From positions 248,001 through 312,000 of the forward strand of contig NZ_QBKI01000006.1 of the NCBI RefSeq assembly GCF_003054055.1: a stretch of DNA of 64,000 nt. The letters run 5' to 3'. Below are positions 1 through 64,000 of this stretch, one piece after another; positions within the stretch are counted from its first letter, which is position 1; each line of letters starts with the position of its first letter. The DNA is from Pontibacter mucosus (lineage in GTDB: Bacteria > Bacteroidota > Bacteroidia > Cytophagales > Hymenobacteraceae). The translations under genes were made by a program, and so were the position numbers. The notes beneath the pieces are model-generated. The model had not been told where the DNA came from, did no database searches, and was given only the letters and a program-made list of their open reading frames with translations.

Positions 1-1
1 C

Positions 2-2242
2 ATCCTCCTGCCGGCCAGCGGGCTTAAGGTTGGGGAGAATGAATTGAAACTGGAGTTCATCGCCGGGGATTTGTCGCTCAACCGCAACGAGGAGTATCTG
101 TATACCTTGCTGGTGCCCGACCGCGCCCGCACCGTGGTGCCCGTTTTCGACCAGCCCAACCTGAAAGCCACCTTTACCCTTCGCTTAACTTTGCCCAAGG
201 ATTGGAATGCGCTGGCCAATGGCGCTTTGGTAGACTCTACGCTAGCCGAAAACAGCAAAAGCTATACGTTTGCCACCTCGGACACCATTCCGACTTACCT
301 GTTCTCGTTTGCGGCGGGTAAGTTCAAACACGTGCAGCGCGACATGAGCGGCACTGCCATGCACTTCTACCACCGCGAAACGGACGAGGCCAAAATCCGC
401 GAAAGTACAAACCCAATCTTCCAGCTCCACAGCGACGCGCTACGGTTTATGGAGGCGTATACGCAGATTCCTTACCCTTTCCAGAAGTTTGATTTTGTGG
501 CGATACCGGATTTCCAGTACGGCGGCATGGAGCACGTGGGCGCCATACAGTACAAAGCCTCTACCTTGTTCCTGGATGAAACGGCCACCAAAGACGAGAA
601 AATCGCCCGCTCCAACCTCATCGCGCACGAAACGGCCCATATGTGGTTCGGCGACCTGGTGACGATGCAGTGGTTTAACGATGTTTGGATGAAGGAGGTA
701 TTCGCTAATTTTATGGCCGACAAGGTGACGCAGGTGGCGCTGGAGAACACCAATTACGACATGAAGTTTTTGGTGGACCATTTCCCCGCCGCCTACAGCA
801 TCGACCGCACCACCGGGGCCAACCCCATCCGCCAGCCGCTTGATAACCTGCAGGATGCGGGCTCTCTTTACGGCAGTATCATCTACCACAAAGCCCCTAT
901 TATGATGCGCCAACTCGAGCGCCTGATGGGCGAAGAAGAGCTGCGCAAAGGGCTGCAGGAATACCTGAAAACCTACGCCTACCGCAACGCCACCTGGCCC
1001 GACCTCATCCAAATTCTCGATGCCCGCACACCGGTAGACCTGGCGCAGTGGAACCAGGTGTGGGTGAACGAAGCAGGCCGCCCGGTGTTCACGCATGAAC
1101 TCAAAACCAGTAACGGCAAAATTGAGCAGCTGCGGGTATTACAGCGAGGCGAAGATGGCTCTGAGAGAGTATGGCCGCAGTATTTTGAAATTGCTTTAGT
1201 ATACCCGGACCGGCTGGAAGAGATGACCGTGGACATGACCAAGGCGGAAGTGGTAGTAGAGCAGGCCGCAGGCAAGGAAGCACCGCAGTTTATACTTTTC
1301 AACTCCACGGGGCAGGGCTACGGCGTATTTCCGGTGGAGGAGGCGATGCTGCAGCGGCTGTATACCTTGCAAGACCCCGTGCAACGCGCCTCGGCCTACA
1401 TCAACCTGTACGAAAACATGCTCAACGGCCGCGGCCTAACGCCGGCACAGCTGCTCAGCTTCTACCAGAAAGGCCTGACACAGGAACAGGAGGAACTCAA
1501 CATTAAACTCATGACCGGCCAGTTGAGTGACATCTATTGGGTCTTCCTCTCCCCGGCACAGCGCCAGCAGCTGGCGACGCAATTGGAGCAACAGGTATGG
1601 CAGGCACTGCAGCAGCATCAAGCTCCGAACGTGAAAAAGCTGCTCTTTAAAACCTACCAAAGTATAGCCCTTAGCAAGGAAGCGCAGGACAAACTATACG
1701 GAGTATGGCAAAAACAACAGCCGCCAACTGGTGTAAAGCTGAACGAGGATGATTATACTTCGCTAGCGCTTGCCCTGGCCGTACGCGACTGTCCAAACCA
1801 AAGTATACTTCAGGAGCAACTTACCCGCATCCAAAACCCGGACCGCAAAAAGCGCCTGGAGTTTATAATGCCGGCTCTCTCGTCAGACGTACAGGTGCGG
1901 GATGCTTTTTTTGCTTCGTTGAAGAACGCTGAAAACCGGGAGAAGGAAGCCTGGGTGGCCTCGGCCCTGGGGTATCTGCACCATCCACTGCGCGCCCAAA
2001 CCTCAGAGAAATACCTGCCGCAAAGCCTGGAGCTACTGGCCGAGATTCAGCGTACGGGCGATATTTTCTTTCCCTTTAACTGGCTCCGCGCTACCTTTGG
2101 CTCTTACCAGACCACTACAGCCGCTCAAGTCGTGCATGATTTTCTGAAAGACAACCCAAGCTATAACCCGAAACTAAAAGCCAAAATCCTGCAGGCTTCC
2201 GACGATTTGTTCCGGGCAGAGAAGCTGGTGCAACAGCAGTAA
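2..2242 (+). CDS. M1 family zinc aminopeptidase, N-terminus cut off by window edge
   Basis: Removes N-terminal amino acids from peptides using one zinc ion. The frame is open from base 2, so the start lies outside the window. Counting residues from the TTG at 44, the exopeptidase motif is GGMEH at 160-164 (the family norm is GxMEN, so the last position is His). The zinc site is HETAH at 195-199, followed 18 residues later by the third ligand Glu218. Residues after about 430 are alpha-helical and fit the C-terminal helical-repeat domain of the family. The full-length protein would be roughly 830-860 residues, with the missing part carrying the beta-saddle N-domain and any signal peptide. It is followed by a repeat-bearing gap and a convergent pdhC gene. 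Family assignment is firm; the cellular substrate is unknown. Confidence 0.95.
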   Translation: MLLPASGLKVGENELKLEFIAGDLSLNRNEEYLYTLLVPDRARTVVPVFDQPNLKATFTLRLTLPKDWNALANGALVDSTLAENSKSYTFATSDTIPTYLFSFAAGKFKHVQRDMSGTAMHFYHRETDEAKIRESTNPIFQLHSDALRFMEAYTQIPYPFQKFDFVAIPDFQYGGMEHVGAIQYKASTLFLDETATKDEKIARSNLIAHETAHMWFGDLVTMQWFNDVWMKEVFANFMADKVTQVALENTNYDMKFLVDHFPAAYSIDRTTGANPIRQPLDNLQDAGSLYGSIIYHKAPIMMRQLERLMGEEELRKGLQEYLKTYAYRNATWPDLIQILDARTPVDLAQWNQVWVNEAGRPVFTHELKTSNGKIEQLRVLQRGEDGSERVWPQYFEIALVYPDRLEEMTVDMTKAEVVVEQAAGKEAPQFILFNSTGQGYGVFPVEEAMLQRLYTLQDPVQRASAYINLYENMLNGRGLTPAQLLSFYQKGLTQEQEELNIKLMTGQLSDIYWVFLSPAQRQQLATQLEQQVWQALQQHQAPNVKKLLFKTYQSIALSKEAQDKLYGVWQKQQPPTGVKLNEDDYTSLALALAVRDCPNQSILQEQLTRIQNPDRKKRLEFIMPALSSDVQVRDAFFASLKNAENREKEAWVASALGYLHHPLRAQTSEKYLPQSLELLAEIQRTGDIFFPFNWLRATFGSYQTTTAAQVVHDFLKDNPSYNPKLKAKILQASDDLFRAEKLVQQQ

Positions 2243-2711
2243 CCGAGGCTAGTAGCTGTTACGAGTTTCCATGGGGCTAGTGTTCAACTGGCGAAAGTAT
2301 AGCCAATACAGGAACCTCGAATCTTACCCTCGCTCGCCTCTGGAGAGTGTGCGTTATCAGGTGGCGTCCCGCCACGTTACATACAGATAGTGCTTGTCAA
2401 CAAGTATAAAGTATAGCCAGAAGTATAAAACATCAAGTTGCTATTTACGTTGGCTGGAAGGTATAACCCACCCCCGCCCCTCCAGGGAGGGGAATCTTGT
2501 TAAAATTGCAGAAATTCCCCTCCCTGGAGGGGTTAGGGGTGGGTTCATCGCATCTTAAGTTATAAAGTATAAACCTGAAGCGGCCAGAGGTCTTGGGATA
2601 GCGCACACTCGCCAGAGGCGAGCGAGGGCAATACTTCTGGAGGTTCGCGAGTGTCCAGAGACTAAAGGCGCAGATAGTCTCAGATTTTGTAAACACTGTA
2701 CACACTAAAAA
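2243..2711. repeat. Intergenic island with a G-rich inverted repeat
   Basis: No gene is visible here. Two near-identical 30-base arms, 2466-2495 and 2514-2544, lie in inverted orientation, and each arm contains its own palindrome of the form CCCCTCC-AGG-GAGGGG. The same C-rich/G-rich words recur near 17.1, 40.1, 40.8, 47.75, 52.05 and 56.7 kb, so this is one member of a dispersed intergenic family. Several AAGTATA words also lie in the gap (near 2296, 2404, 2413 and 2421). Confidence 0.7.
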
Positions 2712-2745
2712 AGAAAAGCCCTTCCGTTTCCGGGAGGGCTTTTCT
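2712..2745. terminator. Hairpin terminator at the 3' end of pdhC
   Basis: A 14-base stem (one G-T pair) built on AGAAAAGCCCT and AGGGCTTTTCT sits just beyond the pdhC stop on the minus strand. The A/T-rich ends give a U-rich tail in both directions, so it could serve both converging genes. Confidence 0.8.
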
Positions 2746-2765
2746 ATACTTTATACTTCGTGTAC

Positions 2766-4469
2766 TTACACCAGGATTCTCACCGGGTTTTCCAGCAGGT
2801 TCTTGAACGTCTGCAGGAAGGCAGAGCCAACAGCGCCGTCCACTACGCGGTGGTCGCAGGACAGTGTCACCTTCATCACGTTGCCGATCTGAATGTTGCC
2901 GTTCTTCACCACTGGCGTCTGCTTGATAGCGCCTACCGCCATGATGCACGCATCCGGTGGATTGATGATGGCCGTAAACTCCTCGATGCCGAACATGCCC
3001 AGGTTGGAGATGGTAAACGTGTTACCTTCCCAGTCAGATGGCTGCAGCTTCTTGCTTTTAGCCTTGCCGCCCAGGTCTTTCACCTCCGCCGCAATGGCAG
3101 AAAGCGACTTGTAATCTGCGTTGCGAACCACTGGTACCAGCAGGCCTTCCTCTACCGCCACAGCCACGCCAATGTTGATGTGCTTGTTGTAACGGATCTT
3201 ATCACCCAGCCAGGAAGAGTTCACCGCAGGATGCTGACGCAGGGCCGCAGCGGCTGCCTTGATCACCAGGTCGTTGAAGGATACCTTCACCGGAGATACT
3301 TCGTTGATGCTGGCGCGGGCCTCCATGGCCTTGTCCATATCAATCTCCATAGTCAGGTAGAAGTGTGGTGCAGAGAACTTGCTCTCCGCCAGACGACGGG
3401 CAATTACCTTGCGCATCTGCGACACGTTCACTTCTTCGTAAGCCTCGGCCGGAGCGCCAGGGATAGCAGCCGGAGCTGGAGCCGCTGGCTTCGCCTGAGG
3501 GGCAGCAGCCTGTTGTGGTGCGGCAGATGGCGAGAAGTTCTCCACGTCGCGCAGCACGATACGGCCGCCTTCGCCAGAACCTTTGATTTGCGCCAGGTTG
3601 TAGCCTTTCTCTTTCGCTACGCGCTTGGCCAGCGGAGAAGCTTTCACACGGCCGTTGTCAGAAGCAACTTCCTGCACTTCCGCGCCTTGTGCCGGCACCG
3701 TAGTTCCCGTTGCTTTCTCAGAGGTAGTAGCGTCCACGCTTGTCTGGATGGCCTCATCCGTCTGGGCGTTCTCCTCACGCTCCTGTCTGTCGGAAGTAGA
3801 GGTTGCGCCGCTCAGCAGGGCTTTGTAATCAGCGCCTTCCTCGCCGATGATCGCAATGATGGCATCGATTGGAACAGCGTCGCCTTCGTTAACGCCAATG
3901 TATAGCAGGGTTCCGTCCTCATACGACTCCAGCTCCATGGTGGCCTTATCGGTCTCCACTTCAGCCAGCACGTCGCCGGACTTCACTTTATCGCCTTGTT
4001 TTTTGAGCCAGCTCACCAGTACGCCCTCGGTCATGGTGTCGCTCATTTTTGGCATCCGGATAACAGAAGCCTTGATGTTGCTCGTATCGACAACTTTCGC
4101 AGGGGCCTCCTCTTTAGCCGCAGCAGGCTTGGCTTCGGGTTTCGGTTCTTCCTTCGCCTCCGGCTTCGCTTCTTTGGCAGCCGGGGCACCTCCGCCCTTC
4201 ACCTCGTTCAGCAGGCCGGAGATATCCTCCCCTTCCTTGCCAATGATGGCGATTACGGCGTCAATCGGAACAGCGTCCCCTTTTTTGGGTCCGATGTACA
4301 GCAGTGTACCGTCTTCATAGGATTCCAGCTCCATAGTAGCTTTATCGGTCTCCACTTCAGCCAGGATATCGCCGGAGCTCACCTTATCGCCTTCTTTCTT
4401 CAGCCAAGATGCAATCACCCCCTCAGTCATCGTGTCGCTCATCTTGGGCATTCTTATAACTTCAGCCAT
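2766..4469 (-). CDS. pdhC: Pyruvate dehydrogenase E2, dihydrolipoamide acetyltransferase
   Basis: Transfers the acetyl group from lipoyl-lysine to CoA in the pyruvate dehydrogenase complex. At 567 residues it has two lipoyl domains (about 1-80 and 135-215) with lipoylated lysines K43 and K175 in the motif ETDKATMELES. Ala/Pro/Glu/Lys-rich linkers follow, then an E1/E3-binding domain (about 275-310) and the acyltransferase domain (about 345-567) with the catalytic DHRVVDG (His540). The two lipoyl domains are nearly identical, which suggests duplication. E1 and E3 genes are not in the window. A near-consensus Bacteroidota promoter lies 48 bases upstream of the start. PDH is favoured over the 2-oxoglutarate or branched-chain enzymes because those usually have a single lipoyl domain. 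Confidence 0.93.
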   Translation of the reverse strand: MAEVIRMPKMSDTMTEGVIASWLKKEGDKVSSGDILAEVETDKATMELESYEDGTLLYIGPKKGDAVPIDAVIAIIGKEGEDISGLLNEVKGGGAPAAKEAKPEAKEEPKPEAKPAAAKEEAPAKVVDTSNIKASVIRMPKMSDTMTEGVLVSWLKKQGDKVKSGDVLAEVETDKATMELESYEDGTLLYIGVNEGDAVPIDAIIAIIGEEGADYKALLSGATSTSDRQEREENAQTDEAIQTSVDATTSEKATGTTVPAQGAEVQEVASDNGRVKASPLAKRVAKEKGYNLAQIKGSGEGGRIVLRDVENFSPSAAPQQAAAPQAKPAAPAPAAIPGAPAEAYEEVNVSQMRKVIARRLAESKFSAPHFYLTMEIDMDKAMEARASINEVSPVKVSFNDLVIKAAAAALRQHPAVNSSWLGDKIRYNKHINIGVAVAVEEGLLVPVVRNADYKSLSAIAAEVKDLGGKAKSKKLQPSDWEGNTFTISNLGMFGIEEFTAIINPPDACIMAVGAIKQTPVVKNGNIQIGNVMKVTLSCDHRVVDGAVGSAFLQTFKNLLENPVRILV

Positions 4470-4516
4470 AAATTTCGTGTTGTTTTATTCGCCCAATAGG
4501 TCTTGTATTATCCGCC

Positions 4517-4547
4517 CAAAATTAGATTTAAAAATATTCTATTCAAA
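4517..4547 (-). promoter_or_regulatory. Promoter of pdhC (TTTG-N19-TAATTTTG)
   Basis: Read on the minus strand, TTTG (4547-4544) is followed after 19 bases by TAATTTTG (4524-4517). Both match the Bacteroidota sigma-A consensus TTTG / TAnnTTTG. Transcription should start about 40 bases before the pdhC ATG. Confidence 0.75.
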
Positions 4548-4675
4548 CTATGTTCGCACACAAAAGATGGCAACCTGCTAACAAAGGCCGCGGCAACCTC
4601 ATTTTGTGTCCGCCTGATTCGGAACAGCAAGATACGGAATCAAGCTCAATTTCTAAAATCCGGAAAACAGCTGCC

Positions 4676-5302
4676 TTAGCTTTGTTCCGGCGCCTGCAGG
4701 TGTGCCACGTCGCAGTACTTCCTGACAGAGAACATGCTGCCGGTAAAGTCGAGCTGGTAAAGGCACAGGTTGCGGTGCTCGAACTCATCCATGCAGCGCA
4801 GCGGGTACCGCAGCAGTTGGCACAGCAAGATACGCATGGCACGCCCGTGCATGCAAATCAGGATCGTTTCCTCCTCGGGCCGGCTCAGCATCAGGTCTAC
4901 AAAGGGTTTCTGCCGCTCGTACACCAGCTCCGGGCTCTCCCCACCCTCAATGCACACGGCGGTATTGCCCTCGCACCAGGTTTGCAGGATGCTGTGGTAG
5001 TAGGCGTCTTCTTCGGGGGTGATGCGCGTGCCCTCGCGGGTGCCCCAGTTAATCTCGTTCAGCCCGGCGTGCCGCTCGTGTGGGATGCCTAAATCGATGA
5101 ATTTCTGAACGGATTGTATGCTGCGCTGCAGCGTAGAAGTATAAACTTTATCAAAGGGAACTTCCTTATACTTCTCGAAAAACAGGTCCGCCTGCCGCTG
5201 CCCCTCAGCATTCAATACTGAGTCCACGCCGCTTCCCTGCACAATGCTCTTCAGGTTATAGTCGGTCTGTCCGTGGCGGATGAGGTATATCTTCTTAATC
5301 AA
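4676..5302 (-). CDS. Histidine phosphatase family protein (phosphoglycerate mutase-like)
   Basis: A 208-residue protein of the branch-1 histidine phosphatase fold. The catalytic signature LIRHGQT is at residues 7-13 with phospho-acceptor His10. A second histidine lies in CMHGRAMR near residue 150, and Glu of NEINWGTREG near 85 is a likely acid. Family members remove phosphate from small metabolites such as sugar phosphates or alpha-ribazole phosphate; the substrate cannot be told from sequence. It stands alone, divergent from the hotdog/men genes, with 56 bases between the two starts. Confidence 0.85.
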   Translation of the reverse strand: MIKKIYLIRHGQTDYNLKSIVQGSGVDSVLNAEGQRQADLFFEKYKEVPFDKVYTSTLQRSIQSVQKFIDLGIPHERHAGLNEINWGTREGTRITPEEDAYYHSILQTWCEGNTAVCIEGGESPELVYERQKPFVDLMLSRPEEETILICMHGRAMRILLCQLLRYPLRCMDEFEHRNLCLYQLDFTGSMFSVRKYCDVAHLQAPEQS

Positions 5303-5310
5303 AATTATTC

Positions 5311-5318
5311 TACTTTTG
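5311..5318 (+). promoter_or_regulatory. Possible -7 box TACTTTTG for the thioesterase-men genes
   Basis: Matches TAnnTTTG exactly and lies 41 bases before the start at 5359. No good TTTG -33 box is visible at the usual spacing. Confidence 0.35.
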
Positions 5319-5358
5319 CCTACTTACTAAATCAGCGCGAATTTAGGCATCGCAGCTT

Positions 5359-5778
5359 ATGGATAAAAATACAGATACGGTAGAGCGGGTAAAAGAGTGG
5401 TGCAAAAACACCATGATAGAGCACCTGGGCATTGAGATTACGGAGGTGGGCGACGACTTTTTGTGCGCCAGAATGCCTGTGGATCAGCGCACCCACCAGC
5501 CCATGGGCCTGCTGCACGGCGGGGCCTCGGTAGTGCTGGCCGAGTCGCTGGCCAGCATGGGAGCAGCCCTGAAAGTGGATTTAACAAAAAAGGCCTGCGT
5601 GGGTTTAGAGATAAACGCCAACCACCTGCGCAGCGCTTGCGAGGGCTGGGTGTATGGCAAAGCCACCCCAATTCATGTGGGCCGCAGCACCCAGGTATGG
5701 GAAACAAAAGTTACCAACGAGGCAGGCGAATTAGTTTGCATCAGCCGCATGACGGTGGCAGTGATAGACAAAAAATAA
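5359..5778 (+). CDS. menI: Hotdog-fold thioesterase, probable 1,4-dihydroxy-2-naphthoyl-CoA hydrolase
   Basis: A 139-residue PaaI/YbgC-type hotdog protein. The core motif is MGLLHGGASVVLAES (residues about 51-65), with the conserved HGG and the catalytic Glu on the long helix. Family members hydrolyse aromatic acyl-CoA esters. It lies 28 bases ahead of menF and upstream of menD and menE, which makes release of dihydroxynaphthoate from its CoA ester the most likely job. Family membership is seen in the sequence; the MenI role is inferred from neighbours. Confidence 0.75.
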   Translation: MDKNTDTVERVKEWCKNTMIEHLGIEITEVGDDFLCARMPVDQRTHQPMGLLHGGASVVLAESLASMGAALKVDLTKKACVGLEINANHLRSACEGWVYGKATPIHVGRSTQVWETKVTNEAGELVCISRMTVAVIDKK

Positions 5779-5797
5779 AACAGCGGCTATACTGGCC

Positions 5798-5805
5798 GGA
5801 GGAGA
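5798..5805 (+). promoter_or_regulatory. Strong Shine-Dalgarno GGAGGAGA before menF
   Basis: Purine-rich ribosome binding sites are uncommon in Bacteroidota, so this one stands out. Three consecutive ATG codons follow at 5807, 5810 and 5813. The spacing fits the third best (7 bases), so true translation may begin at 5813. Confidence 0.5.
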
Positions 5806-5806
5806 C

Positions 5807-6982
5807 ATGATGATGGGTGAACAAGCCCGAACCTATACGTTAGAGCAGTTTTTTCAGGCGGCCATTGCCGGGCAAAAGGCAGTAGCCGTCTGGCGATTAC
5901 CAAATGCCCCCCACCCACAGGCCTGTGTACAGTTGGGGCAACACTTCACTACCGGGCAACCACAACTGGAAACCAGTCCCTTTGGTTTCTTTTTCTGCCC
6001 CTTCCAGGTTTCCAAAGAGGAGCCCAATCTTTTTATAAAGGCCGACTTATACTTTGATGGTGAGCATGTGAGCAGTGCCCCCGAGGCACCGCAGCAGCCG
6101 CTTCAGGCTTTCTATACTTTACTGGAAAATCCCCAACGTATACATGCCTGGCACACGCCTGCCAACGAGCAGCGCCACGCTTTTCAGACTGAGGAGGTCT
6201 TTGTGGGGGCCGTGCACCAGGCCGTGGAAGCAATACAGGCCGGGCAGATGGAAAAGGTGGTTTTGTCCCGAACGGACCAGGAAGCCTTGCCCGAGGGATT
6301 CTCCCCGGTAGCTGCCTTCCGGGCGATGGCCGAGAAGTATCCCAGGGCCTTTGTGTCGCTGGTGTCAGTGCCGGGCGTAGGTACGTGGATGGGCGCCACC
6401 CCGGAGATACTGGTAAGTATAGACGAGCAGCAGGTGTTCCATACCATGGCGCTGGCCGGTACGCAACCCGCCGTGGAAAACGTGGCCGATGCCATCTGGC
6501 GGCAGAAGGAAATCGAGGAGCAGGCGATGGTGGAGCGCTACGTGCTGAGTTGCTTTAAGAAGCTGCGCCTGCGCGAGTATACTGAAGTAGGTCCCAGAAC
6601 GATTATTGCCGGCGGGCTGATGCACCTGCGCACAGATTTTAAGGTAAACCTGCGGGATGTACACTTCCCTACCCTGGGCACCGACATGCTGGAGCTGCTG
6701 CACCCAACCTCGGCGGTCTGCGGCTTGCCCAAGCAGCCGGCCCTTGAGTTTATACTTGCCCACGAAGGCTATAACCGCAGCTACTATAGCGGCTATTTGG
6801 GACCGGTCAACGGCTCTAGCGGCTCACACCTCTACGTGAACCTGCGCTGCATGCAGCTGCTGACCCAGGAGGCCATTCTTTACGCCGGCGCCGGCGTTAC
6901 CGAAGGCTCCGTCGCGCAGAAAGAATGGCTCGAAACCCAGCACAAAATGCAAACGATGGGTAAAATCCTGTCGGATTTTTAA
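5807..6982 (+). CDS. menF: Isochorismate synthase
   Basis: Converts chorismate to isochorismate, the first committed step of menaquinone synthesis. At 391 residues it has the chorismate-binding fold in its C-terminal two thirds: VVLSRT near 150, GATPEILVS near 198, and the long active-site segment with HPTSAVCGLPK and GYNRSYYSGYLGP near 305-345. The N-terminal third is variable, as in other isochorismate synthases. The context (menD, menE, thioesterase) favours the menaquinone enzyme over a siderophore or salicylate homologue. The start is one of three adjacent ATGs. Confidence 0.92.
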   Translation: MMMGEQARTYTLEQFFQAAIAGQKAVAVWRLPNAPHPQACVQLGQHFTTGQPQLETSPFGFFFCPFQVSKEEPNLFIKADLYFDGEHVSSAPEAPQQPLQAFYTLLENPQRIHAWHTPANEQRHAFQTEEVFVGAVHQAVEAIQAGQMEKVVLSRTDQEALPEGFSPVAAFRAMAEKYPRAFVSLVSVPGVGTWMGATPEILVSIDEQQVFHTMALAGTQPAVENVADAIWRQKEIEEQAMVERYVLSCFKKLRLREYTEVGPRTIIAGGLMHLRTDFKVNLRDVHFPTLGTDMLELLHPTSAVCGLPKQPALEFILAHEGYNRSYYSGYLGPVNGSSGSHLYVNLRCMQLLTQEAILYAGAGVTEGSVAQKEWLETQHKMQTMGKILSDF

Positions 6983-6990
6983 TTTTGATG

Positions 6991-7153
6991 GAGTGAATGA
7001 GCGATTGAATGAATGGTTTTAATCGTAGTAGAAAAATCGTTTTATCACCCACTTCACTTACACTTGAAAGCTTGTATGTTTTCACTCATTTAACATCAAA
7101 GTATAATAAACCTTCAACATTCACTCATTCGCTCATTCACTAATTCACTCACT
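6991..7153. repeat. Octamer arrays facing each other between menF and menD
   Basis: Just after the menF stop lie three tandem octamers of the GAGTGAAT type (6991-7014). Just before the menD ATG lie four octamers of the complementary ATTCACTC type (7119-7150). Together they form an imperfect inverted repeat (6993-7015 against 7118-7140) enclosing about 100 bases. The transcript could fold so as to bury the menD start. Confidence 0.7.
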
Positions 7154-8857
7154 ATGATTCTAGCGCCTGTTGTCAATATTGCTGAAATCTGTGCCCAGAA
7201 AGGGATAGAGCATGTGGTGCTGTCGCCGGGCTCGCGCTGTGCCCCGATTACGATTGCCTTTGCCCGCCATGGCGGGTTTCAGGTGAAGACGGTGAGCGAC
7301 GAGCGGGCCGCCGCTTTTATGGCTCTGGGCATGGCGCTGACAACAGGCAAGCCAACCGTGCTGGTGTGCACTTCCGGAACCGCTGCCCTTAATTACGCAC
7401 CCGCCGTGGCGGAGGCCTTCTTCCAGCGGGTGCCGCTGCTCATCCTTAGCGCCGACCGCCCACCCGAGTGGATCGACCAACTTGACGGGCAGACGATACG
7501 GCAGCAGAACGTGTTCGGGCAGCACATCAAGCAGAGCTATACTTTCCCCCCGGATTTCTCGCACCCGGATGCCACCTGGTACAGCGAGCGGATGGTGTCG
7601 GAGGCGCTGAACGAGGCCATGAACTATCCAGCAGGACCCGTACACATCAACGTGCCTTTACGCGAGCCTTTTTACCCCGCTCCTGACGAGGACTTGAAGT
7701 ATAACAAGCAGGTAAAAGTCATAGCCGAGGAGCCACAGGCCTACGATTTAAGTGTAGCGCAGTCGCTCAGGCTGCAGGAGGAGATCCTCAAGTATAGAAA
7801 GGTGCTGGTGCTGGCCGGACAGGACCAACAACAGGAGCCGCTGCTGAAAAGTCTGCATACTTTTACTGAGAGTACCGGAGCCGTGGTGGTGGGCGACATC
7901 ATCAGCAACATCCACCAGCTGCCGCAGGCCATCCGGCACCAGGACATCATTTTTGGCAACACCGACCAGGAGCAACTGGCCAAACTGCAGCCCGACCTGC
8001 TGATTTCTTTTGGCAAGTCCATCATCTCCAAGTCGCTGAAAGTATACCTGCGCAAGTATAAACCCAAGGCCCACTGGCACGTGCAGCCCGCCGGCCAGGT
8101 GGCCGACACATTCCAGTCGCTCACAAAGATAGTGCGCTGCACGCCGCAGAACTTTTTCACGGCACTGGCCGGCAGCACCAGAGCCGATGAGAACTTTGCC
8201 GCAGCCTGGGCCGCGGCCAACGAAACAGCCGGAAACTACCTGCAAAAGTATACGCAGGGAGCACCCTACAGCGAGCTGCCGGTGGTAGCACGCGTGCTGC
8301 GGCAGCTTCCGCCAAAGAGCAACCTGCACCTGGCCAACTCCATGGCGGTGCGCTACGCCAACATTGTGGGGCTGCAAGCAGCACAGCAGGTGCAGGTGTA
8401 CGCCAACCGGGGCACCAGCGGCATCGACGGCAGCACGAGCACCGCAGTGGGCTGCGCCCTTTCCTGCCCAGGCATCACCACGTTACTCACCGGTGATCTG
8501 GCCTTTTTCTACGACCGCAACGGGCTCTGGCACAATTACCTGCCCCCGAACCTGCGCATCGTGCTGCTGAACAACCACGCCGGCGGCATTTTCAGGCTGA
8601 TAGACGGGCCACGGCAGCAACCGGAGCTGGAGCCATACTTTGAAACCCGCCAGGAACTGAACGCCGAGAACACGGCGCGCGATTTTGGCATACGTTATAC
8701 TTCGGTTAACTCGCTGGAGGAGCTGGAAGATGCCCTGCCTGCCTTCTTCCATCCTGAGGCCGGTGCCGGTATACTGGAGGTTTTCACCGAAAGCAACGCC
8801 AACGCCAGCGCCTTCGACGCTTACCGCACGGAAGGACGAAAGCTGCGATTTAAATAA
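7154..8857 (+). CDS. menD: SEPHCHC synthase (MenD)
   Basis: Thiamin-diphosphate enzyme that joins isochorismate and the succinic semialdehyde unit from 2-oxoglutarate. At 567 residues it has the usual three domains: the N-terminal Pyr domain with LSPGSRCAP near 24-32 and a conserved Glu in VSDERAA near 51, a central domain, and a C-terminal PP domain with LTGDLAFFYDRNGL (about 447-460) and LLNNHAGGIF for Mg-diphosphate binding. The start at 7154 directly follows an octamer repeat, with no visible Shine-Dalgarno. I count eight AGTATA/TATACT words inside this gene, far above chance. Confidence 0.95.
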   Translation: MILAPVVNIAEICAQKGIEHVVLSPGSRCAPITIAFARHGGFQVKTVSDERAAAFMALGMALTTGKPTVLVCTSGTAALNYAPAVAEAFFQRVPLLILSADRPPEWIDQLDGQTIRQQNVFGQHIKQSYTFPPDFSHPDATWYSERMVSEALNEAMNYPAGPVHINVPLREPFYPAPDEDLKYNKQVKVIAEEPQAYDLSVAQSLRLQEEILKYRKVLVLAGQDQQQEPLLKSLHTFTESTGAVVVGDIISNIHQLPQAIRHQDIIFGNTDQEQLAKLQPDLLISFGKSIISKSLKVYLRKYKPKAHWHVQPAGQVADTFQSLTKIVRCTPQNFFTALAGSTRADENFAAAWAAANETAGNYLQKYTQGAPYSELPVVARVLRQLPPKSNLHLANSMAVRYANIVGLQAAQQVQVYANRGTSGIDGSTSTAVGCALSCPGITTLLTGDLAFFYDRNGLWHNYLPPNLRIVLLNNHAGGIFRLIDGPRQQPELEPYFETRQELNAENTARDFGIRYTSVNSLEELEDALPAFFHPEAGAGILEVFTESNANASAFDAYRTEGRKLRFK

Positions 8858-8882
8858 CGGCTAAGGTATAAACTAACCGCCT

Positions 8883-8914
8883 AGCGCCTCCTGGTTTTCA
8901 CACTGGGAGGCGCT
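8883..8914 (+). terminator. Hairpin terminator after menD
   Basis: Arms AGCGCCTCC (8883-8891) and GGAGGCGCT (8906-8914) pair perfectly and are followed by GTTTGTTT. It separates menD from the DoxX genes. Confidence 0.75.
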
Positions 8915-9051
8915 GTTTGTTTAAGCACAATCTATACTTTTAGGCCCTCCCACTTCAACTCCAAACCATAATCTCTGGTCTTTTGTATCCGGGTTGCTAA
9001 CATTAGGCGTATATATAAATACGAACATGTTTTACCTAAATCACTTTAATC

Positions 9052-9495
9052 ATGGCCTTTACACACGAAGTCAGTCACCCTGTCCAGCGTAACAGCGCCA
9101 GCAATCCTGTCTGGATGGACGGGTTACGCATCCTTTTAGGATTGTTTCTCTTCATAAAGGGAGTCATGTTCCTGGAGTACACCAGTGATGTGTTCCAGGT
9201 TTTCAGCCAGAACCAGGATTTTATCAGCCTGCAGAAAGCGCCGGTTTTAACCAGCACCGTGCACATTGTCGGCGGGTTGATGATTGCCATGGGCTTTCTG
9301 ACCCGGCTGGCGCTGCTCTGCCAGATACCGGTGGTGCTGGGGGCGGTGCTGCTCGTAAACAGGCACCGGGGGCTGCATCTGGAGAACACGGAGCTCTGGA
9401 TATCGGTGGTCGTGCTAGGCCTGCTGCTCTTCTTTATGATTGTTGGCCCGGGCCGCTATTCGGTGGATAATAAAGTGCTCCGGAAACAGAAGTAA
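9052..9495 (+). CDS. DoxX family membrane protein (first of pair)
   Basis: A 147-residue protein with four predicted membrane helices and the DoxX layout: helix 1 in GLRILLGLFLFIKGVMFLE, helix 2 in TVHIVGGLMIAMGFLTR, helix 3 in PVVLGAVLLV and helix 4 in VVVLGLLLFFMIVG. DoxX proteins are linked to quinone or redox functions in some bacteria, but most are uncharacterised. It shares the HPVW-LD-R-LG start and the ENTELW loop with the next gene, so the two are tandem paralogues. It lies between menD and menE. Confidence 0.85.
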   Translation: MAFTHEVSHPVQRNSASNPVWMDGLRILLGLFLFIKGVMFLEYTSDVFQVFSQNQDFISLQKAPVLTSTVHIVGGLMIAMGFLTRLALLCQIPVVLGAVLLVNRHRGLHLENTELWISVVVLGLLLFFMIVGPGRYSVDNKVLRKQK

Positions 9496-9638
9496 AACCC
9501 ATGGTTGGCTGCTGATCACGAAGCTTCCAGGACATCAGGCGCGAATAATATAATTTGTACTGAGATTTGTCCGGTTCATGGTGAAATACGTTAAATAAAA
9601 TGATAGTCAGCATGTTTCACATTTAAATTTATAAAGCC

Positions 9639-10094
9639 ATGAACCTAGCACAAGACATGAACCGCGTAGAGCGCTGGGCTGACACGCATCACCCTGTTTG
9701 GCTCGATTTTTTGAGGATGGGGCTGGGAATTTTCCTGATGGTGAAGGGCTTTATGTTTATTCAGGACACAGAAGCGCTGTTCCGAATCATGCAGAAGAGC
9801 CAGTTCCCTTGGATTTCGATCGGTTTGGCGCATTACGTTGCCTTTGCCCACCTGGTAGGCGGCCTGCTGATTGCGATGGGCCTGATCACCCGGGTGGCCA
9901 TCCTGTTTCAGCTGCCCATCCTGATTGGGGCGGTTTTCTTCATTAACCCGAACCGGGGTTTCTACTCAGAGAACACCGAGCTATGGTCCTCCATCATCGT
10001 GCTGATGCTGCTGATCTTCTTCCTGATCTTCGGTTCCGGCCGCCTCTCCATCGACCGGCTCATCCGCAAGCCTGACAAGGACTGGCTCTACTAA
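9639..10094 (+). CDS. DoxX family membrane protein (second of pair)
   Basis: A 151-residue paralogue of the preceding gene with four membrane helices. Shared landmarks are HPVWLDFLRMGLGIFL near 19-34, HLVGGLLIAMGLITRVAILFQ in the middle, NRGFYSENTELW, and the terminal GSGRLSIDR. The gap between the two genes is 143 bases, so they may be transcribed separately. Function unknown; proximity to the menaquinone genes suggests, but does not prove, a membrane quinone link. Confidence 0.85.
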   Translation: MNLAQDMNRVERWADTHHPVWLDFLRMGLGIFLMVKGFMFIQDTEALFRIMQKSQFPWISIGLAHYVAFAHLVGGLLIAMGLITRVAILFQLPILIGAVFFINPNRGFYSENTELWSSIIVLMLLIFFLIFGSGRLSIDRLIRKPDKDWLY

Positions 10095-10154
10095 TTTAGC
10101 CGGTTCATACCGGCTCCGGGGCAGGAAGCAGGAGAAAAACCTTTGCCGGCAGTA

Positions 10155-10185
10155 TTTGTTTTAATAGCGCTTTACCCCAATTTTG
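10155..10185 (+). promoter_or_regulatory. Promoter of menE (TTTG-N19-CAATTTTG)
   Basis: TTTG at 10155-10158 and CAATTTTG at 10178-10185 are spaced by 19 bases. The -7 box matches TAnnTTTG at all but the first base. The menE start is 90 bases downstream. Confidence 0.55.
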
Positions 10186-10274
10186 CAGCAGCACGTACGT
10201 GTTAACGTGAAATGATGACGGGGCACCATTCTCAGGGCAAATGCCTGTAGGGGTGGCCTATAAGATATTGCTAC

Positions 10275-11387
10275 ATGACAGACAAATACCTGACCCTGAA
10301 CGGCAAGAAGTTCTACTACGACGAAATTGCCTCGTACTCCTTCCGCAACAGCATTCCGCTGAATGGCTACGAAAGTAAAACCCTTGAATTCTGCCGCAGC
10401 TGGCTCAATGGGGTGCAGGAGTTCCCCATCCAGACGTCCGGCTCCACCGGGGTACCCAAAACCATTAACCTTACCCGCAGGCAGCTGGAGGCCAGCGCCC
10501 GCCGCACCATCAAGCTGCTTCACCTGCAGCCCGGCGACTGCACGCTCATTTGCCTGAACACCGAGTACATCGCCGGCATGATGATGCTGGTGCGCGGCTT
10601 TGTGGCCGACCTGCGCATGATTATTGTTGAACCCATCAGCAACCCGCTAACCCTGGTAAGCCCGGAGGAGAAGATAGCTTTCAGCTCCTTTGTGCCGATG
10701 CAGCTGCACGCCATACTTCAGGAAACCCCGCAGCGGCTCGGGCAGCTTAACGGCATGCATGGCATGCTGGTGGGTGGCGCCCCGCTTACCCCTACCCAGC
10801 AGCGTGAGCTCCAGCAAATACAGGCGCCGGTGTACCATACCTATGGCATGACGGAGACCGCCTCGCACATCGCCCTGCGCAAGCTCAACGGGTATGACGC
10901 GGCCGATTACTACGAGGTGCTGGAAAACATCGAGGTAGGCCTGGACAAGCGCGGCTGCCTCACCATCAAAGGCGACCTCACTAACAACGAGCTGCTCGTC
11001 ACCAACGACATCGTGGAGCTGCTCACCCCTACCCGCTTCCGTTGGATAGGCCGCGCCGACAACACCATTAACACCGGTGGCGTGAAGGTACAGACAGAGA
11101 CGGTGGAGCTGGCCATCGCCGAGGCCTTTGTGGATGATGTGGACTCGCCGCGCTTTTTCATAGCCCCGCAGCCCGACGAGGTGCTTGGCGAGAAGATTGT
11201 GCTGGTGCTGGAGGGCGATCAGTTATCCGAAGAGGAGGAAAAACAGCTGTTGGAGCGCCTGCGCAGCAAGCTCGGCAAGTATGAAATGCCCAAGGAAGTA
11301 TACTACAGCCAGGCTTTCTCCGAAACCTCCACCGGAAAAGTATCGCGCCAGCGCACGCTCCGGAAGCTTGGCCTGCATACCGAGTAG
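10275..11387 (+). CDS. menE: o-Succinylbenzoate-CoA ligase
   Basis: Activates o-succinylbenzoate with ATP and CoA in menaquinone synthesis. It is a 370-residue member of the AMP-binding (ANL) family, shorter at the N-terminus than the E. coli enzyme, as is common in Bacteroidota. Motifs: A3 loop TSGSTGVPK at 54-62, A5 YGMTE at 190-194, the A8 hinge around WIGRADNTINTGGVKV (about 258-273), and the A10 region ETSTGKVSRQ near 350 with the catalytic Lys. The family alone could allow another acyl-CoA ligase; the short length and the men context support MenE. Confidence 0.88.
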   Translation: MTDKYLTLNGKKFYYDEIASYSFRNSIPLNGYESKTLEFCRSWLNGVQEFPIQTSGSTGVPKTINLTRRQLEASARRTIKLLHLQPGDCTLICLNTEYIAGMMMLVRGFVADLRMIIVEPISNPLTLVSPEEKIAFSSFVPMQLHAILQETPQRLGQLNGMHGMLVGGAPLTPTQQRELQQIQAPVYHTYGMTETASHIALRKLNGYDAADYYEVLENIEVGLDKRGCLTIKGDLTNNELLVTNDIVELLTPTRFRWIGRADNTINTGGVKVQTETVELAIAEAFVDDVDSPRFFIAPQPDEVLGEKIVLVLEGDQLSEEEEKQLLERLRSKLGKYEMPKEVYYSQAFSETSTGKVSRQRTLRKLGLHTE

Positions 11388-11446
11388 CCTGAAATTAGAA
11401 CGGCACGCGCACCTGTCCGTAAGATGTATAAACCAAAACCGAAAGC

Positions 11447-12322
11447 ATGAGAAAAAGTATACGTACCGGATTCTATACTTTGCTGGCCACCTTTGCCCTG
11501 AGCGGCTGTAGCGGCAACCTGTTCTCCTCGCGTGCGCCCGTGGAGCTGCAGGAAGTATGGGCCTCCGACAATACCCTCAGAACGCCGGAGTCTGCCCTCT
11601 TCGACCCGCAGCGCAACGTGATCTACGTGTCGAACATGAACAGCACCTCCGACCGCAACGACGGCGACGGCTTTATCTCCCGGCTGGATGCGGAAGGGAA
11701 TATTGAAGACCTGTACTGGGTAACCGGCCTGAACAACCCGGCGGGTATGGCCCTGCACAACAACGTGCTTTACGTGGCCGATGCAGACGAGGTAGTGGCC
11801 ATTGCCACGCAATCCGGCTCGGTGCTGGGCAAGTATAAAGCCGAGAAAGCCAAGTTCCTGAACGATGTGGCGGTTGACGACAACGGCACAGTGTACGTTA
11901 CCGACTCAGAGCAGCGGCGCATTTACCAGATGCGCAACGGCCGCATCAGCACATGGATAGAAAACACCAAGCGCGAGAATCCAAACGGCATCTTTATCGA
12001 AGGCGACCGCATGTTGGTGGCTTTCTTTAACAGCGGCCACGTGCGTTTGGTAGACCCCGGCACGAAAGACTTCACGGACTGGACCGATGGCATTAAGTCA
12101 GCGGACGGCATTACGCGTCTGGAAGATGGCAATTATTTAATCTCCAGCTGGGATGGCGAAGTATACTACGTGAACCAGGAAGGCCGTAAATGGCGCGTGC
12201 TGGACACGAAAAGCAAAAACATCAACGCTGCCGACATCAGCTATGCCCGGCAGCCCGGCCTGCTGCTGGTGCCCACTTTCCGTGATAACAGGGTGGTGGC
12301 TTACAGACTAAAAGGCAGGTAA
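11447..12322 (+). CDS. SMP-30/gluconolactonase-like beta-propeller lipoprotein
   Basis: A 291-residue exported protein. The N-terminal signal ends in a lipobox, ALSGC, with Cys21 as the lipidated residue. The rest is a six-bladed propeller of the SMP-30/NHL type, with repeated ...NGIFIEGDRMLVA-like blade ends and acidic positions (NDVAVDDNG, DGITRLEDGN) expected around a metal site. Members include lactonases and uncharacterised binding proteins; the substrate is not evident. It starts 59 bases after menE and may read through from it. Confidence 0.8.
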   Translation: MRKSIRTGFYTLLATFALSGCSGNLFSSRAPVELQEVWASDNTLRTPESALFDPQRNVIYVSNMNSTSDRNDGDGFISRLDAEGNIEDLYWVTGLNNPAGMALHNNVLYVADADEVVAIATQSGSVLGKYKAEKAKFLNDVAVDDNGTVYVTDSEQRRIYQMRNGRISTWIENTKRENPNGIFIEGDRMLVAFFNSGHVRLVDPGTKDFTDWTDGIKSADGITRLEDGNYLISSWDGEVYYVNQEGRKWRVLDTKSKNINAADISYARQPGLLLVPTFRDNRVVAYRLKGR

Positions 12323-12422
12323 TTACGTTAGATACTTATACCGTTATAATGTTTGAGGTAAGGCAGCTGCACCGTTACGTGTTAGTTGCCTTCTCATTTG
12401 CGGCGTTTTATACTTTAGGCTG

Positions 12423-13340
12423 ATGAAAAAACTTCCCACCCTGCACATCCTCAACGGCGATGCCTCAGTGCCTGCCTTTACCGCAGCCGGGTTGCCCGGC
12501 CAAGTGCTGGTGTGGCGCGAAATTCTTTCGGAAGGGCCGGTATTCTATATGTTGCCTGAGCCGGAGTTCTGGCAAAAGCGGCAGGACTACATCACCTCCA
12601 CCTATGGCGAGCCGGCAGAGAAGTATAGAGCCAAAGTGCTGGATGAAGTGCAGAAACTGGAGGGAATCGGGGCTTTTTTTGAGGTGGTGCTGTGGTTCGA
12701 CGCTGACCTGATGTGCCAGGTAAACCTGTTATACTTACTGCAGCGCCTGCACCAGAAAAAACCACCCATAGTATCAATCTGCACACCTGTGCAAGGCAAA
12801 AACATTGCGCTGCTGAGGCCAGAGGAATTGCAACAACTGTTTGAAGGCAGGATACAGGTGGATGATACGCAGTTGGAGCAGGCCAAGCAACTGTGGCAAC
12901 TCTATGCCAGCCCCAATCACCTTAACCTACAGGTATACTTACAGCAGCAGTCTGCCCCGTTTTTATACTTGCAGCAGGCCCTGCAACTGCACCTGCACCG
13001 TTTCCCGGCCTGCACAAATGGCCTTAGCCAGCCCGAGCACATGCTGCTACGTATAATACAGGCTGGCACTACCACTGTAGATGCGCTTATGCAGCAGTTC
13101 TGGCAGCAGGACCCCGGCTACGGCTTCGGCGATTGGCAGCTACAAGAGATATTAGCCCGTCTGCAACCCGACCTGGTACAGGCCAAAGAGCCGCTTTCCC
13201 TCAGTTTTTTTGGGGAGCGGGTGCTGGAGGGATACGGAGCTTTCATCCCTAAATCACGCTGGCTGGGTGGCTCAGAGGTAAACGGCAGCTGCCCCTACTG
13301 CTTCGATCCAGAAAAAGGGGGCCTGCGCAAGCACGCCTGA
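12423..13340 (+). CDS. DUF1835 domain protein
   Basis: A 305-residue cytoplasmic protein. The N-terminus carries the DUF1835 pattern: LHILNGDASVPAF at 8-20, then WREILSEGPV near 32-41. The second half is Gln- and Leu-rich (HLNLQVYLQQQ, FLYLQQALQLHLHRF). No catalytic motif is known for the family. A CPYC pair occurs near the C-terminus. Function unknown. Confidence 0.75.
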   Translation: MKKLPTLHILNGDASVPAFTAAGLPGQVLVWREILSEGPVFYMLPEPEFWQKRQDYITSTYGEPAEKYRAKVLDEVQKLEGIGAFFEVVLWFDADLMCQVNLLYLLQRLHQKKPPIVSICTPVQGKNIALLRPEELQQLFEGRIQVDDTQLEQAKQLWQLYASPNHLNLQVYLQQQSAPFLYLQQALQLHLHRFPACTNGLSQPEHMLLRIIQAGTTTVDALMQQFWQQDPGYGFGDWQLQEILARLQPDLVQAKEPLSLSFFGERVLEGYGAFIPKSRWLGGSEVNGSCPYCFDPEKGGLRKHA

Positions 13341-13400
13341 TAAATCTGGCATCAAAAATGCAATAACGTGTGTTATACTTATACTTTAAGCAGAACACAC

Positions 13401-13805
13401 ATGAACAGGAAGCAAACATATACCTTAGCACTGGCCCTGAGCCTGCCGCTTTTCAGCCTGACCTTCGCCAAAGCACAGACCACGCCCTTACCTCCACAGG
13501 AGAAAGAACATATACTTGTTAGCACCGAGCACCCTGATGCCAACAAGGAAACCCTGTCGGGGATTTTCCTGAAGCCCACCGCTAAAGGTTCCTTTGAACT
13601 GGACTTCTCGCAGGAGCTGGATGAGAATGCCGTACTTTTTGTAAAAAGCTCCGCCGGAAAAACGGTATACACCAAACCTGTCAGCATAGAGGGCAACCGC
13701 AGCAGCTGGCGTTACCAGCTCGGCAAGCTTAAGCCCGACACCTACCTGATAGAGGTAAAAACCAGCGACACCACCTACTGGACCAAGTTTAAAGTGGGCA
13801 AATAA
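13401..13805 (+). CDS. Small secreted protein with a sorting-tail-like beta domain
   Basis: 134 residues. The frame is open back to a GTG at 13368, but the ATG at 13401 gives a proper signal peptide (MNRKQTYTLALALSLPLF..., cleavage near AKAQ), so that start is chosen. The mature part ends in a compact beta-sandwich segment (DENAVLFVKSSAGKTVY ... LIEVKTSDTTYWTKFKV) that resembles DUF3244 proteins or a type IX secretion C-terminal domain standing alone. Role unknown. Confidence 0.65.
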   Translation: MNRKQTYTLALALSLPLFSLTFAKAQTTPLPPQEKEHILVSTEHPDANKETLSGIFLKPTAKGSFELDFSQELDENAVLFVKSSAGKTVYTKPVSIEGNRSSWRYQLGKLKPDTYLIEVKTSDTTYWTKFKVGK

Positions 13806-13860
13806 GTATAAAACACAACGGCCCTGCATTATACTGCAGGGCCGTTGTGTTTTATACTTA
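13803..13860. terminator. Perfect 26-bp hairpin terminator
   Basis: Arms 13803-13828 and 13835-13860 are exact reverse complements around a six-base loop. The left arm begins inside the stop codon of the preceding gene. Both arms contain AAGTATAAAA at the base, giving a U-rich 3' end on either strand. Confidence 0.9.
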
Positions 13861-13903
13861 AGTCAATCTTGAAAAATTTATTGCGGATTCAATTATGACA
13901 TGC

Positions 13904-14032
13904 TCTTTCGGATTTGCAATCCGAAAGTATAGTAACCGCGGATTTGTAATCCGCAGTGGCAGAGGAGTAGCTACTCTCAGGCAGGCGGATTACAAATCCG
14001 CAAAGTATAAAGCTCCGGATTACAATCCGGAG
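13904..14032. repeat. REP-like palindrome cluster
   Basis: Four palindromes in a row: 13904-13926, 13938-13954, 13985-14001 and 14013-14032. Each has a core GGATT-TRYAATCC-type stem but different outer pairs (CTTTC, GC, GC, CTC). Related pairs of stems occur at 16.55, 41.35, 41.45, 51.87 and 56.65 kb. Confidence 0.75.
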
Positions 14033-14043
14033 CAGCAGTGCAC

Positions 14044-14076
14044 TTATTTCAGATGCGCACCGTTCATCTGAAATAA
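14044..14076 (-). terminator. Hairpin terminator after hutG
   Basis: Perfect 12-base arms TTATTTCAGATG (14044-14055) and its complement (14065-14076), nine bases beyond the hutG stop. Confidence 0.65.
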
Positions 14077-14084
14077 TTTAAGAA

Positions 14085-15059
14085 CTATACCTGGCTCCAC
14101 TGCTGCACTACATGGTAGAGCAGCGATGCTCCCAACCTGGCCGTGCGGTTATCAACATCGAGTTTTGGGTTTAGCTCCACCACATCCAGCGTCAGCAGTT
14201 TGCCGCTGCTGATGATCTGCTGCAACAGCAACAGCACGATCTCCGGATGCACGCCCAGGGCGGCCGGGGCACTCACGCCCGGCGCGTAGGCTGCGGCAAA
14301 CACGTCCATATCGATGCTTACATACAGCACATCAACCAGCTCCGTAAACTGCTGCAGCCGCTCCCGCAGCGCCTCGTAGTTATACACCTGCATCGCCGGC
14401 GCAAACACGTAATCGGCACCATAGGCGGCGGCGGTGTTAAACAGCTTCTGCGTATTGCCCTGCTGCTGTATGCCCAGGCACAGGTAATTAAAGTCCTGCC
14501 CCAACGCGTCCAGGTCGTCAGCGATCTGCAGGAACGGGGTGCCGGAGCTGGCCTGTTTCTCATAGCTCCGCAGGTCGAAATGCGCGTCGAAGTTGATGAT
14601 GCCCAACTGCTGCCCCTCCGGGAGAGCCTGCTTGATACCTAAAAAATGGCCGTAGGCGGTTTCGTGCCCGCCGCCGAGTATAATCGTTTTGTATGTGTTG
14701 GATAGCAGGGCGCTCACTTTCCGGCCTAACTGCTTCTGTGCTTCCTCCAGGTTCTGGTTAGTACAGTATACATCGCCCGCATCGAACAGCGCCACATCAT
14801 CCTCCAAATGCCACGCAAACGAGGCCATTGCCTGCCGCAACGCCGCCGGCCCTTCCACTGCCCCTTCCCTGCCCTGGTTGCGGCGCACGCCTTCATCACA
14901 GCAGAACCCCAAAAACGTGATAGCCTGATTTGCTGGAGCGGGGTCCGTGGTGTCGGTCAGGTGGAGCAGTTTAATCCCCTGGTGCCAGCGTTTGCCTTCT
15001 TCACCATCGAGCGTGTCTACTCTGCCTTTCCAGGTCCCGGGTGCGGTGGGTTTATACAT
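14085..15059 (-). CDS. hutG: Formimidoylglutamase
   Basis: Ureohydrolase-fold enzyme that splits N-formimidoylglutamate to glutamate and formamide, the last step of histidine degradation. At 324 residues the binuclear Mn ligands are visible: GGGHETAYGH, then NFDAHFDLR, then SIDMDVFAAAYAPGVSAP. Arginase or agmatinase share this fold, but the adjoining hutI makes HutG the best call. It lies downstream of hutI on the same strand with a 96-base gap. Confidence 0.88.
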   Translation of the reverse strand: MYKPTAPGTWKGRVDTLDGEEGKRWHQGIKLLHLTDTTDPAPANQAITFLGFCCDEGVRRNQGREGAVEGPAALRQAMASFAWHLEDDVALFDAGDVYCTNQNLEEAQKQLGRKVSALLSNTYKTIILGGGHETAYGHFLGIKQALPEGQQLGIINFDAHFDLRSYEKQASSGTPFLQIADDLDALGQDFNYLCLGIQQQGNTQKLFNTAAAYGADYVFAPAMQVYNYEALRERLQQFTELVDVLYVSIDMDVFAAAYAPGVSAPAALGVHPEIVLLLLQQIISSGKLLTLDVVELNPKLDVDNRTARLGASLLYHVVQQWSQV

Positions 15060-15155
15060 TTGTTATGTTCTTAATTGTTTGTTGTTGATTGTTTTTGTCC
15101 CTGAAGCGAATCTTCCGTTTTGTGACTTATAGTGATTCGCACGAGCGCTTGTAAT

Positions 15156-16409
15156 TTATACTTGTCTCCCGCTTTTCCATACTTTCGAAGGTTTCAGTTT
15201 CCCCTGCAAGTATAAAATCTCCCTGTAGTTTTCTGTCGGGAAGGCGATCATGTCGGCCAGGTTTCCTTTCGCCAGGTTGCCACGGTCCGGGAGGTTGAGC
15301 GCTTTGGCGGCGCGGGTCGTAATGGCGGCCAAGGTCTCGGCAGTAGTTAATTTTTCAGCAGCACCAAGTATAGCCGCCTGCATCAGCAAGTCGCCCATGG
15401 GGGCAGAGCCCGGGTTCCAATCCGTAGCGATGGCCAGGCATAGGCCGCCGTCCAGCATTTTGCGGGCAGGCGCGTAATGCATGCCCAGCCCCAGCGAGGC
15501 CCCCGGTAGTACCGTAGCCACCACCCCGGCATCGCGCAGCAGGGCAATTTCCTCGTCTCCGCTGGCCTCCAGGTGGTCGGCACTCACAGCACCGGCCTCT
15601 GCGGCTACCCGGCTGCCATCCGTGCTGAACTGATCGGCGTGAACCGTTATATCAAAGCCCATTTCCCTGGCAGCTAGTAAGAATTCCAGCGATTCTACTT
15701 CCGTAAAGGCGGTGTCTTCGACAAAGATATCCACGCGGCTGGCCAGGTTCTGCTCCTGCACCTGAGGCAGCAACTCATTTAAAATATGCTGCAAGTATAC
15801 TTTGGAGTCGGTAAACTCAGGTGGGCGCATGTGTGCCGCCAGGCAGGTGGGCACCAGGTCTAGTGCATGGTGCTTGTTTACGAGACTGATGGCCTCCAGC
15901 ATTTTCAGTTCATCGTCCACCGTCAGGCCATACCCGCTCTTAACCTCGCAGGTGGTAACGCCCTCGCGCAGGTGGCGGTCGCAGCGCTTGCGCAGTAGAT
16001 CAACCAGTTCCACCAAGGTTGCTTCGCGGGTTTTACGTACACTGTCCAGTATGCCGCCGCCGCTGCGGGCAATTTCTAAGTAGGTTTTACCGGCCACGCG
16101 CATGGCGTAGTCGTTGGCACGGCTTCCGGCAAAGCAAATGTGGGTATGGGCGTCGACAAGGCCGGGGAGCAGCACCATCGGCTCCTCTACCAGTTCCAGT
16201 TTATACTTGTTATCAAGCGCCTCGCGGTGGAGTTGGTCATACTTGCCTACCTTCTGCACCCTGCCCTCCTGCACCAGCACCCCGGCCTGTTCGATTACCT
16301 TCAGCTGCCCGTCCTGTATCGCGCCAGCCTCCGGCAGGTTGGTCATTGGCAGGGTTTGGCTGAAGGGGCCGATTAACGTATGGGTTGATGTGTCTTTGTT
16401 ATCTTTCAT
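15156..16409 (-). CDS. hutI: Imidazolonepropionase
   Basis: Opens the imidazolone ring to give N-formimidoylglutamate. A 417-residue amidohydrolase-superfamily protein. The first metal ligands are in VDAHTHICFAGSR, the substrate loop in YLEIARSGGGI, further ligands in VHADQFS, and the final Asp in ATDWNPGSAPMG. Length and all motifs match HutI. Its upstream side is an 824-base repeat island that separates it from hutU. Confidence 0.95.
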   Translation of the reverse strand: MKDNKDTSTHTLIGPFSQTLPMTNLPEAGAIQDGQLKVIEQAGVLVQEGRVQKVGKYDQLHREALDNKYKLELVEEPMVLLPGLVDAHTHICFAGSRANDYAMRVAGKTYLEIARSGGGILDSVRKTREATLVELVDLLRKRCDRHLREGVTTCEVKSGYGLTVDDELKMLEAISLVNKHHALDLVPTCLAAHMRPPEFTDSKVYLQHILNELLPQVQEQNLASRVDIFVEDTAFTEVESLEFLLAAREMGFDITVHADQFSTDGSRVAAEAGAVSADHLEASGDEEIALLRDAGVVATVLPGASLGLGMHYAPARKMLDGGLCLAIATDWNPGSAPMGDLLMQAAILGAAEKLTTAETLAAITTRAAKALNLPDRGNLAKGNLADMIAFPTENYREILYLQGKLKPSKVWKSGRQV

Positions 16410-17233
16410 AGTTGGTTTGATGATGTAGCGCGTTATACTTTTATACTGTTTGTCCGAGCTAAAAGTAGTCAGTACTTTGCTTAAAAGCCGGATTTATACT
16501 TCAGCTATACTTTTATACTTGCTGATTTATACTTTCTCTGGCGCGGGCTTGTAGCTCGTGTCTTTTTATGATGTTGGGTTTGTAACCCGACTAGCTTGAA
16601 AAGCCATACTTTATATTTGGGCTACACTTTAGACTTGCCTGTTATACTTTCCTAGCCGCTGCTTCCCTCTACTTGACACAAGCTATCCTTTCTAGCCACA
16701 GTTCATCCTCCAGCCCCACTTACCAATCGTTGCATCTCCTACTTGGCTCCCTCCTAGGCCGGGAGGCCTCGCCTTCGGGCATCGCGCTGCTTTCGCTTCC
16801 TGCCCTCGTACCTCGGGCTGCCTCACTTACGCTCGGCACCGGAACCTCTCGAGGCGCTCAACCCAAAGGCTGGGATAAGGTTCGATAGCCACTGCTATTA
16901 CTGTCATCTCGACCATCGGTAGAGATCTATATGGGATTCCGGATAGATCTCTCACTGCGTTCGAGATTACATAGTGAGTAGTAAGTATAAACTGCCCCCT
17001 TGAGGGGACCACAGGGGTGTAACCGCAATACCTTTTACTATAGAACTTATACTTCAGCCAAAGTAACTACAGGCTCCCCGCCTTGGCCAAGGAGGGGTTA
17101 GGGGTGGTTGGACCCGGGACTGCAGAACTCCCTCCCCTGTTTTTAGGGGAGGGTTGGGGTGGGGTTTTGCAGAAGCTGGTTAAACCCTTTACTGCTACCC
17201 ACCCCAAAAATCCTGATTCAGCCAAGGGCCAAA
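16410..17233. repeat. Repeat island between hutI and hutU
   Basis: No gene is seen. From left to right: many AAGTATA words (16430-16640); a REP-like hairpin pair about 16540-16600; a long structured repeat about 16655-16905 (copy 1 of a four-member family, listed separately); an inverted repeat AGAGATCTAT (16921-16930) / ATAGATCTCT (16943-16952); and a G-rich element with CTTGGCCAAGG and a CTCCCCT-AGGGGAG hairpin (about 17073-17165). Confidence 0.75.
16655..16905 (+). repeat. Long dispersed repeat, copy 1
   Basis: About 250 bases running from CCGCTGCTTCC to GGTTCGATAGCC. It shares long near-identical blocks with 47466-47720 (same orientation) and with 40990-41265 and 56925-57190 (inverted). 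The best kept block is CTGCCCTCGTACCTCGGGC. Internal hairpins include a GGCCGGGAGGCC region. Confidence 0.8.
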
Positions 17234-18946
17234 TTACAATTCCAACCCAAACTTCTTCGCGTTTTCCTGCGCCGTTTCGTAGCCGGCGTCGGCGTGGCGG
17301 AAGATGCCCATGGCTGGATCGTTGTAGAGCACGCGGCGGAGGCAGCGCTCGGCACGGTCGGTGCCATCGGCCAATATCACCATGCCTGCGTGCTGCGAGT
17401 AGCCGATGCCCACGCCACCGCCGTGGTGGAACGACACCCAGGTGGCGCCACCGGCAGTGTTCGACATCAGGTTCAACAGCGGCCAGTCGGAGATGGCGTC
17501 GGAGCCGTCTTTCATGCCTTCGGTTTCACGGTACGGGGAGGCCACAGAACCGCAGTCCAGATGGTCGCGACCGATGACGATTGGGGCCTTTACCTTGCCC
17601 TCACGCACGAGCTGGTTGAAGAGCAGACCGGCTTTCTCGCGCTCACCCATGCCCAGCCAGCAGATGCGGCACGGAAGTCCCTGAAAAGCAACTTTCTCCT
17701 GCGCCTCGTCCAGCCACTTGATCATGTGCGTGTTCTCCGTGAACAGCTCCTTTAGTGCCTCGTCCGTCACACGGATATCCTCCGGGTCGCCGGAAAGTGC
17801 CGCCCAGCGGAAGGGTCCTTTGCCCTCGCAGAAAAGCGGACGGATGTACTCGGGCACAAAGCCCGGGATGTTGAAGGCATTGGCCTCCCCGCCCTGCTGC
17901 GCGAACTCGCGCAGGTTGTTGCCATAGTCGAAGGTTTTGCTGCCGCGCTTTTGCAGCTCCAGCATAAAGCCCACATGGCGGGCCATACTTTTCAGCGACA
18001 GTTCTTTATACTTTGCCGGGTCCTGCTGACGCAAGGCTCTGGCCTCTTCCAGTGTCAGCCCGTTCGGCACATAACCGTTAATCGGGTCATGGGCAGAGGT
18101 TTGGTCGGTAAGAATGTCCGGTGTGATGTTATCTGCTATCAGCTTCTCCAGTACGTCCCCAATATCACCTACCAGACCAACTGAGATAGCCTCCCCGCGC
18201 TCTTTTGCCTCCAGCACCCAACGCTTCGCCTCCTCATAATCGTAGGTCATTTTGTCGATGTAGCGGGTATCGAGACGCTTCTGGATACGGTCCGGGTCCA
18301 CATCTACGCCCAGGAAAGTGGCGCCGGCAATGGTAGCGGCCAAAGGCTGCGCGCCGCCCATACCACCCAGACCGCCCGTTACGAGCAGCTTGTGGCGCAA
18401 ATCGCTGTTAAAGTACTTATCGCCGCAGGCAGCAAAGGTTTCGTAGGTGCCCTGCAATATACCTTGCGAGCCGATGTAAATCCAGCTTCCGGCCGTCATC
18501 TGCCCGTACATGATCAGGCCACGCTTTCGCAGGTCGTTAAAGTACTCCCAGGTAGCCCAATGCGGCACCAGGTTGGAGTTGGCGATGAGCACGCGCGGGG
18601 CTTCGGCATGCGTGCGCACCTTGCCCACCGGCTTGCCCGACTGCACCAGCAAGCTTTCATCCTCCTCCAGTTCCAGCAGCACTTCTATAATCTTGCGGGC
18701 ATCCTCCGGCGTGCGGGCCGCCTGCCCGGTGCCACCGTATACCACCAGGTCGGCAGGCGCTTCGGCCACCTCGTCGGTCAGGTTGTTGAGGAACATGCGC
18801 AGCGCGGCCTCTGCCTGCCAGTTCTTGCAGTGCAGCTCAGGGCCGCGTGGCGGGATGTAGGTGGGATGGTTTGCGTATTTTTGTATGAATTGCTCGGCCG
18901 TGAGGCCGGCTTTTGGTGATGATGCTGTGGCAGCTGATGTAGTCAT
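17234..18946 (-). CDS. hutU: Urocanate hydratase
   Basis: Adds water to urocanate using NAD+ as an electrophile. At 570 residues it is close to the usual 555-560. Landmarks are [14 protein letters not shown] near 31-44, [14 protein letters not shown] near 88-101, the NAD-site [13 protein letters not shown], the catalytic-domain segment DQTSAHDP, and C-terminal [17 protein letters not shown]. Histidine ammonia-lyase (hutH), which makes its substrate, is absent from the window. A weak -7 box lies about 50 bases upstream. Confidence 0.97.
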
Positions 18947-18992
18947 AGTTTTTAATTCGGTATGGGTTTGTTCAATAATCTGAAATTTATAT

Positions 18993-19000
18993 CAAAAATA
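18993..19000 (-). promoter_or_regulatory. Possible -7 box of hutU (TATTTTTG)
   Basis: Matches TAnnTTTG on the minus strand 47 bases before the hutU start. No TTTG at the -33 position. Confidence 0.3.
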
Positions 19001-19066
19001 ACAGGAAAACGGTGCTAATTTAACCGCAGAAGCCCTAACAGTCCTTACCATTCTATACTTCCGTTT

Positions 19067-19693
19067 ATGTTCCATCTACCTATCTCGTCCCTGCCCGCCC
19101 AGTTCGGCAACATCGATATTTACCTGTTCGACCAGTTGCTGAAAGGCCGCATCCGCAAAGGGATGAAAGTGCTGGATGCCGGCTGCGGCGCCGGCCGAAA
19201 CATATACTACCTGATGCAGGCCGGCGTGAAAGTATACGGTGCCGATATTTCTGAGGAAGCGATACGGGAGGTGAGGCGGCTGGCGGCCGAACTGGCCCCT
19301 ACCCTATCGCCCAAAAACTTTGTGGTGACTGACCTGAGCCAGCTGCCCTTTGAGGACAAGGCTTTTGATGTGGTGCTGTGCAGCGCTGTGTTGCATTTTG
19401 CCCAAGGCGAGGCTCACTTTAAAAGTATGCTGGAGCAGTTGTGGCGCGTGCTAAAGCCGGAGGGGATGCTCTTCTGCCGTTTCAGCACAACAATTGGCAT
19501 GGAGGGAAAACTGCAGCAGGTGGCGCCGCAAAAGTATAAAATGCCGCACGGGCCGGTGTGGTTTCTGCCTGACGAGGCGCTGCTGCGGGAGTTGGTTAAT
19601 GCGTTGCAGGCCGAGCTACTGGAGCCCCTGAAAACCGTGCTGGTGGAGCACGAGCGAAGTATGACCACGCTGGTATTGCGCAAAAAAGTATAA
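19067..19693 (+). CDS. Class I SAM-dependent methyltransferase
   Basis: 208 residues with the Rossmann methyltransferase motifs: motif I VLDAGCGAGRN near 34-44, motif II acidic end VYGADIS near 56-62, FVVTDLSQLPF near 84-94, and DVVLCSAVLHF near 101-111. Closest to the methyltransf_11/25 type that act on small molecules. It converges on the cytochrome gene with a shared terminator. Substrate unknown. Confidence 0.85.
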   Translation: MFHLPISSLPAQFGNIDIYLFDQLLKGRIRKGMKVLDAGCGAGRNIYYLMQAGVKVYGADISEEAIREVRRLAAELAPTLSPKNFVVTDLSQLPFEDKAFDVVLCSAVLHFAQGEAHFKSMLEQLWRVLKPEGMLFCRFSTTIGMEGKLQQVAPQKYKMPHGPVWFLPDEALLRELVNALQAELLEPLKTVLVEHERSMTTLVLRKKV

Positions 19694-19722
19694 GGCCACA
19701 CAACTTGATTTGTGTGGCCTTA
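19691..19722. terminator. Bidirectional hairpin terminator
   Basis: Arms 19691-19703 and 19710-19722 are perfect complements (AAGGCCACACAA type), sitting exactly between two converging genes. Confidence 0.85.
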
Positions 19723-19732
19723 GGTGGGTTTG

Positions 19733-20188
19733 TTAGTTATTCAGCGACAAGATGTAGTCTACCATCTGGCCGGCGTCTTCCTTTTTAATGTTCGGGTGCG
19801 GAGGCATTGGTACCTGGCCCCATACGCCTGCACCACCTTCTATAATCTTACCGATCAGGTACTCCCGGTTCTTATCGTTTTCCTCATACTTGGCAGCCAC
19901 ATCAACATAGGCCGGGCCTACAAGCTTCTGCTGGTTGCTGTGGCAGGCCGTACAGTCAGAGCCGGCAATTAGTTTGGAGCCAGGGTGTATCTCCTGAGCA
20001 GGCTGCTGCTGGGCAGGAGCACTTGGGGTACGGGTGCCTGGCGCTGGTTGCGGAGCGTTGGCTACGGCCTCGGCAACGGAATCCTTATAATCCTGCTCGT
20101 AAAAGCGGTCGTATTCTGATTTTTGGTTACCGCAGGAGGCGAGCATGAATCCTAGACCAAGTGCAGCATAAAGAAATTTTGAGCTCAT
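19733..20188 (-). CDS. Small c-type cytochrome lipoprotein
   Basis: 151 residues. A lipoprotein signal ends at LASC (Cys19 or so). An acidic, Pro/Ala/Gln-rich linker (about 25-75) tethers a class I cytochrome c domain. Heme attaches at CTACH, and the distal Met ligand is probably in VPMPPHPN. The layout matches membrane-anchored cytochrome c551/552-type electron carriers. No oxidase or dehydrogenase is adjacent, so its partner is unknown. Confidence 0.88.
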   Translation of the reverse strand: MSSKFLYAALGLGFMLASCGNQKSEYDRFYEQDYKDSVAEAVANAPQPAPGTRTPSAPAQQQPAQEIHPGSKLIAGSDCTACHSNQQKLVGPAYVDVAAKYEENDKNREYLIGKIIEGGAGVWGQVPMPPHPNIKKEDAGQMVDYILSLNN

Positions 20189-20284
20189 AATTGTTTATTG
20201 AGTGTTTCTGAAAACTATACTTTCTCCGGCTATGGTTTGTTACGAAACTCCGGTTCCGGGAAGGCCCGTGCAGCCATGCCGTGA

Positions 20285-20292
20285 TACCTTTG
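20285..20292 (+). promoter_or_regulatory. -7 box TACCTTTG upstream of the metalloprotease
   Basis: Exact copy of the TACCTTTG box also seen ahead of the universal stress, pseudouridine synthase and dinB genes. It lies 75 bases before the ATG. The -33 box is not clear. Confidence 0.45.
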
Positions 20293-20366
20293 CGAAGGTA
20301 GGCCCGTAATTCTGAATTTCAAAATTCCTATATTACAGCATCAAGCGCATTTCTAACCTTATAACC

Positions 20367-22814
20367 ATGACATCACCCTTCCTCAGAACCCTCTGGCTCG
20401 CGCTGGTGCTGCCGCTGCTTTCGGCAAGTATGGCGCTGGCCCAGGCACTGCCTACCATCACCCTCTTCACCAAAGACATGCGGAAGTTTCCCGGCTACTT
20501 CACCTTTTATTACGACAGGGAAACTGACAAAGTATGGTTGGAGGTAGATAAAGTGAACCAGGAGTTCCTGTACGTCAACTCCCTACCCTCCGGTCTTGGC
20601 TCCAACGACATTGGCCTGGACCGCGGCCAGCTGGGCGGCCAGCGCGTGGTATACTTTGAGAAAATCGGCACCAAAGTGATGCTCGTGCAGCCAAACCTGG
20701 CCTACCGCGCCATTACCGACAACAAAAACGAGGCCCGCGCCGTGGACGAGTCTTTTGCCAAATCCATCCTTTGGGGCTTTAAGGCACAAGCGGTAGAAGG
20801 CAACAGCGTGTTGGTGGATGCCACCGATTTCCTGCTGCGCGACGCCCATGATGTGATTGGAAGTATAAAACGCTCCAAACAAGGTACCTACAAGCTCGAC
20901 CCCACCCGCTCGGCTATCTACCTGCCGCGCACCAAAAACTTTCCGGAAAACACCGAGTTTGAGGCCACGCTTACCTTTACCGGAGGCGATGATGCCGGCC
21001 GCTTTGTGCGCGAGGTAACCCCGGACGTGCAGGCCATCACGCTGCGCCAGCACCACTCCTTCATCCAACTCCCCGACAACAAGTATAAACCACGGGAGGC
21101 AGACCCGCGCGCCGGCTACTTCGGCATCTCCTACTTCGATTACGCCACCCCAGTGGACGAAAACATCGAGAAGCGTTACATCGCCCGCCACCGCCTGCAG
21201 AAAAAAGATCCTTCCGCTAGAGTATCGGAAGCCGTGGAGCCGATTGTATACTATGTCGATAATGGCGCACCCGAACCTATTCGGACCGCCCTGTTGGACG
21301 GCGCCCGCTGGTGGAACCAGGCCTTTGAGGCGGCCGGTTACAAAGACGCTTTCCGGGTGGAGGTACTGCCGGACGGAGCTGACCCGATGGACGTGCGCTA
21401 CAACATTATCCAGTGGGTGCACCGCAGCACGCGCGGCTGGTCTTACGGCGCCTCCGTGGTTGACCCACGTACCGGCGAAATCATCAAAGGACACGTATCG
21501 CTGGGCTCATTGCGCGTGCGCCAGGACTACCTGATTGCCGAAGGCCTGCTGGCGCCTTACAAAGAAGGCAACAAGGAAAACAAGCAGATGATGGACATGG
21601 CCCTGGCGCGCATCCGGCAGCTGTCGGCGCACGAACTGGGCCACACACTGGGCATCATGCACAACTATGCCGCCAACAACAACGCCTCCGTGATGGACTA
21701 CCCGCACCCGCAGGTAAAGCTGGACCGCGCCGGTAACATCGACCTGAGCAATGCCTACGGCACCAGCATTGGCGAGTGGGACAAAGTGGCCGTGGCCTAC
21801 GGCTACCAGGATTTTCCAAACGGAACAGATGAGAAGAAGGCCCTAAATGACATTCTGGCCAAAGGCAGAGAAAAAGGGCTACAGTTTATCACCGACCGCG
21901 ACGCCCGTTCGCCAGGTGGTTCTCACCCGGACGCTCACCTGTGGGACAACGGCACGCATGCGGCAGATGAACTGCTGCACGTCCTCAAAGTACGGGAGAA
22001 GGCCCTGCAGAATTTCTCCGAGCACAACATCAAGCCCGGCACCCCGATGAGTGCGCTGGAGGATGTGCTGGTGCCTATCTACAACTTCCACCGTTACCAG
22101 ACCGAGGCGGCAGCCAAAATGGTGGGCGGCGTGTACTACAACTACACCGTGCGCGGCGATGGGCAAAAGGCAACGGCCGTGCTGGCCAAGCGCGAGCAGC
22201 AAAAAGCACTGGATGCCTTGCTGAAAACCATCTCGCCGGAGGTGCTCGCGCTGCCAGAACCTGTTATTGCGATGATTCCACCACGCGCGCCGGGTTTGCG
22301 CAACAACCGCGAGCTGTTTGAGCGCCGCACCGGTGTTACCTTTGACCCGCTGGCGGCAGCGGAGGCATCGGCTAACTTTACCATTTCCCTGCTGCTTCAC
22401 CCGGAACGCGCCTCACGCCTCGTGGAGCTGGGAGCCCGCAGCAACAGCCTCAGCCTGCAGGACGTGATCGGGCAGTTGATGGACAACACCTGGAAGAGCA
22501 AGCGAAAAGACGGTATGGAAGGGCTGGTACAGATGCAGACCGAGCAGATTGTACTCACGCACTTGCTTGACCTGTCGCAAAACGAAAACGCCACTTACCA
22601 GGCCCGTGCCCTGGCTACCGCAACCCTCAAGGATTTAAATAATTACTTGGGTCGCCGGTACAACCTTAACCCGCAGGATACTTACCAGTCCCACATCACG
22701 TTGGCGCTGGAGCGCCTCACCCGCCCGGTAACCGTAGAGGTGAAGCCCGGCAAAACCCTGGACCTGCCGCCAGGTGCGCCAATTGGAAGCGGGGAGTACA
22801 TGGGGTGTGAGTAA
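20367..22814 (+). CDS. Secreted zinc metalloprotease, DUF5117/DUF4953 type
   Basis: 815 residues with a signal peptide (cleavage after ASMALAQ). The first 280 residues are a large N-terminal domain typical of Bacteroidota DUF5117/5118 proteins. The protease centre is HELGHTLGIMHN near residues 420-431, the metzincin HExxHxxGxxH pattern with three His zinc ligands. A downstream VMDYP supplies the Met-turn (about 440). The C-terminal part is helical. Probably periplasmic or surface exposed; substrate unknown. Confidence 0.9.
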   Translation: MTSPFLRTLWLALVLPLLSASMALAQALPTITLFTKDMRKFPGYFTFYYDRETDKVWLEVDKVNQEFLYVNSLPSGLGSNDIGLDRGQLGGQRVVYFEKIGTKVMLVQPNLAYRAITDNKNEARAVDESFAKSILWGFKAQAVEGNSVLVDATDFLLRDAHDVIGSIKRSKQGTYKLDPTRSAIYLPRTKNFPENTEFEATLTFTGGDDAGRFVREVTPDVQAITLRQHHSFIQLPDNKYKPREADPRAGYFGISYFDYATPVDENIEKRYIARHRLQKKDPSARVSEAVEPIVYYVDNGAPEPIRTALLDGARWWNQAFEAAGYKDAFRVEVLPDGADPMDVRYNIIQWVHRSTRGWSYGASVVDPRTGEIIKGHVSLGSLRVRQDYLIAEGLLAPYKEGNKENKQMMDMALARIRQLSAHELGHTLGIMHNYAANNNASVMDYPHPQVKLDRAGNIDLSNAYGTSIGEWDKVAVAYGYQDFPNGTDEKKALNDILAKGREKGLQFITDRDARSPGGSHPDAHLWDNGTHAADELLHVLKVREKALQNFSEHNIKPGTPMSALEDVLVPIYNFHRYQTEAAAKMVGGVYYNYTVRGDGQKATAVLAKREQQKALDALLKTISPEVLALPEPVIAMIPPRAPGLRNNRELFERRTGVTFDPLAAAEASANFTISLLLHPERASRLVELGARSNSLSLQDVIGQLMDNTWKSKRKDGMEGLVQMQTEQIVLTHLLDLSQNENATYQARALATATLKDLNNYLGRRYNLNPQDTYQSHITLALERLTRPVTVEVKPGKTLDLPPGAPIGSGEYMGCE

Positions 22815-22835
22815 ACCCGAAGTACAAGCCATACC

Positions 22836-22869
22836 TAAACCGCCTTTTCCTGCTGGAGGGGGCGGTTTA
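22836..22869 (+). terminator. Hairpin terminator after the metalloprotease
   Basis: Arms TAAACCGCC (22836-22844) and GGCGGTTTA (22861-22869), followed by a T-rich run. Confidence 0.7.
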
Positions 22870-24910
<2,041 letters not shown>

Positions 24911-24950
24911 ACGCAGTCCGCAGGCAGCTCCGGCCTGTAGTGCAAGTATA

Positions 24951-24997
24951 ATACACGTACGCCCTGCTGAAAATGCTTCAGCAGGGCGTACGTGTAT
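24951..24997. terminator. Perfect 21-bp hairpin terminator after tmm
   Basis: Arms 24951-24971 and 24977-24997 are exact complements around a five-base loop. It lies between the converging tmm and the small minus-strand gene. Confidence 0.85.
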
Positions 24998-25017
24998 ACT
25001 ATAAACTCTGAATACAG

Positions 25018-25278
25018 TTAAAGCAGGCTCAGGCCATCCCGTACATCCACCCCCTCAACGTAGGGCTCCAGAATGGCGGCCGCGTTGGCCGAGCGCTTAA
25101 ACGTGCTGTAAACCTGCACCTCTTCCCCGGCCCACAACTCCACAAACGTGTTGTTTACGGCATACAGGGTTACCTGCCACTGGTTATACTTGCGCTGGGC
25201 AAGCACCACCCCGTCGCGGGCTATCACCTCGGCCTGGCTCCGAAACGGAAGCCGCTCAAACATGGAGTGTTCCTGCAT
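25018..25278 (-). CDS. Small conserved-looking hypothetical protein
   Basis: 86 residues; I do not recognise a family. The sequence is compact and mixed alpha/beta (RDGVVLAQRKYNQWQVTLYAVNNTFVELWAG), with no signal peptide or membrane helix. Codon use resembles the neighbours and the gene ends just beside a shared terminator, so it is likely real. The start could be M1 at 25278 or M6 15 bases later. Confidence 0.6.
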   Translation of the reverse strand: MQEHSMFERLPFRSQAEVIARDGVVLAQRKYNQWQVTLYAVNNTFVELWAGEEVQVYSTFKRSANAAAILEPYVEGVDVRDGLSLL

Positions 25279-25475
25279 AAATTTGGTCTGGATAACTCAG
25301 CTATAAATAAGGCCGGCGGGGCGCAATAAGTTTCATTTAAGGTGTCTGAAGCCCATAATTCAAATATTCAGTTTTCAGAATTAAACCATATTGCCTAATT
25401 TGCCTCTAAAGGAGGATTTACGCACTAGAGGCTTAAAACACTGCGAAGCCTGATACGGCTCTTGCGGTAGCGGGG

Positions 25476-25509
25476 CAAAGGTAGCAGGTTCTTGAAACGC
25501 ATTATCAAA
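25476..25509 (-). promoter_or_regulatory. Possible minus-strand promoter (TTTG-N22-TACCTTTG)
   Basis: On the minus strand TTTG (25509-25506) and TACCTTTG (25483-25476) are spaced by 22 bases. It would drive the small gene starting at 25278. Confidence 0.4.
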
Positions 25510-25529
25510 CACTAACCCTTATACTTAAA

Positions 25530-27116
25530 ATGATGAAAAAAAGGATGCAAGCCGTTGTACTGTCGCTGCTGCTGTGCGGCAGCATGGTGCAGGTGCAGGC
25601 ACAAACCCAGGCGCAGACGCAAACGCAGGCCCAGGACCCTGTGATTGCAGCCATCGTGAAGGAGGCGAACGAGAACTCACAGCTGGAAGCTTTAGCACAT
25701 GAGCTGCTGGATGGCATTGGCCCTCGCCTGGTAGGTACCCCCGAAATGCAGAAGGCCCACGATTGGGCTGTGGCAAAGTATAAAAGCTGGGGCATCGAGG
25801 CCCGCAACGATAAGTGGGGCGAGTGGCGTGGCTGGCAGCGTGGCGTAACCCACGTGGACATGGTGCACCCGCGCGTGCAATCGCTGGAGGCCACACAACT
25901 GGCCTGGAGCCCATCCACTAAAAGCAAGGGCGTAACCGGTGAGGTAATCATGCTGCCGGACGTACAGGACTCGGTGGCTTTCCAGAAGTGGCTGCCCAAT
26001 GCCAAGGGCAAAATCGTGCTTATCTCCATGCCACAGCCAACCGGCCGCCCCGACTATAACTGGGAGGAGTTTGCTACCAAGGAGTCGCTGGAGAAAATGA
26101 AGAAGGAGCGCGATGCCCAGACAGAGGCCTGGTCGGAGCGCATGAAGAAAACCGGTTACAATGCCCGCACGCTGCCAGGAGCTCTGGAGCAGGCCGGCGC
26201 TGCCGCCGTGGTAACGTCCAACTGGTCGCGCGGATTCGGTGTAAACAAGATTTTCGGAGCCTATACCAAGAAAGTACCTAGCATCGACATGGCGCTGGAA
26301 GACTATGGCATGCTGTACCGTCTGGCAGAATCCGGCCAGAAGCCGCAGATCCGTATTCAGGCAGAGTCTAAGCACCAGAAAAACGCCCCAACCTTTAACA
26401 CCATTGCTGAGATAAAGGGCACAGAGAAGCCGGATGAGTACGTAATCCTGTCCGCGCACTTCGACTCCTGGGATGGTGGCACAGGTGCCACGGACAACGG
26501 CACCGGCACGATTGTGATGATGGAGGCCATGCGTATCCTGAAGAAACTGTACCCGAACCCGAAGCGCACCATCCTGGTGGGCCACTGGGGCAGTGAGGAG
26601 CAGGGCCTGAACGGTTCCCGCGCCTTTGTAGCCGACAACCCGAAGATTGTGGAGAAAACCCAGGCCGTGTTTAATCAGGATAACGGAACAGGCCGCGTAG
26701 CCAACATCTCCGGACAAGGCTTCCTGCACTCTTACGACTTCCTGGGCCGCTGGCTGAGCGCCGCGCCCCGCGAGATTACCAGCTCTATTGAAACCAGCTT
26801 CCCTGGCTTCCCGGGTGGCGGTGGCTCCGACCACGCTTCTTTTGTAGCAGCGGGCGCCCCTGCCTTCATGCTAAGCTCGCTTAGCTGGTCATACGGCACC
26901 TACACCTGGCACACCAACCGCGACACGTACGATAAGATCGTGTTTGACGATGTGCGCAGCAATGCCATCCTGGTAGCCATACTTGCCTACCAAGCCAGCG
27001 AGGACCCGGAGTTTGCCAACCGCGAGCGCATCAGGCTGCCTGTAGACCCTAGAACAGGCGAGCAGCGCACATGGCCTGCCCTGAGAGAGCCAACCCGCAA
27101 GGGAGGGCTGGATTAA
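25530..27116 (+). CDS. Secreted M28 family metallopeptidase (carboxypeptidase Q-like)
   Basis: 528 residues with a signal peptide (cleavage near VQAQ) followed by a Gln/Thr-rich stretch QAQTQAQTQTQAQ. A protease-associated (PA) domain spans about 110-260. The M28 zinc sites follow: HFDSWDGG near 310, ATDNGTG near 320, the catalytic GSEEQG near 353, and GGSDHASF near 430. Order and spacing match plasma glutamate carboxypeptidase-type enzymes. Probably degrades peptides in the periplasm. It ends at a strong terminator. Confidence 0.92.
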   Translation: MMKKRMQAVVLSLLLCGSMVQVQAQTQAQTQTQAQDPVIAAIVKEANENSQLEALAHELLDGIGPRLVGTPEMQKAHDWAVAKYKSWGIEARNDKWGEWRGWQRGVTHVDMVHPRVQSLEATQLAWSPSTKSKGVTGEVIMLPDVQDSVAFQKWLPNAKGKIVLISMPQPTGRPDYNWEEFATKESLEKMKKERDAQTEAWSERMKKTGYNARTLPGALEQAGAAAVVTSNWSRGFGVNKIFGAYTKKVPSIDMALEDYGMLYRLAESGQKPQIRIQAESKHQKNAPTFNTIAEIKGTEKPDEYVILSAHFDSWDGGTGATDNGTGTIVMMEAMRILKKLYPNPKRTILVGHWGSEEQGLNGSRAFVADNPKIVEKTQAVFNQDNGTGRVANISGQGFLHSYDFLGRWLSAAPREITSSIETSFPGFPGGGGSDHASFVAAGAPAFMLSSLSWSYGTYTWHTNRDTYDKIVFDDVRSNAILVAILAYQASEDPEFANRERIRLPVDPRTGEQRTWPALREPTRKGGLD

Positions 27117-27132
27117 TCTCCTAAGACACTAG

Positions 27133-27180
27133 TTTACATCAAAAGAGGCTACCCTTACCGGTAGCCTCTTTTGATGTAAA
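27133..27180 (+). terminator. Perfect 21-bp hairpin terminator after the M28 gene
   Basis: Arms 27133-27153 and 27160-27180 are exact complements with A/T-rich ends (TTTACATC ... GATGTAAA). Confidence 0.85.
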
Positions 27181-27240
27181 AGCTGATAAACCTCAGTTTT
27201 AGGGTTGACAAGGGGCATGGTTTTAGCGCGGCTTTTGCGG

Positions 27241-27248
27241 TACCTTTG
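27241..27248 (+). promoter_or_regulatory. -7 box TACCTTTG of the universal stress gene
   Basis: Lies 47 bases before the ATG and is followed by TAATG. The -33 region has TTTT at 27221-27224 but no exact TTTG at the standard distance. Confidence 0.5.
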
Positions 27249-27294
27249 TAATGTGGTTATAAATTAGCCGCTTTACCTTTGAGAAGTTACCGCC

Positions 27295-28197
27295 ATGAAG
27301 ACAATAGTAGTACCGATCGATTATTCCAAGCACTCCCGCAACGCCCTGGGCTACGCCCTGGAGATTGCCAGCTTAACCGGCGCCCAGCTGGTTCTTTTCC
27401 ATGCCTTCTACCCTATCATGCCGCCACCGGCCAGCCTCGACACGACCGATGTGATCGCTGCCCTGGAAGAGGGCAAAGCCCGATCACTGGAAGATTTCGG
27501 TAGAACCACCCTCACCGAACTCGGCAAGGAGAACGGTCGCCTGGATGTATACAAGACCATTGTCATAAAGGCTGGCGCCCGCATGGGAGGTTCTTATGAA
27601 ATGATCCTGGAGGCCATAAAACGCTATGAGGCGGACCTGGTGATCATGGGGATGCAGGGTGGCGGTGCCATCAGCCAGGCCTTGCTGGGCAGCAACACCA
27701 TCTCCGTGATGCAGGAGTGTGAGGTGCCTATACTTGCCGTTCCGGAGAACATCCCTTTCAGACCGTTCCGGAAAGTGGTATTTGCCACCAACATGCGCAA
27801 GATGCCGCCCACTACCGACCTGGAGCCGCTCCGCAGTTTCCTGCTTCCGTTTGAGCCGGAACTGAAAGTGCTGCACCTCTACCGCAACAACATGCAGCTT
27901 GCCACCTTCGACCCAAGCGCGGTGCAGGAGCAAGTGGAGCAGAAACTACAAGGTCTGGCCCTGGATTTCACCTACGATGTCCGGGACAATGTGGCAGAGG
28001 GCATCCAGCGGTTTATCCAGGAGCAGCAGGCCGACCTGCTCGTGCTTATTCCGCAGCGCCACAGTTTCCTGGATCGCCTGCTTGATAAAAGTATAACCGG
28101 TAAGATCACGGCGCACCCGCAGGTTCCGCTGCTGGCACTGCCCTCTGTCACGCTGAAGAACGCGCAAAACAGCAGCGAAAGTATGGCGGAGGCCTGA
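27295..28197 (+). CDS. Universal stress protein, tandem UspA domains
   Basis: 300 residues made of two Usp domains (about 1-145 and 155-290). The first begins KTIVVPIDYSKHSRNAL and carries the ATP-binding pattern GMQGGGAISQALLGSNTISVMQECEVPILAVP (G-2x-G-9x-G-S/N) near 118-150. The second (VVFATNMRKMPP ...) has a degenerate loop. Tandem-Usp proteins of this size are common in Bacteroidota and are thought to respond to starvation or redox stress. Alone in its transcription unit. Confidence 0.9.
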   Translation: MKTIVVPIDYSKHSRNALGYALEIASLTGAQLVLFHAFYPIMPPPASLDTTDVIAALEEGKARSLEDFGRTTLTELGKENGRLDVYKTIVIKAGARMGGSYEMILEAIKRYEADLVIMGMQGGGAISQALLGSNTISVMQECEVPILAVPENIPFRPFRKVVFATNMRKMPPTTDLEPLRSFLLPFEPELKVLHLYRNNMQLATFDPSAVQEQVEQKLQGLALDFTYDVRDNVAEGIQRFIQEQQADLLVLIPQRHSFLDRLLDKSITGKITAHPQVPLLALPSVTLKNAQNSSESMAEA

Positions 28198-28225
28198 TGC
28201 GGCATTGAAGTACCAACCTTTAGCG

Positions 28226-28263
28226 GCCCACCAGTGATTGCTTTATGCAACTCACCGGTGGGC
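28226..28263 (+). terminator. Hairpin terminator after the universal stress gene
   Basis: Arms 28226-28237 and 28252-28263 pair with one mismatch and are followed by TTCTTTCTTT. Confidence 0.75.
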
Positions 28264-28431
28264 TTCTTTCTTTATACTTTACAGGCCCACCACTTGCCAC
28301 TCCGAAAAGTATAAAAAAGGCCTCTCGGCCTTCCTTTGCCTCAAAACATAAGATAAATGTAGGATTTTGAGCCTCGGGTTGCTTACTTGCAGTTAGAACA
28401 CTTATTTTCCTACTAACCTGAATCTTAAGTT

Positions 28432-29775
28432 TTGAATTCTACAAGCCTCTCCTTTAAAGACACCTTTTTTATTGGTCTGTTGCTGTTTGCCGTTTTCTTC
28501 GGCGCTGGCAACCTGATTTTCCCTTTATCGCTTGGCCAGGCATCAGGCACTAATTTGTTACCAGCTATTCTGGGCTTTCTTGCCACTGGGGTTGGCTTGC
28601 CCCTGTTGGGAGTGATTGCCATCGGTGCTTCCAAAAACGAGGACGTTCAAACCATTTCGGCAAAGGTGCACCCACTCTTCGGTTTGATTTTCCCGGTTGT
28701 CATCTACCTGACTATCGGGCCGCTGTTTGCTGTACCCAGAACGGGCACCGTGTCCTACGAGATCGGGATTGCGCCCTTTTTGTCTGAGGACCTGAAAGCT
28801 TCCAGGCTCAGTATGCTCTGCTACACAGCTATCTACTTTTTCGTAACCTACTGGCTTTCGCTGAACCCTGGTAAGGTGGTGGACCGTATCGGCAAATTCC
28901 TGACGCCGGTGCTGCTGATCATACTCACGGTGCTGCTGGTTAAGAGCTTTGCCGATCCGCTGGGAGATTTTCAGGAGCCGTTGGTTGCCTATGAGGGCGC
29001 TCCCTTCTTCAAAGGATTTCAGGAAGGCTACCTGACCATGGATACGATCGGATCCTTCATCTTTGGCCTCATCGTTATCAACGCCATACGCGAAAAGGGC
29101 GTAACTAACCCAAGCCAGATTGCCAAAGTATGTACCATCGCAGCCATCATCGCTGCTACCGGGCTAGCCCTGGTATATATTGGCCTGGGCTATGCCGGCG
29201 CTACCAGCGTCGACACCCTGGGGCACCTGGAAAACGGAGGCCTTATCATCAGCCAGATTTCTCACCTGCAGTTCGGGGTGTATGGCAAGCTCTTACTTGG
29301 CACTGCCATTATTTTTGCCTGCCTTACCACCAGTGTTGGTCTGGTTGTAGCCTGCGCCAGCTTCTTCCGCAAAGTGCGCCCTACTGTTTCCTACAAAACC
29401 TATGTCATTGTGCTGTCCATTGTCAGTGCGCTGATTTCGAACGTGGGCCTGACGCAAATTATCTCGTTTTCAGTACCGGTGCTGGTTGCCATCTACCCTA
29501 CTGTTATCATCCTAATCATACTTACCCTGTTTGGGCCATTCCTAAAGAAAAGAAATGCCATTTATACTTTCGCCGTGCTGTTTGCAGGGGCAGTAAGTAT
29601 CGTGGACGGCCTGAACGCGGCTGGGCTTGGTTCAACCGCCCTCAACGATTTCCTGTCAACCTACCTTCCGCTGTTTAGCCTGGGCATGGGCTGGCTGCTG
29701 CCTGCCATAGTGGGAGGCCTTATTGGGTTTCTGGTTTCGCTGCGCCAGGGTAGCCTTGTGCTGGAGAAGGCATAA
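28432..29775 (+). CDS. brnQ: Branched-chain amino acid transporter BrnQ
   Basis: 447-residue inner-membrane carrier of the LIVCS family that imports leucine, isoleucine and valine with a cation. About twelve hydrophobic segments are visible, and the family signature FFGAGNLIFPLSLGQASG lies at 22-39. The frame starts with TTG at 28432; the family's N-terminus (KDTFFIGLLLFAVFFGAG) begins shortly after it, so the TTG is plausible. Spaced from the upstream gene by a terminator. Confidence 0.92.
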   Translation: MNSTSLSFKDTFFIGLLLFAVFFGAGNLIFPLSLGQASGTNLLPAILGFLATGVGLPLLGVIAIGASKNEDVQTISAKVHPLFGLIFPVVIYLTIGPLFAVPRTGTVSYEIGIAPFLSEDLKASRLSMLCYTAIYFFVTYWLSLNPGKVVDRIGKFLTPVLLIILTVLLVKSFADPLGDFQEPLVAYEGAPFFKGFQEGYLTMDTIGSFIFGLIVINAIREKGVTNPSQIAKVCTIAAIIAATGLALVYIGLGYAGATSVDTLGHLENGGLIISQISHLQFGVYGKLLLGTAIIFACLTTSVGLVVACASFFRKVRPTVSYKTYVIVLSIVSALISNVGLTQIISFSVPVLVAIYPTVIILIILTLFGPFLKKRNAIYTFAVLFAGAVSIVDGLNAAGLGSTALNDFLSTYLPLFSLGMGWLLPAIVGGLIGFLVSLRQGSLVLEKA

Positions 29776-29925
29776 CGTTAGCCTCTTTTTTCACGAACAC
29801 CCCGGCGATAAGCCCGTAAGCAATTAGAATCACTGCTCCCTGCTCTACCTGTACCAGCTTTAGTGGCCCGGCTATTTCCGGATAGCAGGCGCAGTTAAGG
29901 CAGGAGCTGTTTTTTGATTTTGTAG

Positions 29926-29933
29926 TAAATTTG
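29926..29933 (+). promoter_or_regulatory. Possible -7 box TAAATTTG
   Basis: Exact TAnnTTTG match only 16 bases before the ATG at 29950, giving a very short leader. Confidence 0.35.
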
Positions 29934-29949
29934 TGAATCTATACTTTGT

Positions 29950-30372
29950 ATGATACAAGAGCTCACAAATCCATTTGGTCGGGTATACTTAACCATCGAA
30001 ACGAACAGGGCTAACAGGTGGATCCATGTAAGGTGGATGGGGTATCTGACAGAAGATAACATTAAGAACGGCGCCAATGCCTATGTGCAGGCGCTGACTG
30101 TTGCAGGCTATAACTGTGTGCTGAACGACACCCGCCTGATTATCGGGGGCTGGGACCACTCGCTGGACTGGGTGCAGAATGAGTGGTCGCCCCAGGCTGC
30201 CAAAGCCGGGTTAAAGCACTTTGCCATGATAGCCACCCCCGAGACCTTCGGCGGGTCAACGGCTGATACCTTCCACAAAACCGCCAAGCTTTTCGAGACG
30301 AAGGTGTTTGACGACAGGAGCGACGCAGAAGCATGGCTCCGGCAATACTCGCTGGGCAAGCAGACCTCTTAA
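29950..30372 (+). CDS. STAS/SpoIIAA-like small protein
   Basis: 140 residues, cytoplasmic. The pattern LTIETNRANRWIHVRWMGYLTEDNIKNGANAYVQAL ... NCVLNDTRLIIG resembles the SpoIIAA-like/STAS proteins found in Cytophagales, which are taken to be regulatory or lipid-binding. No catalytic residues. Not linked to an anti-sigma factor here. Assignment is by overall pattern only. Confidence 0.5.
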   Translation: MIQELTNPFGRVYLTIETNRANRWIHVRWMGYLTEDNIKNGANAYVQALTVAGYNCVLNDTRLIIGGWDHSLDWVQNEWSPQAAKAGLKHFAMIATPETFGGSTADTFHKTAKLFETKVFDDRSDAEAWLRQYSLGKQTS

Positions 30373-30433
30373 TTTTTTGCGCTGCCAGCTAAGTTCACCG
30401 CAAAGTATAACCACCGGCACTTGCACAACCCGC

Positions 30434-30464
30434 ATTGGATAGCCCGGCTATTCCCGTACCTTTG
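30434..30464 (+). promoter_or_regulatory. Promoter of the pseudouridine synthase gene (ATTG-N19-TACCTTTG)
   Basis: ATTG at 30434-30437 and TACCTTTG at 30457-30464 are spaced by 19 bases, fitting the TTTG/TAnnTTTG consensus with one mismatch in the -33 box. Confidence 0.6.
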
Positions 30465-30548
30465 CAGGGTTTATTCCCCTGACAAGTGTTTGCTAAATTG
30501 GCGGGGATTTATACCTTACAAAGTACCTAACTGAAGCCGGGCGCGCCT

Positions 30549-31523
30549 ATGGAACCCAAACGACTCAACAAATTTATCAGCGACGCAGGCTACTGCTCCC
30601 GCCGCGAGGCCGACAAGCTCATTGAACAAGGCCGCGTAACCGTGAACGGGAAACAACCGGAGGTAGGCACTAGGGTAACAGCCCGCGACAAAGTACGCGT
30701 GGACGGGAACCTGCTGGAAGTGGATGCCGTGGAACCGGTATACCTGCTGCTCAACAAGCCGCCCGGCATCGAAACCACCACCGACACCTCGCAGAAGGAC
30801 AACATCATCAGCTTCACCAATTACCCGGAGCGCATTTTCCCGGTGGGCCGCCTGGATAAGGACTCCGAGGGGCTTATCATCCTGACCAACAACGGCGACA
30901 TCGTCAACAAGATCCTGCGGGCCGGCAACAACCACGAGAAGGAGTACATTGTAACGGTGGACAAGCCCATCAACCAGAGCTTTGTAGAGCGGATGAGCAA
31001 CGGGGTGCCTATACTTGGCGTGAACACCCGGAAGTGCTTTGTAGAGCAGTTGGGATCCACCAAGTTCCGGATTATACTTACCCAGGGCATGAACCGCCAG
31101 ATCCGGCGCATGTGCGAGGCGCTGGGCTACGAAGTGCAGACCCTGCAGCGCACCCGTATCATGCATTTGTCGCTGGCGAAGATTCCGCTGGGCCAGTGGC
31201 GCAATATGACCGATGCCGAGGTGGCCGAGATGATGCGCCTGGTAGAGCGGTCTTCTAAAACGGGGGAAGAGCCAGGCGCTAAGAAAGCGGCCTCCGGGAC
31301 CGCCCCCTCCAAGCCCAAAAGCAGCAAGCCACGCAGCAGCTCCTCCACGAGCAGGCCAGGCAAACAGAGTAGCAGCCCCAGAAGTGGCAAAAGCGCTGCT
31401 GCCGGCAAGCCAGGCAAATCGAAAAGCTCTGGCAGTGCCAGAGGCGCGCGCGGGGCGGCCAAAAGCGGAAGCAGCGCCGGCCGGGGCCGTACCTCCGCAG
31501 GGAAAGGTGGCAGAAGGCGCTAA
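30549..31523 (+). CDS. rluF: 23S rRNA pseudouridine synthase, RluF-like, with basic tail
   Basis: Isomerises a uridine in 23S rRNA. 324 residues: an S4 RNA-binding domain (RLNKFISDAGYCSRREADKLI, about 4-60), then the RsuA/RluB/E/F catalytic domain with GRLDKDSEGL near 98-107 (catalytic Asp101) and GMNRQIRRMCEALGY near 180-194. From about residue 240 a low-complexity tail rich in Ser, Lys, Gly and Arg follows, absent from E. coli RluF and probably RNA-binding. A near-identical N-terminus begins the next gene, so the pair arose by tandem duplication. RluF is preferred to RluB or RluE by motif wording only. Confidence 0.85.
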   Translation: MEPKRLNKFISDAGYCSRREADKLIEQGRVTVNGKQPEVGTRVTARDKVRVDGNLLEVDAVEPVYLLLNKPPGIETTTDTSQKDNIISFTNYPERIFPVGRLDKDSEGLIILTNNGDIVNKILRAGNNHEKEYIVTVDKPINQSFVERMSNGVPILGVNTRKCFVEQLGSTKFRIILTQGMNRQIRRMCEALGYEVQTLQRTRIMHLSLAKIPLGQWRNMTDAEVAEMMRLVERSSKTGEEPGAKKAASGTAPSKPKSSKPRSSSSTSRPGKQSSSPRSGKSAAAGKPGKSKSSGSARGARGAAKSGSSAGRGRTSAGKGGRRR

Positions 31524-31672
31524 GCTCCTTTATCAACAACTTTAAGTGGTCACTTCCGGTGCGGCATAGGTAAAGCAAAGCTTTTCCCGTAAGTTTGTTC
31601 TCCCAAAACGGCGTAACCAAAGCGGGCAGAACGCACTACATATATACCTGCCCTAAAACGCCACCACATACC

Positions 31673-32707
31673 ATGGAACCAAAACGATTAAATAAATTTA
31701 TCAGCGACTCGGGCTTTTGCTCCCGCCGCGAGGCTGACCGGCTGATTGAGGAAGAACGCGTGACGGTAAACGGCAAACTGCCGGAGCCCGGCATGAAGGT
31801 TTCCGCCAAAGACAAAGTGCGTATAGACGACCAGCTGCTGACCGTGCGGGAGGAGGAGCCGGTGTTTTTGCTCCTCAACAAGCCATCCGGCATGTCGGCC
31901 ACGGCCGATATGGGCGTGCGCGACAACGTGGTGCGGGCCATCAACTACCCGGCCTCCCTGCAGCCCATCGGCCACCTGGACCGCGACGCAGAGGGCGTGC
32001 TTTTCCTGAGCAACGACAGCGAGCTGGTACGCAAAATAACGAAGGCCGATAACAAGTATGAGAAGGAGTACATCGTTACGGTAGACAAGCTCATCAGCCA
32101 GGACTTTATTGCCAAACTGATTGGCGGGGGCGAATCGGAGAGCGGCGAAAAGCTGCAGAAAACCTTTATTGCCAAGGAGGGATCCACCCGTTTTAGAATC
32201 ATACTCAGGCCCAACACCAACCACAACATTAAAAGGATGTGCGAGGATTTGGGGTATAAAGTAGTGCACCTGCAGCGGGTAAGGATAGAGAATTTTACGC
32301 TGGCCAAACTCCCGAACGGCCACTGGCGCAAGCTTAGCCCCGCCGAGGTGGAAACCCTGGCAAGTATAACCAGCAGCCGTGGCAGCAAAAGCCAGACGGC
32401 AGCTTTTTCTGAAAAAAGCGGTGGCAGAGACGGGAAGAGCCGGCCTAAAACCTTTGAAGGAAGCGGCCCGCGCCTTGGCAAAAGCAAACCAGGTGGCAGC
32501 ACTGCCAAAAGAACGGCAGGCCCTAAAGCAGGCGGTGGCCCAGGAAGCTCCTACGGAAGCGGTACTAGCGGCAGAAAAAGCAGCCCCGGCAAAGGTCCCA
32601 CCAAAACAGGTGGCAGAGGTGGCGCCTCGGGCACTAGCGCCCCTACCAGAAAAAGCACTACAGGTAAGGCCCCCGCTCCCAAAGGCCGCAGCGGAAGAAC
32701 CCGCTAA
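31673..32707 (+). CDS. Second RluF-like pseudouridine synthase, diverged paralogue
   Basis: 344 residues. The frame is open 26 codons further upstream, but the ATG at 31673 aligns with the start of the preceding paralogue (MEPKRLNKFISD) and is chosen. The S4 domain is kept. The catalytic motif reads GHLDRDAEGVL, with Asp kept but Arg changed to His, and the later motif NTNHNIKRMCEDLGY lacks the usual GMNRQIRR. These changes suggest a different uridine target or reduced activity. A Gly/Ser/Lys-rich tail of about 100 residues follows. It ends in an AAGTAT tandem and a terminator. Confidence 0.85.
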   Translation: MEPKRLNKFISDSGFCSRREADRLIEEERVTVNGKLPEPGMKVSAKDKVRIDDQLLTVREEEPVFLLLNKPSGMSATADMGVRDNVVRAINYPASLQPIGHLDRDAEGVLFLSNDSELVRKITKADNKYEKEYIVTVDKLISQDFIAKLIGGGESESGEKLQKTFIAKEGSTRFRIILRPNTNHNIKRMCEDLGYKVVHLQRVRIENFTLAKLPNGHWRKLSPAEVETLASITSSRGSKSQTAAFSEKSGGRDGKSRPKTFEGSGPRLGKSKPGGSTAKRTAGPKAGGGPGSSYGSGTSGRKSSPGKGPTKTGGRGGASGTSAPTRKSTTGKAPAPKGRSGRTR

Positions 32708-32730
32708 GTATAAGTATAAGTATAAAGTAT
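32706..32730 (+). repeat. AAGTAT tandem repeat
   Basis: Three perfect AAGTAT units (32706-32723) and a fourth after one extra A. The first unit overlaps the stop codon of the preceding gene. Confidence 0.9.
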
Positions 32731-32780
32731 AAAACACGCAGCCCCTGCTACACCAAAATATAGTAGGGGCTGCGTGTTTT
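32731..32780. terminator. 20-bp hairpin terminator
   Basis: Arms 32731-32750 and 32761-32780 pair with a single G-T wobble (AAAACACGCAGCCCCT type). It lies between converging genes. Confidence 0.85.
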
Positions 32781-32781
32781 A

Positions 32782-32837
32782 TAACTCTCTAACTTTCTAA
32801 CTCTTTAACTTTCTGACTCTCTAACTCCTCAACTCTC
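32782..32837. repeat. Octamer tandem array at the 3' end of the pirin gene
   Basis: Seven units of period 8, consensus TAACTCTC on the plus strand (GAGAGTTA in the pirin sense direction). The array overlaps the last codons and stop of the pirin gene. The same octamer array follows the TonB receptor gene at 51750-51805. Confidence 0.85.
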
Positions 32838-33683
32838 CCAGCTTCCCATTTTGCCGGCCTGGTAATCGCGGAAAGCTTGGTGGATTTCCGCTTCTGTGTT
32901 CATAACGAAGGGACCGTGCGCCACCACCGGCTCGTTGTACGGTAAGGCATGGCCAAAGAGGATATAGCTATCTTCCAACGCCTCTACCTCTACCTGCTCC
33001 CCTTCATTGGTGAACTCCACCAGGTGCAGTTTCTCTACTGTATCGCCGTTTACATTTACCGAGCCGCGCACCACGTAGAAAAAGATGTTGCGTGCCGCCT
33101 CTACCGAAGTAACGAAGGAACCGCCGTGCTGCATTTCTATACTTGCCATGTGGATGTCGCTCAGCGATGGAATTGGCCCCTTGGTGCCGCGCCAGTTGCC
33201 GGAGATCACATTCACTTTTACTTTGCCTTCATCCTCACTTACAACAGGTATACTTTCCTTTTGCAGCCCGATGTACTTCGGATCCGTCATTTTATACCTG
33301 GCAGGCAGGTTAAACCAGAGCTGCAGAATCTCCATCGAGCCACCCTCCTGCTTAAATTTTTCAGAGGATACCTCCGCATGAATCAAGCCACGCCCGGCTG
33401 TCATCCACTGCACGCCGCCGGCCTCAATCACATCCTTCCCGCCACCAGTATCTTGGTGCATAATGTCGCCATCAAGTATAAACGTGAGCGTTTCGAAGCC
33501 CCGGTGCGGGTGTGGCCCGAAGGGCAGGCCCTGGTTGCCCGGCTGGTATACCTGCGGACCGTGGTGGTTCAGAAACAGGAAGGGGTCGATGTAGTTGACA
33601 GTGTTGGTGGGTAGAGCCCGGTAGGTTACCAGGTCAGCAATGGGAGCGCTAATGGCTTTGTGTTTCTTTTTGATTTTCCTCAT
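32829..33683 (-). CDS. Pirin family protein
   Basis: 284 residues forming two cupin barrels. The metal site is visible in GPHPHRGFETLTF (about 56-68) with further ligands in HAEVSSE and the RGLIHAE loop near 99-105. Bacterial pirins are iron-binding proteins, some with quercetinase activity and some interacting with metabolic enzymes; the target here is unknown. The C-terminal cupin keeps HGPFVMNTEAEIHQA. The 3' end overlaps an octamer repeat array. Confidence 0.9.
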   Translation of the reverse strand: MRKIKKKHKAISAPIADLVTYRALPTNTVNYIDPFLFLNHHGPQVYQPGNQGLPFGPHPHRGFETLTFILDGDIMHQDTGGGKDVIEAGGVQWMTAGRGLIHAEVSSEKFKQEGGSMEILQLWFNLPARYKMTDPKYIGLQKESIPVVSEDEGKVKVNVISGNWRGTKGPIPSLSDIHMASIEMQHGGSFVTSVEAARNIFFYVVRGSVNVNGDTVEKLHLVEFTNEGEQVEVEALEDSYILFGHALPYNEPVVAHGPFVMNTEAEIHQAFRDYQAGKMGSWES

Positions 33684-34016
33684 CAGATTCTTTCATGTAG
33701 GTACACTAAAGTATAAACCAAAGCAACGGGGTACAAGTTATGCGGGATTTATACTTTGCGGAAGCTTAATTCAGCGAGTGGATGAATGCTTATACCTTGG
33801 TATACCCATTCCACTGCCCTTCTTATATGCTAATACTGTTTCATTCTCTTTTTTGTCATCCTGTAAGGATCCTGGTAGCGAGTAGTATAGGTTTAACCTC
33901 CCTTCCAACAGGTTTCTTAACAGAATGACAAATGGTTTGGATTTATTGAAAGCAGAGTGAAACAGCCCCACTTCTTAAATGGCGATGGCCTGATACAGCG
34001 CCTCTTTTATACTTGC
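33684..34016. other. Intergenic region with a TCATCCTG-AAGGATCC element
   Basis: No gene seen. A short sequence around 33856-33878 (TTGTCATCCTGTAAGGATCC) matches TTGTTATCCTGAAAGGATCT at 40348-40367, so it is a small dispersed repeat. Several AAGTATA words lie near the pirin start. Confidence 0.45.
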
Positions 34017-34904
34017 TTAATTAGAAGCAAACAAATCGGAAGACAGGTAGCGGTCGCCGCGGTCGCAGATGATGCAGACTACTACGCCTTCGTCCAGTTC
34101 TTCTATCAGCTTGGTAGCCACATGCACCGCACCGCCGCTGCTCATGCCGGCAAACACACCCTCCTCCCTGGCCAACCGTCGGGTCATGGCTGTGGCTTCG
34201 TCCTGGCTTACATCGATGATGCGGTCCACACGCTCGGGTTCAAAAATCTTGGGCAGGTACGCCTCCGGCCAGCGCCGGATACCCGGGATCTGCGATCCCT
34301 CCACAGGCTGAGCCCCTACAATCTGCACCTGCGGGTTCTGCTGTTTCAGGTAGCGCGACACGCCCATGATCGTACCCGTCGTCCCCATGGAAGAAACAAA
34401 GTGCGTTACCTCCCCACCGGTGTCGCGCCAGATCTCAGGGCCTGTGGTGCGCACATGTGCCAGGTAATTATCGGGGTTGCCAAACTGGTTCAGCACCAGG
34501 TATCCACCCTGCTCCACCTGCTCCGCCACATAGTCTATCGCCCCTTCCATCGATTTTTCGGCGGGCGTAAGTATAACCTTGGCCCCGAAGGCCTCCATCG
34601 TCTGCACCCGCTCTTTGGTGGCGCTGGCAGGCATCACCAACTCAATTTCCACTTCAAACAACCTGGCAATCATAGCCAGGGCAATGCCGGTGTTGCCGCT
34701 GGTGGCCTCAATCAACTTCATGCCGGGCTTTAGCTCCCCACGGTCCAGCGCCCCTTTAATCATGCTATAAGCAGCCCTGTCTTTCACGCTGCCGCCGGGG
34801 TTGTTGCCCTCCAGTTTGGCAAGCAGTTTAACGCTTGGTTTTGGGTTGATTTGGGTGAGCTCCACCAGCGGAGTGTTGCCTATAAAGTCGAGTAGTTTAG
34901 CCAT
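34017..34904 (-). CDS. cysM: Cysteine synthase, CysM type
   Basis: PLP enzyme joining O-acetylserine with sulfide or thiosulfate. At 295 residues the PLP lysine is K41 in EGNNPGGSVKDRAA, the asparagine loop EATSGNTGIA is near 64-73, and the glycine-rich phosphate loop SSMGTTGTIMG is near 167-177. The wording EGNNPGGSVKDR and the short C-terminus favour CysM over CysK. It stands alone. Confidence 0.9.
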   Translation of the reverse strand: MAKLLDFIGNTPLVELTQINPKPSVKLLAKLEGNNPGGSVKDRAAYSMIKGALDRGELKPGMKLIEATSGNTGIALAMIARLFEVEIELVMPASATKERVQTMEAFGAKVILTPAEKSMEGAIDYVAEQVEQGGYLVLNQFGNPDNYLAHVRTTGPEIWRDTGGEVTHFVSSMGTTGTIMGVSRYLKQQNPQVQIVGAQPVEGSQIPGIRRWPEAYLPKIFEPERVDRIIDVSQDEATAMTRRLAREEGVFAGMSSGGAVHVATKLIEELDEGVVVCIICDRGDRYLSSDLFASN

Positions 34905-35023
34905 TGCTTTGTTTGTATCAGCAGGAAAACCATCAACCGGTGCAATGGTTCACACAAGTTTTCTACCGGTAAGGAGATACCCTGGTTATACTTTAAAAGG
35001 GTGCTGCTTTGAAACTAGCAGCC

Positions 35024-35710
35024 TTAAGGTTGCTTTTTCAGTAGGTTCAGCAGTTCTTCGGCAACGCCCTCTGAGGAGGCCGGGTTCTGGCCCGTAATCA
35101 GCAGCCCGTCGCGAACCACATGAGGCTGCCAGTCGTCCACCTTAGAGTATATACCGCCGAGCTCCTGCAACTCGTCCTCCACCAAAAAAGGCACGACCTC
35201 GCTCAGCTTCACGGCCTCCTCCTCGGAGTTGGTGAAGCCAGTTACCTTTTTGCCTTTTACCAGTGGTTCCCCGTTGGCATTTCTGGCCTTGGTAAGTACC
35301 GCCGGGGCGTGGCAAACGGCCGCCACAGGCTTCTTCTGCTTGGCGAAACTCTCAATCAGCCTGATGGATTCCTCGTTGTTAGTCAGGTCCCAGAGCGGAC
35401 CGTGGCCTCCCGGATAAAACACGGCATCAAACTCGTCCGCATTCACCTCGCTTAGCTTTCTGGTGTTCTGCATCTTCTCCAGCAGTTCTGTATCCTGGTA
35501 GTAGCGCTTGGTGGCGTCGGTTTGGGCACCGGGCGCCTCGCTGCTGGGGTCAATGGGGGGCTGCCCTCCTTCCGGCGACGCCAGGACTACCTCAACACCC
35601 GCATCGGTCAGCACATAGTAAGGCGCGGCAAATTCTTCCACCCAAAAGCCGGTCTTCTTGCCGGTAGTACCCAGTTCTGCGTGGGATGTCAATACAAATA
35701 ATACTTTCAT
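35024..35710 (-). CDS. DJ-1/PfpI family protein (Hsp31-like class I amidotransferase fold)
   Basis: 228 residues. The nucleophile Cys is in VAAVCHAPAVL near 132-142, with the acidic partner in FYPGGHGPLWDL near 89-100 and GFWVEEFAAPYYVL near 21-34. This layout fits the Hsp31/HchA-like branch, whose members act as glyoxalase III, deglycase or chaperone. Likely protects against reactive aldehydes. Separate transcription unit from cysM. Confidence 0.85.
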   Translation of the reverse strand: MKVLFVLTSHAELGTTGKKTGFWVEEFAAPYYVLTDAGVEVVLASPEGGQPPIDPSSEAPGAQTDATKRYYQDTELLEKMQNTRKLSEVNADEFDAVFYPGGHGPLWDLTNNEESIRLIESFAKQKKPVAAVCHAPAVLTKARNANGEPLVKGKKVTGFTNSEEEAVKLSEVVPFLVEDELQELGGIYSKVDDWQPHVVRDGLLITGQNPASSEGVAEELLNLLKKQP

Positions 35711-35789
35711 AGCTTGTTTATTAGTGGTTACTAGGCCTGTTTATACGTTGTTACCTTAGTCGTTGGTCATCCTCGCCAGAGCTATACTT

Positions 35790-37097
35790 TTACCGGGCGG
35801 TCACGCGCCATACGGTGTTGCCATCATCGTCGGCTACCAGGAGCGAGCCATCGGGCAGCTCGGCCACGCAAGCGGGACGGCCGTATACTTCGTTCTTTGC
35901 CGCATCCGCTATAAAACCGGTCAGGAAATCCTCGTAGCTTCCGGTAGGCCTGCCATTCTGGAACGGCACGAATACCACTTTGTAGCCGGAAAACTCGCTG
36001 CGGTTCCAGGAGCCGTGCTGGCCTACGAAAGCGCCGTTTCTATACTTCTCCGGAAACTTGTTGCCCTTGTAAAATGCCAGCCCCAGGGAGGACGTATGGG
36101 AGCCCAGCGGCAGATCCGGCACGATTGTTTTCTGAACCAGGTCAGGCCGCTCGCCTTTGCGGCGCGGGTCTTCGTTCTGCCCGAAGTAGGCATACGGCCA
36201 GCCATAGAAACCGCCTTCCTGCACGCTGGTTAGGTAGTCGGGCACCAGGTCATCGCCCAGGTTGTCGCGTTCGTTGACGGCTGTCCAGAGGGTGTTGGAG
36301 CCGGGAGCCCAGTCCATGCCCACCGGGTTGCGCAAACCGCCGGCGTAAATGCGCTCGCCGCTGCCATCCGGGTTAATCTCAAGTATAGCAGCCCGTCGCT
36401 CCTCTTCCTGCATGCCATACTCGCCTACGTTGCTGGCAGAGCCTACTGATACATAAATCTTGGAACCGTCCGGGCGGGCAATCAGGTTACGCGTCCAGTG
36501 GTGGTTATAGCCGCCAGCCGGCAGGTTCAGAATCTTCTCCCCTTGCCCTGTAATTTTGGTCTGGCCCGCCTTGTAGGAATAGCGCAGCAGCCCGTCGGTA
36601 TTGGCCACGTAGAAATAGTTGTTGAGCACCAGCATGCCGTAGGGCTGATTCAGGCCCGTCAGAAACACCTCGCGCAGCTCGGGTTTGCCATCGTTGTTCG
36701 TATCACGGAAAATGGTTATTTGGTTGGCGCTCTTCTCCTTATCATCCGACTCCACCACAAAAATATCGTTGTTAGGGGCCACGTAGATGTAGCGCGGGTG
36801 TTTCAGGTCGCCGGCAAATTTGGTAACGGTAAAACCAGCCGGTGCAGTTGGGGTTTTGCCCGCCGGCCAGCCAATGGCTTTGCTTCTTTTCTCGGCACGG
36901 TGCGTGGTATCCGGTGACGGCAGCTGCACGTTGGCATTGTTTTGATGCAATAGGGAGTCAGTGGATCCGGTGGCACCAGCTACTGCCGTGGTATCAGAGT
37001 CTCCTTCCTCCACCGTCCGTGCGGACTCGGAGCAGCTGAATAAGGTTATACTTCCAAGCAAGGCTACCAGCAAAACGTATAGATGCGTTATTTTCAT
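35790..37097 (-). CDS. PQQ-dependent sugar dehydrogenase-like (sorbosone dehydrogenase) lipoprotein
   Basis: 435 residues. Lipoprotein signal with lipobox LFSC near residue 22, then an acidic/Ser/Thr linker, then a six-bladed propeller with repeats such as HPRYIYVAPNNDIFVVES and NHHWTRNLIARPDGSKIYVSVGS, GLRNPVGMDWAPGSNTLW, and the terminal DGSLLVADDDGNTVWRV. These match the YliI/L-sorbosone dehydrogenase group, which may use PQQ. No PQQ synthesis gene is in the window, so whether it is loaded with cofactor is open. Confidence 0.85.
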   Translation of the reverse strand: MKITHLYVLLVALLGSITLFSCSESARTVEEGDSDTTAVAGATGSTDSLLHQNNANVQLPSPDTTHRAEKRSKAIGWPAGKTPTAPAGFTVTKFAGDLKHPRYIYVAPNNDIFVVESDDKEKSANQITIFRDTNNDGKPELREVFLTGLNQPYGMLVLNNYFYVANTDGLLRYSYKAGQTKITGQGEKILNLPAGGYNHHWTRNLIARPDGSKIYVSVGSASNVGEYGMQEEERRAAILEINPDGSGERIYAGGLRNPVGMDWAPGSNTLWTAVNERDNLGDDLVPDYLTSVQEGGFYGWPYAYFGQNEDPRRKGERPDLVQKTIVPDLPLGSHTSSLGLAFYKGNKFPEKYRNGAFVGQHGSWNRSEFSGYKVVFVPFQNGRPTGSYEDFLTGFIADAAKNEVYGRPACVAELPDGSLLVADDDGNTVWRVTAR

Positions 37098-37420
37098 AGT
37101 CAGGTTAGTTGTTTGGTTTTTTTAGGTAATTCCTATAAGGCGTGTTTGCCTTAGCGATAAAAATCACATTATTTTTAATCCGTCTGGAGGAAGCCAGGCA
37201 AGGAAGCAGCTGTCATTTTACCCACGCTCTGTAGGCCTTCAAAGGCACACCATCTCCCCTGACGCATTTTCCGGAAAGCCAATTCCTGCTGCCTTTTTAC
37301 ACTCGTATACTGTAGTGACAATCAATTATTTATTGCACCTTAACCAGTCGTATTGGCAGCACCCCCATCCCCCAAGCCCATTGCTGTGTTAGGGTGCATG
37401 TTTAAAAAAGGGAGGCCGAT
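37098..37420. other. Intergenic region between divergent genes
   Basis: About 320 bases with no ORF, repeat or clear promoter box that I can support. A small Shine-Dalgarno-like GGAGG occurs at 37411-37415 before the next ATG. Confidence 0.4.
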
Positions 37421-38809
37421 ATGGTGGAGGAAATTAACATTCAACAACTGAAGGCAAGTATGCGGGGCGCTGTGCTACAGCCCGGCGAAAGCGGCTACGA
37501 CGAGGCCCGCAAAGTATACAACGCCATGATAGACAAGCGCCCCCGCCTCATTGCCAGGTGCGAGGACGTGGCCGATGTAATCTACGCCGTAAACTTTGCC
37601 CGCGAAAACAACCTGCTGGTGGCCATCAGGGGCGGCGGGCACAACGGCGGCGGGCTGGGCATTTGCGACGACGGCCTGGTGATTGACCTGTCGCATCTGA
37701 ACGGGGTGCAGGTGAACCCGGAGAAGATGACGGTGCGGGTGGAAGGCGGCTGTACCTGGGGCAAAGTAGACCACGCTACGCATGCCTTTGGCCTGGCAAC
37801 ACCCAGCGGCATTATTTCCACCACCGGCGTAGGCGGGCTTACGCTCGGGGGCGGCATCGGGCACCTGACACGTGCTTATGGCTTAACCATTGATAACCTG
37901 CTGGAGGCGGATGTGGTGCTGGCCGACGGCAGCCTGGTAAAAGCAAGCGAGACAACCCATGAAGATCTCTTCTGGGCCATTCGCGGCGGCGGCGGCAACT
38001 TTGGCGTCGTAACCTCCTTCTTGTTTAAACTGCACCCGGTAAGTATAGACTATGGCGGCCCGATGATGTGGGAGCTGGACCAGGCGAAGGAGGTGATGCA
38101 GTGGTGGCGCGACTTCATACTGGAGGCACCAGAGGATTTGAACGGCTTTTTCGCCTTCGTACAGATACCACCCGTAGCACCTTTCCCAGCCGAACATCAT
38201 AACAAGATTGTAGGCGGTGTGGTGTGGTGTTATACCGGGGATCCGGAAAAAGTGGAGCAGGTCTTCGGCCCCATCCGAAGTATGGCTCCCCAACCTATCG
38301 TTGATTTGGTGGGCCCGATTCCGCACCCGGCCTTGCAAAGTATGTTCGACCCGCTTTACCCGCCCGGCCACCAATGGTACTGGCGCGCCGACTTTGTAAA
38401 AGAGATCAGCGATGAAGCTATTGATCGCCACCTGGAGTTTGCCCGCAAACTACCAACGCCACAATCCACCATGCACCTCTACCCCGTCAACGGCGCCGCG
38501 CATGAACTGGGCAAAGATGCCACGGCCTGGAGCTACCGCGACGCCAACTGGGCGCAGGTCATCGTCGGTGTAGATCCCGATCCGGCCAACAAGGAAAAAA
38601 TTACTACCTGGACAAAGACCTACTTCGATGCCCTACACCCTTACTCAGCGGGTGGCGCGTATGTTAATTTTATGATGGAGGAAGGGGACGAGCGCATCCG
38701 GGCCACGTACCGCGACAATTATGACCGGCTGGCGCACATCAAGTATCAGTATGACCCAAATAACCTGTTTAAGGTAAACCAGAACATCAAGCCGGCGGTA
38801 CCGGCTTAG
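37421..38809 (+). CDS. BBE-type FAD-linked oxidoreductase
   Basis: 462 residues of the VAO/berberine-bridge flavoprotein family. The FAD-attachment loop is IRGGGHNGGG (69-78), with His74 the expected covalent flavin ligand. Further FAD contacts are in TPSGIISTTGVGGLTLGGG near 126-144. The C-terminus has the BBE motif YDPNNLFKVNQNI. Family members oxidise sugars, alkaloids or phenols; the substrate is not evident. No signal peptide. A GGAGG lies 5 bases before the ATG. Confidence 0.9.
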   Translation: MVEEINIQQLKASMRGAVLQPGESGYDEARKVYNAMIDKRPRLIARCEDVADVIYAVNFARENNLLVAIRGGGHNGGGLGICDDGLVIDLSHLNGVQVNPEKMTVRVEGGCTWGKVDHATHAFGLATPSGIISTTGVGGLTLGGGIGHLTRAYGLTIDNLLEADVVLADGSLVKASETTHEDLFWAIRGGGGNFGVVTSFLFKLHPVSIDYGGPMMWELDQAKEVMQWWRDFILEAPEDLNGFFAFVQIPPVAPFPAEHHNKIVGGVVWCYTGDPEKVEQVFGPIRSMAPQPIVDLVGPIPHPALQSMFDPLYPPGHQWYWRADFVKEISDEAIDRHLEFARKLPTPQSTMHLYPVNGAAHELGKDATAWSYRDANWAQVIVGVDPDPANKEKITTWTKTYFDALHPYSAGGAYVNFMMEEGDERIRATYRDNYDRLAHIKYQYDPNNLFKVNQNIKPAVPA

Positions 38810-38899
38810 GTATGCAATCAGGGGTTCTCCGGGCAGAGTGGCTCCATTGAAAGTATGGCAAAGGGGTGACAGGCGCTGTACTTCCTGCAGCGGTTTTTG

Positions 38900-38907
38900 T
38901 ACCTTTG
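38900..38907 (+). promoter_or_regulatory. -7 box TACCTTTG of dinB
   Basis: The box lies inside the upstream extension of the dinB frame, so transcription should begin near 38914. This excludes the far upstream TTG (38897) as the translation start. Confidence 0.55.
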
Positions 38908-38926
38908 CAAGTATAAAAGCCATACC

Positions 38927-40009
38927 TTGGAACAGCCCATCCGCAAGATCATCCACATCGACATGGACGCCTTTTTTGCCTCCGTGGAGCAGCGCGATAA
39001 CCCCGAGCTGCGCGGCAAGCCTGTGGCCGTGGGAGGCTCCAAAGCGCGGGGCGTGGTGGCCGCAGCCAGCTACGAGGCCCGCAAGTATGGCGTGCATTCG
39101 GCATTGGCTTCCAAAATAGCAGCCCAGCGTTGCCCCCAGCTTATCTTTGTGAAAGCCAGGTTTGACGTGTACAGTGCCGTGTCGCGGCAGATACGGGAGA
39201 TTTTCTACTCCTACACCGACCTGGTAGAGCCGCTCTCGCTCGACGAGGCCTACCTGGACGTGACGGAAAACAAAATCGGTATGCCCTCAGCCAGCATCAT
39301 CGCCAAAGAAATCAAACAGCGGATTCTGGAGGAAACAGGCCTTACGGCCTCGGCAGGCGTGTCGTTCAATAAGTTTCTGGCCAAGATTGCCTCCGACATG
39401 AACAAGCCCAACGGCTTTACGCTCATCACGCCGGATAAGGCCGAGGAAGTGGTGGCAGGCCTGGAAATTGAGAAGTTTCATGGTATTGGCAAGGTAACCG
39501 CGACCAAAATGCAAAGTATGGGCATCCTGACCGGGGCTGACCTGCGCCAGCGCACAGAGGAGGAACTGGTACGCCACTTTGGCAAAGTGGGCCGCTACTA
39601 TTTCCGCGTAGCCCGCGCCCAGGACGAGCGCGAAGTACAACCACACCGCATCCGCAAGTCCATCGGATCGGAGCGCACCTTTGATAACGACCTGACAGAG
39701 GAGGACGACATGCTGGAGCGCCTGCAGCACCTCTCCGAAGAAGTGGCCCAGGACATGGCCCGCCTGCAGGCTACCGCCAAAACCTTGACGCTCAAGATAA
39801 AGTACTTCGATTTTACGTTGAACACCCGCAGCAAAACCTACCTGAGCGAGTTCAGCTCCACCGATGCCATTTATACTATTGCAAGAGAACTTCTGCGCAT
39901 GCCGCAACTGCCGCCCTACCCGGTGCGCCTGCTGGGCATCTCTGTCTCCAGCCTCACTTACCAGCACGACCGCCTGCGGGAGGGGTACCAACTGACGCTG
40001 GAGTTGTAG
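38927..40009 (+). CDS. dinB: DNA polymerase IV (Y family)
   Basis: Error-prone translesion polymerase, 360 residues from the TTG at 38927. Catalytic acids are in HIDMDAFFASVE (10-21) and SLDEAYLDVTE (about 104-114). The helix-hairpin-helix region FHGIGKVTATKM is near 183, and the little-finger domain follows from about 240. The conserved DMDAF motif begins 11 residues into the frame, so a start near 38927 is needed; an ATG at 38963 would cut the motif. A C-terminal beta-clamp peptide may be present but is not clear. Confidence 0.92.
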   Translation: MEQPIRKIIHIDMDAFFASVEQRDNPELRGKPVAVGGSKARGVVAAASYEARKYGVHSALASKIAAQRCPQLIFVKARFDVYSAVSRQIREIFYSYTDLVEPLSLDEAYLDVTENKIGMPSASIIAKEIKQRILEETGLTASAGVSFNKFLAKIASDMNKPNGFTLITPDKAEEVVAGLEIEKFHGIGKVTATKMQSMGILTGADLRQRTEEELVRHFGKVGRYYFRVARAQDEREVQPHRIRKSIGSERTFDNDLTEEDDMLERLQHLSEEVAQDMARLQATAKTLTLKIKYFDFTLNTRSKTYLSEFSSTDAIYTIARELLRMPQLPPYPVRLLGISVSSLTYQHDRLREGYQLTLEL

Positions 40010-40732
40010 GGGAGAAGTGGGTCCAACCACCCTATACAAGTATAAACCAGTCCTAAAAACAGGGTTTAGCTTTTACAGCACCGGGTCCAACCACCTTTGC
40101 CCCTCCTTGGCTAAGGCTACGATTAGGACCCAAGTCCATTGCTGCTTCAAGTTTACAACTTGGAGCTATTTTGGGCCAGTTTTCAACTGGCGTACGTATA
40201 ACATGCCCGCTATAAGTACGCGCTCGAACTGAGAATAAGCCTCGTTGGTACTCCGGGCTGGAAACCTAAAGTATAAAAATGCCGCTGCTATAGTGGTCTC
40301 CAAAGCGTATCCCCTACAAAACAGGAGAGAGTTGTACTCGTCTCTTTTTGTTATCCTGAAAGGATCTTGTAGGAAGAAGGGTAAAGCCGTGGCTACTGGT
40401 GAAGTATAGTTTTCATAGTTATTGTATTCCGACCACCCATTTCCCCTTAACGCTACGCTCTCAAGCTTCAAGCCATCGCTTTCTAGCTTTAGGCTAAAGA
40501 CCTCGCGGTGTCCTCAGGTCCCGCGAGCGTCTGGTGCGGGCTATACTTTGTCTGCATCAGGATTTGCAGGATTTTGGGATGAGCAGGATTTCTGCCGTGC
40601 CGGGTCCAACCACCCCTTTATCCCCTCAGAGCTACGCTCGCTACCTTCGAACTCCCGTTCTCGGTAGTCTAAGGAGGGGAGCCTGTAGTTACGGTTGCTG
40701 AAGTATAAATTCCATAGCCTCCGTTCTCGCGC

Positions 40733-40752
40733 GGACAGGTCGCGACCTGTCC
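40733..40752. repeat. 20-bp perfect palindrome, copy 1
   Basis: GGACAGGTCGCGACCTGTCC, identical to 56800-56819 and in the same surroundings. Confidence 0.9.
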
Positions 40753-40989
40753 CTACCAAGTATAAACCCATACCAGCCCCTCCGAGGAGGGGAATTCTCA
40801 GCAGGCGATTTGCATTCCCTGCCCCTTCAAAGGGGGACTTTAGTTATTATGTTCTACCGAAACTGTCCCCTTGAGGACAAGTGAGACAAGAGTCGAAACT
40901 TGCGACCAGAGCTCAATAGGGGTGTTTACTTTTAGCGAAAACTTTTACCACTGGCTTTACACCCCTGTAGTCCCCTCAAGGGGACAGTA

Positions 40990-41265
40990 GTAATTGCCGT
41001 AGCTATCGATTCCGTTCCCAGCCTTGGGGTCGAGCGCCTCGAGAGGCTCCGGTGCCGAGCGACAGCGAGGCAGCCCGAGGTACGAGGGCAGGAAGCGAAA
41101 GCAGCGCGATACCCTTATCGAGGGCCCCTACCCCCAAGGCGAGGCCCCCCGGCCTGGGAGGGAGCCAAGTTGGAGATGCAACGATAGGTTGGTGGGAACT
41201 AGAGGAATAGTGGTGGTTTGAAAGGATAGCTTGGTTTAAGTGGAAGGAAGCAGCGGCTAGGGAAG
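40990..41265 (-). repeat. Long dispersed repeat, copy 2
   Basis: Inverted copy of the repeat at 16655-16905, sharing the block around GCCCGAGGTACGAGGGCAGG and the ends near CTATCG and AGCAGCGGCTA. Together with 40597-40989 it forms a composite also present at 56705-57190. Confidence 0.8.
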
Positions 41266-41508
41266 TATAAACCGTAAATTATAAAGTATAGCCAAAGTAT
41301 AAGTGTGGCTCTTCAAGCCAGTTGATTTACAAACCCAACATCATACATAGGCACGGGTTGCAAACCCGCGCCAGCAAGTGGCCTGCAAGTGAATGGAAGT
41401 ATAGCTAAGTGAAAAGCATAGCCAAAGTATAAAAGTATGGCTTACGCGGACTAAGAAGTCCGCAGCAGAGCAGGTTCCGGACAAGGATGTCCGGAACAGC
41501 GTAAGCAA

Positions 41509-42411
41509 CTACTCTAACTTCAATTCCCGCCGTAGCGACTCATCCTCATTTCTGTTCTTGGTCCAGTAATCCGTTATCATTTTAGCTTTGCGGGTGGCAC
41601 GGCTGGTTTCCTCCTGCCCGTTTTTCAGCTTATGTACCTCTTCCCAGCCGGCAATTTCGTAGGGAAAGGCCGTCGTATAGAAAATGCGCAGGATGCGCGG
41701 ATAGGTTTTATAGGTTACCTCGAGCACCTTCAGGTTAGCCGCCGGCATGCCGCCCATGCTTTCCCGGGCCTCTATGATTTCGATGTCAGCCTCCTGCGCT
41801 TTCAGCGGCTCATGCGTCAGGCGCTGGTCCAGCAGGGCCGGGATGAGGCTTACCTCCCCCTTGGGCACCAGGTCAGGATTCATACGCAGCACGGTCCAGA
41901 GGTTATCTTCCGGAACAGCATCGAGGGTGAAGTGCTGGTCGCTTTCCTGCTCGAAGTAAGAAAACAGCCGGGCATCATACTTGCCGCTCTTGCGGTTTAA
42001 CTGCGTAAAGGTCTGCCCGCACCATTCCTGCACGCTGGCCGTCACCTTCACGGCCGGAACATGGTCGTAGACGGGCGTAAAGACGGAGAGCATCATCGAG
42101 TACGGGTAAATGCCGGTCACGAACTTCTTGGTGAGGTTCAGCTTCAGCACCTTCTGCGCGTCGTCTTCATTGGCCTCCGGGTTATCGAGCTTTACCTGGT
42201 TCTTTCTGGAGAAATCCTCAGTCACAAAAATCAGCACCGCCTCTCCGTCACGCTTCTCGCCGTAGCGGTACTGCTCTAAATTATAGGAGTTGATTTCCGC
42301 CTTCCCTTGAAACCAGTAGGCGCCAAAGGCATCGTAGTCCATGTTGCGGGAGCCACCCGATGTGCAGCCGGCTAAAAGTATAAACAGGGAAAGGTACAGG
42401 AGCTTTTTCAT
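41509..42411 (-). CDS. Lipoprotein of unknown function
   Basis: 300 residues. Signal with lipobox LLAGC (Cys16), then a soluble domain with no motif I recognise: MDYDAFGAYWFQGKAEINSYNLEQYRYGE, VKVTASVQEWCGQTFTQLNRK and RILRIFYTTAFPYEIAGWEE. Related proteins are widespread in Bacteroidota and are sometimes labelled Maf without good reason. It lies 98 bases downstream of the four-gene leftward operon and may belong to it. Likely outer-membrane anchored. Confidence 0.7.
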   Translation of the reverse strand: MKKLLYLSLFILLAGCTSGGSRNMDYDAFGAYWFQGKAEINSYNLEQYRYGEKRDGEAVLIFVTEDFSRKNQVKLDNPEANEDDAQKVLKLNLTKKFVTGIYPYSMMLSVFTPVYDHVPAVKVTASVQEWCGQTFTQLNRKSGKYDARLFSYFEQESDQHFTLDAVPEDNLWTVLRMNPDLVPKGEVSLIPALLDQRLTHEPLKAQEADIEIIEARESMGGMPAANLKVLEVTYKTYPRILRIFYTTAFPYEIAGWEEVHKLKNGQEETSRATRKAKMITDYWTKNRNEDESLRRELKLE

Positions 42412-42509
42412 CGTGGTAATTTAAGGGCTTTGAGCAAAGTGCCTCTATGTAATTTATACTTTGAGTTCGAAAGAAAGAGCACAAGCGGACGCTTTCGCAA
42501 TGCAAAATT

Positions 42510-42875
42510 TCATACTTCAGGCACCCGCTGCAGCACCTGGTTCAGCCGGTTTTTCAGCACATCCAAGGACTCCATGCCATCCAGTTCCTCCGCCGTCAGC
42601 AGCACCTCCACCTTGCTATTCTGCTGCAGGGCCACCAGTGGGTATTTGTTGTACACCTCCGTGTGCTCCCACTCATTCTTATAGATAAACTCAAACTCGT
42701 AAGGCAGTGTTTTCAGGTACTCCGCCCACTCCGGAAACATGGTGTAGTTGCCGTAGGTCAGGGCACAGAGGCTGCAGGGGTAGGTTTTGGGCGAGATAAT
42801 CTTGTGCGCGAAATCAACCAGCTTGTTAAAGAAGCCTGTCTCGGCATTGTATACGAAAAGCAGTTTTGGCGGCAT
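42510..42875 (-). CDS. Small protein with CSLC motif, last gene of the redox/glycosyltransferase operon
   Basis: 121 residues, cytoplasmic. It opens PPKLLFVYNAETGFFNKLVDFAHKI and has a CSLCALTYGN motif near 37-46 that could bind metal or take part in thiol chemistry. The C-terminal part (QNSKVEVLLTAEELDGMESLDVLKNRL) is helical. I know no function for it. It starts three bases after the glycosyltransferase stop, so it is surely cotranscribed. Confidence 0.7.
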   Translation of the reverse strand: MPPKLLFVYNAETGFFNKLVDFAHKIISPKTYPCSLCALTYGNYTMFPEWAEYLKTLPYEFEFIYKNEWEHTEVYNKYPLVALQQNSKVEVLLTAEELDGMESLDVLKNRLNQVLQRVPEV

Positions 42876-42878
42876 GGC

Positions 42879-44348
42879 TCAGGCGTGTTTGTAAGAACGT
42901 ACGGAATGATAAAAAACGAGCAGGTACCCCACCGCCAGCATGCTGTGGAAAATGAGCATCACATACTCTCCTTGCACCACACTCCAGGTAGCTACAGCCA
43001 GGAACAAAAGCCCCAGCAAGCCCTCCAGATAAGTAGTAAGGGGCATTTTCAGGTGAAGGTAAAAGTTCTCCTGCCAGGTATGTTTTCGCGCCTCCAGGTT
43101 AAACTTCGGGGTGCGGATAAAAGGGGATTTGCGGCCGGTCCAGCCCTCCCACACCGCCACGGCATTGTGCAGCGCCATCCCCATCGACACCGACAGGAAC
43201 AACGGGTAGTACAGCACAAAGCCAACAACACGGTTCCTACCTGTGGCCTTGCCCAGGGCATCGGCCTGAAAGTATACCAGGCTGATCACCACAAAACTCA
43301 GCAACATCACCCTTGCTACCTCCAGAGCTTCAGGGGGCAACTGGTGGTTTACCTTCGCCCAGAGCAGCGGTATACTGGCCAGCGAGGCCAGCAGCACCGC
43401 CACAAATACGGCGCTATTGAGCAAGTGCGCCAACGCGTGGTACTTGGTTTTAGCAGATTTTCCGGAGTTTAACACAGAGCCCAAATGCTTTACAGCCACC
43501 TCTGCTCCGCCCTTGGTCCAGCGGAACTGCTGCGACTTCAGCGCGCTCATCACGGGCGGCAGCTCCGCCGGAGACTCCACCTCGGGCAAGTATAAAAACT
43601 GCCAACCCTTTAGCTGGGCGCGGTAGCTCAGGTCCAGGTCTTCGGTCAGGGTATCGTCCTGCCAGTTGCCGGCATCCAGAATGGTGGTTTTGCGCCACAC
43701 GCCGCCTGTACCGTTAAAGTTGATGAAGGCGTGCTGGCTGTTGCGGCCCACCTGCTCGATAAAGAAGTGCGCATCCAGGGCCAGGGCCTGCAGCCGGGTA
43801 AGGATGGAGTAATCCATATTCAGGTGCGTCCAGCGGGTTTGCACCATGCCCAGCTCGGCGTTGGAAAAGTATGGAATGGTCTGTTTCAGAAAGCCGGGTT
43901 GTGGGGTAAAGTCTGCATCAAAAATGGTGATAAACTCCCCTTGGGCTAGTTCCAGGCCATACTTCAGGGCGCCTGCCTTAAAGCCGCTGCGGTCGGGGCG
44001 GCGGATGTGCTGCAGGTTCAGGTGTGGGTACCGGGTAATCGTTTCCCGGATGATGTCCGTGGTCTCGTCGTCGCTGTCGTCGAGCAGCTGAATTTCCAAC
44101 TTGTCTGCAGGATAATCCAGGGCGGCCACGGCATCGATGAGGCGCTCCACCACATACTTTTCGTTGTACACCGGCAGCTGCACCGTTACCGGAGGCCATA
44201 CGTCTGGGGCAGGCGGCGCTGGCCTATTGCCCTGCTTGCGGACCTGCCGGAAGCGGTACAACAGGTGCGCCTGCGCGACGCTGTATAAAAGTATAAACAG
44301 CATGGCAAGCCCGTAAACCAGCAGGCAAAGTATAAGCAGTAGGTTCAT
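42879..44348 (-). CDS. Family 2 membrane glycosyltransferase (cellulose/mannan synthase-like)
   Basis: 489 residues with a hydrophobic N-terminus and four or five helices at the C-terminus. The processive GT2 motifs are all present: LLDDSDDET (88-96), DAD at 144-146, TED at 235-237 and QQFRW at 273-277. Such enzymes polymerise or transfer hexoses from nucleotide sugars across the inner membrane. No BcsB, alginate or exopolysaccharide export gene is adjacent, which argues for addition of sugar to a lipid or small acceptor. Its ATG overlaps the stop of the upstream ferredoxin gene by one base. Confidence 0.88.
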   Translation of the reverse strand: MNLLLILCLLVYGLAMLFILLYSVAQAHLLYRFRQVRKQGNRPAPPAPDVWPPVTVQLPVYNEKYVVERLIDAVAALDYPADKLEIQLLDDSDDETTDIIRETITRYPHLNLQHIRRPDRSGFKAGALKYGLELAQGEFITIFDADFTPQPGFLKQTIPYFSNAELGMVQTRWTHLNMDYSILTRLQALALDAHFFIEQVGRNSQHAFINFNGTGGVWRKTTILDAGNWQDDTLTEDLDLSYRAQLKGWQFLYLPEVESPAELPPVMSALKSQQFRWTKGGAEVAVKHLGSVLNSGKSAKTKYHALAHLLNSAVFVAVLLASLASIPLLWAKVNHQLPPEALEVARVMLLSFVVISLVYFQADALGKATGRNRVVGFVLYYPLFLSVSMGMALHNAVAVWEGWTGRKSPFIRTPKFNLEARKHTWQENFYLHLKMPLTTYLEGLLGLLFLAVATWSVVQGEYVMLIFHSMLAVGYLLVFYHSVRSYKHA

Positions 44349-45892
44349 TAATTCAGCACTTTGATGGATTCATTTCCGGTCAGGAAAGGAATGTCGGTGA
44401 TGCGGCCCTGCTCCGGCCCGTTTTCCAGTTTCAGGACACCACGGGGGCACACGCTGGCGCAAATACCGCAGCCCACACAGGAAGCCCGTACAATGTTTTG
44501 TCCCCGCTGCGCATACCAGCGCACATCAATGCCCATTTCGCAGTAGGTAGAGCAATTGCCGCAGGAGATGCACTGGCCCCCGTTGGTCGTGATGCGGAAC
44601 CTCGATTTATAGCGCTGCACGATACCGATGTAGGCGGCCAGCGGGCAGCCAAAACGGCACCACACGCGGTTGCCCATCAGCGGGTAAAAGCCCACACCCA
44701 CCACCCCGGCAAAGGCAGCCCCTATCAGGAAGCCGTACCACTGGTGCAGCATGTCAGTGGACTGCTTCAGAAGTGCAAATTCGGTAAAATAATTGGCAAT
44801 GGTCAGCAAGGTGATGACAGTGATGATAACAAGTATGGGGTACACCATCCAGCGTTCCACTTTCCAGGCTTTCAGGGACTTGTCGGAGAGGTGGCGGTAG
44901 GGGTCGCCGGCGGTTTCGGCCAGGCCGCCGCAGCCACACACCCAGCTGCAGTACCAGCGCTTGCCATAGAAATAGGTAAACAGCGGCACGGCCACTATAA
45001 TCAGGAGTATCCCCCAGATAAACAGGAACAGGCCCGCGCTGCCGCTGCCCAACATGCTGGCTACGCTATACTCAAAGAAAAAGTCGTAGTCGAGTGGCCA
45101 GATGTTTTTCAGGTCGTACCAGGGCAAATTCAGCACGACCAGTATCTCCGGAATCAGGAAAGCAAAGCTTAGCTGGAAAAACATCACCGAGGCGGTGCGC
45201 AGCAGCTGGTAGTTGTTGCCTTTATACTTGCGGAACATCCGCACGCCCATCACCAGAATAGCCAAGGTATAAATCGTACCATACAAAAACCACTGACTGG
45301 CCGGACCTCCGGACAAAGTATAACTTAGCGGGTCCACCAGCAGGGCCCAGTTCACGATATACTCCGGGTACCAGTAGAGCAGTACATAAATGGCGGTTAA
45401 GTACACGCCAATCGTTATCCCCACTACGCCACGTGATTTGTTTGAGGAGAACATGACGCCGTTATTCTTCACGCCGGCCGGCTCGCCCCGGTACTGCGGC
45501 AAGATGTAGAGCAGCGCGCCGGCTGCCCCCACTATAATCGTCAGGAAGAGCAAAAGGAGCTTGTTGTTCTCCACAAAGCCCTGACTGGCTACTCTGGCGA
45601 GAGCAAAGGCATAGTCGTCCCAGATGACGCGGTCCCACTGCTGGCTGCGCTGCTGCTCCTCATTGTAGTTATCCAGAAGGCGGTTAAAGTCGGTGGCGAA
45701 GCTGAAGCTGGACGAATAAGTTTCACCCAACATTGGCTGCAGCTCCTGCCGCAGCACCTCCACATGCTCTTGCTTCACCGACTCCTGCAGCTGCGCCTCC
45801 GTTAGCCGGAACTGCCCCATAAACAGCAATGCGTTAAAGAGCAGCAGCGCTAGCAGGAAAATACCCAAGCCTAATTTCTGTATCGCCTTCAT
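44348..45892 (-). CDS. NosR/NapH-like membrane 4Fe-4S protein
   Basis: 514 residues. An N-terminal helix (about 8-28) is followed by an extracytoplasmic segment and then five or more membrane helices. Cysteine clusters are YCSWVCGCGG near 318-327, VWCRFGCP near 418, and two ferredoxin-type motifs, CISCGNCSTYCE and CVGCGICASVCPRG, in the last 80 residues. The arrangement resembles NosR and NapH, which pass quinol-derived electrons across the membrane. No nos or nap genes are nearby. It follows the FAD oxidoreductase by eight bases, a likely electron partner. Confidence 0.85.
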   Translation of the reverse strand: MKAIQKLGLGIFLLALLLFNALLFMGQFRLTEAQLQESVKQEHVEVLRQELQPMLGETYSSSFSFATDFNRLLDNYNEEQQRSQQWDRVIWDDYAFALARVASQGFVENNKLLLLFLTIIVGAAGALLYILPQYRGEPAGVKNNGVMFSSNKSRGVVGITIGVYLTAIYVLLYWYPEYIVNWALLVDPLSYTLSGGPASQWFLYGTIYTLAILVMGVRMFRKYKGNNYQLLRTASVMFFQLSFAFLIPEILVVLNLPWYDLKNIWPLDYDFFFEYSVASMLGSGSAGLFLFIWGILLIIVAVPLFTYFYGKRWYCSWVCGCGGLAETAGDPYRHLSDKSLKAWKVERWMVYPILVIITVITLLTIANYFTEFALLKQSTDMLHQWYGFLIGAAFAGVVGVGFYPLMGNRVWCRFGCPLAAYIGIVQRYKSRFRITTNGGQCISCGNCSTYCEMGIDVRWYAQRGQNIVRASCVGCGICASVCPRGVLKLENGPEQGRITDIPFLTGNESIKVLN

Positions 45893-45900
45893 ACTTTAAT

Positions 45901-47286
45901 CTACCTCCAAAAGTAGGACAGCAGTCCTTTCTTTTCTTTCTTTTCCGGCTCCAGATTCGTGCCGAATTGCTCATTATAGGCCTGCAACATTTCGCGGTGA
46001 TGCCTGTCAGAAAACTCCGGGTCGAAGTTAGCCTGGTCTAGCTTTACCAGCACCTGTTCCACCGTCCAGTTTTCCCGCAGCGCCTGGTCGAAAAACTCGT
46101 GGCGCAGGCGCAGGCCCAGGCCGTTTACCCCGTGCAGGCGTTTATCTTCTCCATTAAACACAGCCCGGAAAGCGATTATACCGTCGGCATGCTCCCAATA
46201 AAACGAATCTACCGGCTGTTTCCAGCGGTTTGGTACCATGCCGTACGTCTGGTACTCGATGTCGAAGAACTTGGCCGAGTTGAACCAGGGACCGGGGTTA
46301 TACTTGACAGGCTGGTGCGTGAGGCTGTGGGCCAGTGTTTCGCCGTGCATGCGCCCGGTGTACCATACCTGTTCTATACTTTGGCGCTGCGGCACCGGCA
46401 CGCGGTACTCGGCACAGTCGCCAATGGCAAATACATTAGGGATATTGGTGGCAAAATGCTGGTCTACCAAAATGCCCCTGTTTACCACCAGCTCCGTGTT
46501 GCGCACCAGGTCGATGTTCGGCTGCACACCTACCGCCAGCCCCACAAACTGACAAGAAATCTCCTCTCCTGCCGTCGTCACTACCGCACTCACCCGACCA
46601 GTGCCATCATCGCGTATCTCTTTCAACTCAGTATTCAGCCGCAGGTCCACGTGGTGTTCGCGCAGGTGCCGCATCACCAAATCCGACTCTTCTTTGGGAA
46701 GTATACTTCGCCAGAAGCCCTCTTCCCGCACCAGAAAAGCGACTGGTATATTGCGGCTCAGCAGCATTTCGGTCATCTCCACTCCTATCAAACCACCCCC
46801 CACTACCACAGCGTGCTGGCAGTTAGCAGTGTTGTCGTTCATCATCTGCAAATCCTGGTACGAATACAGCCCCTGCACCCCCTGCAGCCCCTGTCCGGGC
46901 CAGTCAAACTTGTTGGGTTTCGAGCCCAGCGCCAGAATCAGAATATCATACGTGAGTGGCTCCTGTTGCTGTAGCTGCAGTTCCTTTTGCTCAAAGTTTA
47001 TACTTGTTACCCAGTCGTGCACGAGGTGGAGGCGGTTTTTCTCCCAGAACCAATCTTCATAAGGCTTGGTATGCGCATAGGTCATGTGGCCCATAAAGAT
47101 GTACATGAGCGCGGTGCGGGAGAAGAAATGCTCTGTTTCACCGGAGATGATAGTGATGTGTGCCTCGCTGTCGCGCTTGCGGATGTGGCGCGCGCAGGTG
47201 ATACCCGAAATGCCGTTGCCGATAATGACAATGCGGCGCCCCGGGGTCCGGATGCAAAAATCACCTGTTGCGTGTGGCTCTCTCAT
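45901..47286 (-). CDS. FAD/NAD(P)-dependent oxidoreductase
   Basis: 461 residues of the pyridine nucleotide-disulfide oxidoreductase class 1 fold. FAD loop VIIGNGISGITCARHI (20-35), second nucleotide loop VVVGGGLIGVEMTEML near 163-178, and the FAD-end motif PNVFAIGDCAEY near 300. It lacks the paired Cys of disulfide reductases and resembles NirB-type or rubredoxin reductase-type electron carriers. It is the first gene of the leftward operon, eight bases ahead of the NosR-like gene. Confidence 0.85.
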   Translation of the reverse strand: MREPHATGDFCIRTPGRRIVIIGNGISGITCARHIRKRDSEAHITIISGETEHFFSRTALMYIFMGHMTYAHTKPYEDWFWEKNRLHLVHDWVTSINFEQKELQLQQQEPLTYDILILALGSKPNKFDWPGQGLQGVQGLYSYQDLQMMNDNTANCQHAVVVGGGLIGVEMTEMLLSRNIPVAFLVREEGFWRSILPKEESDLVMRHLREHHVDLRLNTELKEIRDDGTGRVSAVVTTAGEEISCQFVGLAVGVQPNIDLVRNTELVVNRGILVDQHFATNIPNVFAIGDCAEYRVPVPQRQSIEQVWYTGRMHGETLAHSLTHQPVKYNPGPWFNSAKFFDIEYQTYGMVPNRWKQPVDSFYWEHADGIIAFRAVFNGEDKRLHGVNGLGLRLRHEFFDQALRENWTVEQVLVKLDQANFDPEFSDRHHREMLQAYNEQFGTNLEPEKKEKKGLLSYFWR

Positions 47287-47318
47287 CGAATAGCGCGGCA
47301 GAAGTATGACTGCCTACT

Positions 47319-47326
47319 CAAATTTA
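47319..47326 (-). promoter_or_regulatory. Likely -7 box (TAAATTTG) of the leftward operon
   Basis: Exact TAnnTTTG match on the minus strand, 33 bases before the oxidoreductase start. No TTTG at -33. Confidence 0.4.
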
Positions 47327-47868
47327 CCTTAATTTCCCTGTTGCTGCTGTATATTTATACAATAAAGAAGAATAGGTGGTGTTTTGTTGGAGGTTTTTAG
47401 TAATAGAATGGGGAGTTATGCTTTATATTATCTGCCCTGCCTGGCGCAAGCGTCCGTTTGTGCCCTCTAGTAGCCGCTGCTTCCTTTAGTTTGAACCAAG
47501 CTATCCTTTCTAGCTTCCGTTCATCCTCCAGACTAACATACCTACCGTTGCATTTCTGGCTTTGGAGCTCTCAAGCCCGAGAGGGCTCGTTTTCCTGCTC
47601 GGCGCTGGGAGCTTTTCCTGCCCTCGTACCTCGGGCTGCCTCGCTGTCGCTCGTCACCGGAAAAACTCGCATAGGCGCCTCACAGAAAAACTGGGAACAG
47701 GTTCGATAGCCGCTGCTAACGGAGCTTGAATCAAACACCCTCCCCTGTTTTTAGGGGAGGGCTGGGGTGGGGTAAAAATTCCCCGCCTTAGACAAGGAGG
47801 GGCCAGGGGTGGTTGGACCCGGCTCTACCCCACCAACTCCCCACCCAGAACCAATATCGAATTAACCC
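47327..47868. repeat. Repeat island between the divergent operons
   Basis: No gene. It holds long-repeat copy 3 (47466-47720, same orientation as copy 1), then a G-rich element (about 47740-47822) with a CTCCCCTGTTTTTAGGGGAG hairpin and a GACAAGGAGGGG...GGTTGGACCCGG block like that near 17.1 kb. Confidence 0.8.
47466..47720 (+). repeat. Long dispersed repeat, copy 3
   Basis: Shares with copy 1 the opening AGCCGCTGCTTCC, AAGCTATCCTTTCTAGC, CCTGCCCTCGTACCTCGGGC and the closing GGTTCGATAGCC. The middle is diverged. Confidence 0.8.
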
Positions 47869-47876
47869 TATATTTG
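47869..47876 (+). promoter_or_regulatory. Likely -7 box (TATATTTG) of the rightward genes
   Basis: Exact TAnnTTTG match 38 bases before the TTG start of the DUF2064 gene. Confidence 0.4.
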
Positions 47877-47914
47877 TAGGAACATTTTGCAGGGATTCCT
47901 GTAAAGTATAGGAG

Positions 47915-48604
47915 TTGAAGTCTGCACACGCACATACCGCTGTTTTGCTGTTTACCCGTACCCCTTCCGAAGAGGCGCAGGTAAAACGCTTTTGCCACAA
48001 CCGTAGCAAAAGCGAAGCTATCGCAGCAAAGCTCATCGACCATACCCGGAAATTAGTGCAGCAGGCAGGGCTCCAACTGGTAATTATCGATTCTTCGCGG
48101 CAGCAAGGCCATACGTTTGGCGAGCGGCTGCACCATGCTTTCAGCCAGACTTTTGCACAAGGGTATGAGCAGATTATCTGTCTCGGTAACGATACGCCAG
48201 GCCTGACACCAGTCACATTACGTGCCGCAGCCGAAGCGCTGCAGGAACAGGATTTCGTGTTCGGGCAGGCAACAGACGGGGGTGTGTATTTGATGGGGAT
48301 GCACTGCCATACGTCGCCGCTACTGGATTTCTCGGCCATCTCCTGGAACACCTCGCTCGTATTTGAGGAGCTCTGCGAGCAAACAGCTGCAGCCACCACC
48401 GCTATACTTGCGCCCATACTTGCGGATGCCGACAATGCTGAGGACATCCTGGTGCTGAGTGTGCAGCATACCCTAGGCAAATTGGCCGCCTGGCTGCGTG
48501 AGCTGCTGTTTGCTGTCAGATTATTCTTTACAGCTTATACTTCCTGCACCCCACAAACCACACCTGTTGCCACCGGACTGCGTGGCCCGCCTGTTAGCTG
48601 TTAA
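47915..48604 (+). CDS. DUF2064/TIGR04282-type nucleotidyl- or glycosyltransferase-like protein
   Basis: 229 residues from a TTG start; no ATG fits. The family core is clear: AVLLFTRTPSEEAQVKRF near 9-26, CLGNDTPGLTPVTL near 89-102 (usual wording GsDcPgL) and ATDGGVYLMGM near 120-130. This is the rSAM/selenodomain-associated transferase family, often found beside radical SAM genes, as here. Its chemistry is not firmly known, and the arsenosugar label in databases is not supported by this context. The C-terminal 30 residues are unusual and Thr/Pro-rich. Confidence 0.75.
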   Translation: MKSAHAHTAVLLFTRTPSEEAQVKRFCHNRSKSEAIAAKLIDHTRKLVQQAGLQLVIIDSSRQQGHTFGERLHHAFSQTFAQGYEQIICLGNDTPGLTPVTLRAAAEALQEQDFVFGQATDGGVYLMGMHCHTSPLLDFSAISWNTSLVFEELCEQTAAATTAILAPILADADNAEDILVLSVQHTLGKLAAWLRELLFAVRLFFTAYTSCTPQTTPVATGLRGPPVSC

Positions 48605-48621
48605 TCCCAACATGCCACTTA

Positions 48622-48648
48622 GCTCAAAGTATAGGCTATACTTTGAGC
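48622..48648. promoter_or_regulatory. Perfect 12-bp inverted repeat upstream of the TonB receptor
   Basis: Arms GCTCAAAGTATA (48622-48633) and TATACTTTGAGC (48637-48648) with a three-base spacer. No T-run follows, so it is more like an operator or attenuator than a terminator. It is built from two facing copies of AAGTATA. Confidence 0.55.
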
Positions 48649-48688
48649 AATCTCTCCTGTTTTACTTTATCAGCTAACACGCTTTTAC

Positions 48689-51600
48689 ATGCGCATGCGC
48701 TTTCTTTTACTTTTACTGGGGTGCGTCCTTCCCATGGCTGCTGCCCTGGCACAAGGTGCCATTGAGGTAACGGTGCTCAACCCAAAGCTGGAGCCGGTGC
48801 CACAGGTGCAGTTGACAGCTTCCAACGAGGCCATTGGTTTTAGCGCCACCCGCACCACCAACAGCAAAGGCATTGCCACCTTCAGCGGACTCAACACCGC
48901 CGGTGCCTATACCATTCTTTCTGCGGAGAACGAGACCTATACATTTGTTTCTTCTGAGCCGATTATACTTCGCTCCAACTTTACCCGCACGGTTACGCTG
49001 GTGCTGCCGTTTAAGCGCGAAGTAAAGCTGCAGGGTGTGACCGTGTATGGTCCCAGCACCACGCGCATCAACCTCTACAATGCCGAGGTATCGTCCGAGA
49101 TGCGGATTTCCGAGATTCGGGAGCTGCCAGTGGAGGGGCGTGATGTGTCCAGGATGCTGTACCGCCTGCCCAACGTCACGCAGGCCACAGGCTTTTTCCC
49201 CGAGGCGCCTAACGTCAGTATAAACGGGGCTAACCCGCTGTTCAACAACTACCTTATCGACGGGCTGGACAACAACGAGCAATTTTTAGGTGGCCCGCGC
49301 TTCACGATGCCAATTGGCTTTGTGCAGAACGTATCGGTGCTGACAAACAACTATTCGGCCGAGTTTGGCAACACGGGCAACGGCAACATCAACATCACTT
49401 CCAGGTCAGGCAGTAATAAACTGCAGGGCGAGGCATTTTTCCTCACCCGTCCCGGCTTTCTGGATGCCTCCTCTCCTTATGCCCAGCGCGATTTGTCCGG
49501 CAACCAGGTGAAGGACGGCTTTCAGCGCTACCAGGCAGGCTTTGGTGTGGGCGGCCCTATCCTCCGGGACAAGACCTTTTACTTTCTCAACTACGAGCAC
49601 ACCACCGACCTGAAGGATAATATCCTGCGCAGTCCGGCTTTGGGCGTGAACGAAACGGTGCGTGGCAAAAACCACTTTAACTACCTCTCCGGCAAAATCG
49701 ACCACTACTGGAGCCAGCGCTTCCACTCGGCGCTTCGGGCAAATGTGGGCATCGTGGGCATCGGCCGGCAAGCGGGAGGTTTAACGGGAGGCCTGAACTT
49801 TCCCTCCGCCGCCAGCGACCAGGTGCGCAACTCCTTGAATCTGGCCAACACCAACGTCTATACTTCCGGCAACCTGACGCTGGAAACGAACCTGCAGTAT
49901 GCCCGCTTCCGCTGGGATTATGTGCAGCCCGAAAACCCTGCGAGCCCCGATGTGACCGTGCTGGGCCCTACCGGCGAGACCGTGGCCGTGCTGGGCCACC
50001 CGGGCTACGCGTTCGAAAGTATACAGCATACCTGGCAAGCGCAGCAGAAAGCCACCTGGTCGCGGGGCAGCCATACCTTTAAAGCCGGAGCCGAAATCCT
50101 GAGTACCGCTCACGCGCTCTTTGGTGGCGGCAACCCCAACGGCAGCTATACCGTGCAGCTCACGCAGGGACAACCGGAGCGCTTGCGCGCAGCTAACCCG
50201 GGCTCAGGGCTAAGTATAAATGATATTCCTTCGGATGTGCTGGTGACCCGGTATGCTGTGGAGCTGCGGCCGACTTCCTTTGGCAAGCGGCAGAACATCT
50301 ATACGTTATACCTAGAAGACCAACTACAAGCCACCGAACGCCTGAACCTGAACCTCGGCCTGCGCTACGACTACGACAACCTCTCCAAAGGCGGAAACGA
50401 GAAGGGCGATTTCAACAACCTGGCGCCACGGCTTAGCTTTAACTACCAGCTCACGCCTAACAGCACCCTCCGCGGCGGATTCGGTTTGTTTTACGACAAG
50501 ATTCTCTACACTGTCTACAGCGATGCCCTGCAGCAAAACAACAACTCGGAAGCCTTTAAAAAGCAGCTTTCCTACTTGGTAGAGCAAGGCATATTACCGT
50601 CTGATACCGACCTGGACCGTGTGACTTTTAACGGCAACCTGACCGTCGGCCAAAGCAACAATGCCGGCTTGCCCTACGGCTACCTGCAGGGGCCGCCAGC
50701 CGAAAGTTTTGCTAGTCAGCGCAACCTCTTCAGCAACGAGCGCCGCATCCTCAACCCCAACGGTTACGATAACCCCTACACGCAGCAGTTCTCCCTGGGG
50801 TACCAGCTGCAGATGACGCCGCAGCAGCTGTTTTACGTGGACCTGGTATACAACCGCGGCCGCAACCTCTTCCGCACCGTCAACCTCAATGCCCCCGCCG
50901 CCTGGGACTACCACCGCAGCCAGGAAGAAGGCATTGCGCGCAGCAGCACCTGGGCCGACGAAACGCGCCCGCTCCCCATCTATGGCGACTACGCGCTTAT
51001 GGATGGTGAGCGGGTGGAAGGCGTGGCCCAGAACCTAGTAATGACCGAATCCGGGGGAGAAAGTAACTACTACGCCGCCAGCTTAAACCTGCAGAAAGAC
51101 AAAGCTGACGACAAGTTCTCCTACCGCCTGATTTATACTTTGTCCTACCTCGAAAACAACACTGAGGACATCAATTTCCGGGCGATGGATGCGAACAACT
51201 TCGAAGCCGAGTGGGGCCCGAGCATCAACGACCGTCGCCACGTCATCAACGCCATTTATACTTACTACCCGGTGCAAAACCTGACGCTCACCGTGGCGGC
51301 GCTCCTGCAAAGCGGCCAACCCATCAACCGCATACCGGATGCCTCACAATACAAGGTCGTGGACCAAGGTGGAAACCCTGTGTTGAACAACAATGGCGAC
51401 CCGATTTTCACTAACGATTTGAACGGTGATGGTTCTGCTTTTGGGGATGCCTATGTCGGCAACTCTGACCGTCACCCCGGCGAGGAACGCAACTCCGACC
51501 GTCTGCCCTGGTCCAACACCTTCGATGCAAGTGTGCAGTATTTCATACCTTTCGGGGCGGATAGAAGCAGCGGGCTGGAAGTGCGGGCGGATGTGTTCAA

Positions 51601-51751
51601 CCTCTTCAACGCCGAGAACCTGAGCGGCTACAGCAACAACGCTACGCAGAGCAACCAGATTCAGGTGGGTCCGGCCAGCAGTGGCGTGCTGGTGCGCCGC
51701 AACGCCGCCCCGCCAAGGCAGTTTCAGTTTGGGGTGAGGTATGTGTTTTAG
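48689..51751 (+). CDS. Oar-like TonB-dependent outer-membrane receptor
   Basis: 1020 residues. Signal peptide MRMRFLLLLLGCVLP..., cleaved near ALAQ. A carboxypeptidase-regulatory-like Ig domain (about 23-110) follows, then the plug (about 135-240, with NVSINGANPLFNNYLIDGLDNNEQF and ITSRSGSNKLQGEAF), then a 22-strand barrel ending in FQFGVRYVF with the terminal aromatic residue. Because it sits upstream of a binding-protein ABC importer, it probably brings the same compound across the outer membrane. No SusD partner, so a small ligand is more likely than a glycan. An octamer array begins at its stop codon. Confidence 0.9.
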   Translation: MRMRFLLLLLGCVLPMAAALAQGAIEVTVLNPKLEPVPQVQLTASNEAIGFSATRTTNSKGIATFSGLNTAGAYTILSAENETYTFVSSEPIILRSNFTRTVTLVLPFKREVKLQGVTVYGPSTTRINLYNAEVSSEMRISEIRELPVEGRDVSRMLYRLPNVTQATGFFPEAPNVSINGANPLFNNYLIDGLDNNEQFLGGPRFTMPIGFVQNVSVLTNNYSAEFGNTGNGNINITSRSGSNKLQGEAFFLTRPGFLDASSPYAQRDLSGNQVKDGFQRYQAGFGVGGPILRDKTFYFLNYEHTTDLKDNILRSPALGVNETVRGKNHFNYLSGKIDHYWSQRFHSALRANVGIVGIGRQAGGLTGGLNFPSAASDQVRNSLNLANTNVYTSGNLTLETNLQYARFRWDYVQPENPASPDVTVLGPTGETVAVLGHPGYAFESIQHTWQAQQKATWSRGSHTFKAGAEILSTAHALFGGGNPNGSYTVQLTQGQPERLRAANPGSGLSINDIPSDVLVTRYAVELRPTSFGKRQNIYTLYLEDQLQATERLNLNLGLRYDYDNLSKGGNEKGDFNNLAPRLSFNYQLTPNSTLRGGFGLFYDKILYTVYSDALQQNNNSEAFKKQLSYLVEQGILPSDTDLDRVTFNGNLTVGQSNNAGLPYGYLQGPPAESFASQRNLFSNERRILNPNGYDNPYTQQFSLGYQLQMTPQQLFYVDLVYNRGRNLFRTVNLNAPAAWDYHRSQEEGIARSSTWADETRPLPIYGDYALMDGERVEGVAQNLVMTESGGESNYYAASLNLQKDKADDKFSYRLIYTLSYLENNTEDINFRAMDANNFEAEWGPSINDRRHVINAIYTYYPVQNLTLTVAALLQSGQPINRIPDASQYKVVDQGGNPVLNNNGDPIFTNDLNGDGSAFGDAYVGNSDRHPGEERNSDRLPWSNTFDASVQYFIPFGADRSSGLEVRADVFNLFNAENLSGYSNNATQSNQIQVGPASSGVLVRRNAAPPRQFQFGVRYVF

Positions 51752-51805
51752 GAGTTTGAGAGTTTGGGAGTTTAGGAGTTTAGGAGTTAGAGAGTTAGAA
51801 AGTTG
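51750..51805 (+). repeat. Octamer tandem array after the TonB receptor
   Basis: Seven units of period 8, consensus GAGAGTTA/GGGAGTTT, beginning in the stop codon. Same unit and same sense-strand placement as the array after the pirin gene. Confidence 0.85.
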
Positions 51806-52105
51806 GTATACATGGCGCAAGTCCGTTATTCGGTAAATAAATCGCTATCGCTCTTTCGGACTTCCAAGTCCGAAAGCAAGCTGAAGGGGACTTCCATGTC
51901 CCCACACTGATTATGCGGATTCGGGAATCCGCAGCAGAGGGTGTTCAGGTTTGAGGAGTCCCGAACAGCTAAACAATGCAAGTCACAGACTTGCTTCAAG
52001 TACAGCCACAAGTTGCGCTTGCGCTAAACTTACGGCATAAAGTACAACATTATAAATCTCCCCCCTTCCCTGTTTTTAGGGAAGGGGCTGGGGGAAGGGT
52101 AAATC
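51806..52105. repeat. REP-like palindromes and G-rich element before the ABC operon
   Basis: Palindromes at 51853-51876, 51886-51903 and 51915-51932, each a GGAC-TTCC/TTCGG-type stem with variable ends. A C-rich/G-rich element with TCCCTGTTTTTAGGGA (about 52066-52081) lies directly ahead of the binding-protein ATG. No gene seen. Confidence 0.7.
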
Positions 52106-53323
52106 ATGAAAGACCTACGCATATTTTTACTACTCATCACCTTCCTGACCTTCGGTTGCGGGAGCGATAAGCCACAAGAGCAGCTGAACGTGCAGGAGGC
52201 GGATTGGGCAAGTATAGAAGCCGCGGCCAAAGGCACTAGTGTGCAGCTGATGATGTGGCAGGGCGACCCGCTCATCAACAAGTACATGCAAGACTACGTG
52301 AAGCCGCAGCTGCAGAAGCAGTATGGCATCACGCTCGACATCAATTCCGGACAAGGAAAAGACATTGTGGGGTTGGCTTTGGGCGAGAAGGAGACAGGCA
52401 AAACCGTCAGCGAGATGGATGTGGCCTGGATAAACGGTGAGACCTTTTACCAACTTCGCCAGCTCGACGCGCTGTACGGGCCCTTTACGGAGCTGCTGCC
52501 TAACAACCAGTACGTGAACTGGCAAAACCCTTTTATTGCCCGCGATTTTCAGCAACCGGTGGAAGGCATGGAAGCGCCCTGGGGCAATGTGCAGCTGGCC
52601 TTTATTTACAACGCCGCGAAAGTACAGACGCCACCCACTTCCTTTTCGGAGCTGGAAAGCTACATCAAAAATAACCCCGGCACTTTCACTATTCCGAACG
52701 AGTTTACCGGCATGACCTTGCTAAAATCCTGGCTGATAGCCCTGGCCGGAGAGGAGGAATTGGCCGGTAAGTTCGATGAGGCAAAGTATAAAAAATATAG
52801 CCAGCAACTCTGGCAGAAAATCAACTACCTGAAACCATACTTCTGGAAGCAGGGACAAACCTTTCCGGCTACGCTCTCGCAGCTGCACCAGCTCTACGCC
52901 AACGGCGAGGTGAACTTTACCTTCAGCAACAACGACGGCGAGGTGGACAACAAGATTTTGCAGGGCGTTTTTCCCGAGAGCTCCCGCGCCTATGTGCCGG
53001 AGCCGGGCACCATCCAGAACACGCACTACCTTGGCATCTTGAAGAGGTCAGGTAACCTGCCGGGGGCGCTGGTGGTGATAAACTTTCTGCAGTCGCCGGA
53101 GGCGCAGTACCGGAAAGCCAGTCCCGAAGTATGGGGCGACGGCACGGTGCTGGCAACGGAAAAGCTGCCAGCCGAATGGCAGGAGAAGTTCCGCAACATC
53201 CCCGCCCGCCGGCATGCTCCCGACCGCACTGCCATTCAGGACAGGGCTTTTGAGGAACTGGCACCCGAGTATATGATAAGATTGTATGACGACTTTAGGA
53301 CAGCAGTTATCGAGCAAAACTAA
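52106..53323 (+). CDS. ABC transporter substrate-binding lipoprotein, YnjB-like
   Basis: 405 residues. Signal with lipobox LTFGC (Cys15). The mature part follows E. coli YnjB closely in pattern: QLMMWQGDPLINKYMQDYV, MDVAWINGETFYQL, LYGPFTELLPN, ARDFQQPVEGMEAPWGNVQLAFIYN. YnjB belongs to the extracellular solute-binding family near the thiamine and iron binding proteins; its ligand is unknown. Its 3' end overlaps the first permease by 38 bases. Confidence 0.85.
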   Translation: MKDLRIFLLLITFLTFGCGSDKPQEQLNVQEADWASIEAAAKGTSVQLMMWQGDPLINKYMQDYVKPQLQKQYGITLDINSGQGKDIVGLALGEKETGKTVSEMDVAWINGETFYQLRQLDALYGPFTELLPNNQYVNWQNPFIARDFQQPVEGMEAPWGNVQLAFIYNAAKVQTPPTSFSELESYIKNNPGTFTIPNEFTGMTLLKSWLIALAGEEELAGKFDEAKYKKYSQQLWQKINYLKPYFWKQGQTFPATLSQLHQLYANGEVNFTFSNNDGEVDNKILQGVFPESSRAYVPEPGTIQNTHYLGILKRSGNLPGALVVINFLQSPEAQYRKASPEVWGDGTVLATEKLPAEWQEKFRNIPARRHAPDRTAIQDRAFEELAPEYMIRLYDDFRTAVIEQN

Positions 53324-54164
53324 GCCAGGCGCCGGAGTATACCTGCGGGCTTTTTTCCTGTTGCTGGCGGTGCTGCCGGTGGCAGGCGGGCTGGCGTATG
53401 GCCTGGCTTATAGCTTCGGTCTAGCGGGTGCGCTGAGTACTGGTTTTACGCTGCAGCATTGGCAGCAAGTATGGAGCAGTGGCGCTTTGCTACACTCATT
53501 GGCCTACAGCTTATACATTGGTCTGGTGGCTATTTCCATCGCCACAGCCGCTGCCTTGTTCCTGGCTTTATACTTTCAGAAAAGCCTTCGCAGCGGCTCG
53601 CTCAGTTACTTTTTATACTTGCCCCTCACGATTCCGGCCATGGTGATGGGCTTTCTGGTGTTTCAACTTTTCACCAAGTCGGGGCTGGTATCACGCGTAG
53701 TGTATCAATCAGGATGGATATCGGATTTGCAGCAGTTTCCCAGTCTGGTGCACGATACCTTGAGTTTTGGGATTATCCTAGCGCATGTGCTGATGGCCGT
53801 GCCCTTTCTGACGCTGCTCTTCCATGCCATTTACCGGGAGCAAAACCTGGAGCCACTGCAGGAAGTATCGGCTAACCTGGGCGCCGGCAAATCATACTTT
53901 GTCAGGCATATCGCCATCCCCACGCTACTTAAAACCGCTGCACCCAACCTGCTGTTATACTTTATCTTCATCCTGGGCTCCTACGAAATTCCGCTCCTTA
54001 TCGGCAGCCAGCAACACCAGATGGTGTCGGTGCTGGCGGTGCAGAAGTTCCAGCGCTTCAACCTCCTCGACATCCCGCAGGGCTATGCCATCAGCGTGGC
54101 TTTTACCCTGTTTGTGCTGCTCCTGCTTTCTATCAGCTTTAAAAAACTGCAGCGCCATGCTTAG
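53286..54164 (+). CDS. ABC transporter permease 1 (YnjC N-half-like)
   Basis: 292 residues with about six membrane helices and the EAA-type loop EVSANLGAGKSYFVRHIAIPTLL (near 196-218), which contacts the ATPase. E. coli YnjC is one fused protein; here its halves are separate genes. The start at 53286 lies inside the binding-protein gene; a later start is possible but the overlap fits translational coupling. Confidence 0.85.
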   Translation: MTTLGQQLSSKTKPGAGVYLRAFFLLLAVLPVAGGLAYGLAYSFGLAGALSTGFTLQHWQQVWSSGALLHSLAYSLYIGLVAISIATAAALFLALYFQKSLRSGSLSYFLYLPLTIPAMVMGFLVFQLFTKSGLVSRVVYQSGWISDLQQFPSLVHDTLSFGIILAHVLMAVPFLTLLFHAIYREQNLEPLQEVSANLGAGKSYFVRHIAIPTLLKTAAPNLLLYFIFILGSYEIPLLIGSQQHQMVSVLAVQKFQRFNLLDIPQGYAISVAFTLFVLLLLSISFKKLQRHA

Positions 54165-54918
54165 AAAAACCCTTACCGCTATACTTATCGCGGCTATCCT
54201 ATTGCCGTTCCTCTTTTTCGGGATGCTATCGGTAGGGCAGGCCTGGTTTTACCCCAGCATTTTGCCGCAGCGCTTCACCCTGAGCAACTGGCAGGAGCTG
54301 CTGGTGGGGCAAAGCGAACTGCAGGTAAGCCTGCTGCTCTCGCTTCTGCTGGGTATGGGTGTGGCTATACTTTCCACCTTGGCAGGCTTTGTTATCAGCA
54401 AGGAAATTGCCCGGGCAAAGTATAAAAACCGCTGGCTGCTGCTGGCTTACTGGCCCTTCGTGCTCTCGCCGGTGGTGCTGGCCATCCTGGTGCAGCGCTT
54501 TTTTCTGTTAACTGGCATGAGCGGCGAGGTCATTGGCGTGCTGTTGGGTCAGCTTATATTGGCTTTTCCGTTTGCCGTGATTTTCTTCCAGAGTTTCTGG
54601 ACCCAGGAGGTACTGCAACTGGAGCAACAGTCGCAAACGTTGGGTGCTTCGGCGGTTTATACGTTGCAGAAGGTGTTGCTACCCCTGGCAAAGCCACTGC
54701 TGCTCATCTGCTTTTTCCAGACCTTCCTCATTTCCTGGTTTGAGTATGGCCTGACGCAGTTTATCGGTTTGGGCAAAATAAAAACACTGACTATACTCGT
54801 GTTTAAGTATGTGAACGAGGCGAACATATTTCATGCGGCGCTCGCCTCACTGCTCCTCATGCTGCCCCCTGCCCTCTTGCTGTGGCTGAATAAAAAATTT
54901 GTTTTTAGAGGAATCTGA
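54157..54918 (+). CDS. ABC transporter permease 2 (YnjC C-half-like)
   Basis: 253 residues from the ATG at 54157, which overlaps the stop of permease 1 by eight bases. The frame is open further upstream, but that part lies wholly inside permease 1 and is not hydrophobic, so it is not used. Six membrane helices; EAA-type loop QQSQTLGASAVYTLQKVLLPLAKP near 158-181. Its stop overlaps the ATPase start (TGATG). Confidence 0.85.
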   Translation: MLRKTLTAILIAAILLPFLFFGMLSVGQAWFYPSILPQRFTLSNWQELLVGQSELQVSLLLSLLLGMGVAILSTLAGFVISKEIARAKYKNRWLLLAYWPFVLSPVVLAILVQRFFLLTGMSGEVIGVLLGQLILAFPFAVIFFQSFWTQEVLQLEQQSQTLGASAVYTLQKVLLPLAKPLLLICFFQTFLISWFEYGLTQFIGLGKIKTLTILVFKYVNEANIFHAALASLLLMLPPALLLWLNKKFVFRGI

Positions 54919-55655
54919 TGCTGACCATCCAAAACTTACATAAAGCTTATCACACGCACACCGTCCTCGACCAGGTATCGCTGGAGCTGCCGCAGGGGCA
55001 GGTGCTGGCGGTGCTGGGCCGCTCGGGTTGCGGCAAAACCACCTTGCTCAAAGCCTTGGCCGGACTGCTGACGCCAGACGCCGGAAGTATAAACTGGGCC
55101 GGGCAAAGTATGGATGCCGTGCCGCCGCGCGAGCGGGAGATGGTATACCTATTCCAGGAGCCCCTGCTGTTTCCGCACCTCACAGTGTTTGAGAACATTG
55201 CCTATGGTTTGCGTGTTCGGAAAGAGGCGGAGACCCACGTGCAGCAGAAGGTAGCGCAAATGTTGCAGGAACTGGAGTTGCAGGAGCACGCGCAGAAAAA
55301 GCCCGCGCAACTGTCGGGCGGGCAGCGGCAGCGGGTGGCTTTTGGCCGCGCCATCATCTTTCTGCCGCGCGTGCTCTTGCTCGATGAGCCCTTTGCCAGC
55401 CTCGACGCCCAGACCCGCGCCACCATGCAGCGGCTGTTTCTGCGCCTGGCCCGAAAGTATGGCATTACCGCCCTGTTTGTGACGCACGACGTGAAGGAGT
55501 CGCTGCTCGTGGGCGATCGGTTTGCCTACATGGCGGCGGGCAAACTGCAGGTTTATACTTCCCGGGAGGCCTTCATCGCAGACCCGCAAACAGGAGTGCG
55601 CGACGAACTGGCCTTCTGGAGTGCGCTTGAACAGCAAACCCCTTATCAACCATGA
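54918..55655 (+). CDS. ABC transporter ATPase (YnjD-like)
   Basis: 245 residues. Walker A GRSGCGKTT near 34-42, Q-loop YLFQEPLLFPH near 76-86, signature LSGGQRQRVAFGRA near 130-143, Walker B VLLLDEPFASLD near 150-161, and H-loop FVTHDVKES near 184-192. It energises the two permeases. Its stop overlaps the radical SAM start (ATGA). Confidence 0.95.
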   Translation: MLTIQNLHKAYHTHTVLDQVSLELPQGQVLAVLGRSGCGKTTLLKALAGLLTPDAGSINWAGQSMDAVPPREREMVYLFQEPLLFPHLTVFENIAYGLRVRKEAETHVQQKVAQMLQELELQEHAQKKPAQLSGGQRQRVAFGRAIIFLPRVLLLDEPFASLDAQTRATMQRLFLRLARKYGITALFVTHDVKESLLVGDRFAYMAAGKLQVYTSREAFIADPQTGVRDELAFWSALEQQTPYQP

Positions 55656-56593
55656 CACAAGACTTCCACCATATCGAATCGGTTTACTGGGTGTTCACCC
55701 AGCTCTGCAACGACCACTGCGACCACTGCTATAACAATTCCGGTCCACACGGCGAGCGCATCTCGGAGGAGGAGTGCATGGCCATTATCGATAACCTGCC
55801 CCCGAGCATGGGGCGGCTTATACTATCCGGTGGAGAACCCCTGGCGGATAAAAAGCTGCTCTACGCCATCCTCGACCGCCTGCAGGAGCGCTACCAGGGC
55901 CGCGTGCAAATCATGCTACAAACCAACGGCGACCTGCTGAACGAGCAGATACTGGACACCCTGCTGGAAAAAGGCGTCACCCGCTTCGACATCTCCAGCA
56001 TTGACCGCTACCACAAACACGCCGGCGCCCGCCTGATGGAACTGGCCGAGATGTTCCATAGCCGCGGCGTGAACGGCGACGACAAAGACCCGCTCATCGA
56101 AAAAAGCACTTACATCACCAAACACAAAGCCAGCTGGGGCTACTGGGGAGCCACCATCGATATGTGGCTGGGCGGCAACTGGGCCCGCGGCCGCGCCTAC
56201 GAAAAAGGCATCTGGAAACAGGACCCAGAGCATAACTTCTGCGCTATCCTCTCCGGCGGCAAAGGCTTTCTGACCGGTGCCGATGACATCCCGCAGGAAA
56301 TCTCCATCCAGCTCTGGAAGATAAACCCCTGCTGCCCCGGCACCCGCATCCCACTCGGCGATGCCCGCACCGAAAAAGTGGCCGACGTGCTGCAGCGGGT
56401 GTCTAAATCGGAAATATGGCAGAAGATAAACGAAGGCAATCCCCTGGCTCTGGGCGAAAATATAGGCATATCCCAGGAGTACGCCCGCAAGCGGACAGCC
56501 CAGCTCAAGAACATCTGCCTCTGGTGCGATGAGTTTTTTGAGAAGCATTATCAGGGGGGGAAAGTGGAGCGCGGTTGTTGTGGGTGTAAGTAA
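55652..56593 (+). CDS. Radical SAM protein of unknown function
   Basis: 313 residues. The SAM-cleaving 4Fe-4S cluster binds C19, C23 and C26 in CNDHCDHC. The GGE motif LSGGEPLADKK is near residue 56. The C-terminal half is unusual: HKASWGYWGATIDMWLGGNW, NPCCPGTR, CLWCDEFF and a terminal CCGCK, enough cysteines for an auxiliary cluster, although the spacing is not a standard SPASM pattern. It does not match ArsS. Coupling to the ABC ATPase by ATGA means the enzyme is made with the importer, so the imported compound or a product of it is the likely substrate. Confidence 0.85.
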   Translation: MTQDFHHIESVYWVFTQLCNDHCDHCYNNSGPHGERISEEECMAIIDNLPPSMGRLILSGGEPLADKKLLYAILDRLQERYQGRVQIMLQTNGDLLNEQILDTLLEKGVTRFDISSIDRYHKHAGARLMELAEMFHSRGVNGDDKDPLIEKSTYITKHKASWGYWGATIDMWLGGNWARGRAYEKGIWKQDPEHNFCAILSGGKGFLTGADDIPQEISIQLWKINPCCPGTRIPLGDARTEKVADVLQRVSKSEIWQKINEGNPLALGENIGISQEYARKRTAQLKNICLWCDEFFEKHYQGGKVERGCCGCK

Positions 56594-56799
56594 TCCCTCC
56601 CCAACCCTCCTCTTTTGTCCAGGGCCTCTATCCTTTTTGCTGTTCCGGACTTCTTAGTCCGGAACTTCTTCTGCTGCGGACATCCTTGTCCGCGTTTCTA
56701 CAATACCGGGTCCAACCCCTCCTTCCCCTCCTTGGCCAAGGAGGGGAGCCTGTTATTTCTGTAGCTAAAGTATAAGTGCTGTAGCAAACGTTCTCGCGC

Positions 56800-56819
56800 G
56801 GACAGGTCGCGACCTGTCC
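56800..56819. repeat. 20-bp perfect palindrome, copy 2
   Basis: Identical to the palindrome at 40733-40752, with the same flanks (TTCTCGCGC before, CTAC after). Confidence 0.9.
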
Positions 56820-56924
56820 CTACAAGTATAAACCCACCCCTGCCCCTCCGAGGAGGGGAATTATCTGCAGGCGATTAACATCCCCCTACCCCGTTCGAAG
56901 GGGGACTTTAGCTGAAGCTCCGTT

Positions 56925-57190
56925 AGCCGTGGCTATCGAACAGCTTCCCAGCCTTTGGGCTGAGCGCCTTCTAGATTTCCGGTTTCGCTTCAGCGAAATT
57001 GCGACGTCAGGAGCAAAGGAAATGTAGACAGCGCGATGCCCTTATCGAGGGCCCCTTCCCCCAAGGCGAGGCCTCCCGGCCTGGGAGGGAGCCAAGTAGG
57101 AGGTGCAACGAGACGTTTGTGGGAACTAGAGGATGAACAGCAGCTAGTAAGTATAGCTTGTGTCCAGTTGCGGGAAGCAGTGGCTATGAA
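56925..57190 (-). repeat. Long dispersed repeat, copy 4
   Basis: Shares with copy 2 the blocks CTTATCGAGGGCCCCT, CCCCCAAGGCGAGGCC, CGGCCTGGGAGGGAGCCAAGT and GTGGGAACTAGAGGA. The centre (about 56985-57035) differs from the other copies. Confidence 0.8.
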
Positions 57191-57274
57191 AGTATAAACC
57201 AGCAAGTATAAAGCTCAGCCAAAACACAAACCTCCCCTACAGAGTAAGTATAAAACCTACTAACCTGAAAAGCT

Positions 57275-57778
57275 ATGCGAACAGACAAACCAACAACAGA
57301 AGACACCACAGCAGCCCGGGTAGCCGGGGCGATTGGCAAAGGCATTGTAGCCGGGCTTATCGGGACAGCCGTGATGACCATTGCCCAAATGATTGAGATG
57401 CAGCTGAGCGGACGCGAATCCAGCGATACGCCTTACAAGGCAGCGAAGAAAGTGTTTGGCGTGAAGGCCGAAGACGAGGAGTCGAAGGAAACGGTTAATA
57501 ACCTGATGCACTTTACCTACGGAACAGCTTGGGGCATTCCAAGAGCCTTGCTGGCGGAGTTTGGGAGTAGAGGCGCTGCCGGCACGGCCACCCATTTTGG
57601 AGCTGTTTGGGGCGCGGCTCTCCTCATGCTGCCATCACTAGACCTGTCGGAACCCGTAACGGAATGGGAACCAGAAGCGGTTGGCAAAGATGCGCTGCTG
57701 CACGGAATTTATGCCGTTGCCACGGGCCTCGCCGCGGATGCACTGACAAGCAAGGTTGACAAAGATAAGGAAGCCTAA
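57275..57778 (+). CDS. Small hypothetical membrane-associated protein
   Basis: 167 residues. An N-terminal Gly/Ala-rich hydrophobic stretch (VAGAIGKGIVAGLIGTAVMT, about 16-35), a conserved-looking polar segment LSGRESSDTPYKAAKKVFGV, and further hydrophobic stretches near 105-120 and 145-155. It recalls DUF1440-type predicted membrane proteins but I cannot confirm the family. The downstream gene converges with only one base between stops. Confidence 0.65.
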   Translation: MRTDKPTTEDTTAARVAGAIGKGIVAGLIGTAVMTIAQMIEMQLSGRESSDTPYKAAKKVFGVKAEDEESKETVNNLMHFTYGTAWGIPRALLAEFGSRGAAGTATHFGAVWGAALLMLPSLDLSEPVTEWEPEAVGKDALLHGIYAVATGLAADALTSKVDKDKEA

Positions 57779-57779
57779 G

Positions 57780-59318
57780 CTACACAGATGCTTTCACCGG
57801 CAGGGATATCGTGAACGTACTGCCCTCGCCCTCTATGCTTTGCAGGGCTATACTTCCGCCGTTGTTCTGCACGATGCGCTTGACGATGTACAGGCCAATG
57901 CCGGTGCCTTTAACGTGCGTATGCAGGCGCCTGAAAAGCTCGAACACCTTCTCCTTTTTCGACGGTGGAATGCCCAGCCCATTATCTTGTACCTGTAGCA
58001 GAAAGTTGCCTCCCTCCTGCCAGGTTCTAATGAGGATGTGTGGTACGCGGTCGGGTGAACGGTATTTAATGGCGTTACTCACCAGGTTGTAAAGTATACT
58101 TTTGAAATTCCGCTTCGAGAAGTATAGCTGCGGGGCGCAGGAACAATCCACTTCAATCACAGCGTCAGCGGCTTTTATATCGAACGAGATCAGCTGCTTT
58201 ACCTCCTCCACCAGTTGCGCCACCTGCAGCAGCGTGGCCTCCTGCTCAAAGCTTTTCTGGATGCGGGCCACCTCCGTCAGGTCCTCCACCGTGTTTTTAA
58301 AGCGCTGCACCGATGCCTTGATATGCTCCAGTTCCTGCGCCACCTCCTGGCGTTTGTTGCCCAGGCCTCCTTCCAGCAGCTCTACCAGGCCCTCAATGTT
58401 GAGTATGGGCGCTTTGAGGTCGTGGGAGGCAGTGTAGATGAACGTGTCCAGGTCGGCATTCAGGCGCTTAAGGTTTGTGTTCATCCGCTCCAGCTCCTCC
58501 AGGTGGGCCTGCGTGCGCTGCTGCGAAAGCATGGTGTCGGTAATGTCGTTGATGATAAGGATTTTGAAGTTCTCCCGGTTACGGTCGTCCACCTCTGCCA
58601 GTGAAATCTCCAGGTACTTTGGCCCGGCAGCCAGTGGTAACTCGAACACGCGCTTGGGTTCTGTGATAGGGTGCTGGTTGACGAACTGCTCTACCCGTGG
58701 CTGCACCTGCTCCGGGAAGAGCGCCAGCAAGGGGCCGGATAAAATCTCACGCTCCGTTTTGCCGAAAAGGTGGGCCGCATAGGCATTAATCGTCAGTACC
58801 TTGCCATACTTTGATACCAGCGCCGCGCCGATAGGAGCCTCCTCCAGCACGCGGGCCGTATAGTCGCCGCGCACCTTCTCCAGCGCCGCCACGCTAAAGT
58901 CCAGGTCCGGCCCGATGGACTTGCGCAAGGTCTGGAAACTGCGCCGCTGCTCGGTGCGCTGCGCCGCGTCCTGTACCATGGCCGCCAGCCGCTCCTGCAC
59001 CGTGTTGGCTACGCATACCACCGTCGGCCCCACAAAAGGCGAGAACTGCAGCGACTGCTTCACCCGCACATAGTTGCGCTCATCGTTTATCAGCAGCACC
59101 GACAGGTTTTTGTCGCGGGCATAAGCTTCCTGCGCTACCCGCACCGGGTTATTCGTCTCCTCGCCTACCAGCAGCGCCCCATACTTTTTGAGGTTGCCAT
59201 CCATTTTCCGTACCTCCCCCTCTCCCACTTCCTTAAACACAAACTCCTGCCCCTGCAAGTGCTCTTGCAGGAGGTCGAGTGTGTTAGGGTACAGTCCGGT
59301 ATGGAGAATCTCAGTCAT
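57780..59318 (-). CDS. PAS-containing sensor histidine kinase with degenerate receiver-like N-terminus
   Basis: 512 residues, cytoplasmic, no membrane helix. Residues 1-110 look like a receiver domain fold (YGALLVGEE, SVLLINDE) without the full acidic pocket. A PAS domain spans about 155-265, then a coiled coil, then HisKA with phospho-acceptor His299 in TASHDLKAPI. The ATPase domain has the N box NLVSNAIKY near 411-419, DNGLGI at 445-450 and GTGIGL near 471. The nearest relatives are bacteriophytochrome-like kinases without the photosensory part. No response regulator is adjacent. It is the second gene after an acyl-CoA dehydrogenase-like gene, with six bases between. Confidence 0.88.
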   Translation of the reverse strand: MTEILHTGLYPNTLDLLQEHLQGQEFVFKEVGEGEVRKMDGNLKKYGALLVGEETNNPVRVAQEAYARDKNLSVLLINDERNYVRVKQSLQFSPFVGPTVVCVANTVQERLAAMVQDAAQRTEQRRSFQTLRKSIGPDLDFSVAALEKVRGDYTARVLEEAPIGAALVSKYGKVLTINAYAAHLFGKTEREILSGPLLALFPEQVQPRVEQFVNQHPITEPKRVFELPLAAGPKYLEISLAEVDDRNRENFKILIINDITDTMLSQQRTQAHLEELERMNTNLKRLNADLDTFIYTASHDLKAPILNIEGLVELLEGGLGNKRQEVAQELEHIKASVQRFKNTVEDLTEVARIQKSFEQEATLLQVAQLVEEVKQLISFDIKAADAVIEVDCSCAPQLYFSKRNFKSILYNLVSNAIKYRSPDRVPHILIRTWQEGGNFLLQVQDNGLGIPPSKKEKVFELFRRLHTHVKGTGIGLYIVKRIVQNNGGSIALQSIEGEGSTFTISLPVKASV

Positions 59319-59324
59319 GGCGGC

Positions 59325-60485
59325 TTAGCTTTCGAGGATGGGTTGCTCCAGCAAGGCGCGCCCCAGCCAGGTATAAAGGACATCTGTGGTAGGGGCCATG
59401 ATATGTGCGGCACGGGCGTCACGCAGTAGGGTCTCAAGGCGGGAGTTATCGCGGTAGGCAATGCCGCCCGAGAGGGTCATGGCTTCGTTTACCACCTCTA
59501 CGCAGCAGTGCGCCACCTCGGCTTTGGAGGAGATGATGGAAAGTATAGCCGACGCGTCTCCGCTGTCGTACTGCCGGCAAGCATGGTAGATTAACTGACG
59601 GGTGCGCTCGATTTTTGCCCATAAAGTGCCCAGCCGGTGTTGCAGGAGCTGGTTCTGGCTCAGCGACATGCCGCTGTGGCGGTAGGTGCGGTGCATCATG
59701 TGCTCCCGCGCCTGGTTAAAGGCCGCCTGTGCCAGTCCCAGGTACGTGCCCGACATGGCGGTCAGGAAATAGGGCGCCACCACCTGGAACATGTACCACA
59801 ACTGGTCGCCCTGTTCCCCTAACAGGTTTCGTGCCGGCACACGCACATCTTTCAGCGCCAGGCTGCGCGACGAGTTGCCCCGCATGCCGATGCCATCCCA
59901 GTCCTTCCCCCAGTTCATTCCCTGGCTGCCGGCTTCCACCACTACGCAGGAAAACTCATGCTGCATGGCCTCCGGGTCCACGCCCATCGTGGAGATCACG
60001 TAAGAATCGGCCTGCCCTCCGTTAGTAACAAAAGTTTTCTCGCCGCGCAGCATAAACTCATCTTTGGAAACCGATAAGAGTTGTGTCTGCGGAAAATAAA
60101 AATGCGCCCCTGTGCCAGGCTCGCTCAGCGCCAGGGTGGTCAGGTGCTCGCCGGCAGCGATGGGTTCCAGGAAGTGCTTTTTCTGATACGCAGTGGCTTT
60201 GGCCGCTATCATGGCTGTGCCCACACAATGCATTCCAAAGCAAAGCCCCGCAGAGGCCGACTCCTCCCCCAGGATTTCGCATGCCTGGGCCAAGCCCAGC
60301 AGCCCCTGTCCAAGCCCGCCGTTTTCCAGCGGCACCACAAAGCCTCCCAGCCCCTCCTGCTGCAGCTGGCGCATGCTTTGCTCCGGCCACCGGGCTTCTT
60401 TGTCTACCGCGTCGGCCTCGCCGCGAACGGTGCTTTCGGCAATCTGCCGGATCAGGTCAAGTGTTTTATCCAGGTTCATGAGCAT
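59325..60485 (-). CDS. Acyl-CoA dehydrogenase-like flavoprotein
   Basis: 386 residues of the acyl-CoA dehydrogenase fold: N-terminal helices, central FAD-binding segment LALSEPGTGAHF near 116-127 and FVTNGGQADSYVI near 151-163, then the C-terminal helical domain with GGIAYRDNSRLETLLRDARA near 338-357. In most family members a catalytic Glu follows in a Y-E-G-T motif; here the matching stretch reads HIMAPTTDVL. The enzyme may use another base or be a flavin monooxygenase of the DszC/HpaB-like side of the family. The start may be 60485 or 60479. Confidence 0.8.
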   Translation of the reverse strand: MLMNLDKTLDLIRQIAESTVRGEADAVDKEARWPEQSMRQLQQEGLGGFVVPLENGGLGQGLLGLAQACEILGEESASAGLCFGMHCVGTAMIAAKATAYQKKHFLEPIAAGEHLTTLALSEPGTGAHFYFPQTQLLSVSKDEFMLRGEKTFVTNGGQADSYVISTMGVDPEAMQHEFSCVVVEAGSQGMNWGKDWDGIGMRGNSSRSLALKDVRVPARNLLGEQGDQLWYMFQVVAPYFLTAMSGTYLGLAQAAFNQAREHMMHRTYRHSGMSLSQNQLLQHRLGTLWAKIERTRQLIYHACRQYDSGDASAILSIISSKAEVAHCCVEVVNEAMTLSGGIAYRDNSRLETLLRDARAAHIMAPTTDVLYTWLGRALLEQPILES

Positions 60486-60749
60486 CTAACAGTATACCGG
60501 AAAGGTAGTTAAACATATACCTCTTGCTGCTGCTAGCAGAAAGTATGGCGGGCAATCGATAGGGTATAAAGATAAGGAATACAGTGCGATAACCTAACCA
60601 TCCTACCCCCGATGGTTTACCCATCTGAAAATCAGCCCGCATACGTTCCATACTTGTTTACAACCTTCTGCGATACGAAAAGTGCCTGATTTTTCACCGC
60701 CGGGCTAGTAGAGGTGGGATAACTGCCGCTGAATTGTTTTATTTACAGG

Positions 60750-62423
60750 ATGATCAACAAATCAACCATGAGACTGAGAAGTATAGCCACGGGACTTTGC
60801 CTGGCTCTGGCCCTGCCTGCAGCCCTTGCCCAGTCGCCGGAGGTGCCCAGGAAGGTGGCCAAGGCGATGGAGAAAGTGAAGCCAACCGATATCCGCAACC
60901 ACATTGCCTACCTGGCCGACGACAAGCTGCTGGGCCGCAAGCCCGGCACCCCCGGTTACCAGATGGCGGTGGATTACGTAACCGACCAGTTCCGCAAACT
61001 GAACGTGCAACCTGCCGGAAAGAACAATACCTATTTGCAAACCGTTCGCGTGCGCACGGCCTTCACCAACCCCGATGCCACCATGCAACTCACCGCAGAT
61101 GAAACCGGCGTGGAGGAATTGGCCTATGGTAAGGATTTCAGCATCTTCCCGAATGCCGGGCAGGAGCAGGTGACCGTGGATGCGCCGCTGGTGTTTGCGG
61201 GCTTTGGCATCAGTGCCCCCGACATGAACTACGACGACTACGCCAACCTCGACGCGAAAGGTAAAATCGTGGTGATTCTGCGCGGCACGCCTGAGGGCTT
61301 CCCCTCCACGGTAGCCTCTTACAGCACCGACTACCAGACCATCCTCAATACGGCGGCCAAGAACGGGGCTGTAGGTGTGCTGGTAGCTTCCCTAAACCCG
61401 TCGAGCAACCTGCCTGAGTTCTCTACGCGCGGCATGTCCAGCGTGATGGGGGCTGACGGGAAGGTAGCCGCCTCGCGCAGCTACCACGAAAGTATAAAAG
61501 TGCTGGGCATGCTCCACTTCAACGTGCTGCAAAAGCTGATGGAAGACGCGAACCTCGATCTGGTGCAAGTAGCCACTAACCTCCGCAACGGCCAGCCTGC
61601 CTCGGCCGACCTGCCTTTCAGCATCCAAACCAGCTACAGCAACCGCTACGAAGACATCGAAAGCCCGAATGTGGTCGGTAAGATAGAAGGCTCTGACCCA
61701 GTGCTGAAAAACGAGTATGTGGTGCACAGCGCCCACCTCGACCACATTGGCGTGGGCAGGCCCATAGACGGCGACTCGATTTACAACGGCGCCCACGACA
61801 ACGCCTCCGGCGTGGCCAGCCTGCTGGAGATTGCCCGGGTGTACAACAACTTAAAGCAAAAGCCGAAGCGCTCTATCCTGATTGTGATGGTAACGGCGGA
61901 GGAAATGGGCTTGCTCGGTTCGGCCTACTTTGCCAAGCACCCTACCGTGCCTGCTTCGCAACTGGTTGCCAACGTGAACACCGACATGCCCACGCTGATT
62001 GCGCCGCTGCTGTCGGTGGTGCCGCTGGGGGCTGCCCACTCCTCGCTGCAGGAAGAGGTGCAAAAGGCCAGCACTTACCTGGGCCTGGACGTGGAAGAGG
62101 ACCCGGAGCCGGAGCAGAACCGCTTTGTGCGCAGCGACCAGTATAGCTTTGTGGTGCAGGGCGTGCCGGCGCTCCACATCAAGTATGGCAACAAAACCGC
62201 AGACGGCAAAAACAACCTCGACGAGACGGTAAAAGTATGGCGCGAGAAGTATTACCACAAACCGCAGGACAACTTCGAGGGCGGCACCTTCGACTTCGAC
62301 GCGGCCAAAAAGTATGTGCAGCTCAACTTCCTGATCGGCTACCTGGTAGCCCAGGACGCGCAACGACCTACCTGGAACGAGGGCGACTTCTTCGGCAACA
62401 GGTTTGGAAGTATAAAGGAATAG
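60750..62423 (+). CDS. Secreted M28 family metallopeptidase with PA domain
   Basis: 557 residues; signal peptide ending LPAALAQ. A protease-associated domain is inserted (about 140-280), followed by the M28 catalytic core: HSAHLDHIG near 325, GAHDNASG near 349, TAEEMGLLG near 382, NTDM near 410, and a final His in ALHIKYG near 475. Related to the other M28 gene at 25530 but not a recent duplicate. The start could also be M7 (60768), which gives a tidier signal peptide. Confidence 0.9.
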   Translation: MINKSTMRLRSIATGLCLALALPAALAQSPEVPRKVAKAMEKVKPTDIRNHIAYLADDKLLGRKPGTPGYQMAVDYVTDQFRKLNVQPAGKNNTYLQTVRVRTAFTNPDATMQLTADETGVEELAYGKDFSIFPNAGQEQVTVDAPLVFAGFGISAPDMNYDDYANLDAKGKIVVILRGTPEGFPSTVASYSTDYQTILNTAAKNGAVGVLVASLNPSSNLPEFSTRGMSSVMGADGKVAASRSYHESIKVLGMLHFNVLQKLMEDANLDLVQVATNLRNGQPASADLPFSIQTSYSNRYEDIESPNVVGKIEGSDPVLKNEYVVHSAHLDHIGVGRPIDGDSIYNGAHDNASGVASLLEIARVYNNLKQKPKRSILIVMVTAEEMGLLGSAYFAKHPTVPASQLVANVNTDMPTLIAPLLSVVPLGAAHSSLQEEVQKASTYLGLDVEEDPEPEQNRFVRSDQYSFVVQGVPALHIKYGNKTADGKNNLDETVKVWREKYYHKPQDNFEGGTFDFDAAKKYVQLNFLIGYLVAQDAQRPTWNEGDFFGNRFGSIKE

Positions 62424-62521
62424 CCTGAGAAAGTATAAATAACCGCTCAGCAAGTATAGCCCAAAGTATAGAACACACTATAGCTTACACGCTGCAGCTG
62501 GTTTATACTTTACTATAAACG

Positions 62522-62557
62522 AAAACAGCCCTGAGGCTTAGGCCTCCGGGCTGTTTT
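62522..62557. terminator. Bidirectional hairpin terminator
   Basis: Arms 62522-62537 and 62542-62557 (AAAACAGCCC... / ...GGGCTGTTTT) pair with one mismatch, between the converging peptidase and susE genes. A run of AAGTATA words (62430-62470) precedes it. Confidence 0.8.
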
Positions 62558-62578
62558 TATACTTGGTTCGGTTATTAC

Positions 62579-63544
62579 TTACTTAATAGTGTAAGTATAA
62601 TTACCGGCCTCACTTAGGTTTAATTCAATCTCATAAGTACCAGCGGCGGCAATTTTTATATTAGCACCTCCATACTCAAGGGATCCATTCGCACCATCAT
62701 CTCCGAGGTTGATATCCCATCCATCGTTGGCTCTGAACTTTATTTCGCCTGCCTTCAGGGTAAGCGTGCCCTTCCAAACCATATCTTTCGCGTCGTAGGT
62801 AAGGTCCTGGTCGCTATCCCATCCGCCGGCTGTTGCATCACCAATAACACCCCAGCTCGTTTTAGTGGCTGACCAGGTATTATCATTCAGATCCGCTTTG
62901 AGCAAATAATAGCCTGGCTCTGAAGCTGTAAGGTTACCGGCAGATCCATCGGTAGAAAGGGCACCACCTTCACCGGCTCCGTAATTTGTATTGTCCCAGT
63001 TTGGATGACTTGTAAATTTGAACTCGGTATTGGAATTAGGGAAATTTACATATCCCTCATACTTATCATCCTTGCCTAGGGAAATAATTTTAGGAGCGCT
63101 TGCCGGATCCCAGCCCTGGTGAGAACCAGGAACCCAAAGCGTAGGAAAGCCGGGTGCCTCTTTGAAGTGCACATTCTTTACTTTCTCAATAGAGCCGGAG
63201 CTCACTTTCAAAGTATAATCGCCATCCCATTCCCCACTTTCAGGAACAGGGATATCCTTGGTAAAGACAAACTTGCCACCCGGGTTGGTGATAACCGTAT
63301 CAAACACAGAATTGCCACCTCCTGCCTGTCCCAGTGAAATGCGCAGTTCTGAGGCTTTATTGGCAATCACATTGACGCTGTACATATTTCCAAAGAACAC
63401 CGTATCAGGGGTAATCTGGTTTATAGTAACTGCTAAATCATCCAGTGACTTCCAGTCTTCATCCTCACAGGATACGGTTGCGAAGGTTAAAGAACACAAC
63501 GCAAGCAACGTCAAAAGTTTGGAGAATATCGTTCTTTTTAACAT
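62579..63544 (-). CDS. susE: SusE/SusF-like starch- or glycan-binding lipoprotein
   Basis: 321 residues. Signal with lipobox ATVSC (Cys26), then a SusE N-terminal Ig-like domain (about 30-130). Two carbohydrate-binding repeats follow, recognisable by LWVPGSHQGWDP near 148 and GVIGDATAGGWDSDQDLTY near 231, with FKFRAND/FKFTSHPNW aromatic patches. Surface lipoprotein that helps the SusCD pair capture glycan. It follows susD by 12 bases, so it belongs to the same polysaccharide utilisation operon. Confidence 0.88.
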   Translation of the reverse strand: MLKRTIFSKLLTLLALCSLTFATVSCEDEDWKSLDDLAVTINQITPDTVFFGNMYSVNVIANKASELRISLGQAGGGNSVFDTVITNPGGKFVFTKDIPVPESGEWDGDYTLKVSSGSIEKVKNVHFKEAPGFPTLWVPGSHQGWDPASAPKIISLGKDDKYEGYVNFPNSNTEFKFTSHPNWDNTNYGAGEGGALSTDGSAGNLTASEPGYYLLKADLNDNTWSATKTSWGVIGDATAGGWDSDQDLTYDAKDMVWKGTLTLKAGEIKFRANDGWDINLGDDGANGSLEYGGANIKIAAAGTYEIELNLSEAGNYTYTIK

Positions 63545-63556
63545 AACTCAATTAGT

Positions 63557-64000
63557 TTAATAACCAGGATTTTGTACCAAGTTCGGGTTCGCAGACAGCG
63601 CTGTGGTCGGGATAGGGAAAAGGCGCTTATAAGTCTCGCCGGGATTGGCCGGCTTAAACAGGTTAGCTTCTTCCCAGCGGCCAAAACGGATCATATCAGT
63701 ACGGCGCGTCATTTCCATTACCAACTCACGGCCACGCTCATCATAAAGCGCGTTCAGCGTAAGGTTTGCAGCCGTAAAGCGCTTCGCCGGGTTGTTGTTA
63801 AAGGCCCGGTCGCGGATCTGGTTCACCAGGTCCACCGCCTCAGCCATGGTCCCGTTAGAGGCGCCTCGCAAAATAGCCTCGGCTTTCATAAGCAGCACAT
63901 CGGCATAACGGAAAATGATCACGTCATTGTTGGCGTTGTTGCTCACCGCGTTAGGGTCTGGCTGATATTTCACGTTGCGGGCACCGGCCAGGCGGCCTTT
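63557..64000 (-). CDS. susD: RagB/SusD family outer-membrane protein, C-terminal part
   Basis: The last 147 codons of a SusD homologue; the frame is open to the window edge (KGRLAGARNVKYQPDPN...). The typical C-terminal pattern is present: NNDVIIFRYADVLLMKAEAIL, then LVNQIRDRAF, LYDERGRELVMEMTRRTDMIRFGRW, and LFPIPTTALSANPNLVQNPGY at the end. SusD caps the SusC channel and binds glycan. susC should lie just beyond the window. Confidence 0.93.
   Translation of the reverse strand, partial: KGRLAGARNVKYQPDPNAVSNNANNDVIIFRYADVLLMKAEAILRGASNGTMAEAVDLVNQIRDRAFNNNPAKRFTAANLTLNALYDERGRELVMEMTRRTDMIRFGRWEEANLFKPANPGETYKRLFPIPTTALSANPNLVQNPGY

Follow-up and report, generated by a model that had tools for sequence, protein, structure and literature searches.

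Our results support a model in which a radical SAM enzyme of Pontibacter mucosus acts on a compound that the importer of its own operon brings into the cell. A first-pass annotation of the sequence had suggested that the enzyme works on what is imported, and this is now well supported, if short of proof, by the co-inheritance of importer and enzyme and by the replacement of the enzyme, in related importer operons, by nucleoside-cleaving enzymes. In its full form, the model describes a radical SAM enzyme of the cytoplasm, equipped with a single auxiliary cluster of the twitch type, that would process a nucleoside-like compound by hydrogen abstraction, with C228 as hydrogen donor and a redox-neutral outcome. 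We place this combined proposal just short of an even chance, with the most doubt attached to the substrate class and the hydrogen-donor step. A search of the open-licence literature brought up no paper that we recognised as dealing with this enzyme together with this importer. Coordinates refer to the window, the whole stretch of 64,000 nucleotides that was analysed.

The radical SAM gene and its operon

Table 1. Genes of the radical SAM/importer operon and its upstream neighbours in the window
Feature	Coordinates	Strand	Basis
DUF2064 protein, 229 aa from TTG, true start uncertain	47915..48604	+	PF09837 86.5 bits, over cut-off
TonB-dependent outer-membrane receptor, 1020 aa	48689..51751	+	PF25183, PF00593, PF07715
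YnjB-type substrate-binding lipoprotein, 405 aa	52106..53323	+	NF008633/PRK11622 368.6 bits, cut-off 203
ABC importer permease 1, 292 aa	53286..54164	+	PF00528 46 bits, over cut-off
ABC importer permease 2, 253 aa	54157..54918	+	conserved place; weak PF00528, PhnV/sulfate-permease-like matches below cut-off
ABC importer ATPase, 245 aa	54918..55655	+	PF00005 131 bits
Radical SAM/twitch-type enzyme, 313 aa	55652..56593	+	motifs, conservation, predicted fold

The ATG start of the radical SAM gene overlaps the stop codon of the ATPase gene in an ATGA junction, as the first-pass annotation had noted. Among 47 loci in which both open reading frames were called, the spacing is exactly -4 in 13, and the two genes overlap to some extent in 21. 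Across residues 1-312, the enzyme is 96% identical to a protein of P. chinhatensis.

The binding lipoprotein exceeds the NF008633 cut-off and is thus a member of the YnjB-type importers. This NF008633/PRK11622 family is shared with E. coli YnjBCD, which has the same three-part layout as the window importer but which, to our knowledge, comes with neither a radical SAM enzyme nor a TonB receptor or phosphorylase. Among the best 25 of 208 NCBIfam matches of the ATPase, the relatives all fall below cut-off; they are transporters of the polyamine, aminoethylphosphonate, sulfate and similar types. An AlphaFold2 model of the binding protein, built from 36 alignment rows chosen for diversity among the collected loci, has a binding-protein fold (pLDDT 93) and matches many sugar, glycoside and other binders at tied Z scores of 27 to 29, and so singles out no ligand. 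The DUF2064 protein is a divergent relative of TIGR04282, scoring 103 bits against a cut-off of 134. Rfam gave no match at gathering score, and hence no riboswitch clue, in the window or in nine further loci.

Two other features of the region were observed. Divergently upstream of the operon (44348-47286, minus strand) lie a pyridine nucleotide-disulfide oxidoreductase-like gene and a gene for a NapH-like membrane protein, both below NCBIfam cut-offs. In addition, counting both strands of the whole window (1-64000), there are 174 copies of the heptamer AAGTATA, against 3.6 expected from shuffles and 7.3 under an order-2 Markov model. The copies lie within coding sequence in several frames, with none in the radical SAM gene. 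Enrichment extends to five other Pontibacter loci (22 to 44 per 17 kb) and not to nine loci of other genera; we describe the heptamer as an over-represented word.

Conserved cysteines and a predicted twitch domain

The enzyme belongs to the radical SAM superfamily, with a PF04055 score of 56.4 bits (cut-off 29.5) and a CxxxCxxC motif. Its cysteines are arranged as C19xxxC23xxC26, C197, C227C228, C289xxC292 and a terminal C309C310GC312K; the motifs listed in the first-pass annotation are all present, and Cys197 was absent from that list. Conservation was assessed in an alignment of 83 sequences, which includes the window's own and some near copies as well as three fragments that lack the N terminus. 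C19, C23 and C26 are invariant in all 80 sequences that reach that far, C197 in 82 of 82, and C227, C228, C289 and C292 in 83 of 83. All eight of these cysteines are also kept in two relatives with 29% identity (L016 and L017). Because they are invariant throughout the alignment and in these distant relatives, the CC and CxxC motifs are conserved far beyond chance.

The terminal cysteines behave differently. A terminal CxGC pattern is found in 6 of 80 loci, namely the window's own and five others from Pontibacter, and was not seen outside that genus, so that the CCGCK terminus is a genus-level trait. Residues 307-313 of the enzyme model have a pLDDT below 50 and are predicted to be disordered. 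The suggestion that CCGCK forms part of a second cluster is therefore rejected, since the tail is neither conserved nor ordered in the AlphaFold2 model, and we regard it as a probable accessory.

Placement in a family gave a mixed picture. The search against radical SAM subgroup profiles that had been proposed alongside the original observation assigned the enzyme to no NCBIfam subgroup: core-domain matches alone were obtained, and the best score was 45.7 bits against a model cut-off of 500 (among the best 25 of 62 families). No listed family scored higher, so the enzyme also falls short of the YydG/EpeE epimerase family TIGR04078 (cut-off 300 bits), and kinship to ArsS (TIGR04167) is rejected at 21.2 bits against a cut-off of 300. 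To this extent, the earlier statement that the cysteine pattern could not be assigned to SPASM, twitch or ArsS families stands, but it does not hold for twitch, given the cysteine order and a predicted fold that resembles EpeE and BtrN. The invariant C197, C227, C228, C289 and C292 correspond to the conserved cysteine set, ending in CxxC, of a C-terminal half-SPASM as found in Twitch/SPASM-type enzymes.

The AlphaFold2 model of the enzyme, based on 47 alignment rows chosen for diversity among the collected loci, has a pLDDT of 87.4 and a pTM of 0.89. Its best solved folds are EpeE (Z 17.5, 255 aligned residues, 3.5 A, spanning enzyme residues 1-304) and BtrN (Z 16.6, 220 aligned residues, 3.3 A, spanning residues 2-293), which we treat as tied at a Z gap of less than 1. 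BtrN, a twitch dehydrogenase, shares the twitch fold over these 220 residues; it has four twitch cysteines and an aminocyclitol substrate and is not known to have a CC pair or an associated importer, and the window enzyme differs from it in these respects. EpeE/YydG shares with the window enzyme a radical SAM core, a twitch domain and the cysteine order C..CC..CxxC, but acts on a peptide substrate and belongs to a RiPP operon. The order can be followed in the full sequence of a YydG/EpeE homologue from a Macrococcoides plasmid (C205, C221, C222, C288 and C291), and a profile alignment of the two families is confident over the core and hardly covers the twitch domain. Both the cysteine order and the modelled fold match a twitch domain with a single cluster.

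Five invariant cysteines are present where four are needed for an auxiliary cluster, and the CC order is as in the EpeE homologue, which at the sequence level would be consistent with a hydrogen-donor cysteine beside the cluster. In EpeE, Cys223 is the proposed hydrogen-atom donor, and the auxiliary cluster recycles the resulting thiyl radical (PMC8326336, PMC5682303). From the chain numbering and the homologue, we infer that Cys223 is likely the second cysteine of the CC pair.

Co-inheritance of enzyme and importer

We compared 79 radical SAM loci, the best matches listed for the enzyme, all near relatives with at least 49% identity. In 63 of the 79, the ATPase gene is found upstream in the same orientation, all four ABC parts are present in 60, and a TonB receptor stands upstream of the importer in 51. 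Five of the 16 loci without an ATPase end at a contig edge within 400 bases, leaving 11 loci with visible flanks in which the enzyme has no adjoining importer; seven of these belong to one clade. When eight genomes with importer-less loci were searched, six (G461, G469, G491, G494, G497 and G500) had no binding protein at E 1e-20.

The same association holds across genomes. Among 36 Pontibacter relatives, the binding protein is present in 5 of 5 with a full radical SAM gene and in 0 of 31 without, a count that leaves out three more genomes with weak core-domain matches alone. In a phylum sample of 395 genomes, the enzyme occurs in 9 (E <1e-20), the binding protein in 21 and both in 7 (Fisher 1e-8). 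Moreover, two distant genomes have an enzyme of 29% identity at the head of its own operon, together with a binding protein, a fused permease and an ATPase. Because enzymes this divergent sit in importer operons of their own, the link between enzyme and importer is old.

Plasmids yielded no match to the enzyme at 1e-10. One locus, L094, comes with a MAG (G489) labelled Gammaproteobacteria; since the enzyme was found in 1 of 249 genomes of the phylum of G489, namely G489 itself, L094 may be a misbinned contig. For L050, L082 and L107, record labels also name other groups.

Several neighbouring genes were observed in subsets of loci. Two adjacent genes, c6 and c7, encoding proteins of about 207 and 217 aa, each occur in 26 radical SAM loci (for example, L073:5983-7252); with one member of each searched, neither has a Pfam, NCBIfam or PDB match, and they represent orphan families that belong with this system. 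A gene for an SbtA-type bicarbonate transporter (Sbt_1, 380 bits; L121:7720-8667) directly precedes one of the distant radical SAM/importer operons, and in L122 a small gene that is PII-like by eye only stands between transporter gene and operon. In a Chlorobiales MAG (L111:6459-7892), a second radical SAM gene, distantly TrsS/Tes-like and below cut-off, and a TIGR04283 glycosyltransferase gene directly precede the enzyme.

Replacement of the enzyme in sister importer operons

The operon of the window itself contains no phosphorylase, hydrolase or kinase gene. A different arrangement emerged when importer loci without the enzyme were opened in 14 genomes of the phylum sample: in 12 of them, the ATPase is followed on the same strand by a gene for an MTAP-like phosphorylase (8 loci) or for a nucleoside hydrolase (4 loci), and in 9 of these 12 a kinase comes next, with methylthioribose kinase as its best family. 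As for the remaining two, L170 ends before that point, and L177 has neither phosphorylase nor hydrolase. The best families are MTAP (TIGR01694; three of the eight phosphorylases scanned) and MTRK (TIGR01767; six kinases scanned, with four of the nine from enzyme-less loci covered), and all scores are below cut-off. For the three phosphorylases, they range from 97 to 107 bits against 274.85, which places them outside MTAP proper.

No enzyme-bearing locus has an MTAP-like gene in its operon; a weak 24% match that lies on the opposite strand of L094, about 5 kb off, was not counted. Mixed arrangements do occur with the other genes: hydrolase, kinase and radical SAM enzyme are found together in L104 and L112, and kinase and radical SAM enzyme in L101. 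In L043, L079 and L086, the enzyme gene is followed by a PNP gene in the same orientation, and seven Haliscomenobacter-like loci, in which PNP lies some kb away on the other strand, were not counted among these.

A tree of the binding protein (79 rows, 76 distinct, including L121 and L122, in which the enzyme is upstream) requires 9 state changes in all; six involve the phosphorylase state, and at least four of these are forced by starred branches, the stars of this quick method being less trustworthy where rows are long. The phosphorylase locus L169 and the radical SAM locus L090 are sisters on this tree (98*). These state changes indicate that phosphorylase and radical SAM enzyme have been swapped repeatedly on one importer. 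The rows were gathered by two different searches, for near relatives of the enzyme (the best 80) and for the binding protein in the phylum sample, and frequencies are thus not comparable between the two sets. Accordingly, a Fisher test of exclusivity (0 of 65 versus 8 of 13) overstates independence. Nor does the exchange prove a shared substrate, because the specificity of the importer may shift along with the enzyme.

The replacing phosphorylases offer a clue to the base. A GHKYS motif is present in all eight MTAP-like proteins, and its HKYS aligns with T219-D220-Y221-D222 of human MTAP, so that K and S occupy the positions of D220 and D222, the Asp pair that binds adenine in MTAP. Because this pair is replaced, the base of the imported compound is probably not adenine. 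The MTAP-like proteins form a distinct clade with HKYS where MTAP has TDYD (L164:12605-13393 and seven other loci), known here through importer loci only.

A proposed function and its alternatives

Taken together, these observations suggest the following scheme. The importer, comprising TonB receptor, YnjB-type binding protein, two permeases and ATPase, would bring in a nucleoside or ribosyl compound. The cluster held by C19, C23 and C26 would generate a 5'-deoxyadenosyl radical, which may take a hydrogen atom from this compound. Four of C197, C227, C228, C289 and C292 are predicted to hold one auxiliary [4Fe-4S] cluster, and the cysteine left free, most likely C228, which would correspond to EpeE Cys223, could serve as hydrogen-atom donor. 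With C228 as a possible donor, redox-neutral chemistry is suggested, and the net reaction might be an epimerisation or fragmentation of the sugar or base. That the substrate is nucleoside-like is suggested by related importers that carry a nucleoside phosphorylase or hydrolase in place of the enzyme. A more specific version, in which the radical SAM enzyme achieves by radical chemistry what the phosphorylase or hydrolase does in sister operons, freeing or remodelling an imported modified nucleoside (with an unusual base or a 5-modified ribose, possibly an organoarsenical), strikes us as unlikely but worth stating.

Under an organoarsenical reading, the operon would import arsenosugars or 5'-arsenonucleosides, with the radical SAM enzyme making or breaking the 5-deoxy-5-arsinoylribose part. 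In L079 and in the near copies L082 and L088, ArsS adjoins the operon, and L079 has a single run of ArsS, DUF2064, TonB, importer, radical SAM, rhodanese, TIGR04282, PNP and methyltransferase genes. TIGR04169 is found in L082 and its copy L088 and TIGR04283 in L111, arsenite-methyltransferase-like genes below cut-off occur in L070 and L091, and a DUF2064 relative lies in 37 of the 79 radical SAM loci, as it does in 8 of the 14 importer loci without the enzyme. The system thus resembles the arsenosugar cluster (ArsS, ArsM, TIGR04282/04283, TIGR04169) in its DUF2064 kinship and in adjacency in a few genomes. However, ArsS does not track the enzyme: it is present in 12 of 50 genomes with the enzyme (covering 50 of the 80 loci), and in the phylum sample it occurs in 155 of 395 genomes, yet in 0 of the 9 with the enzyme. 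In the window's genome no ArsS exceeds the cut-off, the window's DUF2064 protein scores below the TIGR04282 cut-off, and the loss of the adenine-binding Asp pair in the exchanged phosphorylase speaks against adenosine. The adjacency is real in a few loci, and as a general function we reject an arsenosugar link; the organoarsenical reading as a whole is improbable.

We think it distinctly improbable, too, that the operon serves a queuosine-type salvage, in which a nucleoside would be imported, its base released and a radical SAM lyase employed, by analogy with QueK/QueL of C. difficile. Both systems share the logic of an importer combined with a nucleoside hydrolase and a radical SAM enzyme to salvage a nucleoside, but the importer is of the ECF type in C. 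difficile (PMC11130926, PMC11570991). In the window's genome, TGT is present and QueC gives no match at E 1e-20, a pattern that would fit salvage, but neither gene discriminates genomes with the enzyme: TGT was found in 50 of 50 genomes tested, QueC is missing from most Pontibacter with or without the operon and therefore does not track it, and QueC is present in enzyme-bearing G331, G339, G336, G328 and G446. Going by their descriptions, the matches listed for the enzyme include no entry named as a queuine lyase or as QueL.

Little credence is due to a role in salvaging 5'-methylthioadenosine or 5'-deoxyadenosine in which the radical SAM enzyme would be a side module. Such salvage would account for MTAP and MTRK as the best families of the alternative module, and bacteria are known to use exogenous 5'-deoxynucleosides. 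Those matches are all far below cut-off, however, both Asp residues at the MTAP adenine site are replaced, and MtnA occurs in 3 of 49 genomes tested, none with the radical SAM enzyme, so that an MTA/DHAP shunt is rejected. Finally, a peptide or protein maturase (epimerase) that merely shares an operon with a transporter is very unlikely, even though the best structural match, EpeE, is an epipeptide epimerase that acts on a peptide and has the same cysteine order, because the transporter, with its binding protein and TonB receptor, serves import, and no maturation or export cluster recurs among open reading frames of at least 70 aa around the gene, a size below which precursor genes would escape.

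Implications

Under the preferred model, in which the enzyme processes a nucleoside-like compound delivered by its own importer, an uncharacterised radical SAM family gains a testable setting: one importer with three exchangeable processing modules. The model also suggests the class of compound that orphan YnjB-type importers may carry. If the radical enzyme truly stands in for a phosphorylase, it would add a new route for opening or remodelling nucleosides.
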